From contig NZ_PGTX01000005.1 of assembly GCF_002797575.1 (NCBI RefSeq), positions 1 through 64,000 of the forward strand: 64,000 bases of DNA. Direction: 5' to 3'. Below, one piece after another: positions 1 to 64,000 of this stretch. Numbering within the stretch: the first letter of the stretch is position 1; the number at the start of each line of letters is the position of its first letter. Both the position numbers and the translations under genes were made by a program. Below the pieces are notes generated by a model that was given only the letters and a program-made list of their open reading frames with translations, was not told where the DNA came from and made no database searches. Origin of the DNA: Polynucleobacter brandtiae. GTDB lineage: Bacteria; Pseudomonadota; Gammaproteobacteria; Burkholderiales; Burkholderiaceae.

Positions 1-146
1 TAAATCGGGCTCTCTTCATGTACTACTCCTTTTAGTCAAGGAGGAGTCATTATCTCTAAATTAGTTTGGTCTGAAAATCCCAGGACAGGTCACCATGACT
101 AGGAACTACAGAAGGATGAAAGCGGGATAATATTTAAACATAAAAA

Positions 147-209
147 TCATCACTACCCGCCTTGGTAATCTTTTGTGCATAGTAAACCAAGGACTTAGTG
201 ATTGATGAC
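147..209. other. Long imperfect stem-loop
   Basis: The arms CCTTGGT (160-166) and ACCAAGG (186-192) pair perfectly. Outside them, TCATCA with CACTA near 148-155 can pair, with a bulge, with TAGTGATTGATGA near 196-208. No T-run follows, so it does not look like a terminator. Its role is unknown; it could be the end of a decayed mobile element or a structured RNA. Confidence 0.4.
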
Positions 210-357
210 ATGAATTTTTATAATTTATATTGTTAAAACCAGTACTAACCTAGTTGTATCCTTAAACTTATATCTAATAATAGACTCTGTAAAGGCTTGA
301 ATAGAACTTTATAAACTACGTTTAATAAGGTGGTTTTAGCTCTAGTTGCTTATTGAG

Positions 358-469
358 GCCCCACCCATTTGGCGTCGGGTCAAACCGACACTAACTAATC
401 AGCCCCAAGCAACCATCAGCACTGAGTAATATTAGCCCCACCCCATTTGGAGTCGGGTCAAACCGACAC
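358..469. repeat. Two copies of a 34-35 bp hairpin-containing repeat
   Basis: The copies are at 358-391 and 435-469. Both read GCCCCACCC(C)ATTTGG followed, after two bases that differ slightly, by GTCGGGTCAAACCGACAC. They differ by one inserted C and one substitution. Each contains the dyad GTCGG/CCGAC around a GTCAAA loop (374-389 and 452-467). The copies are 77-78 bases apart. I do not recognise the family; a REP-like or operator-like element is possible. Confidence 0.6.
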
Positions 470-548
470 CACAAGATCAGCCCTACCAACGAATCCGACC
501 CGATTACAGTGAGAACCAATCGATTACGCTATTTTCAATTTATAAAAT

Positions 549-572
549 TGGCCTTCCCAGCACGATTCGAAC
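549..572 (-). pseudogene. 3' fragment of a tRNA-Arg gene (putative attachment-site duplicate)
   Basis: Read on the minus strand, this stretch matches the last 24 bases of the intact tRNA-Arg at 1283-1359, from the T loop to the encoded CCA end, with two mismatches. A 17-base core at 556-572 is identical to 1290-1306. No D arm or anticodon arm is present, so this is not a functional tRNA. A duplicated tRNA 3' end flanking accessory genes is the usual footprint of site-specific integration into a tRNA gene. No integrase gene remains in the window. Confidence 0.7.
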
Positions 573-592
573 CAGCAAACTTGGCCTTGTTT

Positions 593-949
593 TTACTGAT
601 CTTTTATTATTTTTGTTATCTGGGTTTCAAGGTTAGGTAGATTAATCTCGATTGTTTTCCAAACAATTTGCAGATCCACCTTAAAGTAACCATGTGCCAA
701 TGCATTGCGCATTTCATAGGCAGCCAACAAAGGAAGTTCAGGATGCTTAGCTAAAAATTCAGGAAAATGGCGCTCAATATTCTTACTTGCCTCGCCAATT
801 ACTTCGAAATTCCGAATCACCGCATCTTGAATTAATTGGCTACTGATAAAACCGACTTCATCAATATCGGCACAGTAGCCGTCTATGCGCTTTACAGCCT
901 CAAGAATGTGTTCTAAATAGCCCTGTAAACGCTGTGGATCACGCGTCAT
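593..949 (-). CDS. hepT: HepT-family HEPN ribonuclease toxin (DUF86)
   Basis: This is a 118-residue all-alpha HEPN protein of the HepT/DUF86 family. The family signature RX4HXY is intact as R81, H86 and Y88. In characterised homologues R and H form the RNase active site, and Tyr is the residue modified by the partner MntA to silence the toxin. The gene is the second of two and overlaps mntA by four bases (ATGA), so the pair is translated together. It lies between a tRNA-Arg fragment and the intact tRNA-Arg, which suggests acquisition with an integrated element. Family assignment is firm; toxicity is inferred. Confidence 0.85.
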   Translation of the reverse strand: MTRDPQRLQGYLEHILEAVKRIDGYCADIDEVGFISSQLIQDAVIRNFEVIGEASKNIERHFPEFLAKHPELPLLAAYEMRNALAHGYFKVDLQIVWKTIEINLPNLETQITKIIKDQ

Positions 950-1236
950 ATTGGCATTGAGCCTGCAATCACTGAGTTGCGGAACTTTTCTGGCAAAGCA
1001 TTAGGCGTCAAAACATCCACCGGAACACCCAATAATTGCTTTAATTTATAGCGGATTGCGCCAATATCAAATAAGGTTGTTTCGGCAGTAGGATCAATCA
1101 AGACATCTAAGTCACTACCATCAATATCGGTGCTATTGGCAACTGAACCAAAAACGCGTGCATTACTAGCATGATGCGCTTCAATAATTGAGCGAATCTC
1201 GGCACGGTTGGCATTCATGGCAACAGAGGGCTTCAT
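946..1236 (-). CDS. mntA: MntA-family minimal nucleotidyltransferase antitoxin
   Basis: A 96-residue MNT-fold protein. The nucleotidyltransferase signature GSX10DXD is intact (G30, S31, D42, D44). In studied HepT/MntA systems this enzyme transfers AMP to the Tyr of the HepT RXXXXHXY motif and so neutralises the toxin. The antitoxin comes first and overlaps hepT by four bases. The start at 1236 is favoured because a promoter-like TTGATC-16-GATAAT lies just seven bases upstream; an in-frame ATG at residue 7 is the alternative. No Shine-Dalgarno sequence is visible, so the message may be leaderless. Confidence 0.85.
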   Translation of the reverse strand: MKPSVAMNANRAEIRSIIEAHHASNARVFGSVANSTDIDGSDLDVLIDPTAETTLFDIGAIRYKLKQLLGVPVDVLTPNALPEKFRNSVIAGSMPI

Positions 1237-1243
1237 GTTATTG

Positions 1244-1271
1244 ATTATCCAGCTATTAATACAAAGATCAA
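1244..1271 (-). promoter_or_regulatory. Putative promoter of mntA-hepT, leaderless type
   Basis: On the minus strand, TTGATC (1266-1271) is separated by 16 bases from GATAAT (1244-1249). The start codon of mntA begins seven bases after the -10, so transcription would begin at or next to the ATG. This comes from sequence inspection only. Confidence 0.5.
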
Positions 1272-1282
1272 GATAGAAGATT

Positions 1283-1359
<77 letters not shown>

Positions 1360-1392
1360 TGTGTACTGGGACTATCTTACTAAAGGGGAAAG

Positions 1393-1469
1393 TGGTCGGA
1401 GTACAAGGATTCGAACCTTGGACCCCCTGCTCCCAAAGCAGGTGCGCTACCAGGCTGCGCTACACTCCG
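1393..1469 (-). tRNA. tRNA-Pro (anticodon TGG)
   Basis: A 77-base cloverleaf. The anticodon stem CCTGC/GCAGG encloses TTTGGGA, giving anticodon TGG. The T arm has the TTCGAAT loop, the acceptor CGGAGTG pairs with TACTCCG, and CCA is encoded. It lies 33 bases upstream of tRNA-Arg on the same strand, so the two are probably co-transcribed. Confidence 0.95.
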
Positions 1470-1494
1470 ACGGAATCGATATTGTACACCGCGT

Positions 1495-1522
1495 TTGCTG
1501 TCGGGGGCAAATCCTGTAATAT
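1495..1522 (+). promoter_or_regulatory. Putative promoter of the small exported protein and receptor genes
   Basis: TTGCTG (1495-1500), a 16-base spacer, then TAATAT (1517-1522). The ATG at 1529 is six bases beyond the -10, and no Shine-Dalgarno sequence precedes it. The message would therefore be leaderless. No obvious Zur or Fur palindrome was found. Confidence 0.45.
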
Positions 1523-1528
1523 GCGTGC

Positions 1529-1891
1529 ATGAGAGCCTTATTTACAAGCAAATTGAATAAAGAAATCAGAGGCCTTATTGCCCTGAGCTTTTTATTTGCG
1601 AGCGTATTAGGCAATCACTGGATAGGCTTTGCTCATGGCATTTCACACTCCGGAATCGTCCAAGAAAAGGCTGTCATCAGCTACGCCGACCAGAGCCCCA
1701 CATTGGGCCATAGCTCTGCAGCTTGTCATTTACTAGACGCCTTAACACTTGCTGGATTTATAGCCGCAGATCACCGGCTACCCATTGGCCTTAGCTCATC
1801 ATTTGTCGTTGTTGAACCACTAGAAATTCCAAATTTTGCTCGCTCTCCTGTCGGGCTATACCAAACCCGAGCACCACCTACCCTTACCTAG
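1529..1891 (+). CDS. Small exported protein of unknown function (DUF2946-like)
   Basis: A 120-residue protein with a basic N-terminus followed by a hydrophobic segment (about residues 14-30), which fits a signal peptide or single membrane anchor. Further on it has several histidines (H32, H36, H40 region), a lone Cys inside SSAACHLLDAL, and a C-terminal TRAPP stretch. Such short His/Cys proteins of the DUF2946 type often sit beside TonB-dependent metal receptors, and this one is 103 bases upstream of such a receptor on the same strand. The family call is tentative. A periplasmic metal-related role is only inferred from the neighbour. Confidence 0.55.
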   Translation: MRALFTSKLNKEIRGLIALSFLFASVLGNHWIGFAHGISHSGIVQEKAVISYADQSPTLGHSSAACHLLDALTLAGFIAADHRLPIGLSSSFVVVEPLEIPNFARSPVGLYQTRAPPTLT

Positions 1892-1994
1892 ACTCAGTAA
1901 ATCCTCTTATGGTCAAGCATCATCATGGCCAATCTGTTTATTGAACTATCAGTTGCCCAGCTAGCATTGGGCAATGCAAGGTAAGGCGTTATAA

Positions 1995-4082
1995 ATGCAT
2001 TCTTCACATCATTTTTTTACAAGATCTAAGGCAATAGCCTTGCTAGTCTGCGCCTTATTTGTGGGCAACACGTTTGCTCAGGCTGAAAGTCCTAGCCTTG
2101 AAATCACCGCAACTGGAGCACAAGAAGCAACCCAGAGCATTTTGACGCCTACCAAGATCCTGCAAGGTGACGAGCTTCTGAATAAACTGGGCTCCACTCT
2201 AGGTGCAACGCTCGCAAATGAATTGGGGGTAAGCGCCACTGGCTATGGTGCTGGATCTTCTCGTCCCGTGATTCGGGGGCTGGAGGGCTCTCGAGTGCAA
2301 ATTTTGCAAAATGGATTATCCGTAGGCGATGTCAGCAACATTTCGCAAGACCATGCCGTCGGAAACAACATGCAAAATGCCCATCAAGTCGAAATCTTAC
2401 GTGGCGCTGCGGCCCTACTCTATGGCTCTGGCTCCAGTGGTGGCTTAGTCAACGTTGTCAATGATCGAATCCTGACAAATCTTCCTGACAGACCAACGGG
2501 TGCCGTTAACTCTAGTTACGAAACAGTCAACACTGGCAGAGCGGGCGCCTTAGAGCTTGATAGTGCTTTTGGAGCAGTTGCCGTTCACGTAGATACCGCC
2601 ATCAACAATGCTAACAACTATCGGATCCCCGGTAACTCAACACAGTCACAAGGTGAGCCTGTGGGAGGATGGACTGTGCCACCCAGTGGGAATGGTGGCA
2701 ATAACTACAGTGGCAAATTACCCTATTCATCTAGCAATCAAAATAACCTCGGTGTTGGCGTGTCTCATATTGGGCAATCTGGCTATACCGGTGTTTCTGT
2801 GGAACGCTTGAATAATAACTACGGCATACCCACTCCTGAGGGTGGCTATATTCAGCAATCGCAGAATCGCTATGACCTTCAACATCAAACACGTGATCCT
2901 TTTGATGGGTTTTCGTCATTTAAATTTAGTGCAGCCAATTCTGATTACAGCCACACTGAATTTACGAATGCTGGTGTAGCAGCATCGCAATGGAAAAATA
3001 TTGCTAATGAAGCGCGCTTTGAATTAGCCCATAACCCACTTGCTGGTTGGAAAGGCATTGTAGGGGCTCAAGTATCAGCGGCCTCGCTCAATGCAACAGA
3101 GTTAAGTACTGGTAGCTATGCAATCGTCCCACCCACTAAAACAAATTCTAGCGCCTTCTTTTGGATTGAGGAAGGAAAGTGGCATTCGCTACAGGGTAAT
3201 TTAGGATTGCGCTATAACAATGTCGCTCAGAAGCCAAACCTTGGAACAGAACTCACATCTGAAGTAATGAGTATTGGGAACTCTACACCGAGCATTAGCC
3301 TGCAGAATCGAAGTTTCAATTTATTCTCTTACTCGGCTGGCGGCCTATGGAACTACTCACCGGGGCAAGGTGCAGGAATTGCCTACACGGTATCGCAGCG
3401 CGCGCCAAGCGCACAAGAACTCTATTCCTATGGCGCACATGAATCCACCGCTACATTTGATATTGGCAATCCCAACCTCAATAAAGAAACATCACATAAC
3501 CTAGAGTTCAATCTTCAAAAAACCAGCGGCCTCATCAGAGCGAAGGCAAGTGCTTATGCCAATCGGTTTAATAACTATATTTATGGTTTCTACACAGGGG
3601 ATGCCATCACATCCAGTGGATTTAACGTAGTGACAGCACAACAAGCTAGTGCGACGATTAAGGGTATTGAAGGTGAGCTAACTTACAACTGGAATCAAAC
3701 CGGCCTAGCTAGTCGCGCATTTGCTGATGCCTCACAGGGAACTTTTGATGCTGGTGGCAATCTTCCGCTACAACCTGCTCCACGCCTAGGTGTAGAGCTA
3801 GCCCATCAGAAAAATGGTTGGCTAAGTAATGCGACTTATATTTATAGCTATCAGCAAAATCGACTTGCCTCTTGGGAGCAAGGACCCGCACCAAGCTATA
3901 ACCTTTTGAACGCAGGTATTTCTTATACCCAAAGAGTGAGAGAGGTCAATTGGACCGTTTATATGAATCTCAAAAATCTACTCAATGAACAAATCCGATA
4001 TGCAACAACACCGATGGCAGTCAGACTATACGCACCACAGCCCGGCAGAAGCTTAATGATAGGTTTACGCGGAACTTTCTGA
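1995..4082 (+). CDS. TonB-dependent outer-membrane receptor, ZnuD-like
   Basis: 695 residues. A signal peptide ends near FAQA (about residue 30). A plug domain follows with the conserved RPVIRGLEGSRVQIL segment and VEILRGAAALLYGSG, then a long beta-barrel ending in the expected C-terminal Phe (GLRGTF). The plug carries DHAVGNN, resembling the zinc/haem receptor ZnuD family, so a metal substrate is likely but not proven. It imports its ligand with energy from TonB-ExbB-ExbD, none of which are in this window. AAGG eight or so bases before ATG serves as ribosome binding site. It probably shares a transcript with the small exported protein upstream and ends three bases from the convergent chromate transporter gene. 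Confidence 0.85.
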   Translation: MHSSHHFFTRSKAIALLVCALFVGNTFAQAESPSLEITATGAQEATQSILTPTKILQGDELLNKLGSTLGATLANELGVSATGYGAGSSRPVIRGLEGSRVQILQNGLSVGDVSNISQDHAVGNNMQNAHQVEILRGAAALLYGSGSSGGLVNVVNDRILTNLPDRPTGAVNSSYETVNTGRAGALELDSAFGAVAVHVDTAINNANNYRIPGNSTQSQGEPVGGWTVPPSGNGGNNYSGKLPYSSSNQNNLGVGVSHIGQSGYTGVSVERLNNNYGIPTPEGGYIQQSQNRYDLQHQTRDPFDGFSSFKFSAANSDYSHTEFTNAGVAASQWKNIANEARFELAHNPLAGWKGIVGAQVSAASLNATELSTGSYAIVPPTKTNSSAFFWIEEGKWHSLQGNLGLRYNNVAQKPNLGTELTSEVMSIGNSTPSISLQNRSFNLFSYSAGGLWNYSPGQGAGIAYTVSQRAPSAQELYSYGAHESTATFDIGNPNLNKETSHNLEFNLQKTSGLIRAKASAYANRFNNYIYGFYTGDAITSSGFNVVTAQQASATIKGIEGELTYNWNQTGLASRAFADASQGTFDAGGNLPLQPAPRLGVELAHQKNGWLSNATYIYSYQQNRLASWEQGPAPSYNLLNAGISYTQRVREVNWTVYMNLKNLLNEQIRYATTPMAVRLYAPQPGRSLMIGLRGTF

Positions 4083-4084
4083 TG

Positions 4085-4609
4085 CTATACGTACGCACTC
4101 ATCACAGCACACAAGACACCAGAGCCCAGTATTAAGAAAACAGGATTAATCTTGGTTTTCAAAATAAGATAAAAGGTAATTAAAGCAAGAGCAGCAGAAG
4201 CAGGACTAATGATGGATGCTTTAGCAACAGCGTATACGCCTGAAGACATCAAGCCAATAGAGATAGGCTCTAGGGCGCTTTGTAACGTTCTTCGCCAAGG
4301 GCTTTCACCAAATCGATCCCACAAGCGACCAACAGACAAACACAGGATGCTAGATGGTAGAAAAAATGATAATAAAACTAAACCCGCACCAATGAAGCCA
4401 GCAATCTGATAGCCAATTAACAATATCATCAGCATGTTTGGGCCAGGCGCTAACTGACCAATGCTATAGATATGAATAAATTGCTCATGACTGATACCAA
4501 ATTGCTGTGCTAAGAGGGTCTGCATTTCTGGCAATACGGCTGTTCCGCCACCAACTGCTAATACAGAGAGCATGGCAAAACTAGAAATGAGTTGAACATA
4601 AATACTCAT
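4085..4609 (-). CDS. chrA: Chromate transporter, second half (short-chain CHR family)
   Basis: A 174-residue membrane protein made of a single CHR domain. It carries the typical FAMLSVLAVGGGTAVLPEM start and the PGPNMLMILLIGYQIAG motif, with about six hydrophobic segments. The family's long form fuses two such domains; here they are two genes overlapping by four bases. The two halves are expected to work as a heterodimer moving chromate or a similar oxyanion outwards. The substrate is not proven, since many CHR proteins have no tested function. Confidence 0.85.
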   Translation of the reverse strand: MSIYVQLISSFAMLSVLAVGGGTAVLPEMQTLLAQQFGISHEQFIHIYSIGQLAPGPNMLMILLIGYQIAGFIGAGLVLLSFFLPSSILCLSVGRLWDRFGESPWRRTLQSALEPISIGLMSSGVYAVAKASIISPASAALALITFYLILKTKINPVFLILGSGVLCAVMSAYV

Positions 4610-5187
4610 ACAGTTTTACCGGGGCGATAGAGGAAGATCGCCACGGGCGCCATGATCAATAGGACCAATGGGAGAGATAGCTTAGCAATACTCATCAGTA
4701 AAAAAGTGTTGGCAATAATACTCAGCGATTTAATGTGCTTCCAATGCTGATCGCCAATACGGTAAGTAATCGCAGTCAATAAGCCGGTGGCTGATGCTGC
4801 AATACCACCTAGAACAATGTTAGCTAGTGGATGATTGACTTGACTGACGTAAATAACACCCACGCCCAAAATAAATAATGAACCAGGAAAAATTAAACCT
4901 AGCGGCGCTAAGATTGCTCCAGTTAGACCTCGTAAATGATTGCCCACTAAAACAGCAAGATTGACAGAGTTAAGTCCTGGCATCGTTTGGCTGATCGCTA
5001 AATACGCCATAAATTGATCGGCGGATAGCCACTGGCGTTTTTCTACCAGCAAGATTCGTTCATAGGCAATAATTCCGCCGCCAAAACTGATAGCCCCAAT
5101 CAAAAGAAACTGCGTAAATAGATCAATCAGCTTTGTAGCCTTAGGGGATTGAGTAAGCTCCGCCCGATGATCAGGCAAAGCACTCAT
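4606..5187 (-). CDS. chrA: Chromate transporter, first half (short-chain CHR family)
   Basis: A 193-residue membrane protein with one CHR domain. It shows FGGGIIAYERILLVEKRQWLS near the N-terminus and QTMPGLNSVNLAVLVG, both typical of the N-terminal half. It overlaps the second half by four bases downstream, and its ATG overlaps the stop of the CYTH-like gene upstream by four bases. All three genes therefore form one tightly coupled operon. Fusion of the two halves is the common alternative arrangement in other bacteria. Confidence 0.85.
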   Translation of the reverse strand: MSALPDHRAELTQSPKATKLIDLFTQFLLIGAISFGGGIIAYERILLVEKRQWLSADQFMAYLAISQTMPGLNSVNLAVLVGNHLRGLTGAILAPLGLIFPGSLFILGVGVIYVSQVNHPLANIVLGGIAASATGLLTAITYRIGDQHWKHIKSLSIIANTFLLMSIAKLSLPLVLLIMAPVAIFLYRPGKTV

Positions 5188-6020
5188 TCTGGCTTTCCAT
5201 AAATTAATGCTGTCTTGGTGCTACCGATCTCTAGGCTATCTGCTAATTCCAATTGAAGCTTCTTGAAAAATGTATCTGCCCGCTGATGTGCCTTTACTTG
5301 CAATCTGTTTTTATTGTTAACTCGATAGGAGAAGGCCAGTTCGCCCACGATAGGATCGCCGACACTTTTCATCCAAATAGCAATTTCACAATGCGCTTGA
5401 ACCCCATCACCAAACACTAAATTACCAATAGGCAGGCAAGCCTCCAACACTTTATTGGTCCGCCCACCTACAATTCTGACAGGGGTTTTTTTATCAATAG
5501 GTAGCATGAGCATACCGGGGAAGTACCTGGCAACGCTAGCAAAGGTTCCCTCAAATAAGCTATCAATCGGTACTGCATCCAATATTGCATTATTTGAATA
5601 AATTGCTCGATGAGACCCCAGTGCATCACCACGCAAGATTTCCTCTTTGAGGCGTAAGCGGGATTGAATACTTTTTTTAGGTGCAGGGTTAAATTGAGTG
5701 GCTTGCGAAAGATCGCCTGAGCGACATTTTAGGGTGACCTCACACCAATCATCTACCCAAATATTTTGGCGCGATTCTCGCACACGCAAGATCACATTAT
5801 TACGGCGAAAGTCTTCACCAGGAGTGTCGTAAAAGTAGATATTGCGCAAGCCCGTCGTGGCATTGTCAAGATGAAAGAACTCCACTTTACTTTTTTGACA
5901 AAATGAAAGTATTTGATCACTTAAGGCAGCTATTCGGCTTCTACGATCTAAGCCCTGGGGCTTGATGAGTAGCTTAAATTCGCGATTCGTAATTAGCTTT
6001 GCTGCCTTCATTTCATTCAT
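5184..6020 (-). CDS. CYTH-like (triphosphate tunnel) domain protein
   Basis: 278 residues, no signal peptide or membrane segment. The order of motifs resembles the CYTH fold: REFKLLIKP near the start, YFYDTP then ILRVRES, EVTLKCR, RLKEEI, and near the end CEIAIWMKS and GELAFSYRV. CYTH proteins bind triphosphates or polyphosphate inside a beta tunnel. The classic ExExK signature is only partly kept (EFK), so catalysis is uncertain. It is first in an operon with the split chromate transporter and lies next to the ppk2 gene, which makes a polyphosphate link tempting but unproven. The start may be M1 (6020) or M4 (6011); AGGAG is better spaced for M4. Confidence 0.55.
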   Translation of the reverse strand: MNEMKAAKLITNREFKLLIKPQGLDRRSRIAALSDQILSFCQKSKVEFFHLDNATTGLRNIYFYDTPGEDFRRNNVILRVRESRQNIWVDDWCEVTLKCRSGDLSQATQFNPAPKKSIQSRLRLKEEILRGDALGSHRAIYSNNAILDAVPIDSLFEGTFASVARYFPGMLMLPIDKKTPVRIVGGRTNKVLEACLPIGNLVFGDGVQAHCEIAIWMKSVGDPIVGELAFSYRVNNKNRLQVKAHQRADTFFKKLQLELADSLEIGSTKTALIYGKPE

Positions 6021-6051
6021 CTCCTAATATTAGTAAGAGATTAACATTGTC

Positions 6052-6123
6052 TAGCCTGAGTGACTCATTGAGTCATAGAGTTATCTGGTCATTGACTCGT
6101 AGAGTTATCTAGTCATTGACTAT
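6052..6123. repeat. Three 24-bp repeats with evenly spaced dyads
   Basis: Units 6076-6099 and 6100-6123 are nearly identical (TAGAGTTATCT, then R, then GTCATTGACT). Unit 6052-6075 is a diverged copy. Each contains a small dyad: TGACTCATTGAGTCA centred at 6068, then GTCATTGAC centred at 6092 and at 6116, exactly 24 bp apart. The array lies 30-100 bases upstream of the CYTH/chromate operon, just above a weak promoter-like TAGACA-15-TAATAT. It looks like an operator array for an unidentified regulator. Confidence 0.65.
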
Positions 6124-6144
6124 GCATCGGCTTGTAAAGCGCAG

Positions 6145-7050
6145 TTAATACACTTCAGGCACATACATCTGAGGGGGGACCGGGCCACGCAGGTAATCTG
6201 GGTTGTGAACCCGTTTTGGCAAGGTAATGACAGGATGATCAATTTCCTTGTAGGGAATTTGATCAAGCAAGTGAGTAATGCAGTTTAAGCGCGCTTTTTT
6301 CTTATCATTTGCTGCTACAACCCACCATGGGGCTTCAGGAATATGCGTACGCTCTAACATAGTCTCTTTGGCTTTGGTGTAGGCCTCCCACAAACGACGA
6401 GCCTCCAGATCCATCGGGCTCAGCTTCCACTGCTTTAAAGGATCGTGAATGCGCATCATAAAGCGGTTGTACTGCTCCTCATCTGAAATTGAAAACCAAT
6501 ACTTAATCAGAATGACTCCGGAGCTGATCATCATGCGCTCAAGATCTGGTACCGTTCTTAAGAACTCTTCATACTCATAGTCGGTACAAAAGCCCATCAC
6601 CCGCTCAACGCCGGCGCGGTTATACCAACTACGATCAAACAAAACAATCTCACCACCTGCAGGTAACTGAGAAATGTAACGCTGAAAATACCACTGTGTC
6701 TTCTCACGCTCGTTTGGTGCAGGCAAGGCCACTACCTTGCATACGCGGGGATTGAGCCTTTGAGTAATACGTTTAATTGCCCCACCCTTACCGGCAGAGT
6801 CACGACCTTCAAATAGAACAGCGACCTTGAGCTTGTTCTCAACCACCCAGTCTTGAAGCTTGACTAATTCACCTTGGAGACGAAAGAGCTCTTTAAAGTA
6901 GACCTGTCGAGACATTCCGGAGCCTGATTCTCCATCTGGTGACATGCGGTCATCATCGAGCTCCATTTCGAGCTCTTCATCCATGCTGTCGAGAATTTCT
7001 TCTTGGGCACGGCGATACCACTCGGCCATCTCGTGATGTTTTGATGTCAT
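6145..7050 (-). CDS. ppk2: Polyphosphate kinase 2
   Basis: 301 residues of the PPK2 family, of the usual one-domain length. Walker A is GRDSAGKGG (82-90) and Walker B is IVLFDRSWYNRAG (D139). A lid module and the conserved HIPEAPWW follow. PPK2 enzymes transfer phosphate between polyphosphate and nucleoside di- or monophosphates. The N-terminal 45 residues are strongly acidic. The ribosome binding site AAGGA sits seven bases before ATG. It lies 64 bases downstream of the acyltransferase gene on the same strand and is likely co-transcribed with it. A single Pho half-site in the gap is too weak to call. Confidence 0.9.
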   Translation of the reverse strand: MTSKHHEMAEWYRRAQEEILDSMDEELEMELDDDRMSPDGESGSGMSRQVYFKELFRLQGELVKLQDWVVENKLKVAVLFEGRDSAGKGGAIKRITQRLNPRVCKVVALPAPNEREKTQWYFQRYISQLPAGGEIVLFDRSWYNRAGVERVMGFCTDYEYEEFLRTVPDLERMMISSGVILIKYWFSISDEEQYNRFMMRIHDPLKQWKLSPMDLEARRLWEAYTKAKETMLERTHIPEAPWWVVAANDKKKARLNCITHLLDQIPYKEIDHPVITLPKRVHNPDYLRGPVPPQMYVPEVY

Positions 7051-7114
7051 TTAACTATCCTTAGTCATGCTTTATTTATAGCCCAAGGATATGACATTTT
7101 CATTAAAGCTTCTT

Positions 7115-7891
7115 TTAAATGGCCTGAGCAATCGATTCTTGACAGAAAGATGCTAATTTTTTTCGGTCGAGAGCCCCCCCTGAATCAAAAGAATATGCAG
7201 ACAACAAGGTTAAATGGGCCTGCAAGTCTGATGTAGCAATGATTTTGGCCATAGACTCTAATAAACCCATATCCCCAATAAAAGCAGGGATTTCTGTTCT
7301 TAAACCGCTTACTTTTGACCTATATTGAATAGCCAAGGGAATAGTCAAGCTTCGTGAAATGATCGCTGACTCAAAGAGATTAGGCTTAAATGGCAATACT
7401 GATTGGCCATTGGTGGACGTCCCTTCGGGAAAAATACAGACAGACTCCGATTGAAGAACTACGGCCATCTGACTGCCTACCTGCTTCGCATGCCGCGCAC
7501 TATCCCTCTGGATAAAAACAGTGCCCAGTTGAACCGCCATCCAGCCAAAAATAGGCCAACCTTTTACCTCGGATTTAGCGACAAACCGAATCGGCTTGAA
7601 CGCATTGATAGCATGGATATCTAACCAAGAGATGTGGTTTGAGACCATCAAATACGGGGAGTTTATTGCCGTTCCCGCACCATGAATCAATAGCTCTATA
7701 TTAAGAATCACTAGCAAACGGTGAGACCATTTTTGAATTTTTTGATCCTTATGCAGGCGATCCAAAAAAGGAAAAACAAAACAAAGCGTACCCACACCAC
7801 ACAAAATATGTACTGCTAATAAGGCCCATATCCAAAATTGCTTTATTTGAGAGGGTATCTTTTGGCGTGGATTGTAATGGGAGGAATTCAT
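7115..7891 (-). CDS. olsA: Lyso-lipid acyltransferase, PlsC/OlsA type
   Basis: 258 residues with an N-terminal membrane segment (about 20-45). The acyltransferase motifs are NHISWLD (catalytic H and D) and FPEGTS. The family makes phosphatidic acid from lysophosphatidic acid (PlsC) or ornithine lipid from lyso-ornithine lipid (OlsA). An OlsA role is favoured because olsB is about 2.4 kb away in the same cluster and the flanking genes are all lipid-remodelling or phosphate genes. Sequence alone does not settle PlsC against OlsA. It diverges from plcP across an 85-base gap that holds a Pho box. Confidence 0.7.
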   Translation of the reverse strand: MNSSHYNPRQKIPSQIKQFWIWALLAVHILCGVGTLCFVFPFLDRLHKDQKIQKWSHRLLVILNIELLIHGAGTAINSPYLMVSNHISWLDIHAINAFKPIRFVAKSEVKGWPIFGWMAVQLGTVFIQRDSARHAKQVGSQMAVVLQSESVCIFPEGTSTNGQSVLPFKPNLFESAIISRSLTIPLAIQYRSKVSGLRTEIPAFIGDMGLLESMAKIIATSDLQAHLTLLSAYSFDSGGALDRKKLASFCQESIAQAI

Positions 7892-7912
7892 GAGTAATCG
7901 TTAATATAAAAC

Positions 7913-7956
7913 AAGTCATGCAATTGACACATAAATGTCATGAGGCTTACACATAG
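7913..7956 (+). promoter_or_regulatory. Double Pho box before plcP
   Basis: Four direct 11-base units follow one another without gaps: AAGTCATGCAA, TTGACACATAA, ATGTCATGAGG and CTTACACATAG. The last two match the PhoB consensus (two CTGTCA(T/C)-like heptamers with a 4-base spacer). A -10-like TAATAG (7965-7970) follows nine bases later. The ATG of plcP is at 7977, so the transcript would be leaderless. PhoB control is inferred from this match and from phoB being encoded nearby. Confidence 0.75.
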
Positions 7957-7976
7957 GGCGGGCCTAATAGGTTCTC

Positions 7977-8786
7977 ATGACGCATTACAGAGCGATTTGG
8001 ATTTCAGATGTACACCTGGGAACAGCAGGGTGTCAAGCTAACTACCTCCTCGATTTTTTAAAACATAACGAAGCAGATACATTTTATCTGGTCGGAGATA
8101 TTATTGATGGGTGGAGACTAAAGCAAACCTTCTACTGGCCCCAATCCCATAACGATGTTGTCCAAAAGCTATTACGTAAAGCGCGAAAAGGAACGGAAGT
8201 CATTTATGTTCCCGGAAACCATGATGAAAGCGCAAGACAGTACTTTGGCATGTCCTTTGGGGATATTCAAGTAGTAGAGGAAGTGATTCACACCACTTTA
8301 GATGGTCGCAAGCTTTGGGTTACCCACGGCGATCTTTTTGATGGCGTCATGCAGTACGCCAAGTGGTTAGCCTATGTAGGCGACTCTTTGTACACCTTTA
8401 TTCTTTACATCAACCGCTACTACAACAGGGTTCGAGTCAAAATGGGGCTGCAATATTGGTCTCTATCTCAATACCTTAAGCACCAAGTAAAGAATGCAGT
8501 GAGCTACATCGCTGATTTTGAGCACATCATGGCCAGAGAAGCGCGTCTTCGCGAATGTGATGGCGTAGTCTGCGGCCATATTCACAAGGCCGAGATTCGG
8601 GAAATTGATGGCCTACTTTATTGCAATGATGGTGATTGGGTTGAAAGCCTTTCTGCGCTAGTAGAAACCACCAGCGGCGAACTCAAACTGATTTATTGGA
8701 CTCACATTAAAGGTGATCCAGTAGAGGAAGCAGAAGTGATTTCCCCATCCAATACCTTACTACCCACCTTAGAGGCCACAACATGA
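7977..8786 (+). CDS. plcP: PlcP-type phospholipase C (calcineurin-like metallophosphoesterase)
   Basis: 269 residues. The five metallophosphoesterase motifs are in order: DVHLG (D11, H13), GDIIDGW (D41), GNHDE (N81, H82), THGDLFDG (H117) and GHIHKAE (200-206). It resembles UDP-2,3-diacylglucosamine pyrophosphatase (LpxH), but its partnership with a glycosyltransferase and the Pho box match PlcP. PlcP is the phosphate-starvation phospholipase C that cleaves phosphatidylethanolamine or phosphatidylglycerol head groups and leaves diacylglycerol. It overlaps the next gene by four bases. No Shine-Dalgarno sequence is visible, and the start lies six bases after a -10-like hexamer. LpxH activity is the main alternative. 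Confidence 0.75.
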   Translation: MTHYRAIWISDVHLGTAGCQANYLLDFLKHNEADTFYLVGDIIDGWRLKQTFYWPQSHNDVVQKLLRKARKGTEVIYVPGNHDESARQYFGMSFGDIQVVEEVIHTTLDGRKLWVTHGDLFDGVMQYAKWLAYVGDSLYTFILYINRYYNRVRVKMGLQYWSLSQYLKHQVKNAVSYIADFEHIMAREARLRECDGVVCGHIHKAEIREIDGLLYCNDGDWVESLSALVETTSGELKLIYWTHIKGDPVEEAEVISPSNTLLPTLEATT

Positions 8787-9811
8787 AAATTATGATCGTT
8801 ACCGATGCATGGGATCCCCAAGTGAATGGCGTAGTTCGAACCCTCAAGCAAACCTGCGCAGAATTAGTCGCTATGGGGCATGAAGTAGAAATGATTACTC
8901 CCAATGACTTCAATACCATTCCCTGTCCAACCTATCCCGATATTTCTTTATCGATCCTTCCAGGAAAACGGGTTGCTCAGAAGATAAAAGCCTTTGCACC
9001 GGATGCGATTCATATTGCGACTGAAGGACCTTTAGGTCTATCAGCCCGCTCCTATGCTGTTAAAAATAACCTACCCTTCTCTACCGCTTATCACACCCGC
9101 TTTCCAGAGTATGTCAAAGCACGTATTGGCATTCCACTAGCCTGGACCTATACTTTTCTACGCTGGTTTCATGGGCCTTCTATGGCCGTTATGGCCCCTA
9201 CTATTGTTGTTAAAAAAGACTTAGAGGACTACGGTTTTAAGAATGTCGTTTTATGGTCTCGTGGCGTGGATTTAAATATCTTCAAAATACAGGCCTCCAA
9301 AGCACTGAATACTGCACACCCTATATTTTTATATGTGGGTCGCGTGGCGGTAGAAAAAAATATTAATGCCTTTTTAGAAATTGATCTTCCAGGATCTAAA
9401 TGGGTGGTGGGTGATGGCCCAGCAATGGCTGGCATTCAAGAAAAATATCCCAACATTAATTACTTAGGTGTTTTACAGCAAGAAGAGTTGGCAAAGGTTT
9501 ATGCTGCGGCAGACGTATTTGTCTTTCCGAGCAAAACAGACACCTTTGGCTTAGTTCTATTAGAAGCAATGGCTTGTGGAACACCCGTTGCAGCATACCC
9601 AGTAACGGGTCCGATTGATGTACTGGGCACCTCACCCGCTGGGGCAATGCATGATGATTTGCGAGTGGCCTGTATGCAGGCATTAAAAATTCCCCGAGAA
9701 ACTGCTAGGGCACATGCTGAGAAATTCTCCTGGAGAGCAGCCTCAGAACAGTTTGCAAATCACCTCAAGCCCGTTCCTTCAACAGCAGTACACCAAACCG
9801 CTATCGCTTAG
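8783..9811 (+). CDS. agt: Glycosyltransferase family 4, Agt-like glycolipid synthase
   Basis: 342 residues with a GT-B fold. The N-terminal glycine loop is PQVNGVVRT, and the C-terminal donor site is DTFGLVLLEAMACGTP with the E-X7-E pattern. In plcP-agt loci of other proteobacteria Agt adds glucose or glucuronic acid to diacylglycerol, producing phosphorus-free glycolipids. The ATGA overlap with plcP indicates that the two products act together: PlcP makes the diacylglycerol that Agt uses. Sugar specificity cannot be read from the sequence. A generic mannosyltransferase role is the alternative. Confidence 0.75.
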   Translation: MKIMIVTDAWDPQVNGVVRTLKQTCAELVAMGHEVEMITPNDFNTIPCPTYPDISLSILPGKRVAQKIKAFAPDAIHIATEGPLGLSARSYAVKNNLPFSTAYHTRFPEYVKARIGIPLAWTYTFLRWFHGPSMAVMAPTIVVKKDLEDYGFKNVVLWSRGVDLNIFKIQASKALNTAHPIFLYVGRVAVEKNINAFLEIDLPGSKWVVGDGPAMAGIQEKYPNINYLGVLQQEELAKVYAAADVFVFPSKTDTFGLVLLEAMACGTPVAAYPVTGPIDVLGTSPAGAMHDDLRVACMQALKIPRETARAHAEKFSWRAASEQFANHLKPVPSTAVHQTAIA

Positions 9812-9820
9812 GCCTGCATT

Positions 9821-10228
9821 GTGAGCGCCCCCTATCACATTGATCAGAACCCCCACAAGGGCAACCGCGGACTTACACGAGCGTGGCATGCCGCTAAAAA
9901 CTCTTGGTGCGGCATTGTTTATGCTTTTAAAGAAGAGAGTGCTTTTAGACAAGAATTAACGCTCCTAGTATTACTCACACCCTTAGCGCTACTAATGCCA
10001 ATTAGCCCATTAGAAAAAGCCATTCTGATCTCTTCCTTAGTGATGGTACTCGTAGTTGAACTCTTAAATTCTAGTGTGGAGGCAGCCATAGATCGCATCT
10101 CCTTTGAGCATCATGATCTATCCAAAAGAGCAAAGGATTTTGGCTCAGCTGCAGTCATGCTTGCCCTATTCATTTCAGCCCTTTTGTGGGCAACGATCAG
10201 CTTACCCATTGTCATTCAATCGTCATAA
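9821..10228 (+). CDS. dgkA: Diacylglycerol kinase
   Basis: 135 residues, slightly longer than the usual 120 because of an N-terminal extension. It shows the family motifs EESAFRQELTLL and VVELLNSSVEAAIDRI and three membrane segments. The enzyme phosphorylates diacylglycerol to phosphatidic acid. In this operon, nine bases after agt, it would compete with Agt for, or recycle, diacylglycerol released by PlcP. The start codon is GTG. Confidence 0.9.
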   Translation: MSAPYHIDQNPHKGNRGLTRAWHAAKNSWCGIVYAFKEESAFRQELTLLVLLTPLALLMPISPLEKAILISSLVMVLVVELLNSSVEAAIDRISFEHHDLSKRAKDFGSAAVMLALFISALLWATISLPIVIQSS

Positions 10229-10268
10229 AAGACTTTTACGATCCATTACATTACTAAGAGGTTAAATC

Positions 10269-11222
10269 ATGGCAGATCTTCCAAATCCATTCTCTCCATT
10301 TGATATTTTTAGCTCACGTTTTGAGCAAAAACCCAAAGCATTTAAAAAAATACAAGCCGGCGCTATCAAGAAAATATTTTCCAAAAAACTAGCTAAAAAA
10401 TTATTTGGTAAGAAATTTGCAATCCGCTCTAGAGCAGATCATGTGGCACCTGAACCCGTAGTCGTCATGGCAAAAGGAGTAGTAAAAGCGGTAGCAAAAT
10501 CAAAGCTGCCCGCATTAAGCATTTCCTGGGCAAGCGGCCCGGCAGAAGTAAAAGAGGCACAGCGCCTACGTTACAAAATATTTGCTGAGGAGATGGGTGC
10601 AAATCTCCCGCACCATGTTGAAGGTTTAGATGTTGATGATTTTGATGCTTATTGCGACCATCTCCTGATTCGTGATGAAGAGACACTCAGAGTTGTAGGT
10701 ACCTATCGCGTACTGCCTCCCCACAAAGCCCTAGAAATTGGTCGTCTCTACTCAGATTCTGAATTTGATCTCACCCGCCTTAATCACCTACGTCCAAAAA
10801 TGGTTGAACTGGGCAGATCCTGTGTTCATATGGACTACCGCTCAGGCGCCGTCATCATGGCCTTATGGAGTGGCCTCGCGCAATACATGCTCAAACACGA
10901 TTATGAGATTATGCTGGGGTGTGCCAGTATTCCGATGGCAGATGGGGGGCATTTTGCAGCAAGCTTTTATAACTCACTCAGTAATGATCAAATGGCACCG
11001 GTTGAAAATCATGCCTTTCCTCGTCTACCACTACCATTAGACCGCCTTAACGGAGGCTTAGATGTTGAGCCACCCCCACTAATTAAGGGCTACCTCAAAC
11101 TGGGTGCCAAGATCTGTAGTGCTCCAGCATGGGATACAGACTTTAATACTGCAGACGTCTTAACTATGTTGCGCCTATCGGAAATTAATCCCCGCTATGC
11201 AAAACACTTTTTTGGTGCTTAA
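10269..11222 (+). CDS. olsB: L-ornithine N-acyltransferase (OlsB-like)
   Basis: 317 residues. The C-terminal two thirds match the OlsB/hemolysin-like GNAT family: LRYKIFAEEMGA, EGLDVDDFDAYCDHLL, GTYRVL, ELGRSCVHMDYRSG and MLGCASI. OlsB transfers a 3-hydroxy fatty acid to the alpha-amino group of ornithine, the first step to ornithine lipids. The first 75 residues are rich in lysine and lack the conserved motifs, so they are an unusual basic extension that might bind membrane or acyl carrier protein. AAGAGG precedes the ATG. It is the last gene of the plcP operon and ends eight bases from the convergent ppx. Confidence 0.8.
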   Translation: MADLPNPFSPFDIFSSRFEQKPKAFKKIQAGAIKKIFSKKLAKKLFGKKFAIRSRADHVAPEPVVVMAKGVVKAVAKSKLPALSISWASGPAEVKEAQRLRYKIFAEEMGANLPHHVEGLDVDDFDAYCDHLLIRDEETLRVVGTYRVLPPHKALEIGRLYSDSEFDLTRLNHLRPKMVELGRSCVHMDYRSGAVIMALWSGLAQYMLKHDYEIMLGCASIPMADGGHFAASFYNSLSNDQMAPVENHAFPRLPLPLDRLNGGLDVEPPPLIKGYLKLGAKICSAPAWDTDFNTADVLTMLRLSEINPRYAKHFFGA

Positions 11223-11230
11223 GTTTCAAG

Positions 11231-12796
11231 CTACTTTAAGGTAATCCTATAAGGTCGGCCGACACGCTCCCACTCGGCGGCCTCTTTTAATAAGCTAAAT
11301 TCAGTTAAGGGATGTTTACTCGTCCATTCTTTGGATAGACTCACCGCATAAACACCTTCATGCTCCGACAGTTTTACCTTGGGTAAATTCGCATCACTGC
11401 GGCCGCGACATAAAACTTGAGCAAGTCTGAGACAAAACAGCATCCGCCAGTCCTGGAAACTAGCATTATGCGCAAGCTTCCCCAATTTACCAGCATGTCC
11501 AATCAATAATGCCGCTAATCGAGCCTGATCATTTTTTGAGAAACCAGGCATATCCGCATTACCGGCAATGTAAGCAGAATGCTTGTGGTAGCCATTGTGA
11601 GAAATAGACAAACCAATCTCATGTAAGTTGGCTGCCCACTGTAGTAATGCAATATTGTCATCCCTACTTTCAGAATTGGGCTTTGGAAGCTGGCCTAAAA
11701 ATTCTGCGGCTAATTCACTCACCCGTTTCGCTTGTTCACGATCTACTGCATAACGCTGCATGAATTGCTCTACTGTGACGTAGCGCATATCGTCATGCTG
11801 TGATCGACCCAGTAAGTCATAAAGAACGCCGATACGCAAAGCAGCATCGGTTACTTCCATGCTATCAATACCGAGCTCATCGAAAATGGCAATCATGATG
11901 GCAAGACCGCCTGGCCAGACCATTCTGCGGTCATCTTTTAAGCCCTGCAACTCTACTTTATTAACATGGTCATACTTGAGAAGATGTTTTTTCATCGCTC
12001 GCAAGCCCTCGCGGGTTATTAACCCACTGCTACCGTTGACGCGACCCATTGATAAGCCATCATCGGCCTGACTATTAAAATGATTCTCGCTGATCAAATC
12101 TGCCAGAGCGCGTGCCGTGCCAGACGACCCGATAACCTGCTTCCAGCCACTTTTGAGGTACGCGCTGGAAATGACCTGAATTTCCCGCCTTGCCGCCAAC
12201 TCGGCCTCCCTAAATGCGTGAGGATCAATATTGCCTTTAGGGAAAAATTGCAAGCTATGAGAAACACAGCCCATATACAGACTTTCCATTAGCTTAGGCT
12301 CGTAGCCCTTACCAATGATCAGCTCCGTCGAACCACCGCCGATATCGACTACCAAGCGATTGCCTTGGACTGAGGGCACTTCATGGGCTGCACCAATATA
12401 AATCAGGCGCGCTTCCTCGACCCCTGCAATGACTTCAATTGGAAAGCCTAAGGCTGCCTCAGCATCCCGAATAAACTGGGGAGCGTTCTTAGCTACGCGT
12501 AGGGTATTGGTTGCTACTGCCCGCACTCTAGCAGGATCAAACCCCCGAATGCGCTCACCAAAACGACGAATCGCTGTTAGGCCACGCAGATAGGCCTCAC
12601 TACCTAATAATTTGTTATCTGTAAGACCTGCCGCCAGGCGAACGGATTCTCGCAAAGTATCAATTGGTCGAAGCTGAGTGCCAGAGGGAGTTTGAACAAC
12701 TTGAGCTACCAGCATCCGAAAACTATTCGAGCCTAGGTCAACTGCGGCAACTAGGTCTAAATAGTCGTCATCGGAAGCATCTTTAAATAGGGTCAA
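11231..12796 (-). CDS. ppx: Exopolyphosphatase / pppGpp phosphohydrolase family
   Basis: 521 residues, the full Ppx/GppA length. Motifs of the actin-like ATPase fold are visible: VDLGSNSFRMLV, ATNTLRVAKN, IAGVEEARLIY and VVDIGGGSTELI. An HD-like helical domain forms the C-terminal half. The enzyme removes terminal phosphate from polyphosphate and may also act on pppGpp. Its place between the lipid-remodelling genes and phoR, and near ppk2, fits polyphosphate turnover. It is transcribed towards olsB. No Pho box was seen in front of it. Confidence 0.9.
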   Translation of the reverse strand: MTLFKDASDDDYLDLVAAVDLGSNSFRMLVAQVVQTPSGTQLRPIDTLRESVRLAAGLTDNKLLGSEAYLRGLTAIRRFGERIRGFDPARVRAVATNTLRVAKNAPQFIRDAEAALGFPIEVIAGVEEARLIYIGAAHEVPSVQGNRLVVDIGGGSTELIIGKGYEPKLMESLYMGCVSHSLQFFPKGNIDPHAFREAELAARREIQVISSAYLKSGWKQVIGSSGTARALADLISENHFNSQADDGLSMGRVNGSSGLITREGLRAMKKHLLKYDHVNKVELQGLKDDRRMVWPGGLAIMIAIFDELGIDSMEVTDAALRIGVLYDLLGRSQHDDMRYVTVEQFMQRYAVDREQAKRVSELAAEFLGQLPKPNSESRDDNIALLQWAANLHEIGLSISHNGYHKHSAYIAGNADMPGFSKNDQARLAALLIGHAGKLGKLAHNASFQDWRMLFCLRLAQVLCRGRSDANLPKVKLSEHEGVYAVSLSKEWTSKHPLTEFSLLKEAAEWERVGRPYRITLK

Positions 12797-13239
12797 GGCA
12801 TTTCCAGGGGAAAAGGTAGCGGGCTAGTTGAAAGGATCTATTTTATGCAATAACTAGAGCTTATCCACCAATAAATCAGCAAACGTTGGAACAAAGTACC
12901 AATACGCAAGATTTTTCTCAGGATTAAAGCAAGTTGGACTACCGTAGCCGCAAAAAATGCATCGGCCCCCTGAAACGGTCTTTAATAGTGGGGCTCAGAT
13001 GGACAACGATAAAACTACTCCGAAAGACAATCTTGCACCTTTAATATTTGGACTTCTTGACAGCATGGGCAAGTAATAAGGAAGCGATGTTTTTCGATCA
13101 ATACATTCATATTCGAATCCTAATCCAAGAATATGACAACTTAATGCCTACCTTCAAATAAGCTGACTTCAGAATGTCATATTAGCTTGATATGGTCTGA
13201 GTATTCATTTGAAAGCATTAACTTAAGGGCGCTTACTCG
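12797..13239. other. Intergenic region between ppx and a small hypothetical gene
   Basis: A 443-base gap with no long reading frame. It contains one short open frame at 12957-13076. Two stretches with single PhoB-like half-sites occur (TGTCAT near 13178 and TATGACA near 13131), but neither has a properly spaced second half. No terminator or tRNA was found. Confidence 0.5.
12957..13076 (+). CDS. Possible small protein of 39 (or 25) residues
   Basis: An open frame starts at ATG 12957 and ends with TAA at 13074-13076. An internal ATG at 12999 would give 25 residues (MDNDKTTPKDNLAPLIFG, ending MGK). There is no good Shine-Dalgarno sequence for either start; GTGGGG lies before the second. I recognise no family. 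It could be chance, a remnant, or a real small protein; only its place in an otherwise empty gap makes it worth listing. Confidence 0.2.
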   Translation: MHRPPETVFNSGAQMDNDKTTPKDNLAPLIFGLLDSMGK

Positions 13240-13449
13240 ATGAGCAAATATCACTATGAAGATGCGGTAGTGCAGCTTCAAGAATCTGGATCTATCAGCT
13301 TAATTGATTTTAAAAAACTACCTTATGAGGATCTTGTAGAGCTACTAGAAGAAATTAAGGTGTGGTGCTTATATGCAAACGGTAAACTAGATAAGCTCCC
13401 GAAGGAATCTAAGAAGCAGAAAGCAAAGAAAAAAGATAGGAAGGAATAG
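13240..13449 (+). CDS. Small hypothetical protein with lysine-rich tail
   Basis: 69 residues. The body (about 1-48) is amphipathic and acidic, and the tail (about 49-69) is almost all Lys, Glu and Gln with repeated KKxK. No membrane segment, signal peptide or known motif is present. A weak AAGG precedes the ATG. It is encoded alone on the plus strand, convergent with phoR, and followed by an AT-rich hairpin. The composition is that of a real expressed protein rather than a shadow frame, but no function can be given. Confidence 0.6.
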   Translation: MSKYHYEDAVVQLQESGSISLIDFKKLPYEDLVELLEEIKVWCLYANGKLDKLPKESKKQKAKKKDRKE

Positions 13450-13477
13450 CTAATAAAAATAATAAAGAATAAAGAAT

Positions 13478-13498
13478 AAAATCAGGATTAATGATTTT
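13478..13498. terminator. AT-rich hairpin between the hypothetical gene and phoR
   Basis: AAAATCA (13478-13484) pairs with TGATTTT (13492-13498) across a 7-base loop. It lies between two convergent genes and could end both transcripts, though the stem is weak. Confidence 0.4.
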
Positions 13499-13500
13499 GT

Positions 13501-14799
13501 TTAGCTTGCAATCCGCTCTTTTGGGAAACGCAGTGTGAAGGTGCTACCGATGCCAGGAGTACTCTCGATAATTAATTGAGCTTGATGACGATTGGCAATA
13601 TGCTTCACAATTGCCAAACCTAAACCCGTACCGCCAGTATCTCGAGATCGACTACGATCGACGCGATAGAATCGCTCTGTTAGGCGTGATAAATGCTCTG
13701 ACGCAATGCCTGGCCCCGTATCTGTCACAGAAAAGTCGCCCTGACCTTCTGCATTGACAGACCATTTAGCGCTAACCGACCCAACATCAGGTGTGTATCG
13801 AACCGCATTGGATACTAAGTTACTAAATGCCGAAAGAATTTCTCGCTCATCTCCCATTAAATTTTTAGGGCTCTCAAGATCAAAGTTAAAGGTATGGTGA
13901 CCTTGTGAAAGTGCCTCAGCATCATTCTTTAATAAAGCCATTACTGCCTCTAGCTTGATAGCCTGCATAGGCGCTGGCAAGGTGTTGGCCTCTAAATTAG
14001 CAAGAGTCAATAAATCCTCCACCAAGCTTTTCATCCGCTGCGCCTGTGACATCATCAACTCACAGTACTGATCTCGCTGAGACTTATCCAGATCAATCGA
14101 TTGCATAGTCTCCAAGAAACCCATCAATACAGTGATTGGGGTTCTCATTTCATGGGAAACATTAGCTACGAAATCGCGACGCATAGCATCCGCTTTTTGT
14201 AAATCTGTTACATCCTGCACCAATAAAAGGTGACGCTTGTCACCAAATGAGAATGTTTGCAACAGCAAGCTTAAGTTTGCTGCCGGACCCATGCGCTCTA
14301 GCAATAGAGGGGCTTCAAAATGGCGCTTGTTGAGATATTGAATAAACTCTGGGCGACGTAATAAGAAATTAATTCTTTGCATTGCATCACGCTTAAATTT
14401 CAATCCAAAAAAACGTTCGGCGATTGCATTGCACCACTCGATCTGATCCTGATCATCTAGCATCACGATGCCATTAGGAGACGCTTGAAAGGCTTCTATA
14501 AAACGTGCATGCTGCTGCTCCACTGTTCTTATTTCTTGTTTTAAGTTCTTCACTAAGCGCTGTAGTCGAAAGAAAACCTCTTCCCAAAAGCCACTAGCCA
14601 GAGGCATAGTGTCAACCGTATCTTGGAGGATGTGATTTTTGAGCCTGGCTAAATTGATATAAGAATAAATCAAGGGAATTGCCAGGGTGGCAATCCCCGT
14701 GGCGATAGCCCAGCTGCCTCCCCAATTAGACTGAACAATGAAGGCAGCTATAAACGCCAAACCAACGAGGGTTATAAACCGAGTGAAAATAGATAACAT
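13501..14799 (-). CDS. phoR: Phosphate-regulon sensor histidine kinase
   Basis: 432 residues. Two membrane segments lie within residues 5-50, a PAS domain spans roughly 95-195, and the dimerisation helix carries the phospho-acceptor in VSHEMRTPI (H216). The ATP-binding domain has the N box (NLVSNAVRYTP), TDTGPGI and GGTGLGLAIV. PhoR phosphorylates PhoB when phosphate is scarce, under control of PstSCAB-PhoU. It lies 63 bases after phoB on the same strand. Confidence 0.95.
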   Translation of the reverse strand: MLSIFTRFITLVGLAFIAAFIVQSNWGGSWAIATGIATLAIPLIYSYINLARLKNHILQDTVDTMPLASGFWEEVFFRLQRLVKNLKQEIRTVEQQHARFIEAFQASPNGIVMLDDQDQIEWCNAIAERFFGLKFKRDAMQRINFLLRRPEFIQYLNKRHFEAPLLLERMGPAANLSLLLQTFSFGDKRHLLLVQDVTDLQKADAMRRDFVANVSHEMRTPITVLMGFLETMQSIDLDKSQRDQYCELMMSQAQRMKSLVEDLLTLANLEANTLPAPMQAIKLEAVMALLKNDAEALSQGHHTFNFDLESPKNLMGDEREILSAFSNLVSNAVRYTPDVGSVSAKWSVNAEGQGDFSVTDTGPGIASEHLSRLTERFYRVDRSRSRDTGGTGLGLAIVKHIANRHQAQLIIESTPGIGSTFTLRFPKERIAS

Positions 14800-14862
14800 A
14801 CCGCAATCTTAGAGCATTCGAGATTCGCGGTTAAAAAACGTCGTAAGTTAGCGAATCACGGC

Positions 14863-15588
14863 CTAGGTTTGGGTGGGAATCTTGGTAATGCGGTAGCCGC
14901 TTCCACGCACTGTCTCAATAAAACGATCGCTGTCAGTGGGGGCTAATGCTGCTCGCAGTCTTTTAATATGAACATCGATCGTACGCTCTTCGATATAGAC
15001 CTCGTTACCCCAAACCTTATCCAGTAGACTAGCCCTGGAGTGGACTCTTTCTGGGTTTGACATCAAGAACTGAAGAAGCCGATACTCCGTTGGACCCAAG
15101 GAGACCGTCGCAGAATCACAATCCGGGATCACAATAGTAACGCGGTGAGATAAGGGATCCAATCTCAAAGGACCGACTGATAATGGGACGGAGCCCGTTT
15201 CCTCCAAAGGAAGCTGGCGCCTCAAGATAGCCCTCACCCGCGCGACAAGCTCTTTAGGTGAAAAGGGCTTGGTAACGTAATCGTCTGCACCTGAATCCAG
15301 ACCCAATACTTTGTCCGCTTCGTCACTTTTAGCGGTTAGCATCAATATAGGCAGACTTCTAAAGCGTTCATTTGCACGCAGTTCTCTAGCAAATTGAACT
15401 CCAGACTTGCCAGGTAGCATCCAATCCAAAATCAAAAGACTGGGCAATGACTCTTGCATTATGTTGAGGGCAACTTCAGTTTGAAGGGCCTTCTCAACCT
15501 GATAGCCAGCATGGCTCAAATTAATAGAAATAAGCTCAGCAATTGACGGCTCATCTTCCACTACTAAAATCCGCTGGACAATTTCCAT
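14863..15588 (-). CDS. phoB: Phosphate-regulon response regulator
   Basis: 241 residues, OmpR/PhoB class. The receiver domain has the acidic pocket E11-D12, phospho-acceptor D55 in LILDWMLPG, and K in TKPFSPKEL. The winged-helix DNA-binding domain ends with the usual IDVHIKRLRAAL and VRGSGYRI. It binds 11-base direct repeats (Pho boxes), two examples of which are seen at 7913-7956 and 20172-20193. It starts two bases after the phoU stop. Confidence 0.95.
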   Translation of the reverse strand: MEIVQRILVVEDEPSIAELISINLSHAGYQVEKALQTEVALNIMQESLPSLLILDWMLPGKSGVQFARELRANERFRSLPILMLTAKSDEADKVLGLDSGADDYVTKPFSPKELVARVRAILRRQLPLEETGSVPLSVGPLRLDPLSHRVTIVIPDCDSATVSLGPTEYRLLQFLMSNPERVHSRASLLDKVWGNEVYIEERTIDVHIKRLRAALAPTDSDRFIETVRGSGYRITKIPTQT

Positions 15589-15590
15589 GC

Positions 15591-16298
15591 TCAGGGCTTA
15601 TTGGCCTCGCGTACTAATTCTTCACGAGGCATATGCCGCACATCAGATCCCTTGGCAACATATATTACGAACTCTGCAATATTTTTTGCGTGATCACCGA
15701 TACGTTCGATGGCTTTCGCTATCGTTAGCATATCTAAACCTGCTGTAATGGTATGTGGATCCTCCATCATATAGGTGATTAGCTTACGAACAAAGGCTCT
15801 AAACTCCTCATCAATCTGACGATCCTCCTCTACTACCTCAGCTGCAGCAATCGTATCTAAACGTGCAAACGCATCTAAACTTCGGCGCAATAATGAAATT
15901 GCCATCTGACCAGATAGCCGAATCTCTGCAACATTAATATTGTGAGCCGTGCCAGACTCAATCAAACGCTTAGTTCTCTTTGCTACACGCTCAGCCTCAT
16001 CGCCAGCACGCTCAAGATTGGTAATCGCTTTTGAAACCGCCATCACCAAACGCAAGTCACGGGCAGTAGGTTGGCGGCGAGCAATCAATTCAGTACAAGC
16101 GGAGTCAATCTGAATTTCCAGATCATTAACCATCTTTTCATTTTGAATGACGAGGTTACAAGTCTCAACATCCATTTGCGTGAAAGCACGCATAGCATTT
16201 GAGATCTGAGACTCTACTAGCCCGCCCATTTCCAACAGGCGACTGGAAAGTGAATTTAAATCGGCATCAAATTGTGACGAAAGGTGTTTATCTGGCAT
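15591..16298 (-). CDS. phoU: Phosphate transport system regulator PhoU
   Basis: 235 residues, two tandem three-helix PhoU repeats. The metal-binding acidic clusters are seen as ERAGDEAERVAKR and AIERIGDHAKNIAEF. PhoU links the transporter to PhoR and holds the kinase inactive when phosphate is plentiful. The gene lies between pstB and phoB with gaps of 12 and 2 bases. Confidence 0.95.
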   Translation of the reverse strand: MPDKHLSSQFDADLNSLSSRLLEMGGLVESQISNAMRAFTQMDVETCNLVIQNEKMVNDLEIQIDSACTELIARRQPTARDLRLVMAVSKAITNLERAGDEAERVAKRTKRLIESGTAHNINVAEIRLSGQMAISLLRRSLDAFARLDTIAAAEVVEEDRQIDEEFRAFVRKLITYMMEDPHTITAGLDMLTIAKAIERIGDHAKNIAEFVIYVAKGSDVRHMPREELVREANKP

Positions 16299-16310
16299 TT
16301 ATTTCTCCAA

Positions 16311-17159
16311 TTAACCGAAACGGCCGGTGATGTAATCTTCGGTTTCTTTGCGCTGTGGCTTGATGAAAATTTCATCTGTTTTACCGAACTCTACTAAATT
16401 GCCAAGGTACATATAGGCCGTGTAATCTGAAACGCGGGCTGCCTGCTGCATATTATGGGTCACAATCGCAATCGTGTACTCATGCTTAAGCTCATTAATT
16501 AATTCCTCAATTTTGCCGGTAGAGATAGGGTCTAATGCTGAAGTTGGCTCATCTAATAACATCACTGAGGGCTTAACCGCAACACTGCGAGCAATACATA
16601 AGCGCTGTTGCTGGCCGCCCGATAGGGATAGACCGCTTTGATTAAGCTTATCTTTAGCCTCATTCCACAGAGCAGCTTTGTTTAAGGCCCACTCTACTCG
16701 CTCATCCATTTCAGAGCGTGAAAGCTTTTCATATAGGCGCACCCCAAAGGCAATATTTTCATAAATTGACATTGGAAAAGGAGTCGGTTTTTGAAAAACC
16801 ATTCCAATTCGAGAGCGGAGTAAATTTAAATCTTGCCCTGATTCGAGAATATTTTGACCATAAAAACTGATCTCCCCTTCTGCACGCTGCCCAGGGTAAA
16901 GGTCATACATTCGATTGAAAGTTCGAAGTAGAGTCGACTTACCGCAACCAGAGGGCCCAATAAACGCAGTAACTTTACCCTGCTCAATATTGAGATTGAT
17001 ATCTTTTAGACCTTGAAATGACCCATAAAAGAAATTGAGGTTACGCACTTCAAGGGCATTAACCGCCACTTGAGAGGGGGCTTGATTACCATTTGAATCG
17101 ACGCTAACTTCCTGACCATCAGACTGCCTTAAATCAAACATTGTTTTCATATTACTCAT
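16311..17159 (-). CDS. pstB: Phosphate ABC transporter, ATP-binding subunit
   Basis: Walker [10 protein letters not shown], signature LSGGQQQR and Walker [13 protein letters not shown] are all present. The protein is 282 residues when started at 17159. That ATG overlaps the pstA stop as ATGA and is preferred over the longer open frame to 17243, which would run 88 bases into pstA. The subunit energises phosphate import through PstC and PstA. A leader of about 35 residues before the ABC domain is longer than in many homologues. Confidence 0.95.
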
Positions 17160-18022
17160 CCTTGAACCTTCTGACGAAATACTACGCGAGCCAGGATATT
17201 CAGACCCAAGACTGCGAAAGTGATTAATAAGGCTCCGCCCCAAGCTAGCTCAACCCAGTTGTCGTATGGACTCATCGCAAACTGAAATATCACTACCGGT
17301 AAGTTGGCCATGGGCGCATTCATATTAGTAGAGAAGAATTGGTTATTCAGTGCCGTGAATAACAAGGGCGCTGTTTCACCACTCACCCGAGCAAGGGATA
17401 ATAAAATACCGGTCATCACACCACTTTGGGCCGCCCTCAAGGTGATCATAAAAGCCACCTTCCATTTAGGCGTACCTAAGGCATAGGCCGCCTCACGCAA
17501 ACTTCCTGGAACTAAACGCAACATATTCTCAGTTGTACGAACCACTACAGGAATAGCGATCAAAGCCAATGCAATGGTGCCCGCCCAGCCAGAAAAATGC
17601 CTTACTTGAGCGACAACAAATGCATACACAAACAGACCAATAACGATCGATGGGGCAGACAACATAATGTCAGTAACGAATCGGGTTATAGCAGCAATCC
17701 TACTACGATCACCGTACTCGGAAAGATATAGCCCTGCCAATACGCCAATCGGTGTACTAATTATGGTGCAGCAACCAACCAACATTAAGCTGCCGACAAT
17801 GGCATTTGCTAGGCCACCCCCTTCAGAGCCAGGGGCTGGTGTGCTTTGCGTGAAGAGACTTAAACCCAATGCAGAAAATCCCTTAAAAAACAGTACAGAA
17901 AGAATCCACATCAAAAAAATCATACCCAGAGTCATCGCAACGGTGGATAAGGTCAGGCCAATCCTATTTTTACGCTTACGTTTTGCAAAAATACTTGGAT
18001 CAATATTAGAAAAATTGTTCAT
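17156..18022 (-). CDS. pstA: Phosphate ABC transporter, permease PstA
   Basis: A membrane protein of 288 residues with six predicted segments and the EAA-loop region [15 protein letters not shown]. The start at 18022 is chosen because it overlaps the pstC stop as ATGA; a longer frame to 18064 would overlap pstC by 46 bases. It forms the membrane channel with PstC. Confidence 0.95.
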
Positions 18023-19008
18023 GTTTTTAATCCCTGCTTTTTCTCCATGCTGCTTAACATCCACTTGGCGCAGGCTAAGACAATAAAAGTAATAATGAAG
18101 AGGGCTAGGCCCAGCGCAAACAAAGACGACAAATGATTGCCCGCCTCTGCCTCACCAAATTCGTTAGCGAGCGTTGAAGCAATTGATGTACCTGGTGCAA
18201 ATAGAGATGGGGACAAGCGATGGGCATTACCAATCACAAAGGTAACCGCCATCGTCTCACCAAGCGCTCTGCCTAGGCCCAGCATCACACCACCAATAAC
18301 ACCTGCTTTGGTATACGGAAGCACAACATTTTTGACTACTTCCCAAGTGGTGCAACCGATACCGTAAGCTGACTCTTTAAGAACCGGGGGAACAATTTCA
18401 AAGACATCACGCATCACAGAAGCAATAAAAGGCAGAATCATCATCGCCAAGATTAAGCCGGCACACAAGATACCGATTCCGTTAAAAGCACCAGAGAATA
18501 AAATACCAAAGCCCGGAATTTGACCTAAAGTGGCGGCTAATGCCGGCTGAATGTAGTCAGCAAATAATGGAGCGAAAATAAATAGACCAAACATTCCGTA
18601 GATAATCGATGGAACGGCAGCGAGTAGTTCCACTGCGGTACCTAAGGGTCTACGCAAAGGGGATGGGCAAAGCTCAGTCAAAAATACAGCAATCCCAAAG
18701 CTCAATGGGACGGCTATCAGCAGAGCAATTAAAGAGGTGACCAAGGTGCCGTAGATTGCAATTAATCCACCAAACTCACCATTCACAATGTCCCACTCTT
18801 GGGTAAAGAAAAAACCGATCCCAAAAGTACTGAGTGCAGGCCAGGCATTGCTAGCCAAAGACACCATAATTCCCACTAAGGCAATTAAGACTGATAAGGC
18901 AAAAAATTGAGTAATCCGATGAAATAAAAAATCCTGCACACGCTGTAACTTTGCGATACGCAAAGCTTGCGGTGTTGGTGCTGAATGAGACTGAGTTAAT
19001 TCCATCAT
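18019..19008 (-). CDS. pstC: Phosphate ABC transporter, permease PstC
   Basis: A membrane protein of 329 residues with the loop [14 protein letters not shown] and six segments. The frame extends to a GTG at 19041, but that codon lies inside the terminator-like hairpin after pstS. The ATGATG at 19003-19008 is therefore the likely start, and the second ATG is equally possible. It pairs with PstA. Confidence 0.9.
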
Positions 19009-19030
19009 CAATACACTTATTAAATATTGA

Positions 19031-19057
19031 AACAGCCCCACGATAAGTGGGGCTGTT
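19031..19057 (-). terminator. Hairpin between pstS and pstC
   Basis: AACAGCCCCAC (19031-19041) pairs perfectly with GTGGGGCTGTT (19047-19057) around a 5-base loop. Read in the direction of the operon, the stem is followed by TTTCAATATTT, a weak T-tract. It would let part of the transcripts stop after pstS, giving more binding protein than permease. Confidence 0.75.
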
Positions 19058-19092
19058 TTACATCGATCACTAAAGTAGACACTTGGTCTATT

Positions 19093-20115
19093 TTACTTAG
19101 TTACTACCTTTGTAAATACATTCTTACGGATGAAGTCTGTAGTCTCATCTGGCATCGCAACATAATCGAGCTCTTCAGCCATCTTCTTGCCATCTTTGAA
19201 AGCAAAGTCAAAGAACTTGAGGACTTCAGCAACGTTAGTCTTATTTTCAGGTGTCTTGTATACGAGAATGAATGAAGCACCAGTAATTGGCCATGATTTT
19301 GCACCAGGAGCATTAGTAATAAATGTACCCATACCTGGAACCTTTGACCAATCAGTACCGGCTGCAGCTGCTGCAAAGGTCACATCATCAGGCTGAACAA
19401 ATTGTCCATCCTTATTTTTCATGGAAACGCTGGTCATTTTGTTTTTCTTGGCATAAGCATACTCAACGTAACCAATTGCTCCTTTGACGCGCAGAACGTT
19501 TGCCGCTACCCCCTCATTACCTTTACCGCCCACTGAAGATACTGCTGGCCACTTCACTGCAGCGCCTTCTCCAACGGAATCTTTCCAGTTCTGACTCACT
19601 TTAGCCAAGTAATTCGTAAAGATAGCGGTTGTGCCCGATCCATCAGCGCGATGCACTACGGTAATTGGCAAATCAGGCATTTTCATACCTGGGTTATTTA
19701 GGACGATACGTCTATCGTTCCAGTTAGTGATTGCACCCTGGAAAATGTCAGAGAGTGTATCTGGTGAGAGTTTCAGCTCATATGGCTTCACACCTTCGAT
19801 GTTAATGACTGGCACAACACCACCAATAATTGCTGGAAACTGTACTAAGCCATCTTTTTCTAAATCTTCAAATTTAACTGGGTTATCGGTTGCACCGAAA
19901 TCTACTGTTTTGGCTTTAATTTGTTTGACACCACCGGATGAGCCAATGGATTGATAATTCAATTTATTGCCAGTCTTCGCTTTATAAGCCTCGGCCCACT
20001 TAGCATAAATAGGGTAAGGAAAAGTTGCGCCCGCGCCAGTCATATCTAATGCAAAAGCAGCTGGAGCAATTGAAATTGCGCTAATCACTAGCGCTGTTTT
20101 CAAAAAAGATTTCAT
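19093..20115 (-). CDS. pstS: Phosphate-binding periplasmic protein
   Basis: 340 residues. A signal peptide of about 22 residues ends near AAFA. The mature protein starts LDMTGAGATFPYPIYAKW and contains the phosphate loop YQSIGSSGG, VVHRADGSGTT and SSVGGKGNEGV, as in PstS proteins. It captures phosphate for PstCAB. It is the first gene of the pst-pho operon, with GAGGA ahead of the ATG, and is preceded by a hairpin and a strong Pho box. Confidence 0.97.
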   Translation of the reverse strand: MKSFLKTALVISAISIAPAAFALDMTGAGATFPYPIYAKWAEAYKAKTGNKLNYQSIGSSGGVKQIKAKTVDFGATDNPVKFEDLEKDGLVQFPAIIGGVVPVINIEGVKPYELKLSPDTLSDIFQGAITNWNDRRIVLNNPGMKMPDLPITVVHRADGSGTTAIFTNYLAKVSQNWKDSVGEGAAVKWPAVSSVGGKGNEGVAANVLRVKGAIGYVEYAYAKKNKMTSVSMKNKDGQFVQPDDVTFAAAAAGTDWSKVPGMGTFITNAPGAKSWPITGASFILVYKTPENKTNVAEVLKFFDFAFKDGKKMAEELDYVAMPDETTDFIRKNVFTKVVTK

Positions 20116-20134
20116 ATAGATCTGTCCTCAGATA

Positions 20135-20156
20135 AATAACGCAATATCGCGTTATT
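20135..20156 (-). other. Hairpin in the pstS leader
   Basis: AATAACGC (20135-20142) and GCGTTATT (20149-20156) form a perfect 8-bp stem with a 6-base loop, between the Pho box promoter and the ribosome binding site of pstS. It may protect the 5' end of the message or be a binding site; no T-run follows. Confidence 0.55.
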
Positions 20157-20171
20157 AGAACGATACGGGCT

Positions 20172-20193
20172 ATCTATGACGCTTTTATGACAA
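20172..20193 (-). promoter_or_regulatory. Pho box of the pst operon
   Basis: On the minus strand, TTGTCATAAAA is followed directly by GCGTCATAGAT: two 11-base PhoB units close to the consensus CTGTCATAWATCTGTCAT. A -10-like TATCGT lies seven bases downstream. This is the expected control of pstS by PhoB. Confidence 0.85.
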
Positions 20194-20218
20194 AACACAT
20201 TTTTAATGATGTTGATGT

Positions 20219-21667
20219 CTATTTTTGCCCTAGTAGGGCCTGCAATTTCTTGGCAAAAGCGGTATTGTCCTCATACCCCTTAAAAAGGTGTGCTCCTGGA
20301 CCAATCGCGGCTACAGTAACGGGTGCAGGCGTATGCCCAGAGCTAGCCCAATAAAAACCTGTTTGTCGAGCAATGGCTAAGGCAAGAATATTTGAGGGTA
20401 GGTAATTTGAATTCGCCCCTAGCTGTCCCGCAGTAAGAATCTTTTGACGCAAATCGTCATCTAAAGTTAAGCCAGGAAAGCCTTGTTGTAGTAAGTTTGA
20501 GAGGAAGGTATCTAACTCTTGAAGACTTTTAGACTGCTTTATCTGTGCCTTATATCTCTTCGAAAACTCATCAAGCGACATCTTAAATTGCTCAATTTGC
20601 TGTAATTGAGCTACATTCACATTCAAATAATTGGCCGTACCTGCAGGCCCTAGATTTTTACGGCCATAAGTCGGAGCAAATCCACCCGTCTCATGGTCTC
20701 CAGTCACAATAATCAAGGTATCTGGATTCTTTTTCTGAAACTCAATAGCGATCTTGACGGCATCATCAAATGCCCATAAATCTCGCATTAATGCAGCAAC
20801 ATCATTTTGATGGCCGGCAGAATCAGTGTTTTCATTCTCAGCAAATAAAACAAAGCCAGTATTTTTAGATTTTTTATTACTAATACTCAATGCCTGCAGA
20901 GCGATGGTAAGCATCTGGGCCAAACTAGGCGTTTCTTGTGGATTGCGATCAATCTCATAGTCTAAATCTTCGTCCGCAAATAATCCCAATACCTTTGAAG
21001 AATTGACCTGAGAAAGTGCAGCAGGCGAATTAACATATTGATAACCCTGAGTTTGTAATACCTCGATTACATTCTTGCCGTCTTGGCGTTTTCCGCCTGG
21101 CACTGAATTAGGTAAGAAGAAATTCGTACCTCCACCCATCAATACTTCGGGCGCAAGGGCAACATATTGGTCTACGATAGATTGATGGTCGCGACGTGAT
21201 TTTGCATGCACACTAAAAGCAGCCGGGCTGGCATCATGAATGGGGGCCGTGCTGATCAAACCAATCCGCTTACCTTGATGTTTGGCAATCTGCATTAAGG
21301 TTGGCGGCATGCTCCCATCTGGAGTTACCGAAATCACCCCATTATTTACTTTGTAACCTGTGGACATTGCAGATGCTGCCGCAGCTGAATCCGTTACAAA
21401 ATAATTGGCAGATTCCGTTCTCATAAGTTGATAGCTGCCCTTAGCCATCACAACATCAGTAATAGCAAAAGGCTGTTGACGCAATTGAGAACTGGAATAG
21501 CGACCAAACTCGTATTGAGCACTAGTGGTGCCGTCAGCAAATAAAATAATAATGTTTTTGGGTTTCGTTAGAGCGCTCTCAGCGCTTACTGGAGTAATGT
21601 GTACGAGGCCGAATAAGAGTAATGCACCCCACAGCAATAATCTAGATTTCAAATGAATTTCTCTCAT
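20219..21667 (-). CDS. phoA: Alkaline phosphatase
   Basis: 482 residues. A signal peptide (MREIHLKSRLLLW... to about VSA) sends it to the periplasm. The metal and catalytic motifs of the PhoA family are present: FADGTTSAQ, the active-site VTDSAAAASAMSTG (catalytic Ser), FVLFAENENTDSAGH and VTGDHETGGF. It releases phosphate from organic esters for uptake by PstS. It lies 45 bases after glmM on the same strand. I saw no Pho box or good ribosome binding site right before the ATG; AGAGGTGAGGG is about 20 bases upstream. Its regulation is thus unclear. Confidence 0.9.
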   Translation of the reverse strand: MREIHLKSRLLLWGALLLFGLVHITPVSAESALTKPKNIIILFADGTTSAQYEFGRYSSSQLRQQPFAITDVVMAKGSYQLMRTESANYFVTDSAAAASAMSTGYKVNNGVISVTPDGSMPPTLMQIAKHQGKRIGLISTAPIHDASPAAFSVHAKSRRDHQSIVDQYVALAPEVLMGGGTNFFLPNSVPGGKRQDGKNVIEVLQTQGYQYVNSPAALSQVNSSKVLGLFADEDLDYEIDRNPQETPSLAQMLTIALQALSISNKKSKNTGFVLFAENENTDSAGHQNDVAALMRDLWAFDDAVKIAIEFQKKNPDTLIIVTGDHETGGFAPTYGRKNLGPAGTANYLNVNVAQLQQIEQFKMSLDEFSKRYKAQIKQSKSLQELDTFLSNLLQQGFPGLTLDDDLRQKILTAGQLGANSNYLPSNILALAIARQTGFYWASSGHTPAPVTVAAIGPGAHLFKGYEDNTAFAKKLQALLGQK

Positions 21668-21712
21668 TAAATTTTAAGTTACCCTCACCTCTAAAGGGAT
21701 TACCTGTAACGA

Positions 21713-23056
21713 CTAAATAGTTGGCACCAGGTTAGCAATACTCTTAGCAGCACTCATAGCAACATCACCATCTTTCGTCTCAACCATCACCCGTAAAAGA
21801 GGCTCCGTGCCAGATGCACGAATTAATACCCTACCCTGATCCTCTAGATCGCTCTCAACTAGTGTGATCTGAGCCTGGAGGGCTTCGTCTATTGTCCAGT
21901 TATAACCAGCCCGATAGCGAACATTGAGTAGCACCTGCGGGAAAATCTGGACTGTCCCTAGTAACTGCGCCAGAGTTTGCTTGTGATGAATCATGGCAGC
22001 TAACACTTGTAGCGCTGCAATGGTGCCATCACCGGTGGAATGCTGATCTAGGCAGAGTAAATGCCCAGAACCTTCACCGCCTAATATCCACCCCTTTTGC
22101 TTGAGTAACTCTAAGACATAGCGATCGCCGACATTGGCACGCTCAAATTCAATACCAAACTCTTTAATGGCATTTTCTACAGCCAAGTTGGTCATTAAGG
22201 TACCCACAACACCACCTAAAGCCTGCCCTCTGGCAATGCGATCTTTAGTAAGGACGTAAAGTAATTCATCTCCATTAAACAGTCGCCCAGTAGCATCGAC
22301 CATTTGCAGGCGGTCTGCGTCACCGTCTAGAGCAATACCCAGATCGGCGCCTACTTCTTTGACCTTGGCAACTAAAGCTGCTGGCGCAGTAGCGCCACAC
22401 CCATCATTAATATTGCGCCCATTTGGGCTCACTCCGATAGAGATTACTTCGGCCCCTAGCTCATGAAAAACATGAGGAGCAATGTGATAAGAGGCGCCAT
22501 TGGCACAGTCGACAACCAATTTCATTCCCTTGAGATTCAACTCTCCCGGAAAGGTAGACTTACAAAACTCGATATAGCGCCCTGCCGCATCATCAATACG
22601 AAAGGCTTTACCTAGCTCTTCAGAGCTAACGCAGCCCATTGGTAGCTCTAGCTCAGCCTCAATTGCTAGCTCAAAATCATCTGAAAGCTTATCGCCCATC
22701 GCAGAAAAGAACTTAATGCCGTTATCTTGATATGGATTATGAGATGCAGAAATCACTAGGCCTGCAGAGAGCCGTAAAGCCTTAGTGAGGTAAGCAACCC
22801 CTGGGGTCGGAATAGGGCCGCAAAGCATGACATCCACCCCAGCAGCTGCAAAACCCGCCTCCAAGGAGGCCTCCAACAAATAGCCCGATACCCGCGTGTC
22901 TTTACCAATCAAAATCTTACAGCGCTCTCCCGGTTTGGCAGCCCGGGTTAATACTTTGCCAGCAGCATATCCAAGGCGCGTCATGAACTCAGGGACAATC
23001 GGAAATTGCCCTACTTCACCGCGAATACCGTCAGTACCAAAGTATTGTTTTTTCAT
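21713..23056 (-). CDS. glmM: Phosphoglucosamine mutase
   Basis: 447 residues when started at 23056 ([13 protein letters not shown]), close to the 445 of E. coli. The open frame extends 17 codons further to 23107, but that part is not conserved. The phosphoserine loop is [12 protein letters not shown], the metal site is DGDADR and the sugar loop is GEGSGH. It converts glucosamine-6-phosphate to glucosamine-1-phosphate for peptidoglycan and lipopolysaccharide. It follows folP, as is usual in proteobacteria. TATAAT lies seven bases before this ATG and no Shine-Dalgarno sequence is visible. Confidence 0.95.
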
Positions 23057-23063
23057 GGAGTTG

Positions 23064-23069
23064 ATTATA
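23064..23069 (-). promoter_or_regulatory. -10-like TATAAT before glmM
   Basis: A perfect TATAAT seven bases upstream of the glmM ATG, inside the end of the extended frame. No good -35 at the right distance was found. If active it would give a leaderless glmM message besides read-through from folP. Confidence 0.35.
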
Positions 23070-23106
23070 AAACTTACTGCCATCAAGCTTTGCAGATACG
23101 ACAGCA

Positions 23107-23970
23107 CTAGTCTTGAACAGCCTCCCAGAGCTTGAGTGCATCTACTGTCTCCTGAACATCGTGTACTCGGATAATCCGGGCGCCTCGATCTGCCGCAAGA
23201 ATGGCCGCAGCAATGCTAGGAGCAACTCTTTCGTTTGTATCGCGTCCCGTCAACTTACCCAACATCGACTTGCGAGAAATCCCTGCTAAAACGGAATAAC
23301 CTAATTGCGAGAATTGCTCAAATTGAGCAAGCATCTGTAGATTATGCTCAAGACTCTTACCAAATCCAAAGCCAGGATCAATCACAATGCTGTCAGGAGC
23401 AACGCCTTTTTCTACTAAGTGCGCCGCACGTTGATTCAGAAATGATTTCACATCAGCAATGACGTCTTGATAATGCGGATCAAATTGCATTGTCTGTGGA
23501 TCACGCTGCATGTGCATCAAGATAATGCCGCATGGTTGGTCAGCCCTGTTTTCTAAAATAGCATCTACAGCGCCCTCCTGTCTTAGCGCCCAAACATCGT
23601 TTACGCAGTCAACGCCCAACTTCAGCGCTTGGCGCATTGTTTCTGCTTTGTAGGTATCAATCGACAGTGCGACACCGCAATTTTTTAGCGCCTCAATCAC
23701 CGGCAAGACACGGCTCAACTCTTCCTGTAAAGAAACAGGTTCAGCACCCGGTCGAGTAGACTCGCCGCCGATATCAATGATGTCTACCCCGTTAGCAATC
23801 ATGCGCTCCGCTTGGGCTATCGCATCAGTCACACTACGAAACTTCCCGCCATCTGAGAATGAATCAGGAGTAGTGTTCAAGATGCCCATAACCAAGGGTC
23901 GCCTACGCTTGCTAAAGTCAAAAAGAAAATGCCCGCAACGCCATGTTGCGGGCAAAGTGTTATGCATCAT
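23107..23970 (-). CDS. folP: Dihydropteroate synthase
   Basis: 287 residues. It has [44 protein letters not shown] and GISRKSMLG, all classic for the enzyme that joins p-aminobenzoate to the pterin in folate synthesis. Translation starts at ATG 23970, with a second ATG directly after it. The first 15 codons include a perfect 10-bp hairpin followed by a T-rich run, that is, a terminator-like structure inside the gene. [17 protein letters not shown] before the first motif is homologous to other FolP N-termini, so the hairpin truly lies in coding sequence. Confidence 0.95.
23920..23954 (-). terminator. Terminator-like hairpin within the start of folP
   Basis: TGCCCGCAAC (23945-23954 on the minus strand) pairs perfectly with GTTGCGGGCA (23930-23939) around ATGGC. 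It is followed by TTTTCTTTTT (23920-23929). In shape it is a standard intrinsic terminator for transcripts coming from ftsH, but it sits at codons 6-18 of folP. It might attenuate folP-glmM expression. Confidence 0.7.
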
Positions 23971-23997
23971 CTACTAAGTAAGTTGGCTTATAAAAGA

Positions 23998-25875
23998 CTA
24001 AGCAGTCGCTGGTGCACTACCAGCTGCAGGTCCTGCTGTCCCTGCAGAGTTTCCAAACGTAGTAGCAGCCGGTAACTTGGGCATGCGCGGTGGACGACCT
24101 TCCATGATGTCTGTAATCTGCTCAGCATCAATAGTCTCCATCTCTAACAAAGCGGCGACCATAGCCTCAACCTTGTCACGGTTTTGCTCCAGAATAGATC
24201 GAGCCAAAGCATACTGGCTATCAACTAGTGCTCGTATTTCTGCATCAACTTTTTGTTGAGTCAACTCAGAAACTGTCTTTGAGCTTTGGCGGCCGAACAT
24301 ACTCTCAGACTCTGTATCCACATAGACCATTGTGCCCAAGCTATCGCTCATGCCGTAACGAGTCACCATATCCCTTGCCATTTTGGTAGCACGTTCAAAG
24401 TCATTAGAAGCACCCGTACTCATGGAGTTCAAAAACACTTCTTCTGCTGCGCGACCACCAAATAGAATCGCTAATTCTTCCATCATGCGATCTTTGTATA
24501 AGTTCACACGATCAAACTCAGGTAGCTGCCAAGTCACACCCAGAGCCATGCCACGGGGCATGATAGTAACCTTATGGACAGGGTCAGCCTTTGGCAATGA
24601 CTTAGCCACCACCGCATGCCCAGACTCGTGATAAGCCGTATTGCGACGCTCTTCCTCGCGCATGACTGCAGATTTACGCTCAGGGCCCATGTAGATCTTA
24701 TCTTTAGCGTCCTCAAAGTCCTTCATGTCTACCGCGCGTTTATTACGACGGGCTGCAAACAAGGCGGATTCATTTACCAAGTTCGCCAAATCTGCCCCTG
24801 AAAATCCAGGGGTACCACGCGCCAACACAGCAGCGTTAACGTCTGGATCAATTGGAACTTTGCGCATATGCACTTGCAAAATTTGCTCACGACCACGAAT
24901 ATCTGGCAGGCCAACATGAACCTGGCGATCGAAACGTCCTGGACGCAACAAGGCGCGGTCCAATACATCAGAGCGGTTGGTTGCAGCAACAACGATAACG
25001 CCGCTATTGCTTTCAAAGCCATCCATCTCCACCAACATCTGATTCAATGTTTGCTCACGCTCGTCATTACCGCCACCCATACCGGCGCCACGATGACGAC
25101 CCACAGCGTCAATCTCGTCAATAAAGATGATGCAAGGAGAGTTCTTCTTAGCATTCTCGAACATGTCACGCACACGAGATGCGCCAACGCCTACAAACAT
25201 CTCAACAAAGTCAGAACCCGAGATCGCAAAGAAAGGGACTTTCGCTTCGCCAGCAATGGCACGAGCTATCAAAGTCTTACCTGTACCAGGAGGGCCAACG
25301 AGCAAGATACCGTGCGGAATACGACCACCCAGTTTCTGAAATTTCTGAGGATCCTTGAGAAAGTCCACAATTTCGAAGACTTCTTCCTTGGCTTCATCGC
25401 AACCTGCCACATCTGCAAAGGTCACAGTGTTGCTGTTTTCATCGATCAAGCGCGCCTTGGATTTACCGAACGAGAATGCGCCACCTTTACCGCCACCTTG
25501 CATTTGGCGCATCATGAAAAACCAAAATCCAATGATCAATAAAGTAGGTCCTAGGTAGTACAAAGCAGAAACCAATAAATTAGGCTCGTCGTCAGCTTTG
25601 CCCGTTACCTGCACGCCGTACTTCATCAGGTCGCCTACCATCCAAATGTCGCCTGGCGTAATGATGGAATACTTACTACCGTCGTTTGGGGTTACCTGCA
25701 AGGTACGTCCTTGCACATCCACGCGCCTGACTTTACCAGCCTTAGCGTCGTCCATAAATTGGGAATACGTGACCTGATTCTGTTCCTTAGGCTTGTCGAA
25801 CTGCTTGAAAACAGTAAACAAGACTAAGCCCACAATGAGCCACACACCGATTTTTTGCAACATATTGCTATTCAA
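23998..25875 (-). CDS. ftsH: Membrane-anchored ATP-dependent zinc protease FtsH
   Basis: 625 residues. Two membrane segments (about 8-24 and 102-121) flank a periplasmic domain. The AAA module has Walker A GPPGTGKT (194-201), Walker B IIFIDEID and the SRH region. The peptidase zinc motif is HESGH (416-420). It degrades unassembled membrane proteins and short-lived regulators. The start is TTG at 25875, which gives [12 protein letters not shown] as in related species; an ATG four codons later is the alternative. The Ala/Pro/Gly-rich C-terminus is typical of betaproteobacteria. It lies between rlmE and folP. Confidence 0.97.
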
Positions 25876-26002
25876 AAGGAGACCTTTGCCGGATTAATCC
25901 GGGAGTTAAAGCGGATTGCTATAAATAAGTATTTGATTCTACTACCAGGCTTTTTCAAGTGCTAGACGGGGTTTTATTTAATAATCCCCTATATTCAAGG
26001 GG

Positions 26003-26677
26003 TTATTTAGGCAACTTGAGGTTTCTACCTAAAAGGAAGATCTCCGATGAGCGTGCTCTGGATGCCTTCGGCTTTCGGGAGGCAACCGTTTTAAAGACTT
26101 TTTTGAACGACTCAACGATTTGACTATAGCCACTACCGTTAAAGCACTTGATGAGCAAAGCCCCCTCCGGCTTGAGGTGCACAAGAGAAAAATCGAGGGC
26201 GATTTCAGCCAAGAAGGCCATTCGCGCTGCATCAGCTACTCCCACTCCCGAGAGATTGGGCGCCATGTCTGAGAGTACTAAATCTACTTTTCCCCCAGAA
26301 TTGGCTGGTAACAGCGCCTCTAGAGCCTGGAGGCCCTCATCCTCACGAAAGTCACCCTGAATAAAACTCACGTCTGCAATCTCCTCCATCGGAAGAATAT
26401 CAATCGCAATAATGGTGCCGTCAGGCTTACCAGACTCAATTTGGGGGTTATTTTTTCCTAGTTCTGTCAGACGATTACGCGCGTACTGAGACCAGCTTCC
26501 TGGAGCACTACCCAGGTCCACTACGGTCATCCCCGCCTTAATCAGGTGATCTTGCTCATCAATCTCACTGAGCTTATAGACTGCTCGAGCACGATAGCCC
26601 TCTTTCTGAGCCATCTTGACATAAGGATCTTGCAGGTGATCCTGTAACCAACTTTTATTAAATTTATTCTTTGCCAC
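26003..26677 (-). CDS. rlmE: 23S rRNA 2'-O-methyltransferase RlmE
   Basis: 224 residues, FtsJ/RrmJ family. It shows the SAM-binding [15 protein letters not shown], the catalytic K-D-K-E set (K27 or so in [32 protein letters not shown]) and the final [10 protein letters not shown]. It methylates U2552 of 23S rRNA. The start codon is GTG with no strong ribosome binding site. It lies 127 bases before ftsH on the same strand and diverges from yhbY, as in many proteobacteria. Confidence 0.95.
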
Positions 26678-26825
26678 AAGGTACTCACTTTCGGGGTCTA
26701 TTTTCCTTCTTTATCGCTACGAAGGCAAAAGGAATCGACCGTAAATCACTGAATTACTAATTTATATATCCCTATTTGGGGGCATAAGCCCTGTTTTACA
26801 AGTCTGAATGCTCTATCATCGACCC

Positions 26826-27476
26826 ATGACCGCACTTACCATTACCCCCGCACAACGAAAATCGCTAAAAACACAAGCCCATGACCTCAGTCCTGTTGTC
26901 ATGATCGGTGGCGATGGCCTCACTCCAGCAGTAATTAAAGAGGCAAAGCTGGCTATTGCCCATCATGGCCTAATCAAAATTCGTGTTTTTGGTGATGAAC
27001 GTGATGCCCGCATAGCGATGTATGAAGAGCTCTGCGACAAACTCGATGCCGCACCAGTGCAACATATTGGCAAACTTCTGGTCATCTGGAAACCAAAAGC
27101 AGAAATTGATACTGCATTACTCAATTTAGGCAGATCATACAAGCAGACCAAAAAGTCCTTACAAGCACCTCGCACCAAACGACAGGGTGTTCGCACCTCA
27201 TCTAAAGAGGGTATTCGGACTAGCACTTCCGAAAGGTCCGATAGACGCTCTGCTGCTAGCAAGTCGCCCTTTACCAGAGCTGCGGCAGTCAAGACGGCAA
27301 GCGCTACAACTGCTACAACTGCAGCCCCCAAGAAGCGAGTATTACGCGCAGATGCTGCTGAGTCCAAAATTGGCTGGTCGTCACCTGGCTACCGTAAAGC
27401 AGCTCCTGCAGCAGCGCCGATTAAAAAGCGCAAAGTACGCATGAGCAGCACCAAGAAAAAAACACTGGGCTCTTAA
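26826..27476 (+). CDS. yhbY: CRS1/YhbY RNA-binding protein with long basic tail
   Basis: About 216 residues from ATG 26826; an upstream in-frame ATG at 26808 would add six. The first 95 residues are the YhbY domain (LTPAQRKSLKTQAHDL, VVMIGGDGL, LIKIRVFG, IGKLLVIW), which binds pre-50S ribosomal RNA. The remaining 115 or so are a low-complexity, Lys/Arg/Ser/Ala-rich tail absent from the 97-residue E. coli protein. TATCAT lies six bases before the chosen ATG and there is no Shine-Dalgarno sequence, which again suggests a leaderless message. Confidence 0.9.
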   Translation: MTALTITPAQRKSLKTQAHDLSPVVMIGGDGLTPAVIKEAKLAIAHHGLIKIRVFGDERDARIAMYEELCDKLDAAPVQHIGKLLVIWKPKAEIDTALLNLGRSYKQTKKSLQAPRTKRQGVRTSSKEGIRTSTSERSDRRSAASKSPFTRAAAVKTASATTATTAAPKKRVLRADAAESKIGWSSPGYRKAAPAAAPIKKRKVRMSSTKKKTLGS

Positions 27477-27501
27477 AAGCCAATTACCTCAATTTAAGAT
27501 C

Positions 27502-27524
27502 AACGCCGCTAGTCGGCGTTTTTT
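27502..27524 (+). terminator. Intrinsic terminator after yhbY
   Basis: AACGCCG (27502-27508) pairs with CGGCGTT (27514-27520) around CTAGT, followed by a run of T to 27524. It ends the yhbY transcript just before the convergent DUF4149 gene. Confidence 0.85.
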
Positions 27525-27529
27525 AATGC

Positions 27530-28045
27530 CTAAGATACAGCGTGGCTTGCGCTTCTGGCAGTCGTACGGGTTAATTTCCATACTAGAAAAATACCTAAGG
27601 TACTCTGCAGCATAAACAGAACGCTTGACACGCCATGCAGCCTCCCAAACAGGGTAGCCGATGGTGAAAGCATGACGGGCATCCCTTGCGTTAGCGCGTT
27701 ATCTCTGAGGGTATTCATCCAAGGGATGAATACAAAGGCTGCGCCAATAGAACAAAACAACATGACTAGTAACAGCCAACGAATCAGCCTGAATTGATGA
27801 AGACCCCGATTTACCAATAAATTAGCTAACACCATCAAGCCGATGCAGACGGTGACGCTAAGATAAGCTTCGATCTTGAAAATGCTACCTGCAACCATGC
27901 CGGCAGCTTGACGATCGGTCATCGTACTGAAGATGGCTGGTGCCACAAGATAGCCTACCGTGATGAGGCTGCCTACCCATAATCCTGCGATCAGAGTAAA
28001 GAGTCGCTGAGCGCTTAAGTGATGCGGTCTATCTAAGGCGGTCAT
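27530..28045 (-). CDS. DUF4149 membrane protein
   Basis: 171 residues with four hydrophobic segments (about 15-35, 58-78, 86-106 and 140-160). The start RLFTLIAGLWVGSLITVGYLVAPAIF and GRLHGVSSVLFMLQ resemble the DUF4149 family. No enzymatic motif is present. It follows greA by nine bases on the same strand, an arrangement common in betaproteobacteria. Function unknown. Confidence 0.75.
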   Translation of the reverse strand: MTALDRPHHLSAQRLFTLIAGLWVGSLITVGYLVAPAIFSTMTDRQAAGMVAGSIFKIEAYLSVTVCIGLMVLANLLVNRGLHQFRLIRWLLLVMLFCSIGAAFVFIPWMNTLRDNALTQGMPVMLSPSATLFGRLHGVSSVLFMLQSTLGIFLVWKLTRTTARSASHAVS

Positions 28046-28054
28046 ACAAGCCCT

Positions 28055-28531
28055 TTAAACGTAACGCACAGCCAATATCTCGACTTGACGATTGCCTGCC
28101 GGTGCTTGAACCGCTACAACATCACCCTCTTCTTTGCTAATTAAAGCACGCGCAATCGGAGAGCTAATAGAGATTTTATTAAAGGCAATATCGGCCTCAT
28201 CATCGCCTACGATTTGATATGTGAATTTCGTGCCATCTTCTAAGTCTTCAAGATCGACAGTTGCGCCAAATACGATACGGCCATTAACATCTAAAGAGGC
28301 AGGATCAATTACCTGGGCAGCAGACAGCTTACCTTCAAGCTCCTGAATACGTCCCTCAACAAATCCTTGCTTTTCTTTAGCGGCATCGTACTCAGCGTTC
28401 TCAGAAAGATCGCCCTGAGCACGCGCTTCAGAGATGGCAATAATCACTGCTGGACGTTCAACATGCTTTAAGCGCTGTAACTCTTCTTTGAGAAGTTCTG
28501 CGCCGTTTTTAGTAATGGGGATAGAGTTCAT
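28055..28531 (-). CDS. greA: Transcription elongation factor GreA
   Basis: 158 residues, standard length. An N-terminal coiled coil carries the acidic tip [15 protein letters not shown], and the C-terminal FKBP-like domain has [18 protein letters not shown]. It restarts stalled RNA polymerase by promoting cleavage of the transcript. It lies nine bases after carB, in the same operon direction. Confidence 0.97.
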
Positions 28532-28540
28532 ATTTCCAGT

Positions 28541-31500
28541 CTAACTTAAATGAGAAAGCGTTTTATGCAGTGTTTGCAGGGCATACACTTCTAAAGACTC
28601 TTTGCTACCGTTTTGAGATGCTAACAACCCGTCCATTACAGCGCGAGCAGCACTGATAGTGGTGTAGTAAGTCACGTTATTAGCTTGAGCAGTGGTTCTA
28701 ATGGAGCGTGAATCCGCAATTGCAGTACGCGTTTCATCTACTGTTGTGAAAACCAATGAGATTTCACCATTTTTGATCAAGTCCACAATATGGGGGCGAC
28801 CATCTTTTACTTTGTTCACCACGCGCACCGGTAAACCAGCAGCCTCAATTGCAGCTGCGGTACCTTTCGTAGCCACCATCGGAAATCCCAGTTGATGCAA
28901 CAGCTTGGCGACTTCAACTGCTTTAGGCTTATCGCTATCCTTCACTGTCAGCACCACTGTTCCGCTCTTAGGTAGCTTAATTCCCGCACCGAGTTGTGAC
29001 TTAAACAGCGCCTCACCAAAGGTTTTACCAACGCCCATCACCTCACCTGTAGAGCGCATCTCAGGCCCCAGAATCGGATCAATGCCAGGGAACTTATTAA
29101 ACGGAAATACCGCTTCCTTGACAGAGAAATAAGGTGGCTTAACCTCTTCTTTAATGCCTTGCTGATTCAGGGTCTGACCAACCATACAACGCGCCGCTAT
29201 TTTGGCTAGCTGTAAACCGGTTGCCTTAGATACAAACGGCACAGTTCGGGAAGCGCGGGGATTCACTTCAAGCACATAGATGACATCTTTACCGTCTACA
29301 TTCTGAATCGCAAACTGTACATTCATCAGACCAATGACATTCAGGCCTTTTGCCATCGCCGCAGTTTGACGCTTAATCTCTGCAACGGTTTCATCTGATA
29401 AAGAATATGGTGGCAAAGAGCATGCTGAATCACCAGAGTGGACACCAGCCTGCTCTATATGCTCCATCACGCCACCAATAAAGACGCGTTGTCCATCGCT
29501 AATACAGTCAACATCGCACTCAATGGCATCATTTAAAAAGCGATCCAAGAGCACCGGAGAGTCGTGAGAAACTTTGACTGCCTCACGCATATAACGTTCG
29601 AGGTCTCTTCCATCATGCACGATTTCCATTGCACGGCCACCTAGTACGTAGGATGGACGAACAACTAATGGATAACCAATTTCCTCAGCAAGCTTAAGTG
29701 CCTCATCCTCAGCGCGGGCAGTTCGATTTGGTGGCTGGCGTAAGTTCAACTCATGCAACAGCTTTTGAAAACGCTCACGGTCTTCGGCAGCATCAATCAT
29801 GTCTGGAGATGTGCCAATAATCGGTACACCATTAGCCTCGAGATCGAGTGCAAGCTTCAAAGGCGTTTGACCACCGTACTGCACGATTACACCCTTAGGC
29901 TTTTCAATAGCAACGATCTCTAATACGTCTTCCAAAGTCAGAGGCTCAAAGTACAGTCGATCCGAAGTATCGTAATCAGTAGAAACCGTTTCTGGGTTGC
30001 AGTTCACCATAATCGTTTCGTAACCATCATCGCGAAGTGCTAGCGCTGCGTGAACACAGCAATAGTCAAACTCAATACCCTGCCCAATTCGATTGGGTCC
30101 ACCACCCAACACCATAATCTTATCTTTGCTGGACGGCTGAGATTCACACTCACCATGCTCAGCTTCATAAGTCGAATACAAATAGGCAGTGTTAGTCGAA
30201 AATTCTGCAGCGCAGGTATCCACCCGCTTAAAAATTGGCACTACCTTTAAGCGATGACGTGCTGCCCGAACCGAAGAGGCATCAACTCCCAATAATTTAC
30301 CCAAGCGGCGGTCAGAAAATCCTTTTTGCTTGATGAAACGCAACTCTAAAGCGGATAAGCTATCAATCTTCCGAAGCTTGAGCTCTGCTTCCATCGTGAT
30401 CAGCTCTTCAATTTGCTCTAAGAACCATGGATCTATTTTGGTCTCAGCAAAAATTTCATCTAAACCCATGCCCATGCGGAAGGCATCTGCCAAATACCAA
30501 ATGCGATCTGGACCTGGTTCACCGATTTCTCGAATAATATCGTCTAGGTCAGTTGAAAACTCATCTAAACCATCAACACCTACCTCTAAACCACGCAACG
30601 CTTTTTGGAAGGACTCCTGGAAGGTACGGCCGATCGCCATCACCTCACCGACCGATTTCATCTGCGTTGTTAAGCGAGAGTCCGCTTGCGGGAATTTTTC
30701 AAATGCAAAGCGAGGAATCTTTGTAACAACATAATCAATAGATGGCTCAAAAGAAGCGGGGGTTGCACCACCAGTAATATCATTCTTGAGCTCGTCTAAG
30801 GTGTAACCCACCGCCAGCTTAGCGGCAATTTTCGCAATCGGAAAACCCGTTGCCTTGGACGCTAAAGCAGATGAACGGGATACACGCGGATTCATCTCAA
30901 TGACGATCATGCGTCCATCTTCTGGGTTTATAGAGAACTGTACGTTAGAGCCCCCAGTATCTACCCCTATTTCGCGCAAAACAGCAATTGAAGCGTTACG
31001 CAAAATTTGATACTCTTTATCCGTTAAGGTCTGCGCTGGCGCAACGGTAATGGAATCACCGGTATGCACACCCATTGGATCTAAGTTCTCAATAGAACAA
31101 ACGATGATGCAGTTGTCGGCACGGTCGCGCACGACTTCCATTTCGAATTCTTTCCAGCCCAATAGCGACTCTTCAATCAAGAGCTCACCTGTTGGAGATA
31201 AATCTAAGCCGCGCTTACAAATCTCTTCGAACTCTTCACGATTGTAGGCAATGCCACCACCGGATCCACCCATCGTAAATGAAGGACGAATCACTACTGG
31301 GAAACCCAAACTATCGGTCTCTTTCTGAATGCGTTGCTGCACTTCGTGCGCCTCATCCATTGAATGGGCAATACCAGACTTAGCAGACCCTAGACCAATT
31401 TTGGTCATTGCATTTTTAAATTTCTGACGATCTTCTGCCTTATCAATTGCCTCTGGTGAAGCGCCGATTAACTCACAACCATATTTCTCAAGAATGCCAT

Positions 31501-31813
31501 GGCGATGCAAGTCGAGTGCGCAGTTCAGAGCGGTTTGCCCACCCATCGTTGGCAAAATGGCATCTGGTTTTTCAGTAGCAATGATGCGCTCTACAACCTC
31601 CCAGGTAATGGGTTCGATATAGGTAACATCTGCCATTTCCGGATCGGTCATGATGGTTGCAGGATTGCTGTTTACCAGAATGACTTTGTAACCCTCATCA
31701 CGCAATGCTTTGCAAGCTTGTGCACCTGAATAGTCAAACTCACAAGCCTGACCAATCACGATTGGACCAGCACCAATAATTAAGATGCTTTTAATATCAC
31801 TACGCTTAGGCAT
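28541..31813 (-). CDS. carB: Carbamoyl-phosphate synthase, large subunit
   Basis: 1090 residues: two ATP-grasp halves, an oligomerisation domain and a C-terminal MGS-like allosteric domain. Each half starts with the usual glycine-rich loop ([13 protein letters not shown] and [14 protein letters not shown]). Using ammonia from CarA it makes carbamoyl phosphate for arginine and pyrimidines. Start and carA stop overlap by one base (TAATG). Confidence 0.98.
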
Positions 31814-33015
31814 TATTTGCCCCCTTTATTACTAACTTGCGCGCTATTCATTAGCTCCACAAAACGATCAAACAAATAGGCAATATCGTGAGGCCCAGGA
31901 GAAGCTTCTGGATGACCCTGAAAACACAAAGCGGGCTTATCTTTCCAAGCAAGGCCTTGTAATGATCCATCAAATAAAGAAACGTGCGTCACCCGAATAT
32001 TGTCTGGCAAGGAATGGGCATCTACAGCGAAGCCATGGTTTTGAGAAGTGATGGCAACGCGCCCAGTATCGAGATCTTTCACTGGATGGTTGGCGCCATG
32101 GTGCCCAAACTTCATCTTCAACGTTTTAGCACCAGCGGCCAAGCCCATAATTTGGTGCCCCAAACAGATGCCAAAAGTTGGAATGCCTTTTTCAATGATT
32201 TCTTTTGCAGCAGCAATAGCGTAATCACAAGGACCGGGATCACCAGGGCCATTAGAGAAGAAAACGCCGTCAGGGTTCATTGCCAATACCTCTGCCGCGC
32301 TAGTTTGCGCAGGTACCACGGTAAGTTCACAACCACGCTCGGTCAGCATACGCAAAATATTGCGTTTCACACCAAAGTCATAGGCCACCACTTTTTTAAT
32401 AGGTCTACTCAGATCCAGAGTGCCGTAGGCAGGCTTGTCTTCAGCGCCATGCAAATTCCACTCCGCTTCGCGCCACTGATAAGGCTTTTTAGCACTTACT
32501 ACTTTGGCCAAATCTAATCCAGACATCCCTGGAAACGCTTTTGCTAATGCAAGAGCCTTTGTGCTGAGTGCTTGCATGTCATCGCCCATCTTGCCGGCAA
32601 CAATAGCGCCTGATTGGGCTCCTTTGTCACGCAGCATTCTGGTAAGTTTGCGTGTGTCAATACCAGAGATACCGACAACTCCTGCTTTAGCGAGATAAAC
32701 ATCCAAACTCTCCTCAGAACGAAAATTGGAGACGCGCTTAGAGAGGTCCTTGATTACCAAACCAGCTGCATGAATGTGATCTGATTCGGCATCCTGGCCA
32801 TTGACACCAACATTCCCAATGTGAGGATAGGTCAATGTAACGATTTGCTGCGCATAACTAGGATCGGTAATGATCTCTTGATAGCCTGTTAAAGCGGTAT
32901 TGAATACCACTTCACCAGTCGTTTCGCCAGGGGCGCCGATACTGAGACCAGGAAATAAAGAGCCATCGGCTAAAGCCAATACGGCGGGGGGAAAAGAAGG
33001 AAGCAAGGGTGACAA
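31813..33015 (-). CDS. carA: Carbamoyl-phosphate synthase, small (glutaminase) subunit
   Basis: 400 residues. The class I glutaminase triad is visible: nucleophile Cys in FGICLGHQ, and His and Glu in [10 protein letters not shown]. The start is TTG at 33015 with GGAG five bases ahead; no in-frame ATG lies between there and an upstream stop. It supplies ammonia to CarB. Confidence 0.97.
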
Positions 33016-33195
33016 ACCATCTCCAGTCCCTGCTCCATCCGACGCTCAACACCCCAAAAAGACCAACCCAGGACTGTTTGTGCGGAAGGTGAGTGTCTTT
33101 AAGCGCTAGGGTAAATTATTAAGTTTTGAACCTAGCAATGATACCAGTTTTACACCCTAAACCCCTAAATTTCCACTCTACAATGCCGTTAGAGG

Positions 33196-35079
33196 CTAAG
33201 TTGGGGGCCTTTGCTCAATGACGCCTCTAATTTGAGCTAAGACAGTTTGGTCTTCCATGGTGCTGATATCCCCGGGATCGCGGCCTTCTGCTACTGCCTG
33301 AAGTGCTCTGCGCACAATCTTCCCTGAACGGGTCTTTGGCAAAGCAGTCACGATATAAACACGGCCAGGACGAGCAATAGCGCCCAAGGTACTATCAACC
33401 GTCTTCATACACTCGGCTTCTAGGGTGGCAGTATTTGAGGCATCCTTTGGGATGACAAAGGCAATTGCTGCCTGCCCTTTCAGTTTGTCCTCAATACCAA
33501 CAACCGCTACTTCTGAAACATTGGCGTGCCCAGAGATACTCTCTTCAATCTCACGAGTACCCAAACGATGGCCGGCAACGTTAATCACGTCATCCGTTCG
33601 GCCTAAGATGAAAAAGTAACCATCATCGTCTTTGATACCCCAATCAAAGGTGGAATAAACAGTCTTACCAGGAATAGTCTCCCAATAAGTACTTATAAAG
33701 CGCTTGTCATCACCCCACACTGTCTGCATGCATCCAGGGGGTAAGGGACCCTCAATCACAATGACCCCCTTCTTATTCGGGCCTAACTCCTCAGCATTCG
33801 CATCATCTAACAGCTTCATATTGAAGCCGAAAGAGGGAAGGCCTGGGGATCCGAACTTATGTGGCATGACCTCTACACCACGCTGAATAGCCAGGGTTGG
33901 CCAACCCGTTTCGGTCTGCCAGTAGTTATCTACGATGGGTTTATTAATCGCACCATGAATCCAGGTTGCCGTGGGCTCGTCTAAAGGCTCTCCAGCCAAG
34001 AACAAAGCCCGCAAACTTGAGAGGTCGTATTTGGTCAAAAATGCAGGGTCTTGCTTTTTAAGAACTCGCGCTGCTGTCGGCGCAGAGAACATCACCGACA
34101 CCTTGTACTTTTCTACCAACTCCCACCAGATTCCAGCGTCAGGGCGCAAAGGCGTGCCCTCATACATGATGGTCGCCATACCGTGAATTAATGGCCCATA
34201 AATAATGTAACCATGACCGACAACCCAGCCAATATCCGAGGTACAAAAGAAAGTCTCGCCTGGCTTTGCACAGAAAATATGATCCATACTTGAAGCAAGT
34301 GCTACTGCATATCCACCAGTGTCGCGCTGCACACCCTTAGGCTTACCAGTGGTGCCAGAGGTGTACAAAATATAACTCGTATGAGTTGCATCAACCCACT
34401 CAATAGGCACCAAATCATGAAGGTGCTTTTGACGCTCAGCCGCATAATCTAAATCACGACCAGCTACGGTGGTGAACTCAATCAGACCCCGATTCACAAT
34501 CAACACTTTTTCAGGCTTACAGGTGGCCAAATTGATTGCTTCATCTAGCAGAGGCTTATAAGGAACCGCCTTGCCACCTCGCGCGCCCGCCTCAGTTGTC
34601 ACAATCATTTTAGGTTGGGCATCATCAATACGTGAGGCCAAACTATGAGAGGCGAAGCCCCCAAAAACCACCGAGTGAATGGCACCAATTCTGACGCAAG
34701 CCAACATGGCAAAACACGCTTGTGCAACCATGGGCATATAAATCAACACGCGATCGCCCTTCTTTACGCCATTAGCCTGGTAGATGGCGGCCATACGATT
34801 GACTTCTTCGTAAAGCTCTTTAAACGTAAAGGTCTTTTCTTGATTGGTTTCGGTAGAGACCGCCACTAAAGCGATTTGATCAGCGCGATCGGCCAAATGG
34901 CGATCTACGGCATTAAAACAAATATTGGTTAATCCACCTTCAAACCATTTTGCAAACGGTGGGTTTGAATAATCCAGAACTTGTTTAAAAGGCTTTTCCC
35001 AGTGAATGCGTTTTGCCTGCTCCCCCCAAAAACTATCTGGGTCTTGAATGGAGCGCTCGTGTTCTGATTTGTAGGACAT
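33196..35079 (-). CDS. prpE: Propionyl-CoA synthetase
   Basis: 627 residues of the acetyl/propionyl-CoA ligase family. It shows the AMP-binding motif SYILYTSGTTGKPKGVQRD, with the following TGGYAVAL typical of PrpE, then YWQTETGWP, and near the end the catalytic lysine region KTRSGKIVRR. It activates propionate to propionyl-CoA. No methylcitrate genes flank it here, but mmsA elsewhere in the window also yields propionyl-CoA. Acetyl-CoA synthetase is less likely given these motifs and length. Confidence 0.9.
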   Translation of the reverse strand: MSYKSEHERSIQDPDSFWGEQAKRIHWEKPFKQVLDYSNPPFAKWFEGGLTNICFNAVDRHLADRADQIALVAVSTETNQEKTFTFKELYEEVNRMAAIYQANGVKKGDRVLIYMPMVAQACFAMLACVRIGAIHSVVFGGFASHSLASRIDDAQPKMIVTTEAGARGGKAVPYKPLLDEAINLATCKPEKVLIVNRGLIEFTTVAGRDLDYAAERQKHLHDLVPIEWVDATHTSYILYTSGTTGKPKGVQRDTGGYAVALASSMDHIFCAKPGETFFCTSDIGWVVGHGYIIYGPLIHGMATIMYEGTPLRPDAGIWWELVEKYKVSVMFSAPTAARVLKKQDPAFLTKYDLSSLRALFLAGEPLDEPTATWIHGAINKPIVDNYWQTETGWPTLAIQRGVEVMPHKFGSPGLPSFGFNMKLLDDANAEELGPNKKGVIVIEGPLPPGCMQTVWGDDKRFISTYWETIPGKTVYSTFDWGIKDDDGYFFILGRTDDVINVAGHRLGTREIEESISGHANVSEVAVVGIEDKLKGQAAIAFVIPKDASNTATLEAECMKTVDSTLGAIARPGRVYIVTALPKTRSGKIVRRALQAVAEGRDPGDISTMEDQTVLAQIRGVIEQRPPT

Positions 35080-35117
35080 GCTTCACCTTCGAAAATATGA
35101 CTAAAGTTACTGAAATA

Positions 35118-36524
35118 TCACTGAATTTTGCTGACTCCCTTACTGCTAGCAGTCTTAGCCATAGGGGTAGCCGAAGTACTATTTTTCGCAGATTTTGCAA
35201 GCCCTGTCGATACGGACTTATGCTGAGTTGCAGCATTTTTTGGAGGGGAATTACCCTTAGTTGCGCTATTTTTTACTTGTACCGCAGCACATTTCGCACC
35301 CTTTGCACACTTCTTAGCAGTCGGAGGAGCCGACTTATCCAAATTTAAACTGGCATTTTCAGCCATAGCCACTGATATGTCCCCATCCCGATGGCTACCC
35401 TTCGGAACAAGAACAATGGATCCCGAGCGAATGCGCATCCCCTTGGGGATATTGTTGACCTCTCTTAGGGTATCGACATCTACGCCTAAAGTTTTAGCGG
35501 CCTGATCAACACCTTCGGTCTTGGTGACCTTGACTGCAGACCAAGATGACAGGGGTTTTGTATAGCGCTTGAGGTTTTCCTGAAAGATTTCTGCATGCCC
35601 GAAAGGCAATAAAATTTGCTGATTTGCATTACTCAGAATGACTGGCTTATCAAAAGACGGATTAAGGCTTTGAAACTCCTCGGCAGGAATCTCGGCCAAC
35701 TGAATAGCCAGCGCAACATCAATATCTCTACCCACATCTAAAGCAACAAAATAAGGATGATTTTCAAGGTCAGGTAAAACTATGCCGTACGCCTGCGGAT
35801 CTAAAACGATCTGGCGATATGCCATTAGCTTAGGCACATAGTTTCGCGTTTCGCTCGGCATTTTCAAGCTCAAATAATCTGTTGGCAAACCCGCTGCGAT
35901 ATTACGCTTTTGAGCTTTGGCAACATTACCCGCACCCCAGTTATAAGCCGCTAAGGCTAGCTCCCAACTACCAAACTGTTTGTAAAGCCGCTGCAAATAA
36001 TCTAAAGCGGCATCCGTCGACTGCAGTACATCTCGGCGCTCATCCCTAAAGAGATTTTGCGTTAGCTGAAAATCTTTGCCAGTGGCAGGCATAAATTGCC
36101 ATAAACCCACTGCCTTAGCGCTAGACTTGGCATGGGTAACAAAAGCACTTTCCACAAAGGGAAGCAAGGCAATCTCAGTAGGCATATTGCGCGCATTGAC
36201 TTCTTGCACAATATAAAAAAGATAGCGAGAGGAACGGGTCATCGATCGATGAACATAATCGGGGCGTGCGGCCAGCCAACGGACTTGCTCAATCTCTAGG
36301 GGCGTACTCATTGGCTCCATCTCAAAGCCATCCCGAATCCGAATCCATAAGTTACTTGAAGGTGCGTATAAATCGCTTACGGACTGATTCTTTAAGTTCA
36401 CTCGCTTAGCTTTAGCAGCGCGTGGGTCAGTTCGTGTGGAGGTGTCAGAGGACCAATCCCCAGTACTAGCGCAGCCAGACAGCAAGGCAATTAGCAGTAC
36501 TCCTGCAAATCGCCACAGCATCAA
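35118..36524 (-). CDS. mltD: Membrane-bound lytic murein transglycosylase D
   Basis: 468 residues. The lipobox LLSGC (Cys about 18) makes it a lipoprotein. The SLT domain has the catalytic Glu in PFVESAF, followed by GLWQFMPATGKDF and NWGAGNVAKAQ. A LysM domain for peptidoglycan binding follows (about 340-385). The last 80 residues are a Lys/Ala/Ser/Thr-rich tail. It cleaves glycan strands to 1,6-anhydro products. It overlaps gloB by four bases. Confidence 0.92.
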   Translation of the reverse strand: MMLWRFAGVLLIALLSGCASTGDWSSDTSTRTDPRAAKAKRVNLKNQSVSDLYAPSSNLWIRIRDGFEMEPMSTPLEIEQVRWLAARPDYVHRSMTRSSRYLFYIVQEVNARNMPTEIALLPFVESAFVTHAKSSAKAVGLWQFMPATGKDFQLTQNLFRDERRDVLQSTDAALDYLQRLYKQFGSWELALAAYNWGAGNVAKAQKRNIAAGLPTDYLSLKMPSETRNYVPKLMAYRQIVLDPQAYGIVLPDLENHPYFVALDVGRDIDVALAIQLAEIPAEEFQSLNPSFDKPVILSNANQQILLPFGHAEIFQENLKRYTKPLSSWSAVKVTKTEGVDQAAKTLGVDVDTLREVNNIPKGMRIRSGSIVLVPKGSHRDGDISVAMAENASLNLDKSAPPTAKKCAKGAKCAAVQVKNSATKGNSPPKNAATQHKSVSTGLAKSAKNSTSATPMAKTASSKGVSKIQ

Positions 36525-37330
36525 AATCGATCCTTCCAGGCTCGAATCACTGCCAAAACGTGCGCTGGTGATGGCAAAGATTTTTCCCCGGAGACGCGCA
36601 GCGCACAGTCTATGACCTCTGCCTGATCACAGCGCATAAATGGATTGACCTGTAACTCTTGCCCAATCGTCGTTGGCAAGGTGGGTAGCTGTTGCTCACG
36701 CAACTTGCTCGCTGTGTTAGCCCAGTTAATCAGGTTGGCATTGTTAGGCTCTACGGCTAACGCAAAACGAATGTTGGACAGGGTGTATTCATGGGTGCAG
36801 TACACCAAAGTATTTTTTGGTAAAACGCTAAACTTTGTTAAAGATTGACTCATTTGTGTGGGCGTACCTTCAAACAATCGGCCACAACCAGAGGCAAATA
36901 AGGTATCACCGCAAAACAGCATGGGCTCCTCTACATTAGCCTGCATATTCGCAAAGTAAGCGATGTGGGTCAAAGTATGGCCAGGCACCTCAAAAACCTT
37001 AAAGCTGATACCGGGAGCTGCGATGGTTAATTGATCGCCCTCCATCATGGCTTGAGTGCGTCCAGGAATATCAATATGCGCCGGTCCATATACCGGAATA
37101 TGGGAGCCCAAGACATCCAGTAAGGCTAATATGCCCCCAGTGTGGTCCGCATGGTGGTGTGTAATTAAGATACCCGTCAAGGTCAGCTTGTGATCGGACA
37201 AATACTGCAACACTGGGGCAGCATCGCCTGGGTCCACAATCAGTGCAGACTGGCCATCATGGATGCACCAAAGGTAATTGTCATCAAAAGCCGGTATCGG
37301 CCAAACCTGCATTAAAGTATTCTTCACCAT
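36521..37330 (-). CDS. gloB: Hydroxyacylglutathione hydrolase (glyoxalase II)
   Basis: About 269 residues. The metal site is THHHADHTGG, with further ligands in VPGHTLTHIAYF and FCGDTLFASGCGRLFEG. It hydrolyses S-lactoylglutathione in methylglyoxal detoxification. The frame extends to 37363, which would overlap the divergent methyltransferase gene. ATG 37330 (MVKNTLMQVWPIPAF) is preferred, and ATG 37312 (MQVWPIPAF) is also possible. Confidence 0.92.
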   Translation of the reverse strand: MVKNTLMQVWPIPAFDDNYLWCIHDGQSALIVDPGDAAPVLQYLSDHKLTLTGILITHHHADHTGGILALLDVLGSHIPVYGPAHIDIPGRTQAMMEGDQLTIAAPGISFKVFEVPGHTLTHIAYFANMQANVEEPMLFCGDTLFASGCGRLFEGTPTQMSQSLTKFSVLPKNTLVYCTHEYTLSNIRFALAVEPNNANLINWANTASKLREQQLPTLPTTIGQELQVNPFMRCDQAEVIDCALRVSGEKSLPSPAHVLAVIRAWKDRF

Positions 37331-37336
37331 ACGATC

Positions 37337-38146
37337 ATGATACCAACCCCACAAACCCCCCATCAGAAGCCTGCACCACCCTGGAGTTCATGGGAAAAGT
37401 GGCTACAGTCTCCGCCTGGGAGATACGTGCTTGCTTGGGAGCAGGCGTGTGTTGATCACATTGTGGCCGATGTCTTTGGATTTCATGCGGTACAGATCGG
37501 CTTACCCCAAATGAATACTTTGGCAGAAAACCGAATGCCACTTCAGGCTCTGCTGCTCGATGCAAAAGATGGTCAAAAGCGGATCGATGGCTTTCATGGT
37601 CACCAAATCGAAGGGAGCTCCAATGAACTTCCCTTTGCCTCTGAAAGCATCGATTTATTAGTTTTACCCCATGCACTAGAATTTGCAGCTGATCCCCATC
37701 AAATCTTGCGTGAGGCAGAGCGCGTCTTGCGTCCAGAAGGTCGATTGCTTATTTCTGGTTTTAATCCGGCCAGCCTTTGGGGTGCGCGCCAGTACTTTAG
37801 CCGTTTAGTTGGCTCGCCCTATTTGCCCCGAGATGGGCAATTTATCAGTCTAATTCGGATTAAAGACTGGTTACAGTTGCTCAATTTTTCGCTGGATCGA
37901 GGCCATTTTGGATGCTATAAGTTCCCGCTCAGTAGTGAGCCTGGCATGACTAGGATGGATTTTTTAGAACCCATGGGTAACCGATGGTGGCCTATTTTTG
38001 GTGCCGTGTTTTTGGTTTCTGCCATTAAGCGCCAACCCGGCATCAGGCTGATTGGTCGGATTCAAAGCAAACGTATTCCAGTGCTCGGGCAACTGAGTCC
38101 GGCATCAGAAACCCGCCAAAACCTCAAAACCCCTAAGACTAAGTGA
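37337..38146 (+). CDS. SAM-dependent methyltransferase (class I)
   Basis: 269 residues. The SAM-binding part resembles the Methyltransf_11 group: NELPFASESIDLLVLPHALEF and ILREAERVLRPEGRLLISGFNP. The N-terminal part has WEKWLQSPPGRYVLAWE, seen in proteins encoded between gloB and rnhA in proteobacteria. Substrate unknown. It diverges from gloB with only six bases between the two start codons and is followed by rnhA nine bases later. Confidence 0.8.
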   Translation: MIPTPQTPHQKPAPPWSSWEKWLQSPPGRYVLAWEQACVDHIVADVFGFHAVQIGLPQMNTLAENRMPLQALLLDAKDGQKRIDGFHGHQIEGSSNELPFASESIDLLVLPHALEFAADPHQILREAERVLRPEGRLLISGFNPASLWGARQYFSRLVGSPYLPRDGQFISLIRIKDWLQLLNFSLDRGHFGCYKFPLSSEPGMTRMDFLEPMGNRWWPIFGAVFLVSAIKRQPGIRLIGRIQSKRIPVLGQLSPASETRQNLKTPKTK

Positions 38147-38155
38147 CAGAACGCT

Positions 38156-38611
38156 ATGCCCAATTCCACTAACTTTCCCCATATTGTGATTTACACCGAT
38201 GGCGCCTGCAAAGGCAATCCTGGGCCTGGTGGCTGGGGGGCAGTTTTGCGCTCTGGAGACCATGAAAAGCATATTCACGGCGGCACAAAACACACCACCA
38301 ACAATCGTATGGAGATTAGCGCTGTAATTCATGCGCTCAAAGCCCTAAAACAGAGAAGCTCCGTAGAACTCTGGACCGATTCCCAGTATGTGCAAAAAGG
38401 GGTTACAGAATGGCTTGAAGGATGGAAAAAAAGGGGCTGGAAGACTGCCAGTAAGGCTCCCGTTAAAAACGCTGATTTATGGCAAGAATTAGATGCCCTT
38501 CTGCCGGATCACGAGATTTCTTGGCATTGGGTACGCGGTCATGATGGCCACCCCGGAAATGAGCTTGCAGATCTTTTAGCAAACCGGGGTGTAGAGGAAT
38601 TTCTTACTTGA
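38156..38611 (+). CDS. rnhA: Ribonuclease HI
   Basis: 151 residues. The four catalytic acidic residues lie in [39 protein letters not shown] and [10 protein letters not shown]. It removes RNA from RNA-DNA hybrids. It follows the methyltransferase in an operon. Its usual neighbour dnaQ is separated from it here by an RND efflux pair. Confidence 0.97.
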
Positions 38612-38727
38612 TTGAATCAAGCCCTGTGGAACTCATATTACGCTAGCTTGTGAGAGAATAGTCTAGCTGTAATGAGGCGATAAATTGCCCATCAAACCCA
38701 TATAAAACATAGAAAAGCGCCGAGACC

Positions 38728-40050
38728 GTGTCCAAAATTGAATCCACACTCGACAAGGCTGTAGCCAAGATCCCCGCCCTCAGAAATAGAGTCAAAGCCC
38801 GCCTTTGTAAGCTCTGGCAAAAAGTCACACCCACCGTCTCCCCCTGGTTCCTTAAAGTAAGCAATATTAACTACGCAACCGCTAAAGCATTTGCGCTTAA
38901 ATACAAGTGGAGAATCTTCTTTCTACTCATTATTTTGTATGCCGGTTCAAAAACATACGACTATTTCTTCCCGGTATCTACAAAAGCAGGCGGTCCGGTT
39001 ACCGTCACCACGATAACGGTAGATAAAAAAGATATCCCGCTCATCATTGAAGCAACTGGCACGATTGTTTCTAATAGCATCGTTGATATACGTCCAATGG
39101 TGACAAATACCGTCAGCAAAATCCATATTAAAGATGGTGAGGAAGTGAAGCAGGGTCAACTGCTATTCACTCTAGATGATCGTAACGACAAAGCAAACTT
39201 TGACAGGTTAAGCGCTTTAGCAAATGACGCCCAAAGCCAGTATTTGCGTGCCAAGGAATTAGTTGCCAAAAACTTTATTTCAAAGGCGGGTCTCGAAACC
39301 TCTTTTGCCAACGCTAAAGCAGCACAATCTGCTGCTCGCTCTGCTGAAGTTCAACTTTCTTTTGATTCCATACGATCACCCATTAACGGGCGCGCAGGCA
39401 TCATCAATGTGTTTCCAGGATCATTGGTGCAGGCTAGTAATGTGGTCACAACTGCCACTAGCTCAACCGCCACTTCTAGTGTGGGCTCGATGGTCACCAT
39501 CACCCAATTGAATCCTATTAATGTGCAGTTTGTGATTCCAGAAAAAGATATCCCGGTGTTATTGGAAAATCAATTAGATGGTGAGCCCCTAACGGTAAAA
39601 GTGACGGTGGGCGAAGGCAGCAAAAGAGTATTTGAAGGTAAGGTATTGGTCATCGACAATCAAGTGGATCCATCCATTGCCGCCGTGCGTGTAAAGGCGC
39701 AGATACCGAACGAAGCGATGACTCTGCTGCCGGGGCAATTTGCACGTGTTTCACTGGTAGCTAATAATTTACAGGGAGTGCTTGCAGTGCCATCCGAAGC
39801 AATTGTCATTAGCCCTCGGGGTAGACTTGTTTACACGGTAGATGGAGATGGTAAAGCTAGTCCAAAACCAATTAAAGTAGTTTATGAGTATCAAGGCACG
39901 TCTGTCATCACTGGTATTGAGCCAGGCGATAGAGTGGTTGTTGAAGGTAAACAAAACTTACGTCCTGGCAGCAAGGTAAAAGAAGCTAAGTCTGCCGAGC
40001 AAAAGAAAGCCACCCCAACATTAACCCCTTCGGCTGCTGACAAGAAATGA
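38728..40050 (+). CDS. RND efflux periplasmic adaptor protein
   Basis: 440 residues. A long N-terminal cytoplasmic part precedes one membrane segment (about 65-82, RIFFLLIILYAGSK). Then come the split biotinyl-lipoyl motif (VSKIHIKDGEEVKQGQLLFTLD), a short alpha-hairpin and the beta-barrel domains. It would join the RND pump to an outer-membrane channel. The start is GTG. The stop overlaps the pump gene by four bases. The N-terminal extension of about 60 residues before the anchor is unusual for the MdtA/AcrA group. Confidence 0.88.
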   Translation: MSKIESTLDKAVAKIPALRNRVKARLCKLWQKVTPTVSPWFLKVSNINYATAKAFALKYKWRIFFLLIILYAGSKTYDYFFPVSTKAGGPVTVTTITVDKKDIPLIIEATGTIVSNSIVDIRPMVTNTVSKIHIKDGEEVKQGQLLFTLDDRNDKANFDRLSALANDAQSQYLRAKELVAKNFISKAGLETSFANAKAAQSAARSAEVQLSFDSIRSPINGRAGIINVFPGSLVQASNVVTTATSSTATSSVGSMVTITQLNPINVQFVIPEKDIPVLLENQLDGEPLTVKVTVGEGSKRVFEGKVLVIDNQVDPSIAAVRVKAQIPNEAMTLLPGQFARVSLVANNLQGVLAVPSEAIVISPRGRLVYTVDGDGKASPKPIKVVYEYQGTSVITGIEPGDRVVVEGKQNLRPGSKVKEAKSAEQKKATPTLTPSAADKK

Positions 40051-43000
40051 ACTTATCTGAGCTATGCATCCGCCGTCCGGTAATGACGGTATTGCTCTCT
40101 GTATCTACTGTTATCGCTGGGGCGATAGCTTATTTAAACATTCCCGTTGCCGCCCTACCCAGCTTTAATACGCCTGTTATTTCTGTTAGCGCTTCACTAC
40201 CAGGCGCCTCACCTGAGAACATGGCCTCTGCAGTTGCGTTGCCCCTAGAGAAGGAATTCTCAACAATCGATGGCGTAAAGGTCATTAGCTCTACTAACTC
40301 GCTTGGTAGCACCAGCATTACCTTGGAATTTAATAACGATCGAGATATTGATAAGGCTGCTGTAGATGTTCAAGCAGCGCTGCTCCGCGCGCAGAAGCGT
40401 TTACCAATCGAAATGACCGTGCCACCGTCATATCGCAAGGTCAATCCGGCAGACACTCCCATTCTGGTTGTGCGAATGCAGTCTCCCTCCATTAGTCTTT
40501 CTGATTTAAATGCTTATGCAGAAAATCTACTCTCTCCAAACTTGTCAACCATTAGCGGCGTTGCCCAAGTACTTGTCTATGGAGCTAAGCGCTACGCTGT
40601 TCGGGTCAGAGTTCGTCCAGATGCCTTAGGTAACCGTAATCTCACAATGGATGACTTGGCTACTGCAATCAATAAAGCCAACTCCAATAGCCCGGTAGGC
40701 GTTCTTGATGGGCCTCGCCAATCAATTACGATTTATGCAAATCCGCAATTAGTGCGGCCAGAAGAATTTGGCAATCTGATTGTGAGCCAGAAAAACGGAT
40801 TACCGATCTACCTCAAGGATGTTGCTGAAGTCATTGAGAGCTACGAGGACATTAAAACCCTGGCCACTGTTAACGGTGAGCGCTCCATTGCAATCGCGGT
40901 CTTACGCCAACCCAATGCAAATACGGTTGATGTTGTCAGATCTGTAAAAGAGCTGTTGCCACAACTGCAAAAGCAGATGCCTGACTCAGTGCAACTTCAA
41001 CTAGCCAATGATCGCTCTCTGTCTATTATTGAGGCAATTCATGATGTTAATTTAACGCTGGCCTTAACTGTCTTGCTAGTAGTTCTGGTGATCTTTTTGT
41101 TCTTAAAAAATATTGCCGCAACTGTTATCCCCTCTATCAGCCTGCCGATCTCATTAATTGGCGCCTTCTTTTTGCTCTACTTTTTAGGCTACAGCTTAGA
41201 TAACATCTCTCTGCTCGGCATCACTTTAGCAGTGGGATTGGTGGTGGACGATGCCATTGTCGTTTTAGAAAATATCATGCGCTATGTTGAGCAAGGCATG
41301 GATCCACTCAAAGCCTCCCTAAAGGGCAGTAAAGAAGTGGGGTTTACGATCATCTCTATTTCCATCTCCTTGGTCGCGGTATTCATTCCCCTCTTTTTTA
41401 TGCCCGGTCCTATTGGACTGCTATTTAGAGAATTTGCTGTTGTCGTTTCCTTATCGATCTTAGTTTCTGCAGTGGTCTCACTCACTGTTGTGCCAATGCT
41501 ATGCAGCCGCTTCTTACCTAAGCCCGGACATGTCGTTAAGGAATATGCAATTAATAAGCTGTTTGACCGCTTTTTTAATTGGATGCTTGATTCTTATATT
41601 CACTATTTAGATTTAGCGCTTAAACACCGCAAGATTGTTTTATGGGGTGCTTTATCTACCTTTGTGATTACTGTTGTTTTATTCATTAATAGTCCCAAAG
41701 GATTTTTTCCCGAAGAAGACATTGGGCAGATTACCGTTACTACTGAAGCGTCTGAAGACATCTCCTTTAGGGCGATGCGCGTTCTTCAAGATCAAGCAGC
41801 TGAAATAGTAAATAGGAATGCTAACGTAGCCAGCTCAATCTCCATTGTTGGTGGAGGTTCGAGCTCGGGTAGTAATACTGGCAGAATATTTGTTGTTCTC
41901 AAGCCTAAGGGCGATAGAGAAAAAATGGCAAAGGTAATGGAAGGCCTGCGCAATCAATTTAAAGAAATACCAGGTCTACAGGTCTATATGCGCCCTGTTC
42001 AAAATTTACAACTAGGCGGACGTAGCAGTAAAAGTCGTTACCAGTTCACATTACAAAGCGTCGGCTTTGAGGGCGTTAATGAGTGGGCTGATAAGCTCAT
42101 GCAGAAGATGCGTGCTGATCCCATTTTTCGTGATGTCACTAGCGATTCTCAGCTAAAAGGCCTTAATGTAAAAGTCAATATTGATCGAGAAAAGGCTGCT
42201 AGTGCCGGCGTTACCATTACCGACATCCGCGCTGCGCTTTATAACTCCTACGGGGAAAAACAAGTCTCGACGATCTACACGCCGGTCAACACCTACTATG
42301 TTATTTTGGAAGCGGCCGAAGATGATCGTCAGTATGAAACGGATCTAAATAAGATATTCGTTCGTGGCCGCGCAACTGATAAGTTAATTCCCTTATCCAG
42401 TGTTGCTACATTCACTCGATCTGTGGGCCCTACAGCTGTCAACCATCTGGGTCAAATACCAGCAGTGACACTTTCGTTTAATTTAGCTCCTGATGTATTT
42501 TTAGGTAACGCTACTGCAAAGATTGAGGCATACACCAAAGAAATTCAATTACCCTCTTCTATTATTACCAGCTATGGCGGAGATGCTGCGGTATTTAAGA
42601 GCAATCAATCGGGTCAGCTCATTTTGATTTTTGCTGCCTTGGGAGTGATTTATATTCTGCTGGGTGTTTTATACGAGAGCTACATTCATCCGCTGACTAT
42701 TTTGGCTGGCTTACCTTCAGCTGCCATCGGTGCAATTTTGGCACTTCGCATCTTTGGATTTGAGCTAACCATCATTGCCTCTATCGGTATTTTGCTTTTG
42801 ATCGGTATTGTGAAAAAGAATGCCATCTTAATGATTGACTTTGCTTTAGATGCGCAACGGAATCAAGGCATGTCGCCCGAGAAAGCGATTCGTGAAGCCT
42901 GTATTCTGCGTTTCCGCCCGATCATGATGACGACCTTTGCGGCGTTAATGGGGGCACTACCGATCGCCCTCGGAATAGGTGCCGGAGCAGAGCTTCGTCA

Positions 43001-43145
43001 ACCATTAGGTATCAGTGTGGCAGGTGGGCTTATTCTCTCTCAATTTGTTACCCTCATTATTACGCCAGTGATTTATCTCTTCCTGGATAAATATGCAGGT
43101 AAAGGTCCAATGGAAATTCCCCAATCTGCACTAGAAGGCACCTAA
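40047..43145 (+). CDS. RND efflux inner-membrane transporter (HAE-1 / MdtC-like)
   Basis: 1032 residues, the size of AcrB/MdtC. It has 12 membrane segments and two large periplasmic loops. The proton-relay acidic pair is in GLVVDDAIVVLEN (segment 4), and segment 11 has GIVKKNAILMIDFA. Family members export drugs, detergents or bile-like compounds by proton exchange. Most like MdtB/MdtC by eye; substrate unknown. No outer-membrane channel gene is nearby, so it must share one. It overlaps dnaQ by one base. Confidence 0.9.
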   Translation: MNLSELCIRRPVMTVLLSVSTVIAGAIAYLNIPVAALPSFNTPVISVSASLPGASPENMASAVALPLEKEFSTIDGVKVISSTNSLGSTSITLEFNNDRDIDKAAVDVQAALLRAQKRLPIEMTVPPSYRKVNPADTPILVVRMQSPSISLSDLNAYAENLLSPNLSTISGVAQVLVYGAKRYAVRVRVRPDALGNRNLTMDDLATAINKANSNSPVGVLDGPRQSITIYANPQLVRPEEFGNLIVSQKNGLPIYLKDVAEVIESYEDIKTLATVNGERSIAIAVLRQPNANTVDVVRSVKELLPQLQKQMPDSVQLQLANDRSLSIIEAIHDVNLTLALTVLLVVLVIFLFLKNIAATVIPSISLPISLIGAFFLLYFLGYSLDNISLLGITLAVGLVVDDAIVVLENIMRYVEQGMDPLKASLKGSKEVGFTIISISISLVAVFIPLFFMPGPIGLLFREFAVVVSLSILVSAVVSLTVVPMLCSRFLPKPGHVVKEYAINKLFDRFFNWMLDSYIHYLDLALKHRKIVLWGALSTFVITVVLFINSPKGFFPEEDIGQITVTTEASEDISFRAMRVLQDQAAEIVNRNANVASSISIVGGGSSSGSNTGRIFVVLKPKGDREKMAKVMEGLRNQFKEIPGLQVYMRPVQNLQLGGRSSKSRYQFTLQSVGFEGVNEWADKLMQKMRADPIFRDVTSDSQLKGLNVKVNIDREKAASAGVTITDIRAALYNSYGEKQVSTIYTPVNTYYVILEAAEDDRQYETDLNKIFVRGRATDKLIPLSSVATFTRSVGPTAVNHLGQIPAVTLSFNLAPDVFLGNATAKIEAYTKEIQLPSSIITSYGGDAAVFKSNQSGQLILIFAALGVIYILLGVLYESYIHPLTILAGLPSAAIGAILALRIFGFELTIIASIGILLLIGIVKKNAILMIDFALDAQRNQGMSPEKAIREACILRFRPIMMTTFAALMGALPIALGIGAGAELRQPLGISVAGGLILSQFVTLIITPVIYLFLDKYAGKGPMEIPQSALEGT

Positions 43146-43864
43146 TGCGTCAAGTTATCCTCGATACTGAAACAACTGGACTGAGTCACGCCACGGGTGA
43201 TCGCATTATTGAAATTGGTTGCGTAGAAATGATTGGCCGCAAGCTCACAGAGCGCACTTTTCATTACTACATCAATCCTGAACGAGATATTGATGCTGGC
43301 GCCTATGCTGTTCATGGCCTCTCTCGTGAATTCTTATCAGACAAACCTATTTTTGCCAACATCGTGGAAGAATTAATCGAGTTTGTAGATGGGGCTGAGG
43401 TTGTTATTCATAACGCCCCCTTCGACCTAGGATTCCTTGATAGTGAATTTGCCTTATTAAAACGGCCAACTTTCAGAGGTCTAGCTTCTAAGGTAACAGA
43501 CACCTTAATAGATGCCCGTCAAATGTTCCCCGGAAAACGAAACTCACTAGATGCGCTGTGTGAACGCTTCTCAATCAGCAATCAACATCGAACGCTACAC
43601 GGGGCGCTATTAGATGCTCAACTGCTAGCCGAAGTCTACGTAGCGATGACACGGGGTCAGGAAGATCTCTCTATTGATCTAATTGATTACACGGTGGGTA
43701 CTGATGCCTCAGGGCAGATCAAGGCCCTGCCCTCCTCATTTAAGTTGCTAAAGGCCAATACGGAAGATTGTCAGCTCCATGAAATTATCCTAGCTGAGAT
43801 TGCGAAGGCCAGTAAAAAGGACTCCGTTTGGAGTCCTCTCAGTACTGCAGTGACAAGCAACTAG
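43145..43864 (+). CDS. dnaQ: DNA polymerase III epsilon subunit
   Basis: 239 residues, DEDDh exonuclease. The motifs are ILDTETTGLS (Exo I), NAPFDLGFLDSEF (Exo II) and HGALLDAQLLAEVY (Exo III, with His). It proofreads during replication. Its start overlaps the RND pump stop, so it is now downstream of an efflux operon. The last codons contain the terminator of the convergent ttuC gene. Confidence 0.96.
   Translation: MRQVILDTETTGLSHATGDRIIEIGCVEMIGRKLTERTFHYYINPERDIDAGAYAVHGLSREFLSDKPIFANIVEELIEFVDGAEVVIHNAPFDLGFLDSEFALLKRPTFRGLASKVTDTLIDARQMFPGKRNSLDALCERFSISNQHRTLHGALLDAQLLAEVYVAMTRGQEDLSIDLIDYTVGTDASGQIKALPSSFKLLKANTEDCQLHEIILAEIAKASKKDSVWSPLSTAVTSN
43814..43837 (-). terminator. Terminator of the ttuC-like gene inside dnaQ
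   Basis: On the minus strand AGGACTCC (43830-43837) pairs with GGAGTCCT (43818-43825) around AAAC, followed by TTTTT. It is oriented to end the transcript of the convergent dehydrogenase gene and lies within the last 17 codons of dnaQ. Confidence 0.75.
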
Positions 43865-43876
43865 TGGTTGCCGGCA

Positions 43877-44959
43877 TTAAATTGCTGCTGCAATAGCCTT
43901 ACCCAAATCATCTGTCTTAGCGCTACCGCCTAAGTCTGGGGTTAAAGACTTACCCTCCGCCAAAACCTTTTCAATAGCAGTAAAGATGGCCAGTCCTGCC
44001 TCTGGGTAACCTAGATGGTCCAGCATCATAGATCCACTCCAGATCTGACCAATAGGATTGGCAATCATCTTGCCGTAAATATCCGGCGCAGATCCATGGA
44101 CAGGCTCAAATAATGATGGGAACTTACCTTCTGGGTTAATGCTTCCCGATGGCGCAACCGCAATTGTTCCGGTGCAGGCTGGACCTAAGTCCGACAGGAT
44201 ATCGCCAAATAAGTTACTGGCTACCACAACATCAAAGCGATCAGGGTTCATTACAAAATGCGCCGCCAAAATATCAATATGGTACTTATCCGTTCTTACC
44301 TCTGGAAACTGCTTAGCCATAGTCTCAACTCGCTCATCCCAGTAAGGCATCGTAATTGCAATGCCATTCGATTTGGTCGCTGAGGTTAAATGCTTTTTAG
44401 GGCGGCTCTGTGCTAAATCATAGGCATACTTCAGAATACGATCAACGCCTTGACGAGTAAAAATAGATTCCTGAATCACAAACTCACGATCGGTATCAGG
44501 GAACATTTTTCCCCCAACGCTAGAGTATTCACCTTCGGTATTTTCACGCACTACAAAGAAATCAATATCACCTGGCTTGCGATTAGCCAACGGACATGGC
44601 ACACCTGGTAATAGTCGCACAGGACGCAAATTCACATACTGATCAAAGCCACGACGGAACTGAATTAAGCTACCCCACAAGGAAACATGGTCCGGCAGAA
44701 TATCGGGCATACCAACTGCGCCAAAGAAAATAGCGTCATACTGCATGAGCGTATCAAACCAGTCGTCTGGCATCATTTTGCCGTGCTTCAAATAGTAGTC
44801 ACAGCTAGCAAAATCAAAATGGTCAAACTGCATCCCAATATTAAATTTCTTATTGACTGCCTCTAGAGCACGCAAGCCCTCTGGCATTACTTCTTTTCCA
44901 ATGCCATCACCTGCGATTACGGCAATCTGAGGATTCTTAAATATTTTCTTTGTATTCAT
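43877..44959 (-). CDS. ttuC: Tartrate dehydrogenase/decarboxylase family (TtuC-like)
   Basis: 360 residues of the isocitrate/isopropylmalate dehydrogenase superfamily. It shows AVIAGDGIGKEVMPE, FVVRENTEGEYS, ATKSNGI and ASNLFGDILSDLGP with the NAD-site FEPVHGSAPDI. The RRGFDQYVNLRPVRLLPGV segment is typical of the TtuC group, which oxidises tartrate, malate or similar diacids. It is not LeuB, which normally sits with leuCD. Substrate not certain. Confidence 0.82.
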   Translation of the reverse strand: MNTKKIFKNPQIAVIAGDGIGKEVMPEGLRALEAVNKKFNIGMQFDHFDFASCDYYLKHGKMMPDDWFDTLMQYDAIFFGAVGMPDILPDHVSLWGSLIQFRRGFDQYVNLRPVRLLPGVPCPLANRKPGDIDFFVVRENTEGEYSSVGGKMFPDTDREFVIQESIFTRQGVDRILKYAYDLAQSRPKKHLTSATKSNGIAITMPYWDERVETMAKQFPEVRTDKYHIDILAAHFVMNPDRFDVVVASNLFGDILSDLGPACTGTIAVAPSGSINPEGKFPSLFEPVHGSAPDIYGKMIANPIGQIWSGSMMLDHLGYPEAGLAIFTAIEKVLAEGKSLTPDLGGSAKTDDLGKAIAAAI

Positions 44960-45031
44960 ATAACGTTCTCTTCCTTCTCTTCCTTCTATTGCATTAGATA
45001 CTTCAATATTGGCAGCGGTGTTGTGTTTTTT

Positions 45032-45691
45032 CTAGCTAATAGCCCGACGAATATCGTCTGACTTAGTTTTTTTGCCTGTCACAGATTCAATGTTGTGATC
45101 TTCGGTATTCTCAATCGTTTCCATCACTGCTTCTTGCATACGAATATTATCTTTTGGGCAAATTGGAGCACCATAGGTGGCCCACTTTTTAAGTAGCGTG
45201 ACTTCATAACCGCACTGACCACATTTGGCTTTATTTCGACTGGTATTACTTGGGCGTGGCGGAGGAAAGCTGATGGCTTGATGGGGGTATGGTCCAAGCT
45301 CTTGACTGATCATCATGAGTCTTACTACCAACTCCTCAGTAGCATGCGCCATTCGGGCAGGACCTTCCAGACCCACAGTTTGAGCAATTCCTTTGAAATC
45401 CTCACCATGGCCGCTAAAACAATCATCCACGGCATGACAGAGCTCATGCACTAAGGTATCGAGCAGCTGGACCGGGTCATCCAATTTTGGAGAGATAAAA
45501 ATCTCATTAACCCCGCCTCCAGAGCGCTCACGGGGCCAGCATTGCCCCAGCGTAGTTCTCGGACTGCTCGATGCCGGAAATCCACACGACACACGGACTG
45601 GAGGAATAGCATAGCCCGCCCTAGAGAATACTGGCTCTAAGTGTTTTACCGCATCTTCTAACCAGGCCTCTCTTACAGAATGTTGCTTCAT
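45032..45691 (-). CDS. SprT-like zinc metalloprotease domain protein
   Basis: 219 residues. A zincin motif HELCHAVD is followed by GHGEDF, then a C-terminal zinc ribbon with CGQCG and a lone CPKD pair. This matches the SprT/Spartan-like family, linked in other organisms to proteolysis of DNA-protein crosslinks; bacterial roles are poorly known. It lies 51 bases downstream of the Bug protein gene on the same strand, with no functional link visible. Confidence 0.8.
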   Translation of the reverse strand: MKQHSVREAWLEDAVKHLEPVFSRAGYAIPPVRVSCGFPASSSPRTTLGQCWPRERSGGGVNEIFISPKLDDPVQLLDTLVHELCHAVDDCFSGHGEDFKGIAQTVGLEGPARMAHATEELVVRLMMISQELGPYPHQAISFPPPRPSNTSRNKAKCGQCGYEVTLLKKWATYGAPICPKDNIRMQEAVMETIENTEDHNIESVTGKKTKSDDIRRAIS

Positions 45692-45742
45692 TAATGGTGT
45701 ATTCAGTTTAGTGTTGTGAGGGATCTTTGCCGGTGCGGCTAT

Positions 45743-46720
45743 TTAATCAAGCGTGATGTTAGCTGATTTAATGGCCTTGTTCCAATATGGAAGTTCTTTC
45801 TTTAGTAGAGCATCCATGGCTGTTGGCGTAAGGTAGCGTAGCTCTACACCAGCCGCATCTGAGCGCTCTTTAACTTCCGGCAGCGCTAAACTTTTTTTCA
45901 CTGACTCTGTCAGTTTTGCGACCACAGGGGCTGGTGTTCCAGCGGGAGCGTATAAAGCGACCCAGGATTCTAGCTGAAAACCTGGTAGACCCGCCTCAGC
46001 AGTCGTAGGTACATTGGGCATTCCTGGATGCCTAATCTTTCCGGTTACCGCCAATCCTTTAAGCTTGCCGCTTTGTACATGCTGCATCACTGACGGCGGC
46101 GTTGTAATGAAGACTTGCACTTGACCGGCTAAAACGTCCTGCACTGCTGGTCCAGACCCTTTGTAAGGCACGTGAACCATATCAATGCCCGTGCTTTGCT
46201 TGAAGATTTCTGTACCGATATGAGAAACAGAACCATTACCCTGTGAGGCGTAATTGAGCTTTCCTGGGTTTGCTTTTGCATAAGCAATAAATTCTTTTAA
46301 ATTATTCACTGGTACAGATGGATGGACCGCAATTACATTTGTTGAAACAGTTAACAATGCAATGGGAGAAAAATCCTTAATCGGATCCCAAGGTAATTTA
46401 TCCATCAAGGCAGGGTTGCCGACGTGATATCCGGAATATGAAATTAATAAGGTGTAGCCATCAGGTTTAGCCTTAGCAACATACTGGTATGCAGTGTTTC
46501 CACTAGCACCTGGCTTATTGTCAACAATAACCGGTTGACCAATCACTCTCGAGAGGGGCTCACTTAACAAGCGTGCAGAGGTGTCCACCAAACCACCTGG
46601 CGGGTTGGGAACAATCAGCGAAATCGGGCGGTCGGGAAATGTCTGTGCTTGAGCAACACTTATTCCTAATGCTAAGCTAGCTATTACTAAAAAACGTTGC
46701 GCTATTGGAAGGTAGTTCAT
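45743..46720 (-). CDS. Tripartite tricarboxylate transporter (Bug family) binding protein
   Basis: 325 residues from ATG 46720, with GGAG five to six bases ahead; the frame extends 18 codons further without support. A signal peptide ends at AQAQ. The mature part has FPDRPISLIVPNPPGGLVD, VDNKPGASGN and YASQGNGSVSH, all typical of Bug/TctC proteins, a group much expanded in Burkholderiales. The ligand is probably a carboxylate. No TctA or TctB gene is adjacent. Confidence 0.92.
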   Translation of the reverse strand: MNYLPIAQRFLVIASLALGISVAQAQTFPDRPISLIVPNPPGGLVDTSARLLSEPLSRVIGQPVIVDNKPGASGNTAYQYVAKAKPDGYTLLISYSGYHVGNPALMDKLPWDPIKDFSPIALLTVSTNVIAVHPSVPVNNLKEFIAYAKANPGKLNYASQGNGSVSHIGTEIFKQSTGIDMVHVPYKGSGPAVQDVLAGQVQVFITTPPSVMQHVQSGKLKGLAVTGKIRHPGMPNVPTTAEAGLPGFQLESWVALYAPAGTPAPVVAKLTESVKKSLALPEVKERSDAAGVELRYLTPTAMDALLKKELPYWNKAIKSANITLD

Positions 46721-46791
46721 ATGGATCTCCTGAAATATATTTTTATTGATGACTCTGCTTTCACAGGGCCTCAAGCTGCATTCTGTTTATT

Positions 46792-46814
46792 GCCTACCGC
46801 CTACCGCCTACCGC
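46792..46814. repeat. 7-bp tandem repeat (GCCTACC x3)
   Basis: Three perfect copies of GCCTACC lie at the stop codon of the OYE-family gene. The TAG stop is within one of the copies. Length changes here would alter only the end of the protein or the 3' trailer. Confidence 0.8.
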
Positions 46815-47929
46815 TGACCTACTTTGACATTACCAAAAATAGCCTGGGCTGCACGAGGCAAGCAACGCCAGTAGCGCTCATTGGAGGGCACAACACCCTC
46901 TAAAGCAGCGGCAGCTTCCCAGCCCCAACGTGGCTTATATAAAAATGCTCTGGCTAGGGCAATTAAATCCGCATCACCCTGCTGCAAAATATCTTCCGCT
47001 TCTTGGGGCTCAGTAATAAGACCTACCGTCATTGTTGGCAGACCAGATTGGTCTTTCACTATCTTAGCAAAAGGCACTTGATAGCGCGGGCCGATGGCGA
47101 TCTTTTGTAAAGGAGAAATACCACCTGAAGAGATATGAACAAAATCACATCCCAAAGGTTTAAGCTGCGTTGCAAAATCAGCCGTTTCTTCAGGAGTCCA
47201 ACCTCCCTCGATCCAGTCACTTGCGGATATTCGAATACCTAAGACACCTTGATAAGCGGCACGTACCGCTTTAAATAGCTCTAAAGGAAAGCGAATGCGG
47301 TTTTCAAAAGAACCGCCGTACTCGTCTGTTCGCTGATTGGCGATTGGAGAAAGAAACTGATGTAATAAATACCCATGAGCACCGTGCAGCTCAATTCCGT
47401 CAATACCAATTCGATCAGCACGTTTGGCTGACATCACAAATGCTGCAATTAACTCTTTGAGCTCCCCTGTAGAGAGTTCATGGGGTAAGCGTTCTCCATC
47501 CAACTGGGGAATTGCTGAGGGTGCAGCGGCTTCCCACCCACCCTGCGCCATGGACAGTAGTTGACCACCATCCCAAGGCGTCGCACTAGAAGCCTTGCGA
47601 CCTGCATGGGCCAACTGAATGAATACTGGTGTTGCAGGGGCTAATTTGCGGGCCCTACTCAGCTTATCTTGCAGTGCCGCCTCGGTTCGGTCATCCCACA
47701 AGCCAAGGCAGGCTGGCGTAATACGGCCCTCAGGAGTAACGCCTGTGGCCTCAATGATGAAAAGCGCTGCGCCACTATTCAATAAATTACCCCAATGCAT
47801 TAAATGCCAGTCCTGAGCCTCCCCATTGACCGCTGAATATTGGCACATTGGCGCCACTACAATGCGGTTTGCGAGCGTGAGGGGGCCTTTTGGAGAGCCC
47901 AAGGCATAGGTAGAAAAGAGCAGACTCAT
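46808..47929 (-). CDS. NADH:flavin oxidoreductase, Old Yellow Enzyme family (NamA/YqjM-like)
   Basis: 373 residues, a TIM barrel binding FMN. Motifs include LANRIVVAPMCQYSAVNG, ELHGAHGYLLHQFLSPIANQRTDEYGGS and VHISSGG, with the expected His pair and Arg near the phosphate site (LIALARAFLYKPRW). The family reduces activated C=C bonds of enones using NAD(P)H. It diverges from mmsA. Confidence 0.9.
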   Translation of the reverse strand: MSLLFSTYALGSPKGPLTLANRIVVAPMCQYSAVNGEAQDWHLMHWGNLLNSGAALFIIEATGVTPEGRITPACLGLWDDRTEAALQDKLSRARKLAPATPVFIQLAHAGRKASSATPWDGGQLLSMAQGGWEAAAPSAIPQLDGERLPHELSTGELKELIAAFVMSAKRADRIGIDGIELHGAHGYLLHQFLSPIANQRTDEYGGSFENRIRFPLELFKAVRAAYQGVLGIRISASDWIEGGWTPEETADFATQLKPLGCDFVHISSGGISPLQKIAIGPRYQVPFAKIVKDQSGLPTMTVGLITEPQEAEDILQQGDADLIALARAFLYKPRWGWEAAAALEGVVPSNERYWRCLPRAAQAIFGNVKVGQR

Positions 47930-48032
47930 GAGGAAACCTTTAAATAACTAAAAATTGCTGTAAGCGATAAAATAGAAGGTGTAGGATAAACGAGACCATC
48001 AAGTCGTGCGGGCATTTGCCTAAACCCTTGAA

Positions 48033-48061
48033 TTGAACCTAAAACCAGCAAAAGATTATTA
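48033..48061 (+). promoter_or_regulatory. Promoter of mmsA, leaderless type
   Basis: TTGAAC (48033-48038), a 17-base spacer, then TTATTA (48056-48061). The mmsA ATG at 48068 begins six bases after the -10, and no Shine-Dalgarno sequence is present. Confidence 0.55.
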
Positions 48062-48067
48062 AAAAAT

Positions 48068-49591
48068 ATGATGAATGCACCGCAAGCCTTTGAATCAAAT
48101 GAAGATATCGGCCACTTTGTTAGTGGCAAGATCATTAATCCCAAAGATGGTCGCTTTTCCGACGTCTTTAACCCAACCAAAGGCATCGTTGCAAGACGAG
48201 TGGCGCTAGCAAGCCGTAAAGAAGTTGACGAGATAGTAGCTGTCGCTCAAACTGCCTTTAAGACCTGGAGCCAAACCTCCCCACTGCGTCGCGCACGGAT
48301 TATGTTCAAGTACCTAGAGCTGCTAAATGCACATCGCGACGAACTGGCTGCCATCATCACCGCTGAGCATGGCAAGGTATTTACTGATGCCCAAGGCGAA
48401 GTGACCCGAGGTATTGAAATCGTAGAATTTGCAACCGGTATTCCGGAGCTGCTCAAAGGCGATTACACAGAACAAGTTTCTACCGATATTGATAATTGGG
48501 TCATGCGCCAACCTTTAGGTGTGGTTGCTGGTGTTACCCCATTTAACTTTCCAGTCATGGTGCCAATGTGGATGTTTCCCGTAGCAATCGCCTGCGGCAA
48601 TACCTTCATTTTGAAGCCAAGCCCAACCGATCCAACTGCTTCATTGTTTATGGCTAGACTCCTGACTGAGGCTGGGTTGCCAGACGGCGTCTTTAACGTT
48701 GTTCAGGGTGATAAAGAAGCGGTGGATGCTTTGATCGAAAACCCTGATGTGAAAGCAGTCAGTTTTGTTGGGTCGACTCCAATTGCAAATTATCTTTATG
48801 AGCGTTGCGCCCACTTTGGCAAACGCTCACAAGCTCTCGGTGGCGCTAAGAACCATATGGTCATCATGCCTGACGCGGATATGGATAAAGCCATTGATGC
48901 ACTGATTGGCGCTGCTTACGGATCTGCTGGCGAGCGCTGTATGGCGATCTCTGTAGCAGTGTTGGTGGGTGATGCCGCTGAAAGAATCATGCCTAAATTA
49001 ATTGAGCGTACAAAAACCCTCAAAGTCAAAAATGGCATGGAGTTAGATGCGGAGATGGGTCCGATTGTGACTAAAGCAGCTCTAGAGCGTATTACTGGCT
49101 ATATTGAGAGTGGTGTCGCTTCAGGCGCAAAACTATTGGTAGACGGTCGCGGCCTGAAAGTGCTCGGCAATGAGAATGGTTTCTTCATTGGTGGCACGCT
49201 ATTTGATAACGTCACTCCAGATATGAAGATCTATTTAGAAGAAATTTTTGGGCCAGTCTTGTCTTGCTTGCGCGTAGCTAATTTTGCGGAAGCGCTGAAC
49301 TTAGTCAATTCTTGTGAATTTGGTAATGGTGTGGCCTGCTTCACAAGCGACGGTAATATTGCGCGAGAATTTGCACGTCACGTTCAAGTTGGTATGGTCG
49401 GTATTAATGTACCTATTCCGGTACCAATGGCTTGGCATGGTTTTGGTGGCTGGAAGAAGTCCATCTTTGGCGATATGCATGCGTATGGCAAAGAAGGTGT
49501 TCGCTTCTATACCAAGCAAAAGAGTGTCATGCAGCGCTGGCCCCAGAGTATCGCTAAGGGCGCTGAATTTGCGATGCCAACCTCAAAGTAA
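48068..49591 (+). CDS. mmsA: Methylmalonate-semialdehyde dehydrogenase (CoA-acylating)
   Basis: 507 residues of the aldehyde dehydrogenase superfamily. It contains [17 protein letters not shown], the NAD-site [23 protein letters not shown] and the catalytic Cys in GSAGERCMA, the form seen in MmsA. It converts methylmalonate semialdehyde from valine or myo-inositol breakdown to propionyl-CoA. The second codon is also ATG. A strong terminator follows. Valine-pathway partners are not in the window. Confidence 0.92.
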
Positions 49592-49619
49592 TACGCTAGA
49601 AACGCTTCACTAGAAAATG

Positions 49620-49648
49620 AATAGCGGCCTTCGGGCTGCTATTTTTTT
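49620..49648 (+). terminator. Intrinsic terminator after mmsA
   Basis: AATAGCGGCC (49620-49629) pairs with GGGCTGCTATT, one G-T pair, around a TTC-like loop. It ends in a run of seven T. Confidence 0.9.
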
Positions 49649-49659
49649 GTTCCCATAAT

Positions 49660-50325
49660 CTATGCAGGTATGAAATAACGGCGCTCAATCGCACGTGCTA
49701 ATAAAACAATGGCTGAGACAAGTGCAAGATAAACAAGGGCTGCCATTAAATAGGCCTTAAAAAACTGAAAATTAGTAGCGGCTAACTCTTGAACGCGGGC
49801 AAAGAACTCGGTGTACTGAATCAGAAAAGCAACGGAACTATCTTTTAAATTGGAGATCACTTGATTAGTAAGTGCCGGCACAGATAGGCGGATCACTTGT
49901 GGCAATGTAATCCACTGAAATACCTGCAATGGATTAAATCCTTGGGCGCTAGCAGCCTCTAGCTGAGTTTTATCGAGACCGTTGTAAGCCGTTTTTAAAT
50001 AGGCCGCGTTATAGGCAGCTACATTAAAAGTAAAGCCAATGAAAGCTACCGCAAATGGCGAGAGTCGAATATTCCACTGCGGTAGACCGTAATACATCAA
50101 GAACAATAAAACGATTAATGGCATTCCGATAAAGAAGGAAATATATGCATTTGTAATGCTACAAACAACCGGGCTTTTATTCAGAGTGCAATAAAACACC
50201 ACAATACCCAAAAGCAATCCAGAAATACTTACGAGCCCAGCAAGCTGAAGCGTATTGAGCAAGCCAGTCAAAATCAAGGGCATCTGCTCCAGAAGATCTC
50301 TAGTAAAAGAGCTCCAAGCAGCCAT
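49660..50325 (-). CDS. Amino-acid ABC transporter permease (second)
   Basis: 221 residues, HisMQ/GlnP type, with about five membrane segments and the EAA-loop LEAASAQGFNPLQVFQWITLP. It overlaps the ATP-binding gene by one base (TGATG). It acts with the other permease 0.8 kb upstream. The set is probably for a polar amino acid. Confidence 0.9.
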   Translation of the reverse strand: MAAWSSFTRDLLEQMPLILTGLLNTLQLAGLVSISGLLLGIVVFYCTLNKSPVVCSITNAYISFFIGMPLIVLLFLMYYGLPQWNIRLSPFAVAFIGFTFNVAAYNAAYLKTAYNGLDKTQLEAASAQGFNPLQVFQWITLPQVIRLSVPALTNQVISNLKDSSVAFLIQYTEFFARVQELAATNFQFFKAYLMAALVYLALVSAIVLLARAIERRYFIPA

Positions 50326-51056
50326 CAGAATTTTTTCTCATTCTGAAAAAACGCCTGAATGATGGGGTCTGAATGTTGACTTAATACGTCAATACAGTCA
50401 TCCGCACGAATAACGCCGCGATCTAAAAACATCACTGTATCGGCAATGTTACGAGCAAAATGGAGATCATGGGTCACGCAGATCATGGTGATTTCCTCGC
50501 CATGAAGTCGATTGACCAGGTCAGCAACATCCCTTGACATTACTGGATCTAAAGCTGAAGTCGGCTCATCAAGTACGAGTACCGCTGGGTCCATTGCCAG
50601 CGCACGGGCAATGGCAACGCGTTGCTTTTGTCCACCTGAAATCTGCGAGGGGTATTTGTCTTGATGGGCAATCATATCGAAGTGCGATAGCTCCAATAAC
50701 GCCCTTTCCTTAGCCATCGCTTTATTCATGCCCTGCAATTTTTGCAGACCTAAGGTGACGTTATCCAACACGGTAAGGTGACTATATAAAGCAAACTGTT
50801 GAAAAACAAAGCCAATCTGTTTGCGCAGCTCCCGCACATCTACATCGGGACCTAGAATCTCTTTGCCCCTAAAAAGAATAGATCCAGATGTCGGCTCCAC
50901 AAGACGATTTAAGCAGCGCAGTAAAGTTGACTTTCCAGAACCAGAAGCGCCCATCAATACCCGCACATCCCCTTCCTGAAGATCGAGATGAATGTCTGAC
51001 AGAACAGTTTGCCCCTCAAACTCTTTTACCAAATTACGAACTTGGATTAATGCCAC
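50325..51056 (-). CDS. Amino-acid ABC transporter ATP-binding protein (GlnQ type)
   Basis: 243 residues. Walker A GASGSGKST, signature ISGGQKQRVAIARAL and Walker [14 protein letters not shown] are all present. It powers the two permeases. The gene sits between the permease genes; the one upstream ends 40 bases before it. Confidence 0.93.
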   Translation of the reverse strand: MALIQVRNLVKEFEGQTVLSDIHLDLQEGDVRVLMGASGSGKSTLLRCLNRLVEPTSGSILFRGKEILGPDVDVRELRKQIGFVFQQFALYSHLTVLDNVTLGLQKLQGMNKAMAKERALLELSHFDMIAHQDKYPSQISGGQKQRVAIARALAMDPAVLVLDEPTSALDPVMSRDVADLVNRLHGEEITMICVTHDLHFARNIADTVMFLDRGVIRADDCIDVLSQHSDPIIQAFFQNEKKF

Positions 51057-51096
51057 GCAATAACTCCATAAAAGTTTTTGGCTTGGATGCTGGGAA

Positions 51097-51750
51097 TCAT
51101 GCTGGATTCATCCCCGGAATTTGAAAGCGCTTATTCAAGGACTGCACTCCTAGTAAACAGACTCGATAAATCAAAAAGTAAAGAACGCCAACAGCGAGGT
51201 ACACCTCTATACCGCGCAATGTTGTTGCAGTTAATGTCATGGCTTGCTTTGTAATTTCAGGAATACCGACGGTATAGGCAAACGGTGAGTACTTTAGAAC
51301 AGAGGTGAACTCATTCACCATTCCCGGCAAAGAGAAACGGAGCATCTGCGGTAACTCGATATATCGCAAGATTTGTAGCCGAGACATTCCCATCGCCTCT
51401 GCAGCAAGGACTTCAGCAACATCAATCGAGTTAAATGCGCCACGAAAGACTTCTGCCAAGTAGGCTGATGCCACCAACCCCAGACTCAGGGCCATCGCCA
51501 TTAAGGGGTGTACTTTGAGGCCAATACTCGGTAGGCCAAAGTACACCATAAAAAGCAAAACAAGCACTGGTACACCCCGAAAGACATAGGTATAGATATC
51601 AATCAGCAATCGCACCCAGGGTAGCTCTAGCCGACGCAAGCTGACCAGCGCTAGACCAATAACAAACCCGGTCGCAGAGCAAACCAGAGTAACCATTACG
51701 GTATAAAGCAGTCCTTGCGCCAGCTGCGCAAGAATATCCAAGAAATTCAC
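51097..51750 (-). CDS. Amino-acid ABC transporter permease (first)
   Basis: 217 residues, HisMQ/GlnP type. It has the EAA-loop LAAEAMGMSRLQILRYIELP and FRGVPVLVLLFMVYFGLP. It forms a likely heterodimer with the second permease. It lies 53 bases after the binding-protein gene. Confidence 0.9.
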   Translation of the reverse strand: MNFLDILAQLAQGLLYTVMVTLVCSATGFVIGLALVSLRRLELPWVRLLIDIYTYVFRGVPVLVLLFMVYFGLPSIGLKVHPLMAMALSLGLVASAYLAEVFRGAFNSIDVAEVLAAEAMGMSRLQILRYIELPQMLRFSLPGMVNEFTSVLKYSPFAYTVGIPEITKQAMTLTATTLRGIEVYLAVGVLYFLIYRVCLLGVQSLNKRFQIPGMNPA

Positions 51751-51803
51751 GGAATAAGCTTTCGAATCACCAGCTAATGATTAAGAATGATTCTGCAGGG
51801 AAA

Positions 51804-52601
<798 letters not shown>

Positions 52602-52665
52602 TCAAAACAGTATAGGGGATTTTGACCCCGCTCTGAATGCACTGGGACTTAAGCTCAGGAACAGG

Positions 52666-53199
52666 CTACTGCAGGGTGTTTTTAAAGGCTGGCAGCATTG
52701 GCACAGCCATGATCTCAATACCTTCATCACGTAGAGCCTCAGCTTCATCTAGCGAGGTTTGACCCCGAATACTTCTTTCAGGGGCTTCTTTATAGTGAAT
52801 TTTTCTAGCCTCATCCGCAAAAGAATTGCCTACATCCTCAGACGCACCCATTAATTCACGCATTCCCTTTAAGAAGGCAGCTTGAACCTGAGCCTCTAAA
52901 TGAGAATGATCGCTATCCGTTAAGGCAATCACGTCCCCACTAGGAGATCCCGCTAATTTTCCTCCCTCAATGGCGCCGCCAAGACTGGCAACAGTCAATT
53001 CGGTAGAAGTCGAGGTCGTGTCTTTACTCGATCCAGATTTAGTAATATGCGGTGCAGAAGGCATTCTGATGATGCCAGAGCTATCACATAGTGGACAAAC
53101 CAAAATATTCCCATCTTGCTGAGCAAGAAAATCTGCCTCAGAGGCAAACCACCCCTCAAATCGGTGATCTGTGGGGCAAGCGAGGTTATAAACTTTCAT
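52666..53199 (-). CDS. DUF1178 protein
   Basis: 177 residues. The N-terminus MKVYNLACPTDHRFEGWF and the pair VCPLCDSSGIIRMPSAPH are typical of DUF1178, a small zinc-ribbon-like family of unknown function found in alpha- and betaproteobacteria. The four Cys/His positions could bind a metal. It precedes the ABC transporter genes but is separated from them by 109 bases. Confidence 0.85.
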   Translation of the reverse strand: MKVYNLACPTDHRFEGWFASEADFLAQQDGNILVCPLCDSSGIIRMPSAPHITKSGSSKDTTSTSTELTVASLGGAIEGGKLAGSPSGDVIALTDSDHSHLEAQVQAAFLKGMRELMGASEDVGNSFADEARKIHYKEAPERSIRGQTSLDEAEALRDEGIEIMAVPMLPAFKNTLQ

Positions 53200-53264
53200 A
53201 AGACCTATATCGGGGCAAAAGTATCAAATTCAATAGATCTATTTTAATAGGATTCCTGAAAACC

Positions 53265-53864
53265 TCAGTCTAAAGGTGTTGGGGCGATCAAACCCTGACG
53301 GTAGCGATCCAGCCAATATGTAGCAATTGTCGTTTTGACATCAGTAATATCGCCCCGCTCCACCCACTCAAGTAACTGCTCTAACGGTGCAGCAAATACA
53401 TCTAAAAACTCTTCTGCATCCAAGTGGCTCTTACCAGATACCAGATCCTGCGCAAGATAGATATCGATAAATTCTGTCGAATAAGAAATCACAGGATGAA
53501 TACGTCGTATATAACTCCACTTACTCGCGGTATATCCCGTCTCCTCCTTTAGCTCCCGCTGAGCACAAAGCAAGTGATCCTCACCAATCTCTAACTTTCC
53601 AGCGGGAATCTCAATGCAAGCCTTAGCGATAGGATAGCGATACTGTCGCTCCATTAATACCCGACCATCATCCAGTATTGCAAGAATTGCAACTGCTCCG
53701 GGATGCGTAAGGTACTCCCGTACTGCTTGACCACCATCCGGTAAGCTCACTTGGTCACGCTTCATGTTTAAGAAAATACCGCCATAAATGTCTTCACCGG
53801 AGAGACGATCTTCTCTCAAGTGTTGATCACCAACAGGAAGATCTTTGAATGATTTTTCAGTCAT
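53265..53864 (-). CDS. Nudix hydrolase (ADP-ribose pyrophosphatase-like)
   Basis: 199 residues. The full Nudix box GX5EX7REUXEEXGU is present (GKLEIGEDHLLCAQRELKEETGY). MERQYRYPIAKACIEIPAGKLE before it is typical of NudF-type ADP-ribose hydrolases. AAGGACAG serves as ribosome binding site, with TATTAA upstream. It precedes DUF1178 on the same strand. Confidence 0.88.
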   Translation of the reverse strand: MTEKSFKDLPVGDQHLREDRLSGEDIYGGIFLNMKRDQVSLPDGGQAVREYLTHPGAVAILAILDDGRVLMERQYRYPIAKACIEIPAGKLEIGEDHLLCAQRELKEETGYTASKWSYIRRIHPVISYSTEFIDIYLAQDLVSGKSHLDAEEFLDVFAAPLEQLLEWVERGDITDVKTTIATYWLDRYRQGLIAPTPLD

Positions 53865-53918
53865 GAATTACTGTCCTTGTTTAATAGGCTATCTTACAAA
53901 AAATAAATGACAGAAAGC

Positions 53919-53944
53919 AAAAAGGCTCCCGTAGGAGCCTTTTT
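53919..53944. terminator. Bidirectional terminator between nuoN and the Nudix gene
   Basis: AAAAAGGCTCC (53919-53929) pairs perfectly with GGAGCCTTTTT (53934-53944) around CGTA. It ends the nuo operon, which runs on the minus strand. Confidence 0.92.
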
Positions 53945-53967
53945 GCTACTCATTAGCATCACGGCAA

Positions 53968-55473
53968 CTATGAGCCCAATAAAGTACGGCGCATAGCATC
54001 AAGACAAACATCCATCAAACCGGATGGGAAAATACCTAGGGCAAGGACAAGAATTGCATTAAGACCCAAAAGCCCACGAGCAACACCTGACCCCGATATC
54101 TGCACTGGATGTTGAAGTACTGGCTCATCAAAATACATTACTTTAACGACTCTTAGGTAGTAGAAGGCGCCGATTAAGGAGGCTATTACTGCAATGATGG
54201 CAATAAATGTATGCCCACCATCCACTAAGACTTCCAATACTCCCAACTTAGCAGCGAAACCCACAGTCGGCGGAATACCCGCCAAAGAGAACATCATCAC
54301 TAGCCCAATAAATGCAAACCAAGGATGATTTTTGTTTAAACCTTTTAGGTCATCCAAAGTTTCACAATCATGACCTTTGCGTGATAACAGCATTAAGAGC
54401 CCAAAACTTCCCAGCGTCGTCAAAACGTAAGTGATGGCGTAAAACATAGAGGCACTAAATGCATGATCATCAAATACCGACAACATACCGAGCAATACGA
54501 AACCCATTTGCGCAATCGCTGAGTAGGCTAGCATGCGCTTTAAATTGGTTTGCGCAATCGCAGTGACGTTGCCGATCACTAAAGAAAGAACAGCTAACAA
54601 GACCAGCATTGGCTGCCAGTCGTCCACGAGCGGCAATAGGGTATTAACCAGCAGGCGGAACAGCAGTGCAAAGGCAGCAAGCTTAGGCGCAGCTGCAATC
54701 ATGAGGGTCACTGCAGTAGGCGCACCTTGATAGACATCTGGCACCCACATGTGAAACGGTACAACACCCAACTTAAAAGCGAGCCCAGACACAATGAATA
54801 CCAAGCCAAAAGCCATTACCAAATGATTAACGCGTGGATCCGCAACGGTTCTGAAAATCTCAATTAAATCAAGTGAACCGGTAACTCCGTATAGCATTGA
54901 CATGCCGTATAACAAGAAGCCAGAAGCTAGGGCTCCCAAAATAAAATACTTAATCGCCGCCTCTACACTTTTCTCACTGTTATGGCGCATGGCTACCAAA
55001 GCATAGGTTGGTAAAGCCATCAACTCCAGACCCAAATAAAGGGTGAGTAAATTAGCGCCGGAGATCAGCACAAATTGACCTAGCAAGGCCAACAAGGCTA
55101 AGACTATAAAGTCGGGGCGGAACATGGCACGATCTGTCAAGTATTGCTTGGAATAGATCAAGCTCACCAAGACTGCAGCACACGAGCAAGCTTTTAACAA
55201 ATTAGAAAATGGGTCTGATTGGAATAATCCATTCATAGCCACTAATGAAACATCACCCATGCGGCCAATGAACGCAAAAATCAAATAGACCAGCAAAATG
55301 ATAGTGAAAAAATATACAAATCCAACACCGCGAGGTGTATGGAAGATATCCTGCTCTACCCCTGGAGTTGCAAGCTGGCGTTCAGGAACATAGACACTGG
55401 CAACCAATAAAAAACTGGTGGCAATCAGTAAAACGAGTTCTGGCAGAACGGCTAATAGGTCGAATGCTTGCAT
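53968..55473 (-). CDS. nuoN: NADH-quinone oxidoreductase subunit N
   Basis: 501 residues, an antiporter-like membrane subunit with about 14 segments. It has [16 protein letters not shown] with the conserved Glu, and [20 protein letters not shown]. It helps pump protons in complex I and is the last gene of the operon. The terminator lies 23 bases after its stop. Confidence 0.97.
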
Positions 55474-55483
55474 GTACTTTTAC

Positions 55484-56950
55484 TCAGATTTTGCTGACAG
55501 CAACATGCTGCAGTAGATTGATTACAGCCGGATGAATAATGTCAGTAAATGGCTTTGGATAAACGCCCATACCAATCACACAAATAGACAGTGCTGACAT
55601 CATCAGATACTCGCGCGCATTGAGGTCCTTCAAGGCCGCGACATGTTCGTTGGTAATGGCGCCGAAAAATACCCGCTTGACCATCCAAAGAGAATAGGCA
55701 GCACTCAAGATAAGCGCAGTAGATGCCAGCAAGCCAATCGTAAAGTCATAATCAACCGCGGCCAAAATAACCATAAACTCACCAACAAAGCCGGAGGTAA
55801 ATGGCAAGCCACAGTTCGCCATTGCCATCAATACAGCAAATGCTGTGAAGGCAGGCATGCGATGAACTACGCCACCATAGTCAGCAATTTGTCGAGTGTG
55901 CATCCGGTCGTAGAGAACGCCAATCGAGAGGAACATGGCACCAGCAACAAAACCATGAGAGATCATTTGCACAATGCCGCCCTCAATACCCAAAGGACTA
56001 AAGAGAAAGAATCCCAATGTCACAAAACCCATGTGCGCTACAGAAGAATAAGCAACTAGCTTCTTCATATCCTTTTGCACTAATGCAACGGCACCAACGT
56101 AAATAACGGCCACCAAAGACAAGAAAATAATGAAGGGTCCGAGGTACTGGCTCGCGTCTGGAGCAATCGGTAATGAGAAACGCAGAAAACCATACGCTCC
56201 TAGCTTGAGCATAATGGCTGCTAGCACTACTGATCCACCCGTAGGCGCCTCGACGTGGACATCAGGCAACCAAGTGTGCAATGGCCACATTGGCACCTTG
56301 ACAGCAAAGGCCATGAAGAAGGCAAAAAACAACAGGATTTGCTCAACGACATCAAGGCGGGCATTGTGCCAAGCCAAGATATCAAAGGTATTGGTGACGT
56401 TGTACAAGTACAGCATCGCAACCAAAGTTAATAAAGAGCCAAGCAAGGTATAGAGAAAGAATTTGAACGCAGCATAAATTCGGTTATGACCACCCCATAC
56501 GCCAATGATGATGTACATTGGGATGAGCGTTGCCTCAAAGAAAACATAAAAAAGCAAGGCATCCAAGGCGGCAAAAACGCCAATCATCAGTCCAGAGAGG
56601 ATCATGAATGAAGCCATGTATTGGGACACCTTCTGATCAATGACTTCCCAAGCGGCAATCACTACAAAAATATTAATAAATGCGGTCAAAACAATAAACC
56701 AAACAGAGATCCCATCAACACCCAGGTAATAGTTGACGTCATATCGAGGAATCCAGTTAATCTTCTCGACAAATTGCATTCCGGCATTAGCTACATCAAA
56801 TTCAATTACCAATGGGAGCGTAGCAATAAAACCTAAAACTGCACCGACAAGCGCTAGCCAGCGGACACCAGCGCTAGGCTTATCTGAGCCGTAAAACAAA
56901 ATAATGATGCCGAAAAAAATCGGGATCCAGATGGCAAATGAAAGAATCAT
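55484..56950 (-). CDS. nuoM: NADH-quinone oxidoreductase subunit M
   Basis: 488 residues, antiporter-like, with FYVFFEATLIPMYIIIGVWGG, KVPMWPLHTWLPDVHVEAP and KMKLVAYSSVAHMGFV-like DMKKLVAYSSVAHMG. It carries one of the proton channels. It starts 24 bases after nuoL and ends 10 before nuoN. Confidence 0.97.
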   Translation of the reverse strand: MILSFAIWIPIFFGIIILFYGSDKPSAGVRWLALVGAVLGFIATLPLVIEFDVANAGMQFVEKINWIPRYDVNYYLGVDGISVWFIVLTAFINIFVVIAAWEVIDQKVSQYMASFMILSGLMIGVFAALDALLFYVFFEATLIPMYIIIGVWGGHNRIYAAFKFFLYTLLGSLLTLVAMLYLYNVTNTFDILAWHNARLDVVEQILLFFAFFMAFAVKVPMWPLHTWLPDVHVEAPTGGSVVLAAIMLKLGAYGFLRFSLPIAPDASQYLGPFIIFLSLVAVIYVGAVALVQKDMKKLVAYSSVAHMGFVTLGFFLFSPLGIEGGIVQMISHGFVAGAMFLSIGVLYDRMHTRQIADYGGVVHRMPAFTAFAVLMAMANCGLPFTSGFVGEFMVILAAVDYDFTIGLLASTALILSAAYSLWMVKRVFFGAITNEHVAALKDLNAREYLMMSALSICVIGMGVYPKPFTDIIHPAVINLLQHVAVSKI

Positions 56951-56974
56951 GATGGGTACTTACGTAACATAGGT

Positions 56975-59032
56975 CTAGCGAACAAAAGGCAGATAAGCAT
57001 ACAAAACCCAAGCCAACAATACTGCTAAGCCTGCAATCATTGCGAAGGCATAGTGATATAAATAACCGGATTGCAAATGACGGATTACAGAAGATAGGCG
57101 CCCTACTGCATGGGCGCTACCATTCACTAAAAAGCCGTCGATGACTTGCTGGTCGCCGCGATGCCACAGCACGCCGCCTATCCATAACAGGCCTTTAGCA
57201 AATACCCTCTGATTGAAATCATCAAGGTAGTATTTGTTATCTAATAACTTTTTAAATGGCGCTAAAGCCTGGGCAACAACACCAGGTAATTTAGGAGCCC
57301 ATAAGTATCCAATTGCTGCCGTGAATACGCCCAGTACAACCAGAAGTAAAACTGGCGAAGTGAGGGAATGCAAAGCCATTGCTACTGGACCATGAAATTC
57401 TTCGGCAATTTCTTTCATGGCAGGATGTCTAGCAATATCTACAAAGATGGAGTCGCCGAAAAAAGTACCAAACAACAGGGGCGTAATTGTGTAATAACCA
57501 ATAATCACCGATGGGATAGCCAATAAAATCAATGGCAGCGTCACAACAAGGGGAGATTCGTGGGGTTTCTGGCCGGGAGCTAAGCCATGATGAGCATGAT
57601 CATCACCCTGTTCTGCATGATCATGGTGATCGTGCGCATGTGAATCCGTATGACCCCATCGCGCTTTGCCATGGAATACATAAAAATATAAACGGAATGA
57701 ATACAGTGCTGTTACAAAAACACTGGCCATTACCGCAAAATAAGCAAATCCCGATCCCGGAAGATGGCTAGCTGCAACGGCTTCAATAATCGAGTCTTTT
57801 GAATAGAAGCCAGAAAAGAAAGGCGTGCCAACTAAAGCCAAGTTGCCCAGCAGCATCATCAGACAAGTAATTGGCATGTACTTCCAAAGCCCGCCCATTT
57901 TGCGCATATCCTGCTCATGGTGCATTCCTAAAATAACGCTGCCAGCCGCAAGGAACAATAGGGCCTTAAAGAAAGCATGGGTCATCAGATGAAAAATAGC
58001 CACTGGGTAGGCAGATACGCCTAAGGCTACTGTCATGTAACCCAGCTGCGATAGTGTTGAGTAAGCTACAACACGCTTGATATCTGTTTGAACAATGCCT
58101 AAGAAACCCATAAAGAGTGCGGTAATAGAACCGATCACCAAAATAAAGCTTAGAGCTACGTCTGATAATTCAAATAACGGGGACATGCGGGAAACCATAA
58201 AGATTCCAGCAGTAACCATCGTAGCCGCATGAATCAATGCCGAAATTGGTGTTGGGCCTTCCATAGAATCTGGCAACCAAACATGGAGTGGGAATTGGGC
58301 CGATTTACCCATCGCGCCAATGAAAAGACAGATACAAATAACCGTCAGTAGATTCCAGCTTGTGCCAGGCAGGACTTGTGCTGCCAGATTCGAATTCTGA
58401 GAAAAGATAACGTCATAGTTCATTGAACCCGTAGCGGCTAATAAAAGACCAATACCTAAGATGAAACCAAAGTCACCAATACGATTGACTAAGAACGCTT
58501 TCATGTTGGCAAATACTGCTGTTTGACGCTCGTAATAAAAACCAATGAGCAAATAGGAAACGACACCTACTGCCTCCCAGCCAATAAATAGCTGCAGAAG
58601 GTTATTACTCATGACCAGCATCAACATAGCAAAGGTAAAGAGTGAGATGTAGGAGAAGAAGCGGTTGTAGCCCTCTTCACCCCGCATATAACCAATGGTG
58701 TAGATGTGAACCATCAAGGACACAAAAGTCACCACACACATCATGGTCGCCGTCAAAGGGTCAATCAAGAAGCCAATATCTAAGTTCAGCTCACCTAGCT
58801 CCATCCAACGATAAACGGAGCCATTGAAATAAAAACCATCATTAACCTGAACCAACACAAAGCAAGACAATACAAATGCAATCGTCACACCCAAAATCGT
58901 AACGAACTGACAGGCACCATGACCAATTCGGTTGCCGCCTAATTTAGTACCCAGCAAACCGGCGATGAGAGAGCCAAACAATGGCGCCAGAGGAATTACG
59001 CAAAGAAGAGGGAGTGTTAAAGTAAATTGCAT
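56975..59032 (-). CDS. nuoL: NADH-quinone oxidoreductase subunit L
   Basis: 685 residues, antiporter-like with the long lateral helix at the C-terminus. It has LLQLFIGWEAVGVVSYLLIGF and KSAQFPLHVWLPDSMEGPTP. A histidine-rich loop (HTDSHAHDHHDHAEQG and more) lies at about residues 460-495, between membrane segments. This is seen in related species, but its role is unknown. Confidence 0.97.
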   Translation of the reverse strand: MQFTLTLPLLCVIPLAPLFGSLIAGLLGTKLGGNRIGHGACQFVTILGVTIAFVLSCFVLVQVNDGFYFNGSVYRWMELGELNLDIGFLIDPLTATMMCVVTFVSLMVHIYTIGYMRGEEGYNRFFSYISLFTFAMLMLVMSNNLLQLFIGWEAVGVVSYLLIGFYYERQTAVFANMKAFLVNRIGDFGFILGIGLLLAATGSMNYDVIFSQNSNLAAQVLPGTSWNLLTVICICLFIGAMGKSAQFPLHVWLPDSMEGPTPISALIHAATMVTAGIFMVSRMSPLFELSDVALSFILVIGSITALFMGFLGIVQTDIKRVVAYSTLSQLGYMTVALGVSAYPVAIFHLMTHAFFKALLFLAAGSVILGMHHEQDMRKMGGLWKYMPITCLMMLLGNLALVGTPFFSGFYSKDSIIEAVAASHLPGSGFAYFAVMASVFVTALYSFRLYFYVFHGKARWGHTDSHAHDHHDHAEQGDDHAHHGLAPGQKPHESPLVVTLPLILLAIPSVIIGYYTITPLLFGTFFGDSIFVDIARHPAMKEIAEEFHGPVAMALHSLTSPVLLLVVLGVFTAAIGYLWAPKLPGVVAQALAPFKKLLDNKYYLDDFNQRVFAKGLLWIGGVLWHRGDQQVIDGFLVNGSAHAVGRLSSVIRHLQSGYLYHYAFAMIAGLAVLLAWVLYAYLPFVR

Positions 59033-59034
59033 GA

Positions 59035-59343
59035 CTAGCCTTTTAGATGGTCAAGGTCTTCAGCATTAATGGTGTCTACCTTACGGAAGAGAACCACCAA
59101 AATTGCTAGACCAATTGCCGCCTCAGCAGCAGCCACAGTCAAAATAAAGAATACGAATACTTGACCCGCCATATCACCCAAAAAATGAGAGAAGGCAACA
59201 AAGTTCATGTTCACCGAGAGCAACATCAATTCAATTGCCATCAACAGCACAATGACATTCTTACGGTTTAAAAAAATACCCACTATGCTTGTTGCAAACA
59301 GAATTGCACCTAATACTAAGTAATGCGCTAAGGTAATAGTCAT
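59035..59343 (-). CDS. nuoK: NADH-quinone oxidoreductase subunit K
   Basis: 102 residues, three membrane segments, with the conserved Glu residues in [15 protein letters not shown] and [11 protein letters not shown]. It overlaps nuoJ by four bases. Confidence 0.97.
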
Positions 59344-59987
59344 TGCTTCTCTCCTCGAGCGTCTTGCTTGGCACCCATATCAGAATCCATCTTCACGATA
59401 CGCATGCGATCAGCTGCATTGACATTCACTTGCTCATGGATGTTTTGGGATTTGGAATCTTTGCGATTACGTAAGGTCAGCGCTACAGCAGCAATGATCG
59501 CTACCAACAAAATAACACCAGCAACCTCAAATGCGTAGACGTAGTCTACAAAAATCAACATTCCCAAAGCCTGAGTATTGCTCGCCATGATTTCTTCCAG
59601 CATAGGTTGGACCGGCGTACTGGTGCCAACAAAGCTGCGAATCAGGACAATAGACAGCTCAAGAACAATCACTGCACCCATTAAAAAAGCAACCGGGAGG
59701 TATTTCTTAAAATCACGACGAAGGTGCTCAACATCAAGATCGAGCATCATCACAACAAATAGGAAGAGGACCATGACAGCGCCCACATAAACCAGAATCA
59801 ATGCCAAACTTAAGAACTCGGCCTTGAGCAACATCCACAAACCGGATGCGCAGAAGAATGCGAGCACCAAAAATAATGCAGCATGTACGGGGTTGCGAGC
59901 AGTAACTACACGCAATGCTGAAATGACTAACAGCCCAGCAAACGCATAGAAAAATACAGCAAAAATAGAAGCAGAATCGAATGTCAT
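59340..59987 (-). CDS. nuoJ: NADH-quinone oxidoreductase subunit J
   Basis: 215 residues, five membrane segments, with [23 protein letters not shown] and [20 protein letters not shown]. The last 40 residues are a charged cytoplasmic tail. Confidence 0.96.
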
Positions 59988-60008
59988 GGATTGTTGTTCT
60001 TAACTCGA

Positions 60009-60500
60009 TTAACGATAAGGGGCATCAGCAGCACGGTTCACAGATATATCTTTTTCGTACTGATCACCAACGGCTAACAACATGTCTTTAGTGAAATAAA
60101 GATCTCCGCGTTTGTCGCCAAAGTACTCAAAAATATTGGTCTCAACAATAGCGTCAACAGGACAGGCCTCTTCGCAAAAGCCGCAGAAAATACACTTTGT
60201 TAAATCAATGTCATAGCGACTAGTTCGACGCGTACCATCGTCTCGCTCTGCCGTTTCAATGGTGATGGCATAGGCTGGGCAAACTGCCTCACACAACTTA
60301 CAACCAATGCAACGCTCTTCGCCATTCTCATAGCGACGCAAAGCATGCAGGCCACGAAAACGTGGGGATTGAGGAGTCTTTTCTTCAGGATACTGAATCG
60401 TAATCTTAGGCTTAAACAGATAGCGACCGGTAATAGCCATGCCCGTCAAAATATCTTTGAGCATCAAGCTATCAAGGAATTGGGAAATTTTCTTAAACAT
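60009..60500 (-). CDS. nuoI: NADH-quinone oxidoreductase subunit I
   Basis: 163 residues with two 4Fe-4S motifs, [12 protein letters not shown] and [12 protein letters not shown]. They pass electrons along the peripheral arm to subunit B. It lies between nuoH and nuoJ in standard order. Confidence 0.98.
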
Positions 60501-60511
60501 GATTGATCAAC

Positions 60512-61585
60512 TTATTTCCAAATGTTCCATGGGGAAACAACCCATGCACCAACGACAACGACCCAAAATACTGAGATCGGAATAAAGATCTTCCAACCCA
60601 AGCGCATGATCTGGTCATAACGATATCGGGGCAAGGTAGCACGTAGCCAAATAACGCATGACAAAAGGAAAAAAGTTTTTCCGAACAACCAGAAGAAGCC
60701 TGGTATGTCGCGCAAAATTGGTAAATCCACAATTGGCAACCAACCACCTAAGAATAATGTTGAAGCCAAGGCTGCAATCAAAATCATGTTGGCGTATTCA
60801 GCCAAGAAGAACATCGCGAATGCCATGCCGGAATATTCCACCATATGACCAGCAACAATTTCGGACTCACCCTCCACCACATCAAATGGATGGCGGTTTG
60901 TTTCTGCGACGCCAGAAATGAAGTAGATTAAGAACATTGGCAACAAAGGCAACCAATTCCACGAAAGAAAATTCAGGCCCAAACCAGCAAAGTAACCTTG
61001 TTCTTGAGAGGCAACAATCGCGCTTAAGTTTAAAGAGCCTGAAGTGAGTAGTACTGTAACCAAAGCAAAGCCCATGGCAATCTCATAAGAGATCATCTGA
61101 GCTGAAGCACGCATAGCACCCAGAAATGGGTATTTAGAATTTGATGCCCAACCAGCCAAAATCACGCCATAAACACCAATAGAAGAGATGGCCATTACAT
61201 AGAGTAAGCCTGCATTCACGTCAGCAAGCACCATCTTTGCCTGAAAAGGAATCACTGCCCAAGCGGCAAATGCCGGCATGATCACCATCACAGGAGCAAT
61301 AACGAACAATACTTTGCTGGCCTGCGCAGGAGAAATAATCTCCTTCATCAACAACTTCAAAGCATCTGCGATAGGCTGCAACAAACCCAATGGACCAACT
61401 CGATTAGGCCCAATACGAATATGCATCCAACCGATTAGCTTACGCTCCCACAAGGTAAGGTATGCAACCGCTCCAAACATCGGTAATACGATAATGACGA
61501 TTCGAACTAAGGCCCAGACTGCTGGCCAGAGCGAACCAAAAATAGATTCACCTTGGGTGGTGACTAGGGTCAAGAAATGATCCAT
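60512..61585 (-). CDS. nuoH: NADH-quinone oxidoreductase subunit H
   Basis: 357 residues, eight to nine membrane segments, with [22 protein letters not shown] and [24 protein letters not shown]. It forms the quinone chamber at the junction of the two arms. Confidence 0.98.
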
Positions 61586-61593
61586 CTTGGCCC

Positions 61594-63909
61594 CTAAACT
61601 TTACTAATGGTTACAGGACCAAACATCGACCCTAATTGCGCGCTAGCTAAAGTCCCAGCAGAAACCCTCACTGCATGACTAGCCAGATTACGCTCTAGTG
61701 TTACCGGCATATCAACAGAGAGCAATCCTTGAGTTACCCGAACAGCATCACCCTCTTTTAAGCCCATCTCCGTAAATAGCTTTTGCCCTAAACCAACTTG
61801 ATTACCGCGTTTTGCATCACGAGTTAATTGCAATGCTGGTGAACGACGCACAATTGAGTCGCCGCTATAACTAGCGATATCGGATACGCGCTCCAGACCA
61901 GTACCTACTGGAGTCATGCTGACGGATGCAGTGCCCTGATTATTTAACAGCGAGCAATAGTCTTCAGACAAGGCCTCACCGAGAACTTCTTCAGGCGCAT
62001 TAAATAAAAATCCATCTAAATTTAGCAAGCCACCTAAAACACGCAGCACCTTCCAGGCCGGGCGAGAGTCGCCCAAAGGTTTAACCGCAGGCTGAATTGT
62101 TTGGACAACCCCTTCTGCGTTCACAAAAGTAGATACCGTCTCAGTAAATGGTGTAATCGGCAAAATGACATCCGCAACTTCCAGTAAATCAGGGCTGCGA
62201 TAAGCACTTAGCGCGATTACGGTGTTTGCTTTAGCTAGAGCGGCACGAGCATATTGGGGGTTTGGCAAATCAACATCGGGCTCTAAGTTCATTAGCAACA
62301 CAGCACGGCGCTCACCAGAGAGCAAGGCATCGACACCAGCGCTATTTGCTTTCACTAAGCTTGCCCCTACTGCATTTCCGCCGACCGGGAGAAAGCCTAA
62401 GGTAGCGCCAGTGTGAGTGGCAATAAATTGTGCCAACGCAAACAAGCTTGCCGCCTGAGGATGTGCCTGAGCAGCCGAACCGATTAACACCGCTACTGAA
62501 GAGCCCGACAGCAGTCTATCTGCAATCGATTGAGCCGCTGGAGAAATCGCTACAAGCTCGATACCCTGTGGCATCGAGATAGATTTCGCAATAGAAACAG
62601 CAGATGCCACTTCACTTAATTCCTTAACCCAGGCGCTTGGTACGGCAGCAATACTTCCAACCGCTGGAATTAACCAATCATCGCCGCCCGCATCAATACG
62701 AAGCAATTGCAAATGGCGTTTGGCAGTCGCACGCAAACGAACAGCAATTAATGGCTGATCTTTGCGCAAAAAACTACCCACTACCAAGATACGATCTAAT
62801 TCATCGAGTTTAGCTATTGGCATTCCCAACCAAGGGGTAGAAGGTGCGCCCTTCACATCAATTTGATGCAAACGGGTCTCAACTTGGCTCGAACCTAAAC
62901 CTCGAATGAGTTTCTGTAAAAGATGTAATTCTTCAACGCTAGAAATGGGGTGAGCAAGTGCAGCTACTGCTTCAGGACCACTCTCTGCGGCAATCGTCTT
63001 TAATGAATTAGCCACATAAGTCATGGCAGATTCCCAATCGGTCTCCAACCACTCGCCACCTTGTTTCACCATCGGGGCAGTAATACGATCTGCGCTGTTA
63101 AGCCCTTCGTAAGCAAACCGATCGCGATCACTGATCCAGCACTCATTGATAGCTTCATTTTCTAAAGCCACAACGCGCATGACTTTATTTGCTTTTGTTT
63201 GAACGGTAGTGTTACTACCCAAACTATCGTGTGGACTGACAGATCGCTTGCGACCTAATTCCCATGTACGTGCGGCATAGCGAAATGGCTTGCTAGTCAA
63301 TGCACCCACCGGGCAAATATCAATCATGTTTCCAGACAACTCGGAATCAATTGTTTGACCTGAAAAAGTAGTAATTTCAGAATGCTCGCCACGATTGACC
63401 ATGCCTAACTCCATCACTCCAGCGACCTCTTGTCCGAAACGAACGCAACGGGTACAGTGAATACAGCGTGACATTTCCTGCATCGAAATCAACGGGCCAA
63501 CATTTTTATGGAAAACTACCCGCTTCTCTTCATCATAGCGAGAATTGGACTTGCCATAACCGACCGCTAAATCTTGTAACTGACATTCACCACCCTGATC
63601 GCAGATTGGGCAATCTAAAGGATGGTTGATTAATAAAAACTCCATAACAGAGCGTTGGGCTTCAACTGCCTTGGGAGAATGCGTGAATACTTTCATCCCT
63701 TGGCTCACCGGTGTTGCGCAAGCAGGTAATGGCTTAGGCGCTTTCTCAACCTCTACCAAACACATGCGGCAATTGGCAGCAATGGATAATTTCTTGTGAT
63801 AACAAAAATGAGGAATATAAGTGCCCGCTTTATTGGCGGCATGCATCACCATCGAACCTTGCGGAACTTCTACTGACTTACCATCTAATTCGATTTCGAC
63901 CATGCTCAC
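61594..63909 (-). CDS. nuoG: NADH-quinone oxidoreductase subunit G
   Basis: 771 residues. The N-terminal 2Fe-2S ferredoxin domain has [21 protein letters not shown]. The His-Cys motif [18 protein letters not shown] and the 4Fe-4S set [10 protein letters not shown] follow, then a molybdopterin-oxidoreductase-like domain without its cofactor role. It belongs to the NADH dehydrogenase module. Confidence 0.97.
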
Positions 63910-63936
63910 TTTAAGCTATCCCGTACTCAGTATCTT

Positions 63937-64000
63937 TTATAAAGGTTGCGCAGAATCTAAGCAGCGCTTATGTTCCACGTGATACGCAAATTCATCCATA
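63937..64000 (-). CDS. nuoF: NADH-quinone oxidoreductase subunit F, C-terminal end only
   Basis: The last 20 codons and the stop of a gene cut by the window edge; they read DEFAYHVEHKRCLDSAQPL at the end. The short EF.YHVEHKRC stretch and its position before nuoG fit the end of NuoF, the NADH- and FMN-binding subunit. Confidence 0.8.
   Translation of the reverse strand, partial: MDEFAYHVEHKRCLDSAQPL

Follow-up and report, generated by a model that had tools for sequence, protein, structure and literature searches.

In Escherichia coli, the pho box lies 10 bp from the core promoter, pstS carries two boxes, and the phoA and pstS messages have leaders. Passages of PMC4415409 describe the E. coli box as 11-nt direct repeats of the CTGTCAT type, and passages of PMC10294691 describe its spacing to the core promoter as strict. 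In the marine plcP-agt clusters, plcP adjoins a glycosyltransferase gene, and Pho boxes are predicted in plcP clusters (PMC4796936, in excerpt); the excerpted text describes no leaderless arrangement of plcP, and the word Betaproteobacteria is absent from the main text of that paper. Leaderless mRNAs, in which a TA-rich promoter directly upstream of the start replaces the Shine-Dalgarno sequence (PMC4603805, in excerpt), have been described in Burkholderia cenocepacia and Cupriavidus metallidurans (excerpts of PMC4603805 and PMC7563307), and a share of 4.67% of primary starts is given in a passage of PMC7563307. Among the literature matches listed, which are mainly open-access papers, there is no report of a leaderless, PhoB-driven plcP.

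The window analyzed here comprises 64,000 nt from Polynucleobacter brandtiae (GCF_002797575.1, contig NZ_PGTX01000005.1, positions 1-64,000, forward strand). It contains a plcP-like gene with the following neighbors, as well as genes for PhoB and PhoR:

7977-8786, + strand: plcP-like metallophosphoesterase, 269 aa (Pfam Metallophos_2 and Metallophos; LpxH models below cut-offs)
8783-9811, + strand: GT4 glycosyltransferase in agt-like position, overlapping plcP by 4 bases (no cut-off reached among the 25 NCBIfam models listed)
9821-10228, + strand: dgkA, diacylglycerol kinase (PF01219)
10269-11222, + strand: olsB-like ornithine N-acyltransferase (PF13444; OlsB NCBIfam models best, below cut-off)
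7115-7891, - strand: olsA-like lyso-ornithine lipid acyltransferase, divergent (PF01553; OlsA models best, below cut-off)
14863-15588, - strand: phoB (TIGR02154, 308.7 bits, cut-off 296.2)
13501-14799, - strand: phoR (TIGR02966, 406.9 bits, cut-off 334.2)

The plcP product contains PF12850 and PF00149 and scores 47.4 and 40.1 bits against LpxH models with cut-offs of 134 and 190, as a calcineurin-like metallophosphoesterase distinct from LpxH. The name PlcP rests on gene context and on the naming in the original prediction; its phospholipase C activity on membrane phospholipids, which would remove phosphorus from these lipids, is predicted, as is the substrate of the glycosyltransferase. Left of plcP lie ppk2 and the olsA-like gene, and downstream are the glycosyltransferase, dgkA, and the olsB-like gene. 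The locus is part of a phosphate gene cluster, in which pstS also passes its NCBIfam cut-off, an alkaline phosphatase passes its Pfam cut-off, and phoU, pstB, pstA, and pstC were named by eye from their translations; ppk2 likewise passes its NCBIfam cut-off. An Rfam search gave no match at the plcP locus; elsewhere in the window it places a carA cis-regulatory motif (RF04192, 33007-33212, - strand, 184 bits).

We compared 143 Polynucleobacter-type plcP loci, a set in which some genomes are counted twice (under a G handle and under a name), many are MAGs with broader labels, and one is labeled Jezberella. The glycosyltransferase gene is present in 142 of these loci, olsA in 140, dgkA in 132 (some truncated), ppk2 in 111, and olsB in 89, many of the loci being short. 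Two loci (L063 and L153) have too little upstream sequence for the start codon to be judged. From 139 loci we obtained 118 distinct promoters, 101 from a main clade and 17 divergent, which are not independent, as many are close kin and 44 are left at less than 80% identity. A plcP match is absent in 10 of the 151 genomes of the genus searched, and some matches carry stop codons, are split, or are partial (e.g., G017, G105, G116, and G023). The stop codons inside the matches of G017, G105, and G116 may reflect gene loss or sequencing error.

Directly upstream of plcP are four head-to-tail units, with conservation given for the 101 main-clade promoters:

7913-7923, + strand: Pho unit 1, AAGTCATGCAA (GTCA 98-100%)
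7924-7934, + strand: Pho unit 2, TTGACACATAA (TG 100%, C 98%)
7935-7945, + strand: Pho unit 3, ATGTCATGAGG (TGTCA 95-100%)
7946-7956, + strand: Pho unit 4, CTTACACATAG (T.CA 99-100%)

The array (7913-7956) is followed by GGCGGGCCTAATAGGTTCTC and then by the plcP ATG at 7977. Scored against the E. coli heptamer CTGTCAT with C/T allowed at positions 1 and 7 (our own choice), it has 22 of 28 matches and is the sole site to reach 22 among 127,920 window positions; 60 Markov-1 shuffles of the window contain 0.033 such sites each, or about 1e-5 over 46 intergenic start positions. With a weight matrix, the array scores 32.9 bits versus a best of 14.95 in 20 shuffles, and the next four-unit site in the window reaches 7.0 bits, leaving aside the array's own one-unit shift (16.5). 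Because the training set of the matrix consisted of this promoter's counterparts in relatives, the untrained heptamer test is the fairer of the two. The original prediction of four gapless 11-base PhoB-type units is thus confirmed, and its description of them as a double Pho box is supported by the sequence, which has four 11-nt direct repeats with a CTGTCAT-like heptamer where at least two are expected, with PhoB and PhoR encoded nearby in the genome. The units recur in homologous promoters: the 118 distinct promoters align ungapped from -75 to the ATG, each with 19-25 of 28 heptamer matches at the fixed register, and conservation of the unit cores is 95-100% in the main clade but lower in the 17 divergent promoters. 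A whole-genome search for two heptamers with 3 mismatches was rejected as a definition of the regulon, being too noisy (129 matches versus 76 in the reversed control).

The window has four further Pho-type sites, and those before olsB and ppk2 serve as a control for the leader. In contrast to plcP, the genes olsB, ppk2, and pstS have leaders behind their boxes. Each site has two units and a 10-bp spacing to a TA-type hexamer, read by eye:

10209-10230, + strand: Pho-type box before olsB, TACGAT (19.5 bits; 46 of 88 olsB upstreams reach 12 bits)
7087-7108, - strand: Pho-type box before ppk2, TATAAA (12.5 bits; 87 of 110 ppk2 upstreams reach 12 bits)
20172-20193, - strand: Pho-type box before pstS, TATCGT (19.1 bits)
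13163-13184, + strand: Pho-like site before a 69-aa ORF (13240-13449, + strand), TATGGT (17.1 bits)

Only the olsB and pstS boxes exceed the best two-unit score of 20 shuffles (18.9). The site at 13163 is above the mean shuffle maximum (14.3); the ppk2 box is below it and not significant alone, and we accept it because it recurs in relatives. Another two-unit site, at 59016, scores 11.8 bits. Upstreams below the 12-bit cut (42 of 88 for olsB, 23 of 110 for ppk2) do not enter the counts of distances and -10 elements, and the six inspected for each gene still look box-like by eye. Measured to the ATG, the best-scoring olsB box is 31-77 nt away (44 distinct; 32 at 40-43), the widest distances perhaps reflecting mis-detected boxes; for ppk2 the range is 34-56 nt (68 distinct; 62 at 38-43). 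AAGG or AGGA is present in many of the leaders inspected for these two genes. For plcP, the box-to-ATG distance is 24 nt in 118 of 118 promoters; set against the olsB and ppk2 distances, this indicates that the neighbors have leaders of slightly varying length and that plcP has no room for one.

The olsB box overlaps the end of dgkA, and ornithine-lipid synthesis may be induced apart from plcP. The 69-aa ORF, located between ppx and phoR, encodes a lysine-rich, uncharacterized protein present in 19 of 41 genomes, all of the same genus. Just one heptamer with 10-bp spacing is kept in the nine relatives shown, so its control by PhoB is doubtful.

On the other side of the array, the divergent gene has a candidate promoter of its own:

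7903-7908, - strand: TATATT, likely olsA -10, 11 bases before its ATG (recurs in relatives)

TATATT occurs 8-11 bases before an in-frame olsA ATG in 74 of 121 distinct divergent pairs, and olsA may itself be near-leaderless, with back-to-back promoters leaving no room for long leaders. It had also been suggested that the array influences this gene. As activation, this is unlikely: the array faces away from olsA, the window scan found no Pho box in the olsA orientation (best four-unit minus-strand score in the gap, 2.25 bits), and the gap varies by lineage. Alternatively, PhoB on units 1-2 might also act on olsA, most likely by blocking it, as the expected olsA -35 region (assuming a 17-bp spacer) overlaps these units, and unit 1 and TATATT are separated by 4 bp in 48 of 122 distinct upstreams, among them that of this window. 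Interference is thus possible in the 4-bp-gap lineages. However, the gap is 16-25 bp in 30 upstreams and 54 bp in one, exact TATATT was not found in 43 of the 122, and the gene for the partner enzyme, olsB, has its own Pho-type box. We therefore consider an action of PhoB on olsA unlikely.

Between the array and plcP, two overlapping registers could provide the -10:

7961-7968, + strand: conserved GGCCTAAT block, with the likely non-canonical -10 CCTAAT (7963-7968) after GG, 10 bp past the unit-4 heptamer (from alignments)
7965-7970, + strand: TAATAG, alternative -10 register, 12 bp past the heptamer (last two positions weakly conserved)

A GGCYTAAT-type block (GGCTTAAT or GGCCTAAT, -16 to -9) is exact in 92 of the 118 distinct promoters; the T at -9 is found in all 118, followed by 8 bases and then the ATG. 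Because the other Pho-type boxes of the window show 10-bp spacing and the GGCYTAAT block is conserved, CCTAAT is the more likely -10. The array thus has the fixed spacing of a Pho box, 10 bp, to CYTAAT, and the hexamer itself is atypical. In 109 distinct promoters, -12 is C in 94% and -11 is T or C in 97%, with GG ahead, while at the same place, counting sites above the score cut, olsB has T-12 in 95% and A-11 in 93% (40 distinct) and ppk2 has them in 91% and 91% (55). Sigma-70 promoters do not usually lack T-12 and A-11, and a different start site is therefore possible. As a genome-wide signature, GGCYTAATN6YCATG was rejected: a perfect match occurs at plcP only, and at most one mismatch gives 16 sites versus 4 in the control.

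The original prediction took TAATAG as the -10. The motif does lie six bases before the ATG, but its choice was probably two bases off. A PhoB promoter otherwise as described, with TAATAG/TAATRC (12 bp from the box) as its -10, would have the canonical T-12 and A-11 and a +1 falling exactly on the A of the ATG, and its TAAT is 94-100% conserved in the main clade. Conservation is weak at its last two positions, however, whereas the upstream GGC is 94-97% conserved; the other Pho-type boxes of the window have 10 bp by eye, and it is GG-C..AAT at 10 bp, not TAAT, that is kept in other genera. This register is accordingly quite unlikely. Both registers place the transcription start at -2 to +1 of the plcP ATG.

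The predicted start of the message is as follows:

7976-7977, + strand: likely initiation site, C(-1) A(+1), where +1 is the A of the ATG (C-1 95%, T-2 86% in 101 main-clade promoters)

The usual +1 position is about 7 nt after the -10 hexamer, which here would be the T two bases before the ATG. Many bacterial transcription starts have a pyrimidine-purine initiator, which the main-clade T-2 and C-1 resemble. The start codon is fixed in this window by an in-frame TAG (7968-7970), which rules out a start further upstream, and by a conserved core, YRAIWISDVHLG, from codon 4. Among the 141 loci judged, 139 have an ATG at the aligned start; L155 and L167 start one codon later, 7 and 6 bases past GGCCTAAT. 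Counted by distinct upstreams, 120 of 122 have the AUG expected of a leaderless mRNA at this place. Upstream of the ATG, as far as the nearest stop, 113 of the 118 promoters have no in-frame start codon, and the other 5 have one within 75 nt.

A conserved Shine-Dalgarno sequence is likewise missing from the group: of 118 promoters, 5 have a match of at least 4 bases within the 8 bases that follow the -10, 22 have one of 3 bases, and 91 have none. The claimed lack of a Shine-Dalgarno sequence holds in this sense for the group, but this window has a weak 4-base AGGT at 7969-7972. The predicted 5' UTR follows from the eight bases between the -10 and the ATG. As these leave no room for a leader, leaderless initiation (0-2 nt) is the best reading. 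The leaderless message proposed originally is upheld insofar as promoter and start codon are fused in nearly all of the related loci examined, and its 5' end is predicted from geometry.

plcP is probably not alone in this respect. We sampled 206 genes encoding at least 150 aa, taken from the window and 200 kb of the genome; a strong -10 is located 6-11 bases before the first ATG in 13, versus 2, 7, 6, 5, and 2 at five other offsets, which suggests several leaderless genes, although starts are uncertain and the excess is modest and blurred. A looser TAnnnT test shows no clear peak across all 206 genes (30 versus 13-29); among the 137 without a 4-base Shine-Dalgarno match, the counts are 29 versus 16 and 15.

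We also examined 36 plcP loci (16 returned and 20 hand-picked) from the 111 genomes of other genera of the family with a match; these are, as a guess, Burkholderia-, Ralstonia-, or Cupriavidus-like. In 27 of the 36, GG and then C..AAT stand 10 bp after a four-unit array, and the first likely ATG, in frame, is 28-32 nt beyond the final T of the -10, as opposed to 9 in Polynucleobacter. PlcP is longer at its N-terminus in these 27 loci, and about 19-23 more bases precede the first likely ATG. A Shine-Dalgarno sequence from our list precedes the 28-32 nt ATG in 4 of the 27; moreover, L178 and L187 have an in-frame ATG 8 nt past GG-C..AAT, much as in Polynucleobacter, and a second one 32 nt past it, while L181 has an additional in-frame ATG 18 nt past the -10. 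Some of the true starts, and hence the contrast with Polynucleobacter, are uncertain for these reasons. Among the other loci, L169 and L171-L173 have the array followed by TATGAT or TACCAT, and their ATG, 28-36 nt further on, has a clear Shine-Dalgarno sequence; L174, L175, and L184 have a two-unit box with the same GG-C..AAT (by eye), and no array is seen upstream of plcP in L168 and L170. The locus labeled Jezberella montanilacus (L109) has the same architecture as Polynucleobacter, with TGTAAT and 8 bases to the ATG.

Because relatives of the same family keep the array and GG-C..AAT with a longer distance and N-terminus, the leaderless state in Polynucleobacter looks derived. The simplest history would start from an ancestor whose four-unit Pho promoter had a short leader; Polynucleobacter would then have lost both this leader and the N-terminal extension.

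A leadered message from an unseen promoter upstream of or inside the array, with GGCYTAAT bound by another protein or acting as an RNA element, would account for the poor -10 and for the persistence of GG-C..AAT in other genera, but GGCYTAAT occupies the position of the -10s of the olsB and ppk2 boxes, a conserved Shine-Dalgarno sequence would still be missing, and the divergent gene starts just 85 bases away, all of which makes this alternative very unlikely.

We consider it highly probable that this is a PhoB-activated promoter of a lipid-remodeling operon with its start codon at the initiation site and a leaderless plcP mRNA. In this model, phosphorylated PhoB would occupy the four head-to-tail 11-bp units and recruit RNA polymerase to the atypical -10 GGCYTAAT, 10 bp further on. 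The start codon in Polynucleobacter would have shifted up to the initiation site, with 8 bases from the end of the -10 to the ATG, and the plcP message would start at or within two bases of its AUG and be translated as a leaderless mRNA. The promoter would drive a putative membrane-lipid-remodeling operon of plcP, the glycosyltransferase, and dgkA. The array, its spacing, the fixed geometry, the absent leader room, and the contrast with olsB, ppk2, and pstS are read from the sequence; PhoB binding, the exact 5' end, leaderless translation, operon structure, lipid chemistry, and the direction of change are what we infer. More tentatively, and with somewhat more doubt than confidence, we propose that transcription and translation starts of Polynucleobacter plcP are fused and held by selection at one nucleotide, making lipid remodeling PhoB-gated and Shine-Dalgarno-independent, with a -10 that, without T-12/A-11, would be almost wholly PhoB-dependent.

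If correct, this would be a case, fixed across many species, of a stress-regulated enzyme gene that has apparently lost its leader. Since sister genera seem to keep a leader, a benefit of leaderless translation in starvation could be tested by leader swaps. The case further points to a Pho-controlled lipid-remodeling locus in common freshwater bacteria. The atypical -10 may also show how far PhoB compensates for a poor promoter.

Compared with E. coli phoA and pstS, the plcP array shares the CTGTCAT-type 11-nt repeats and strict spacing, but those genes are leadered, whereas plcP here has a non-TA -10 and is predicted to be leaderless. The plcP-glycosyltransferase pairing and the Pho boxes are the same as those described in passages on the marine plcP-agt clusters (PMC4796936); here, in contrast, dgkA, olsA, and, in most loci, olsB and ppk2 are found beside plcP. 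The leaderless genes of B. cenocepacia and C. metallidurans come from experimental single-strain maps and, in the excerpted accounts, are enriched in regulators; the arrangement described here is predicted, but its geometry is fixed across many species at the Pho-type promoter of an enzyme gene.
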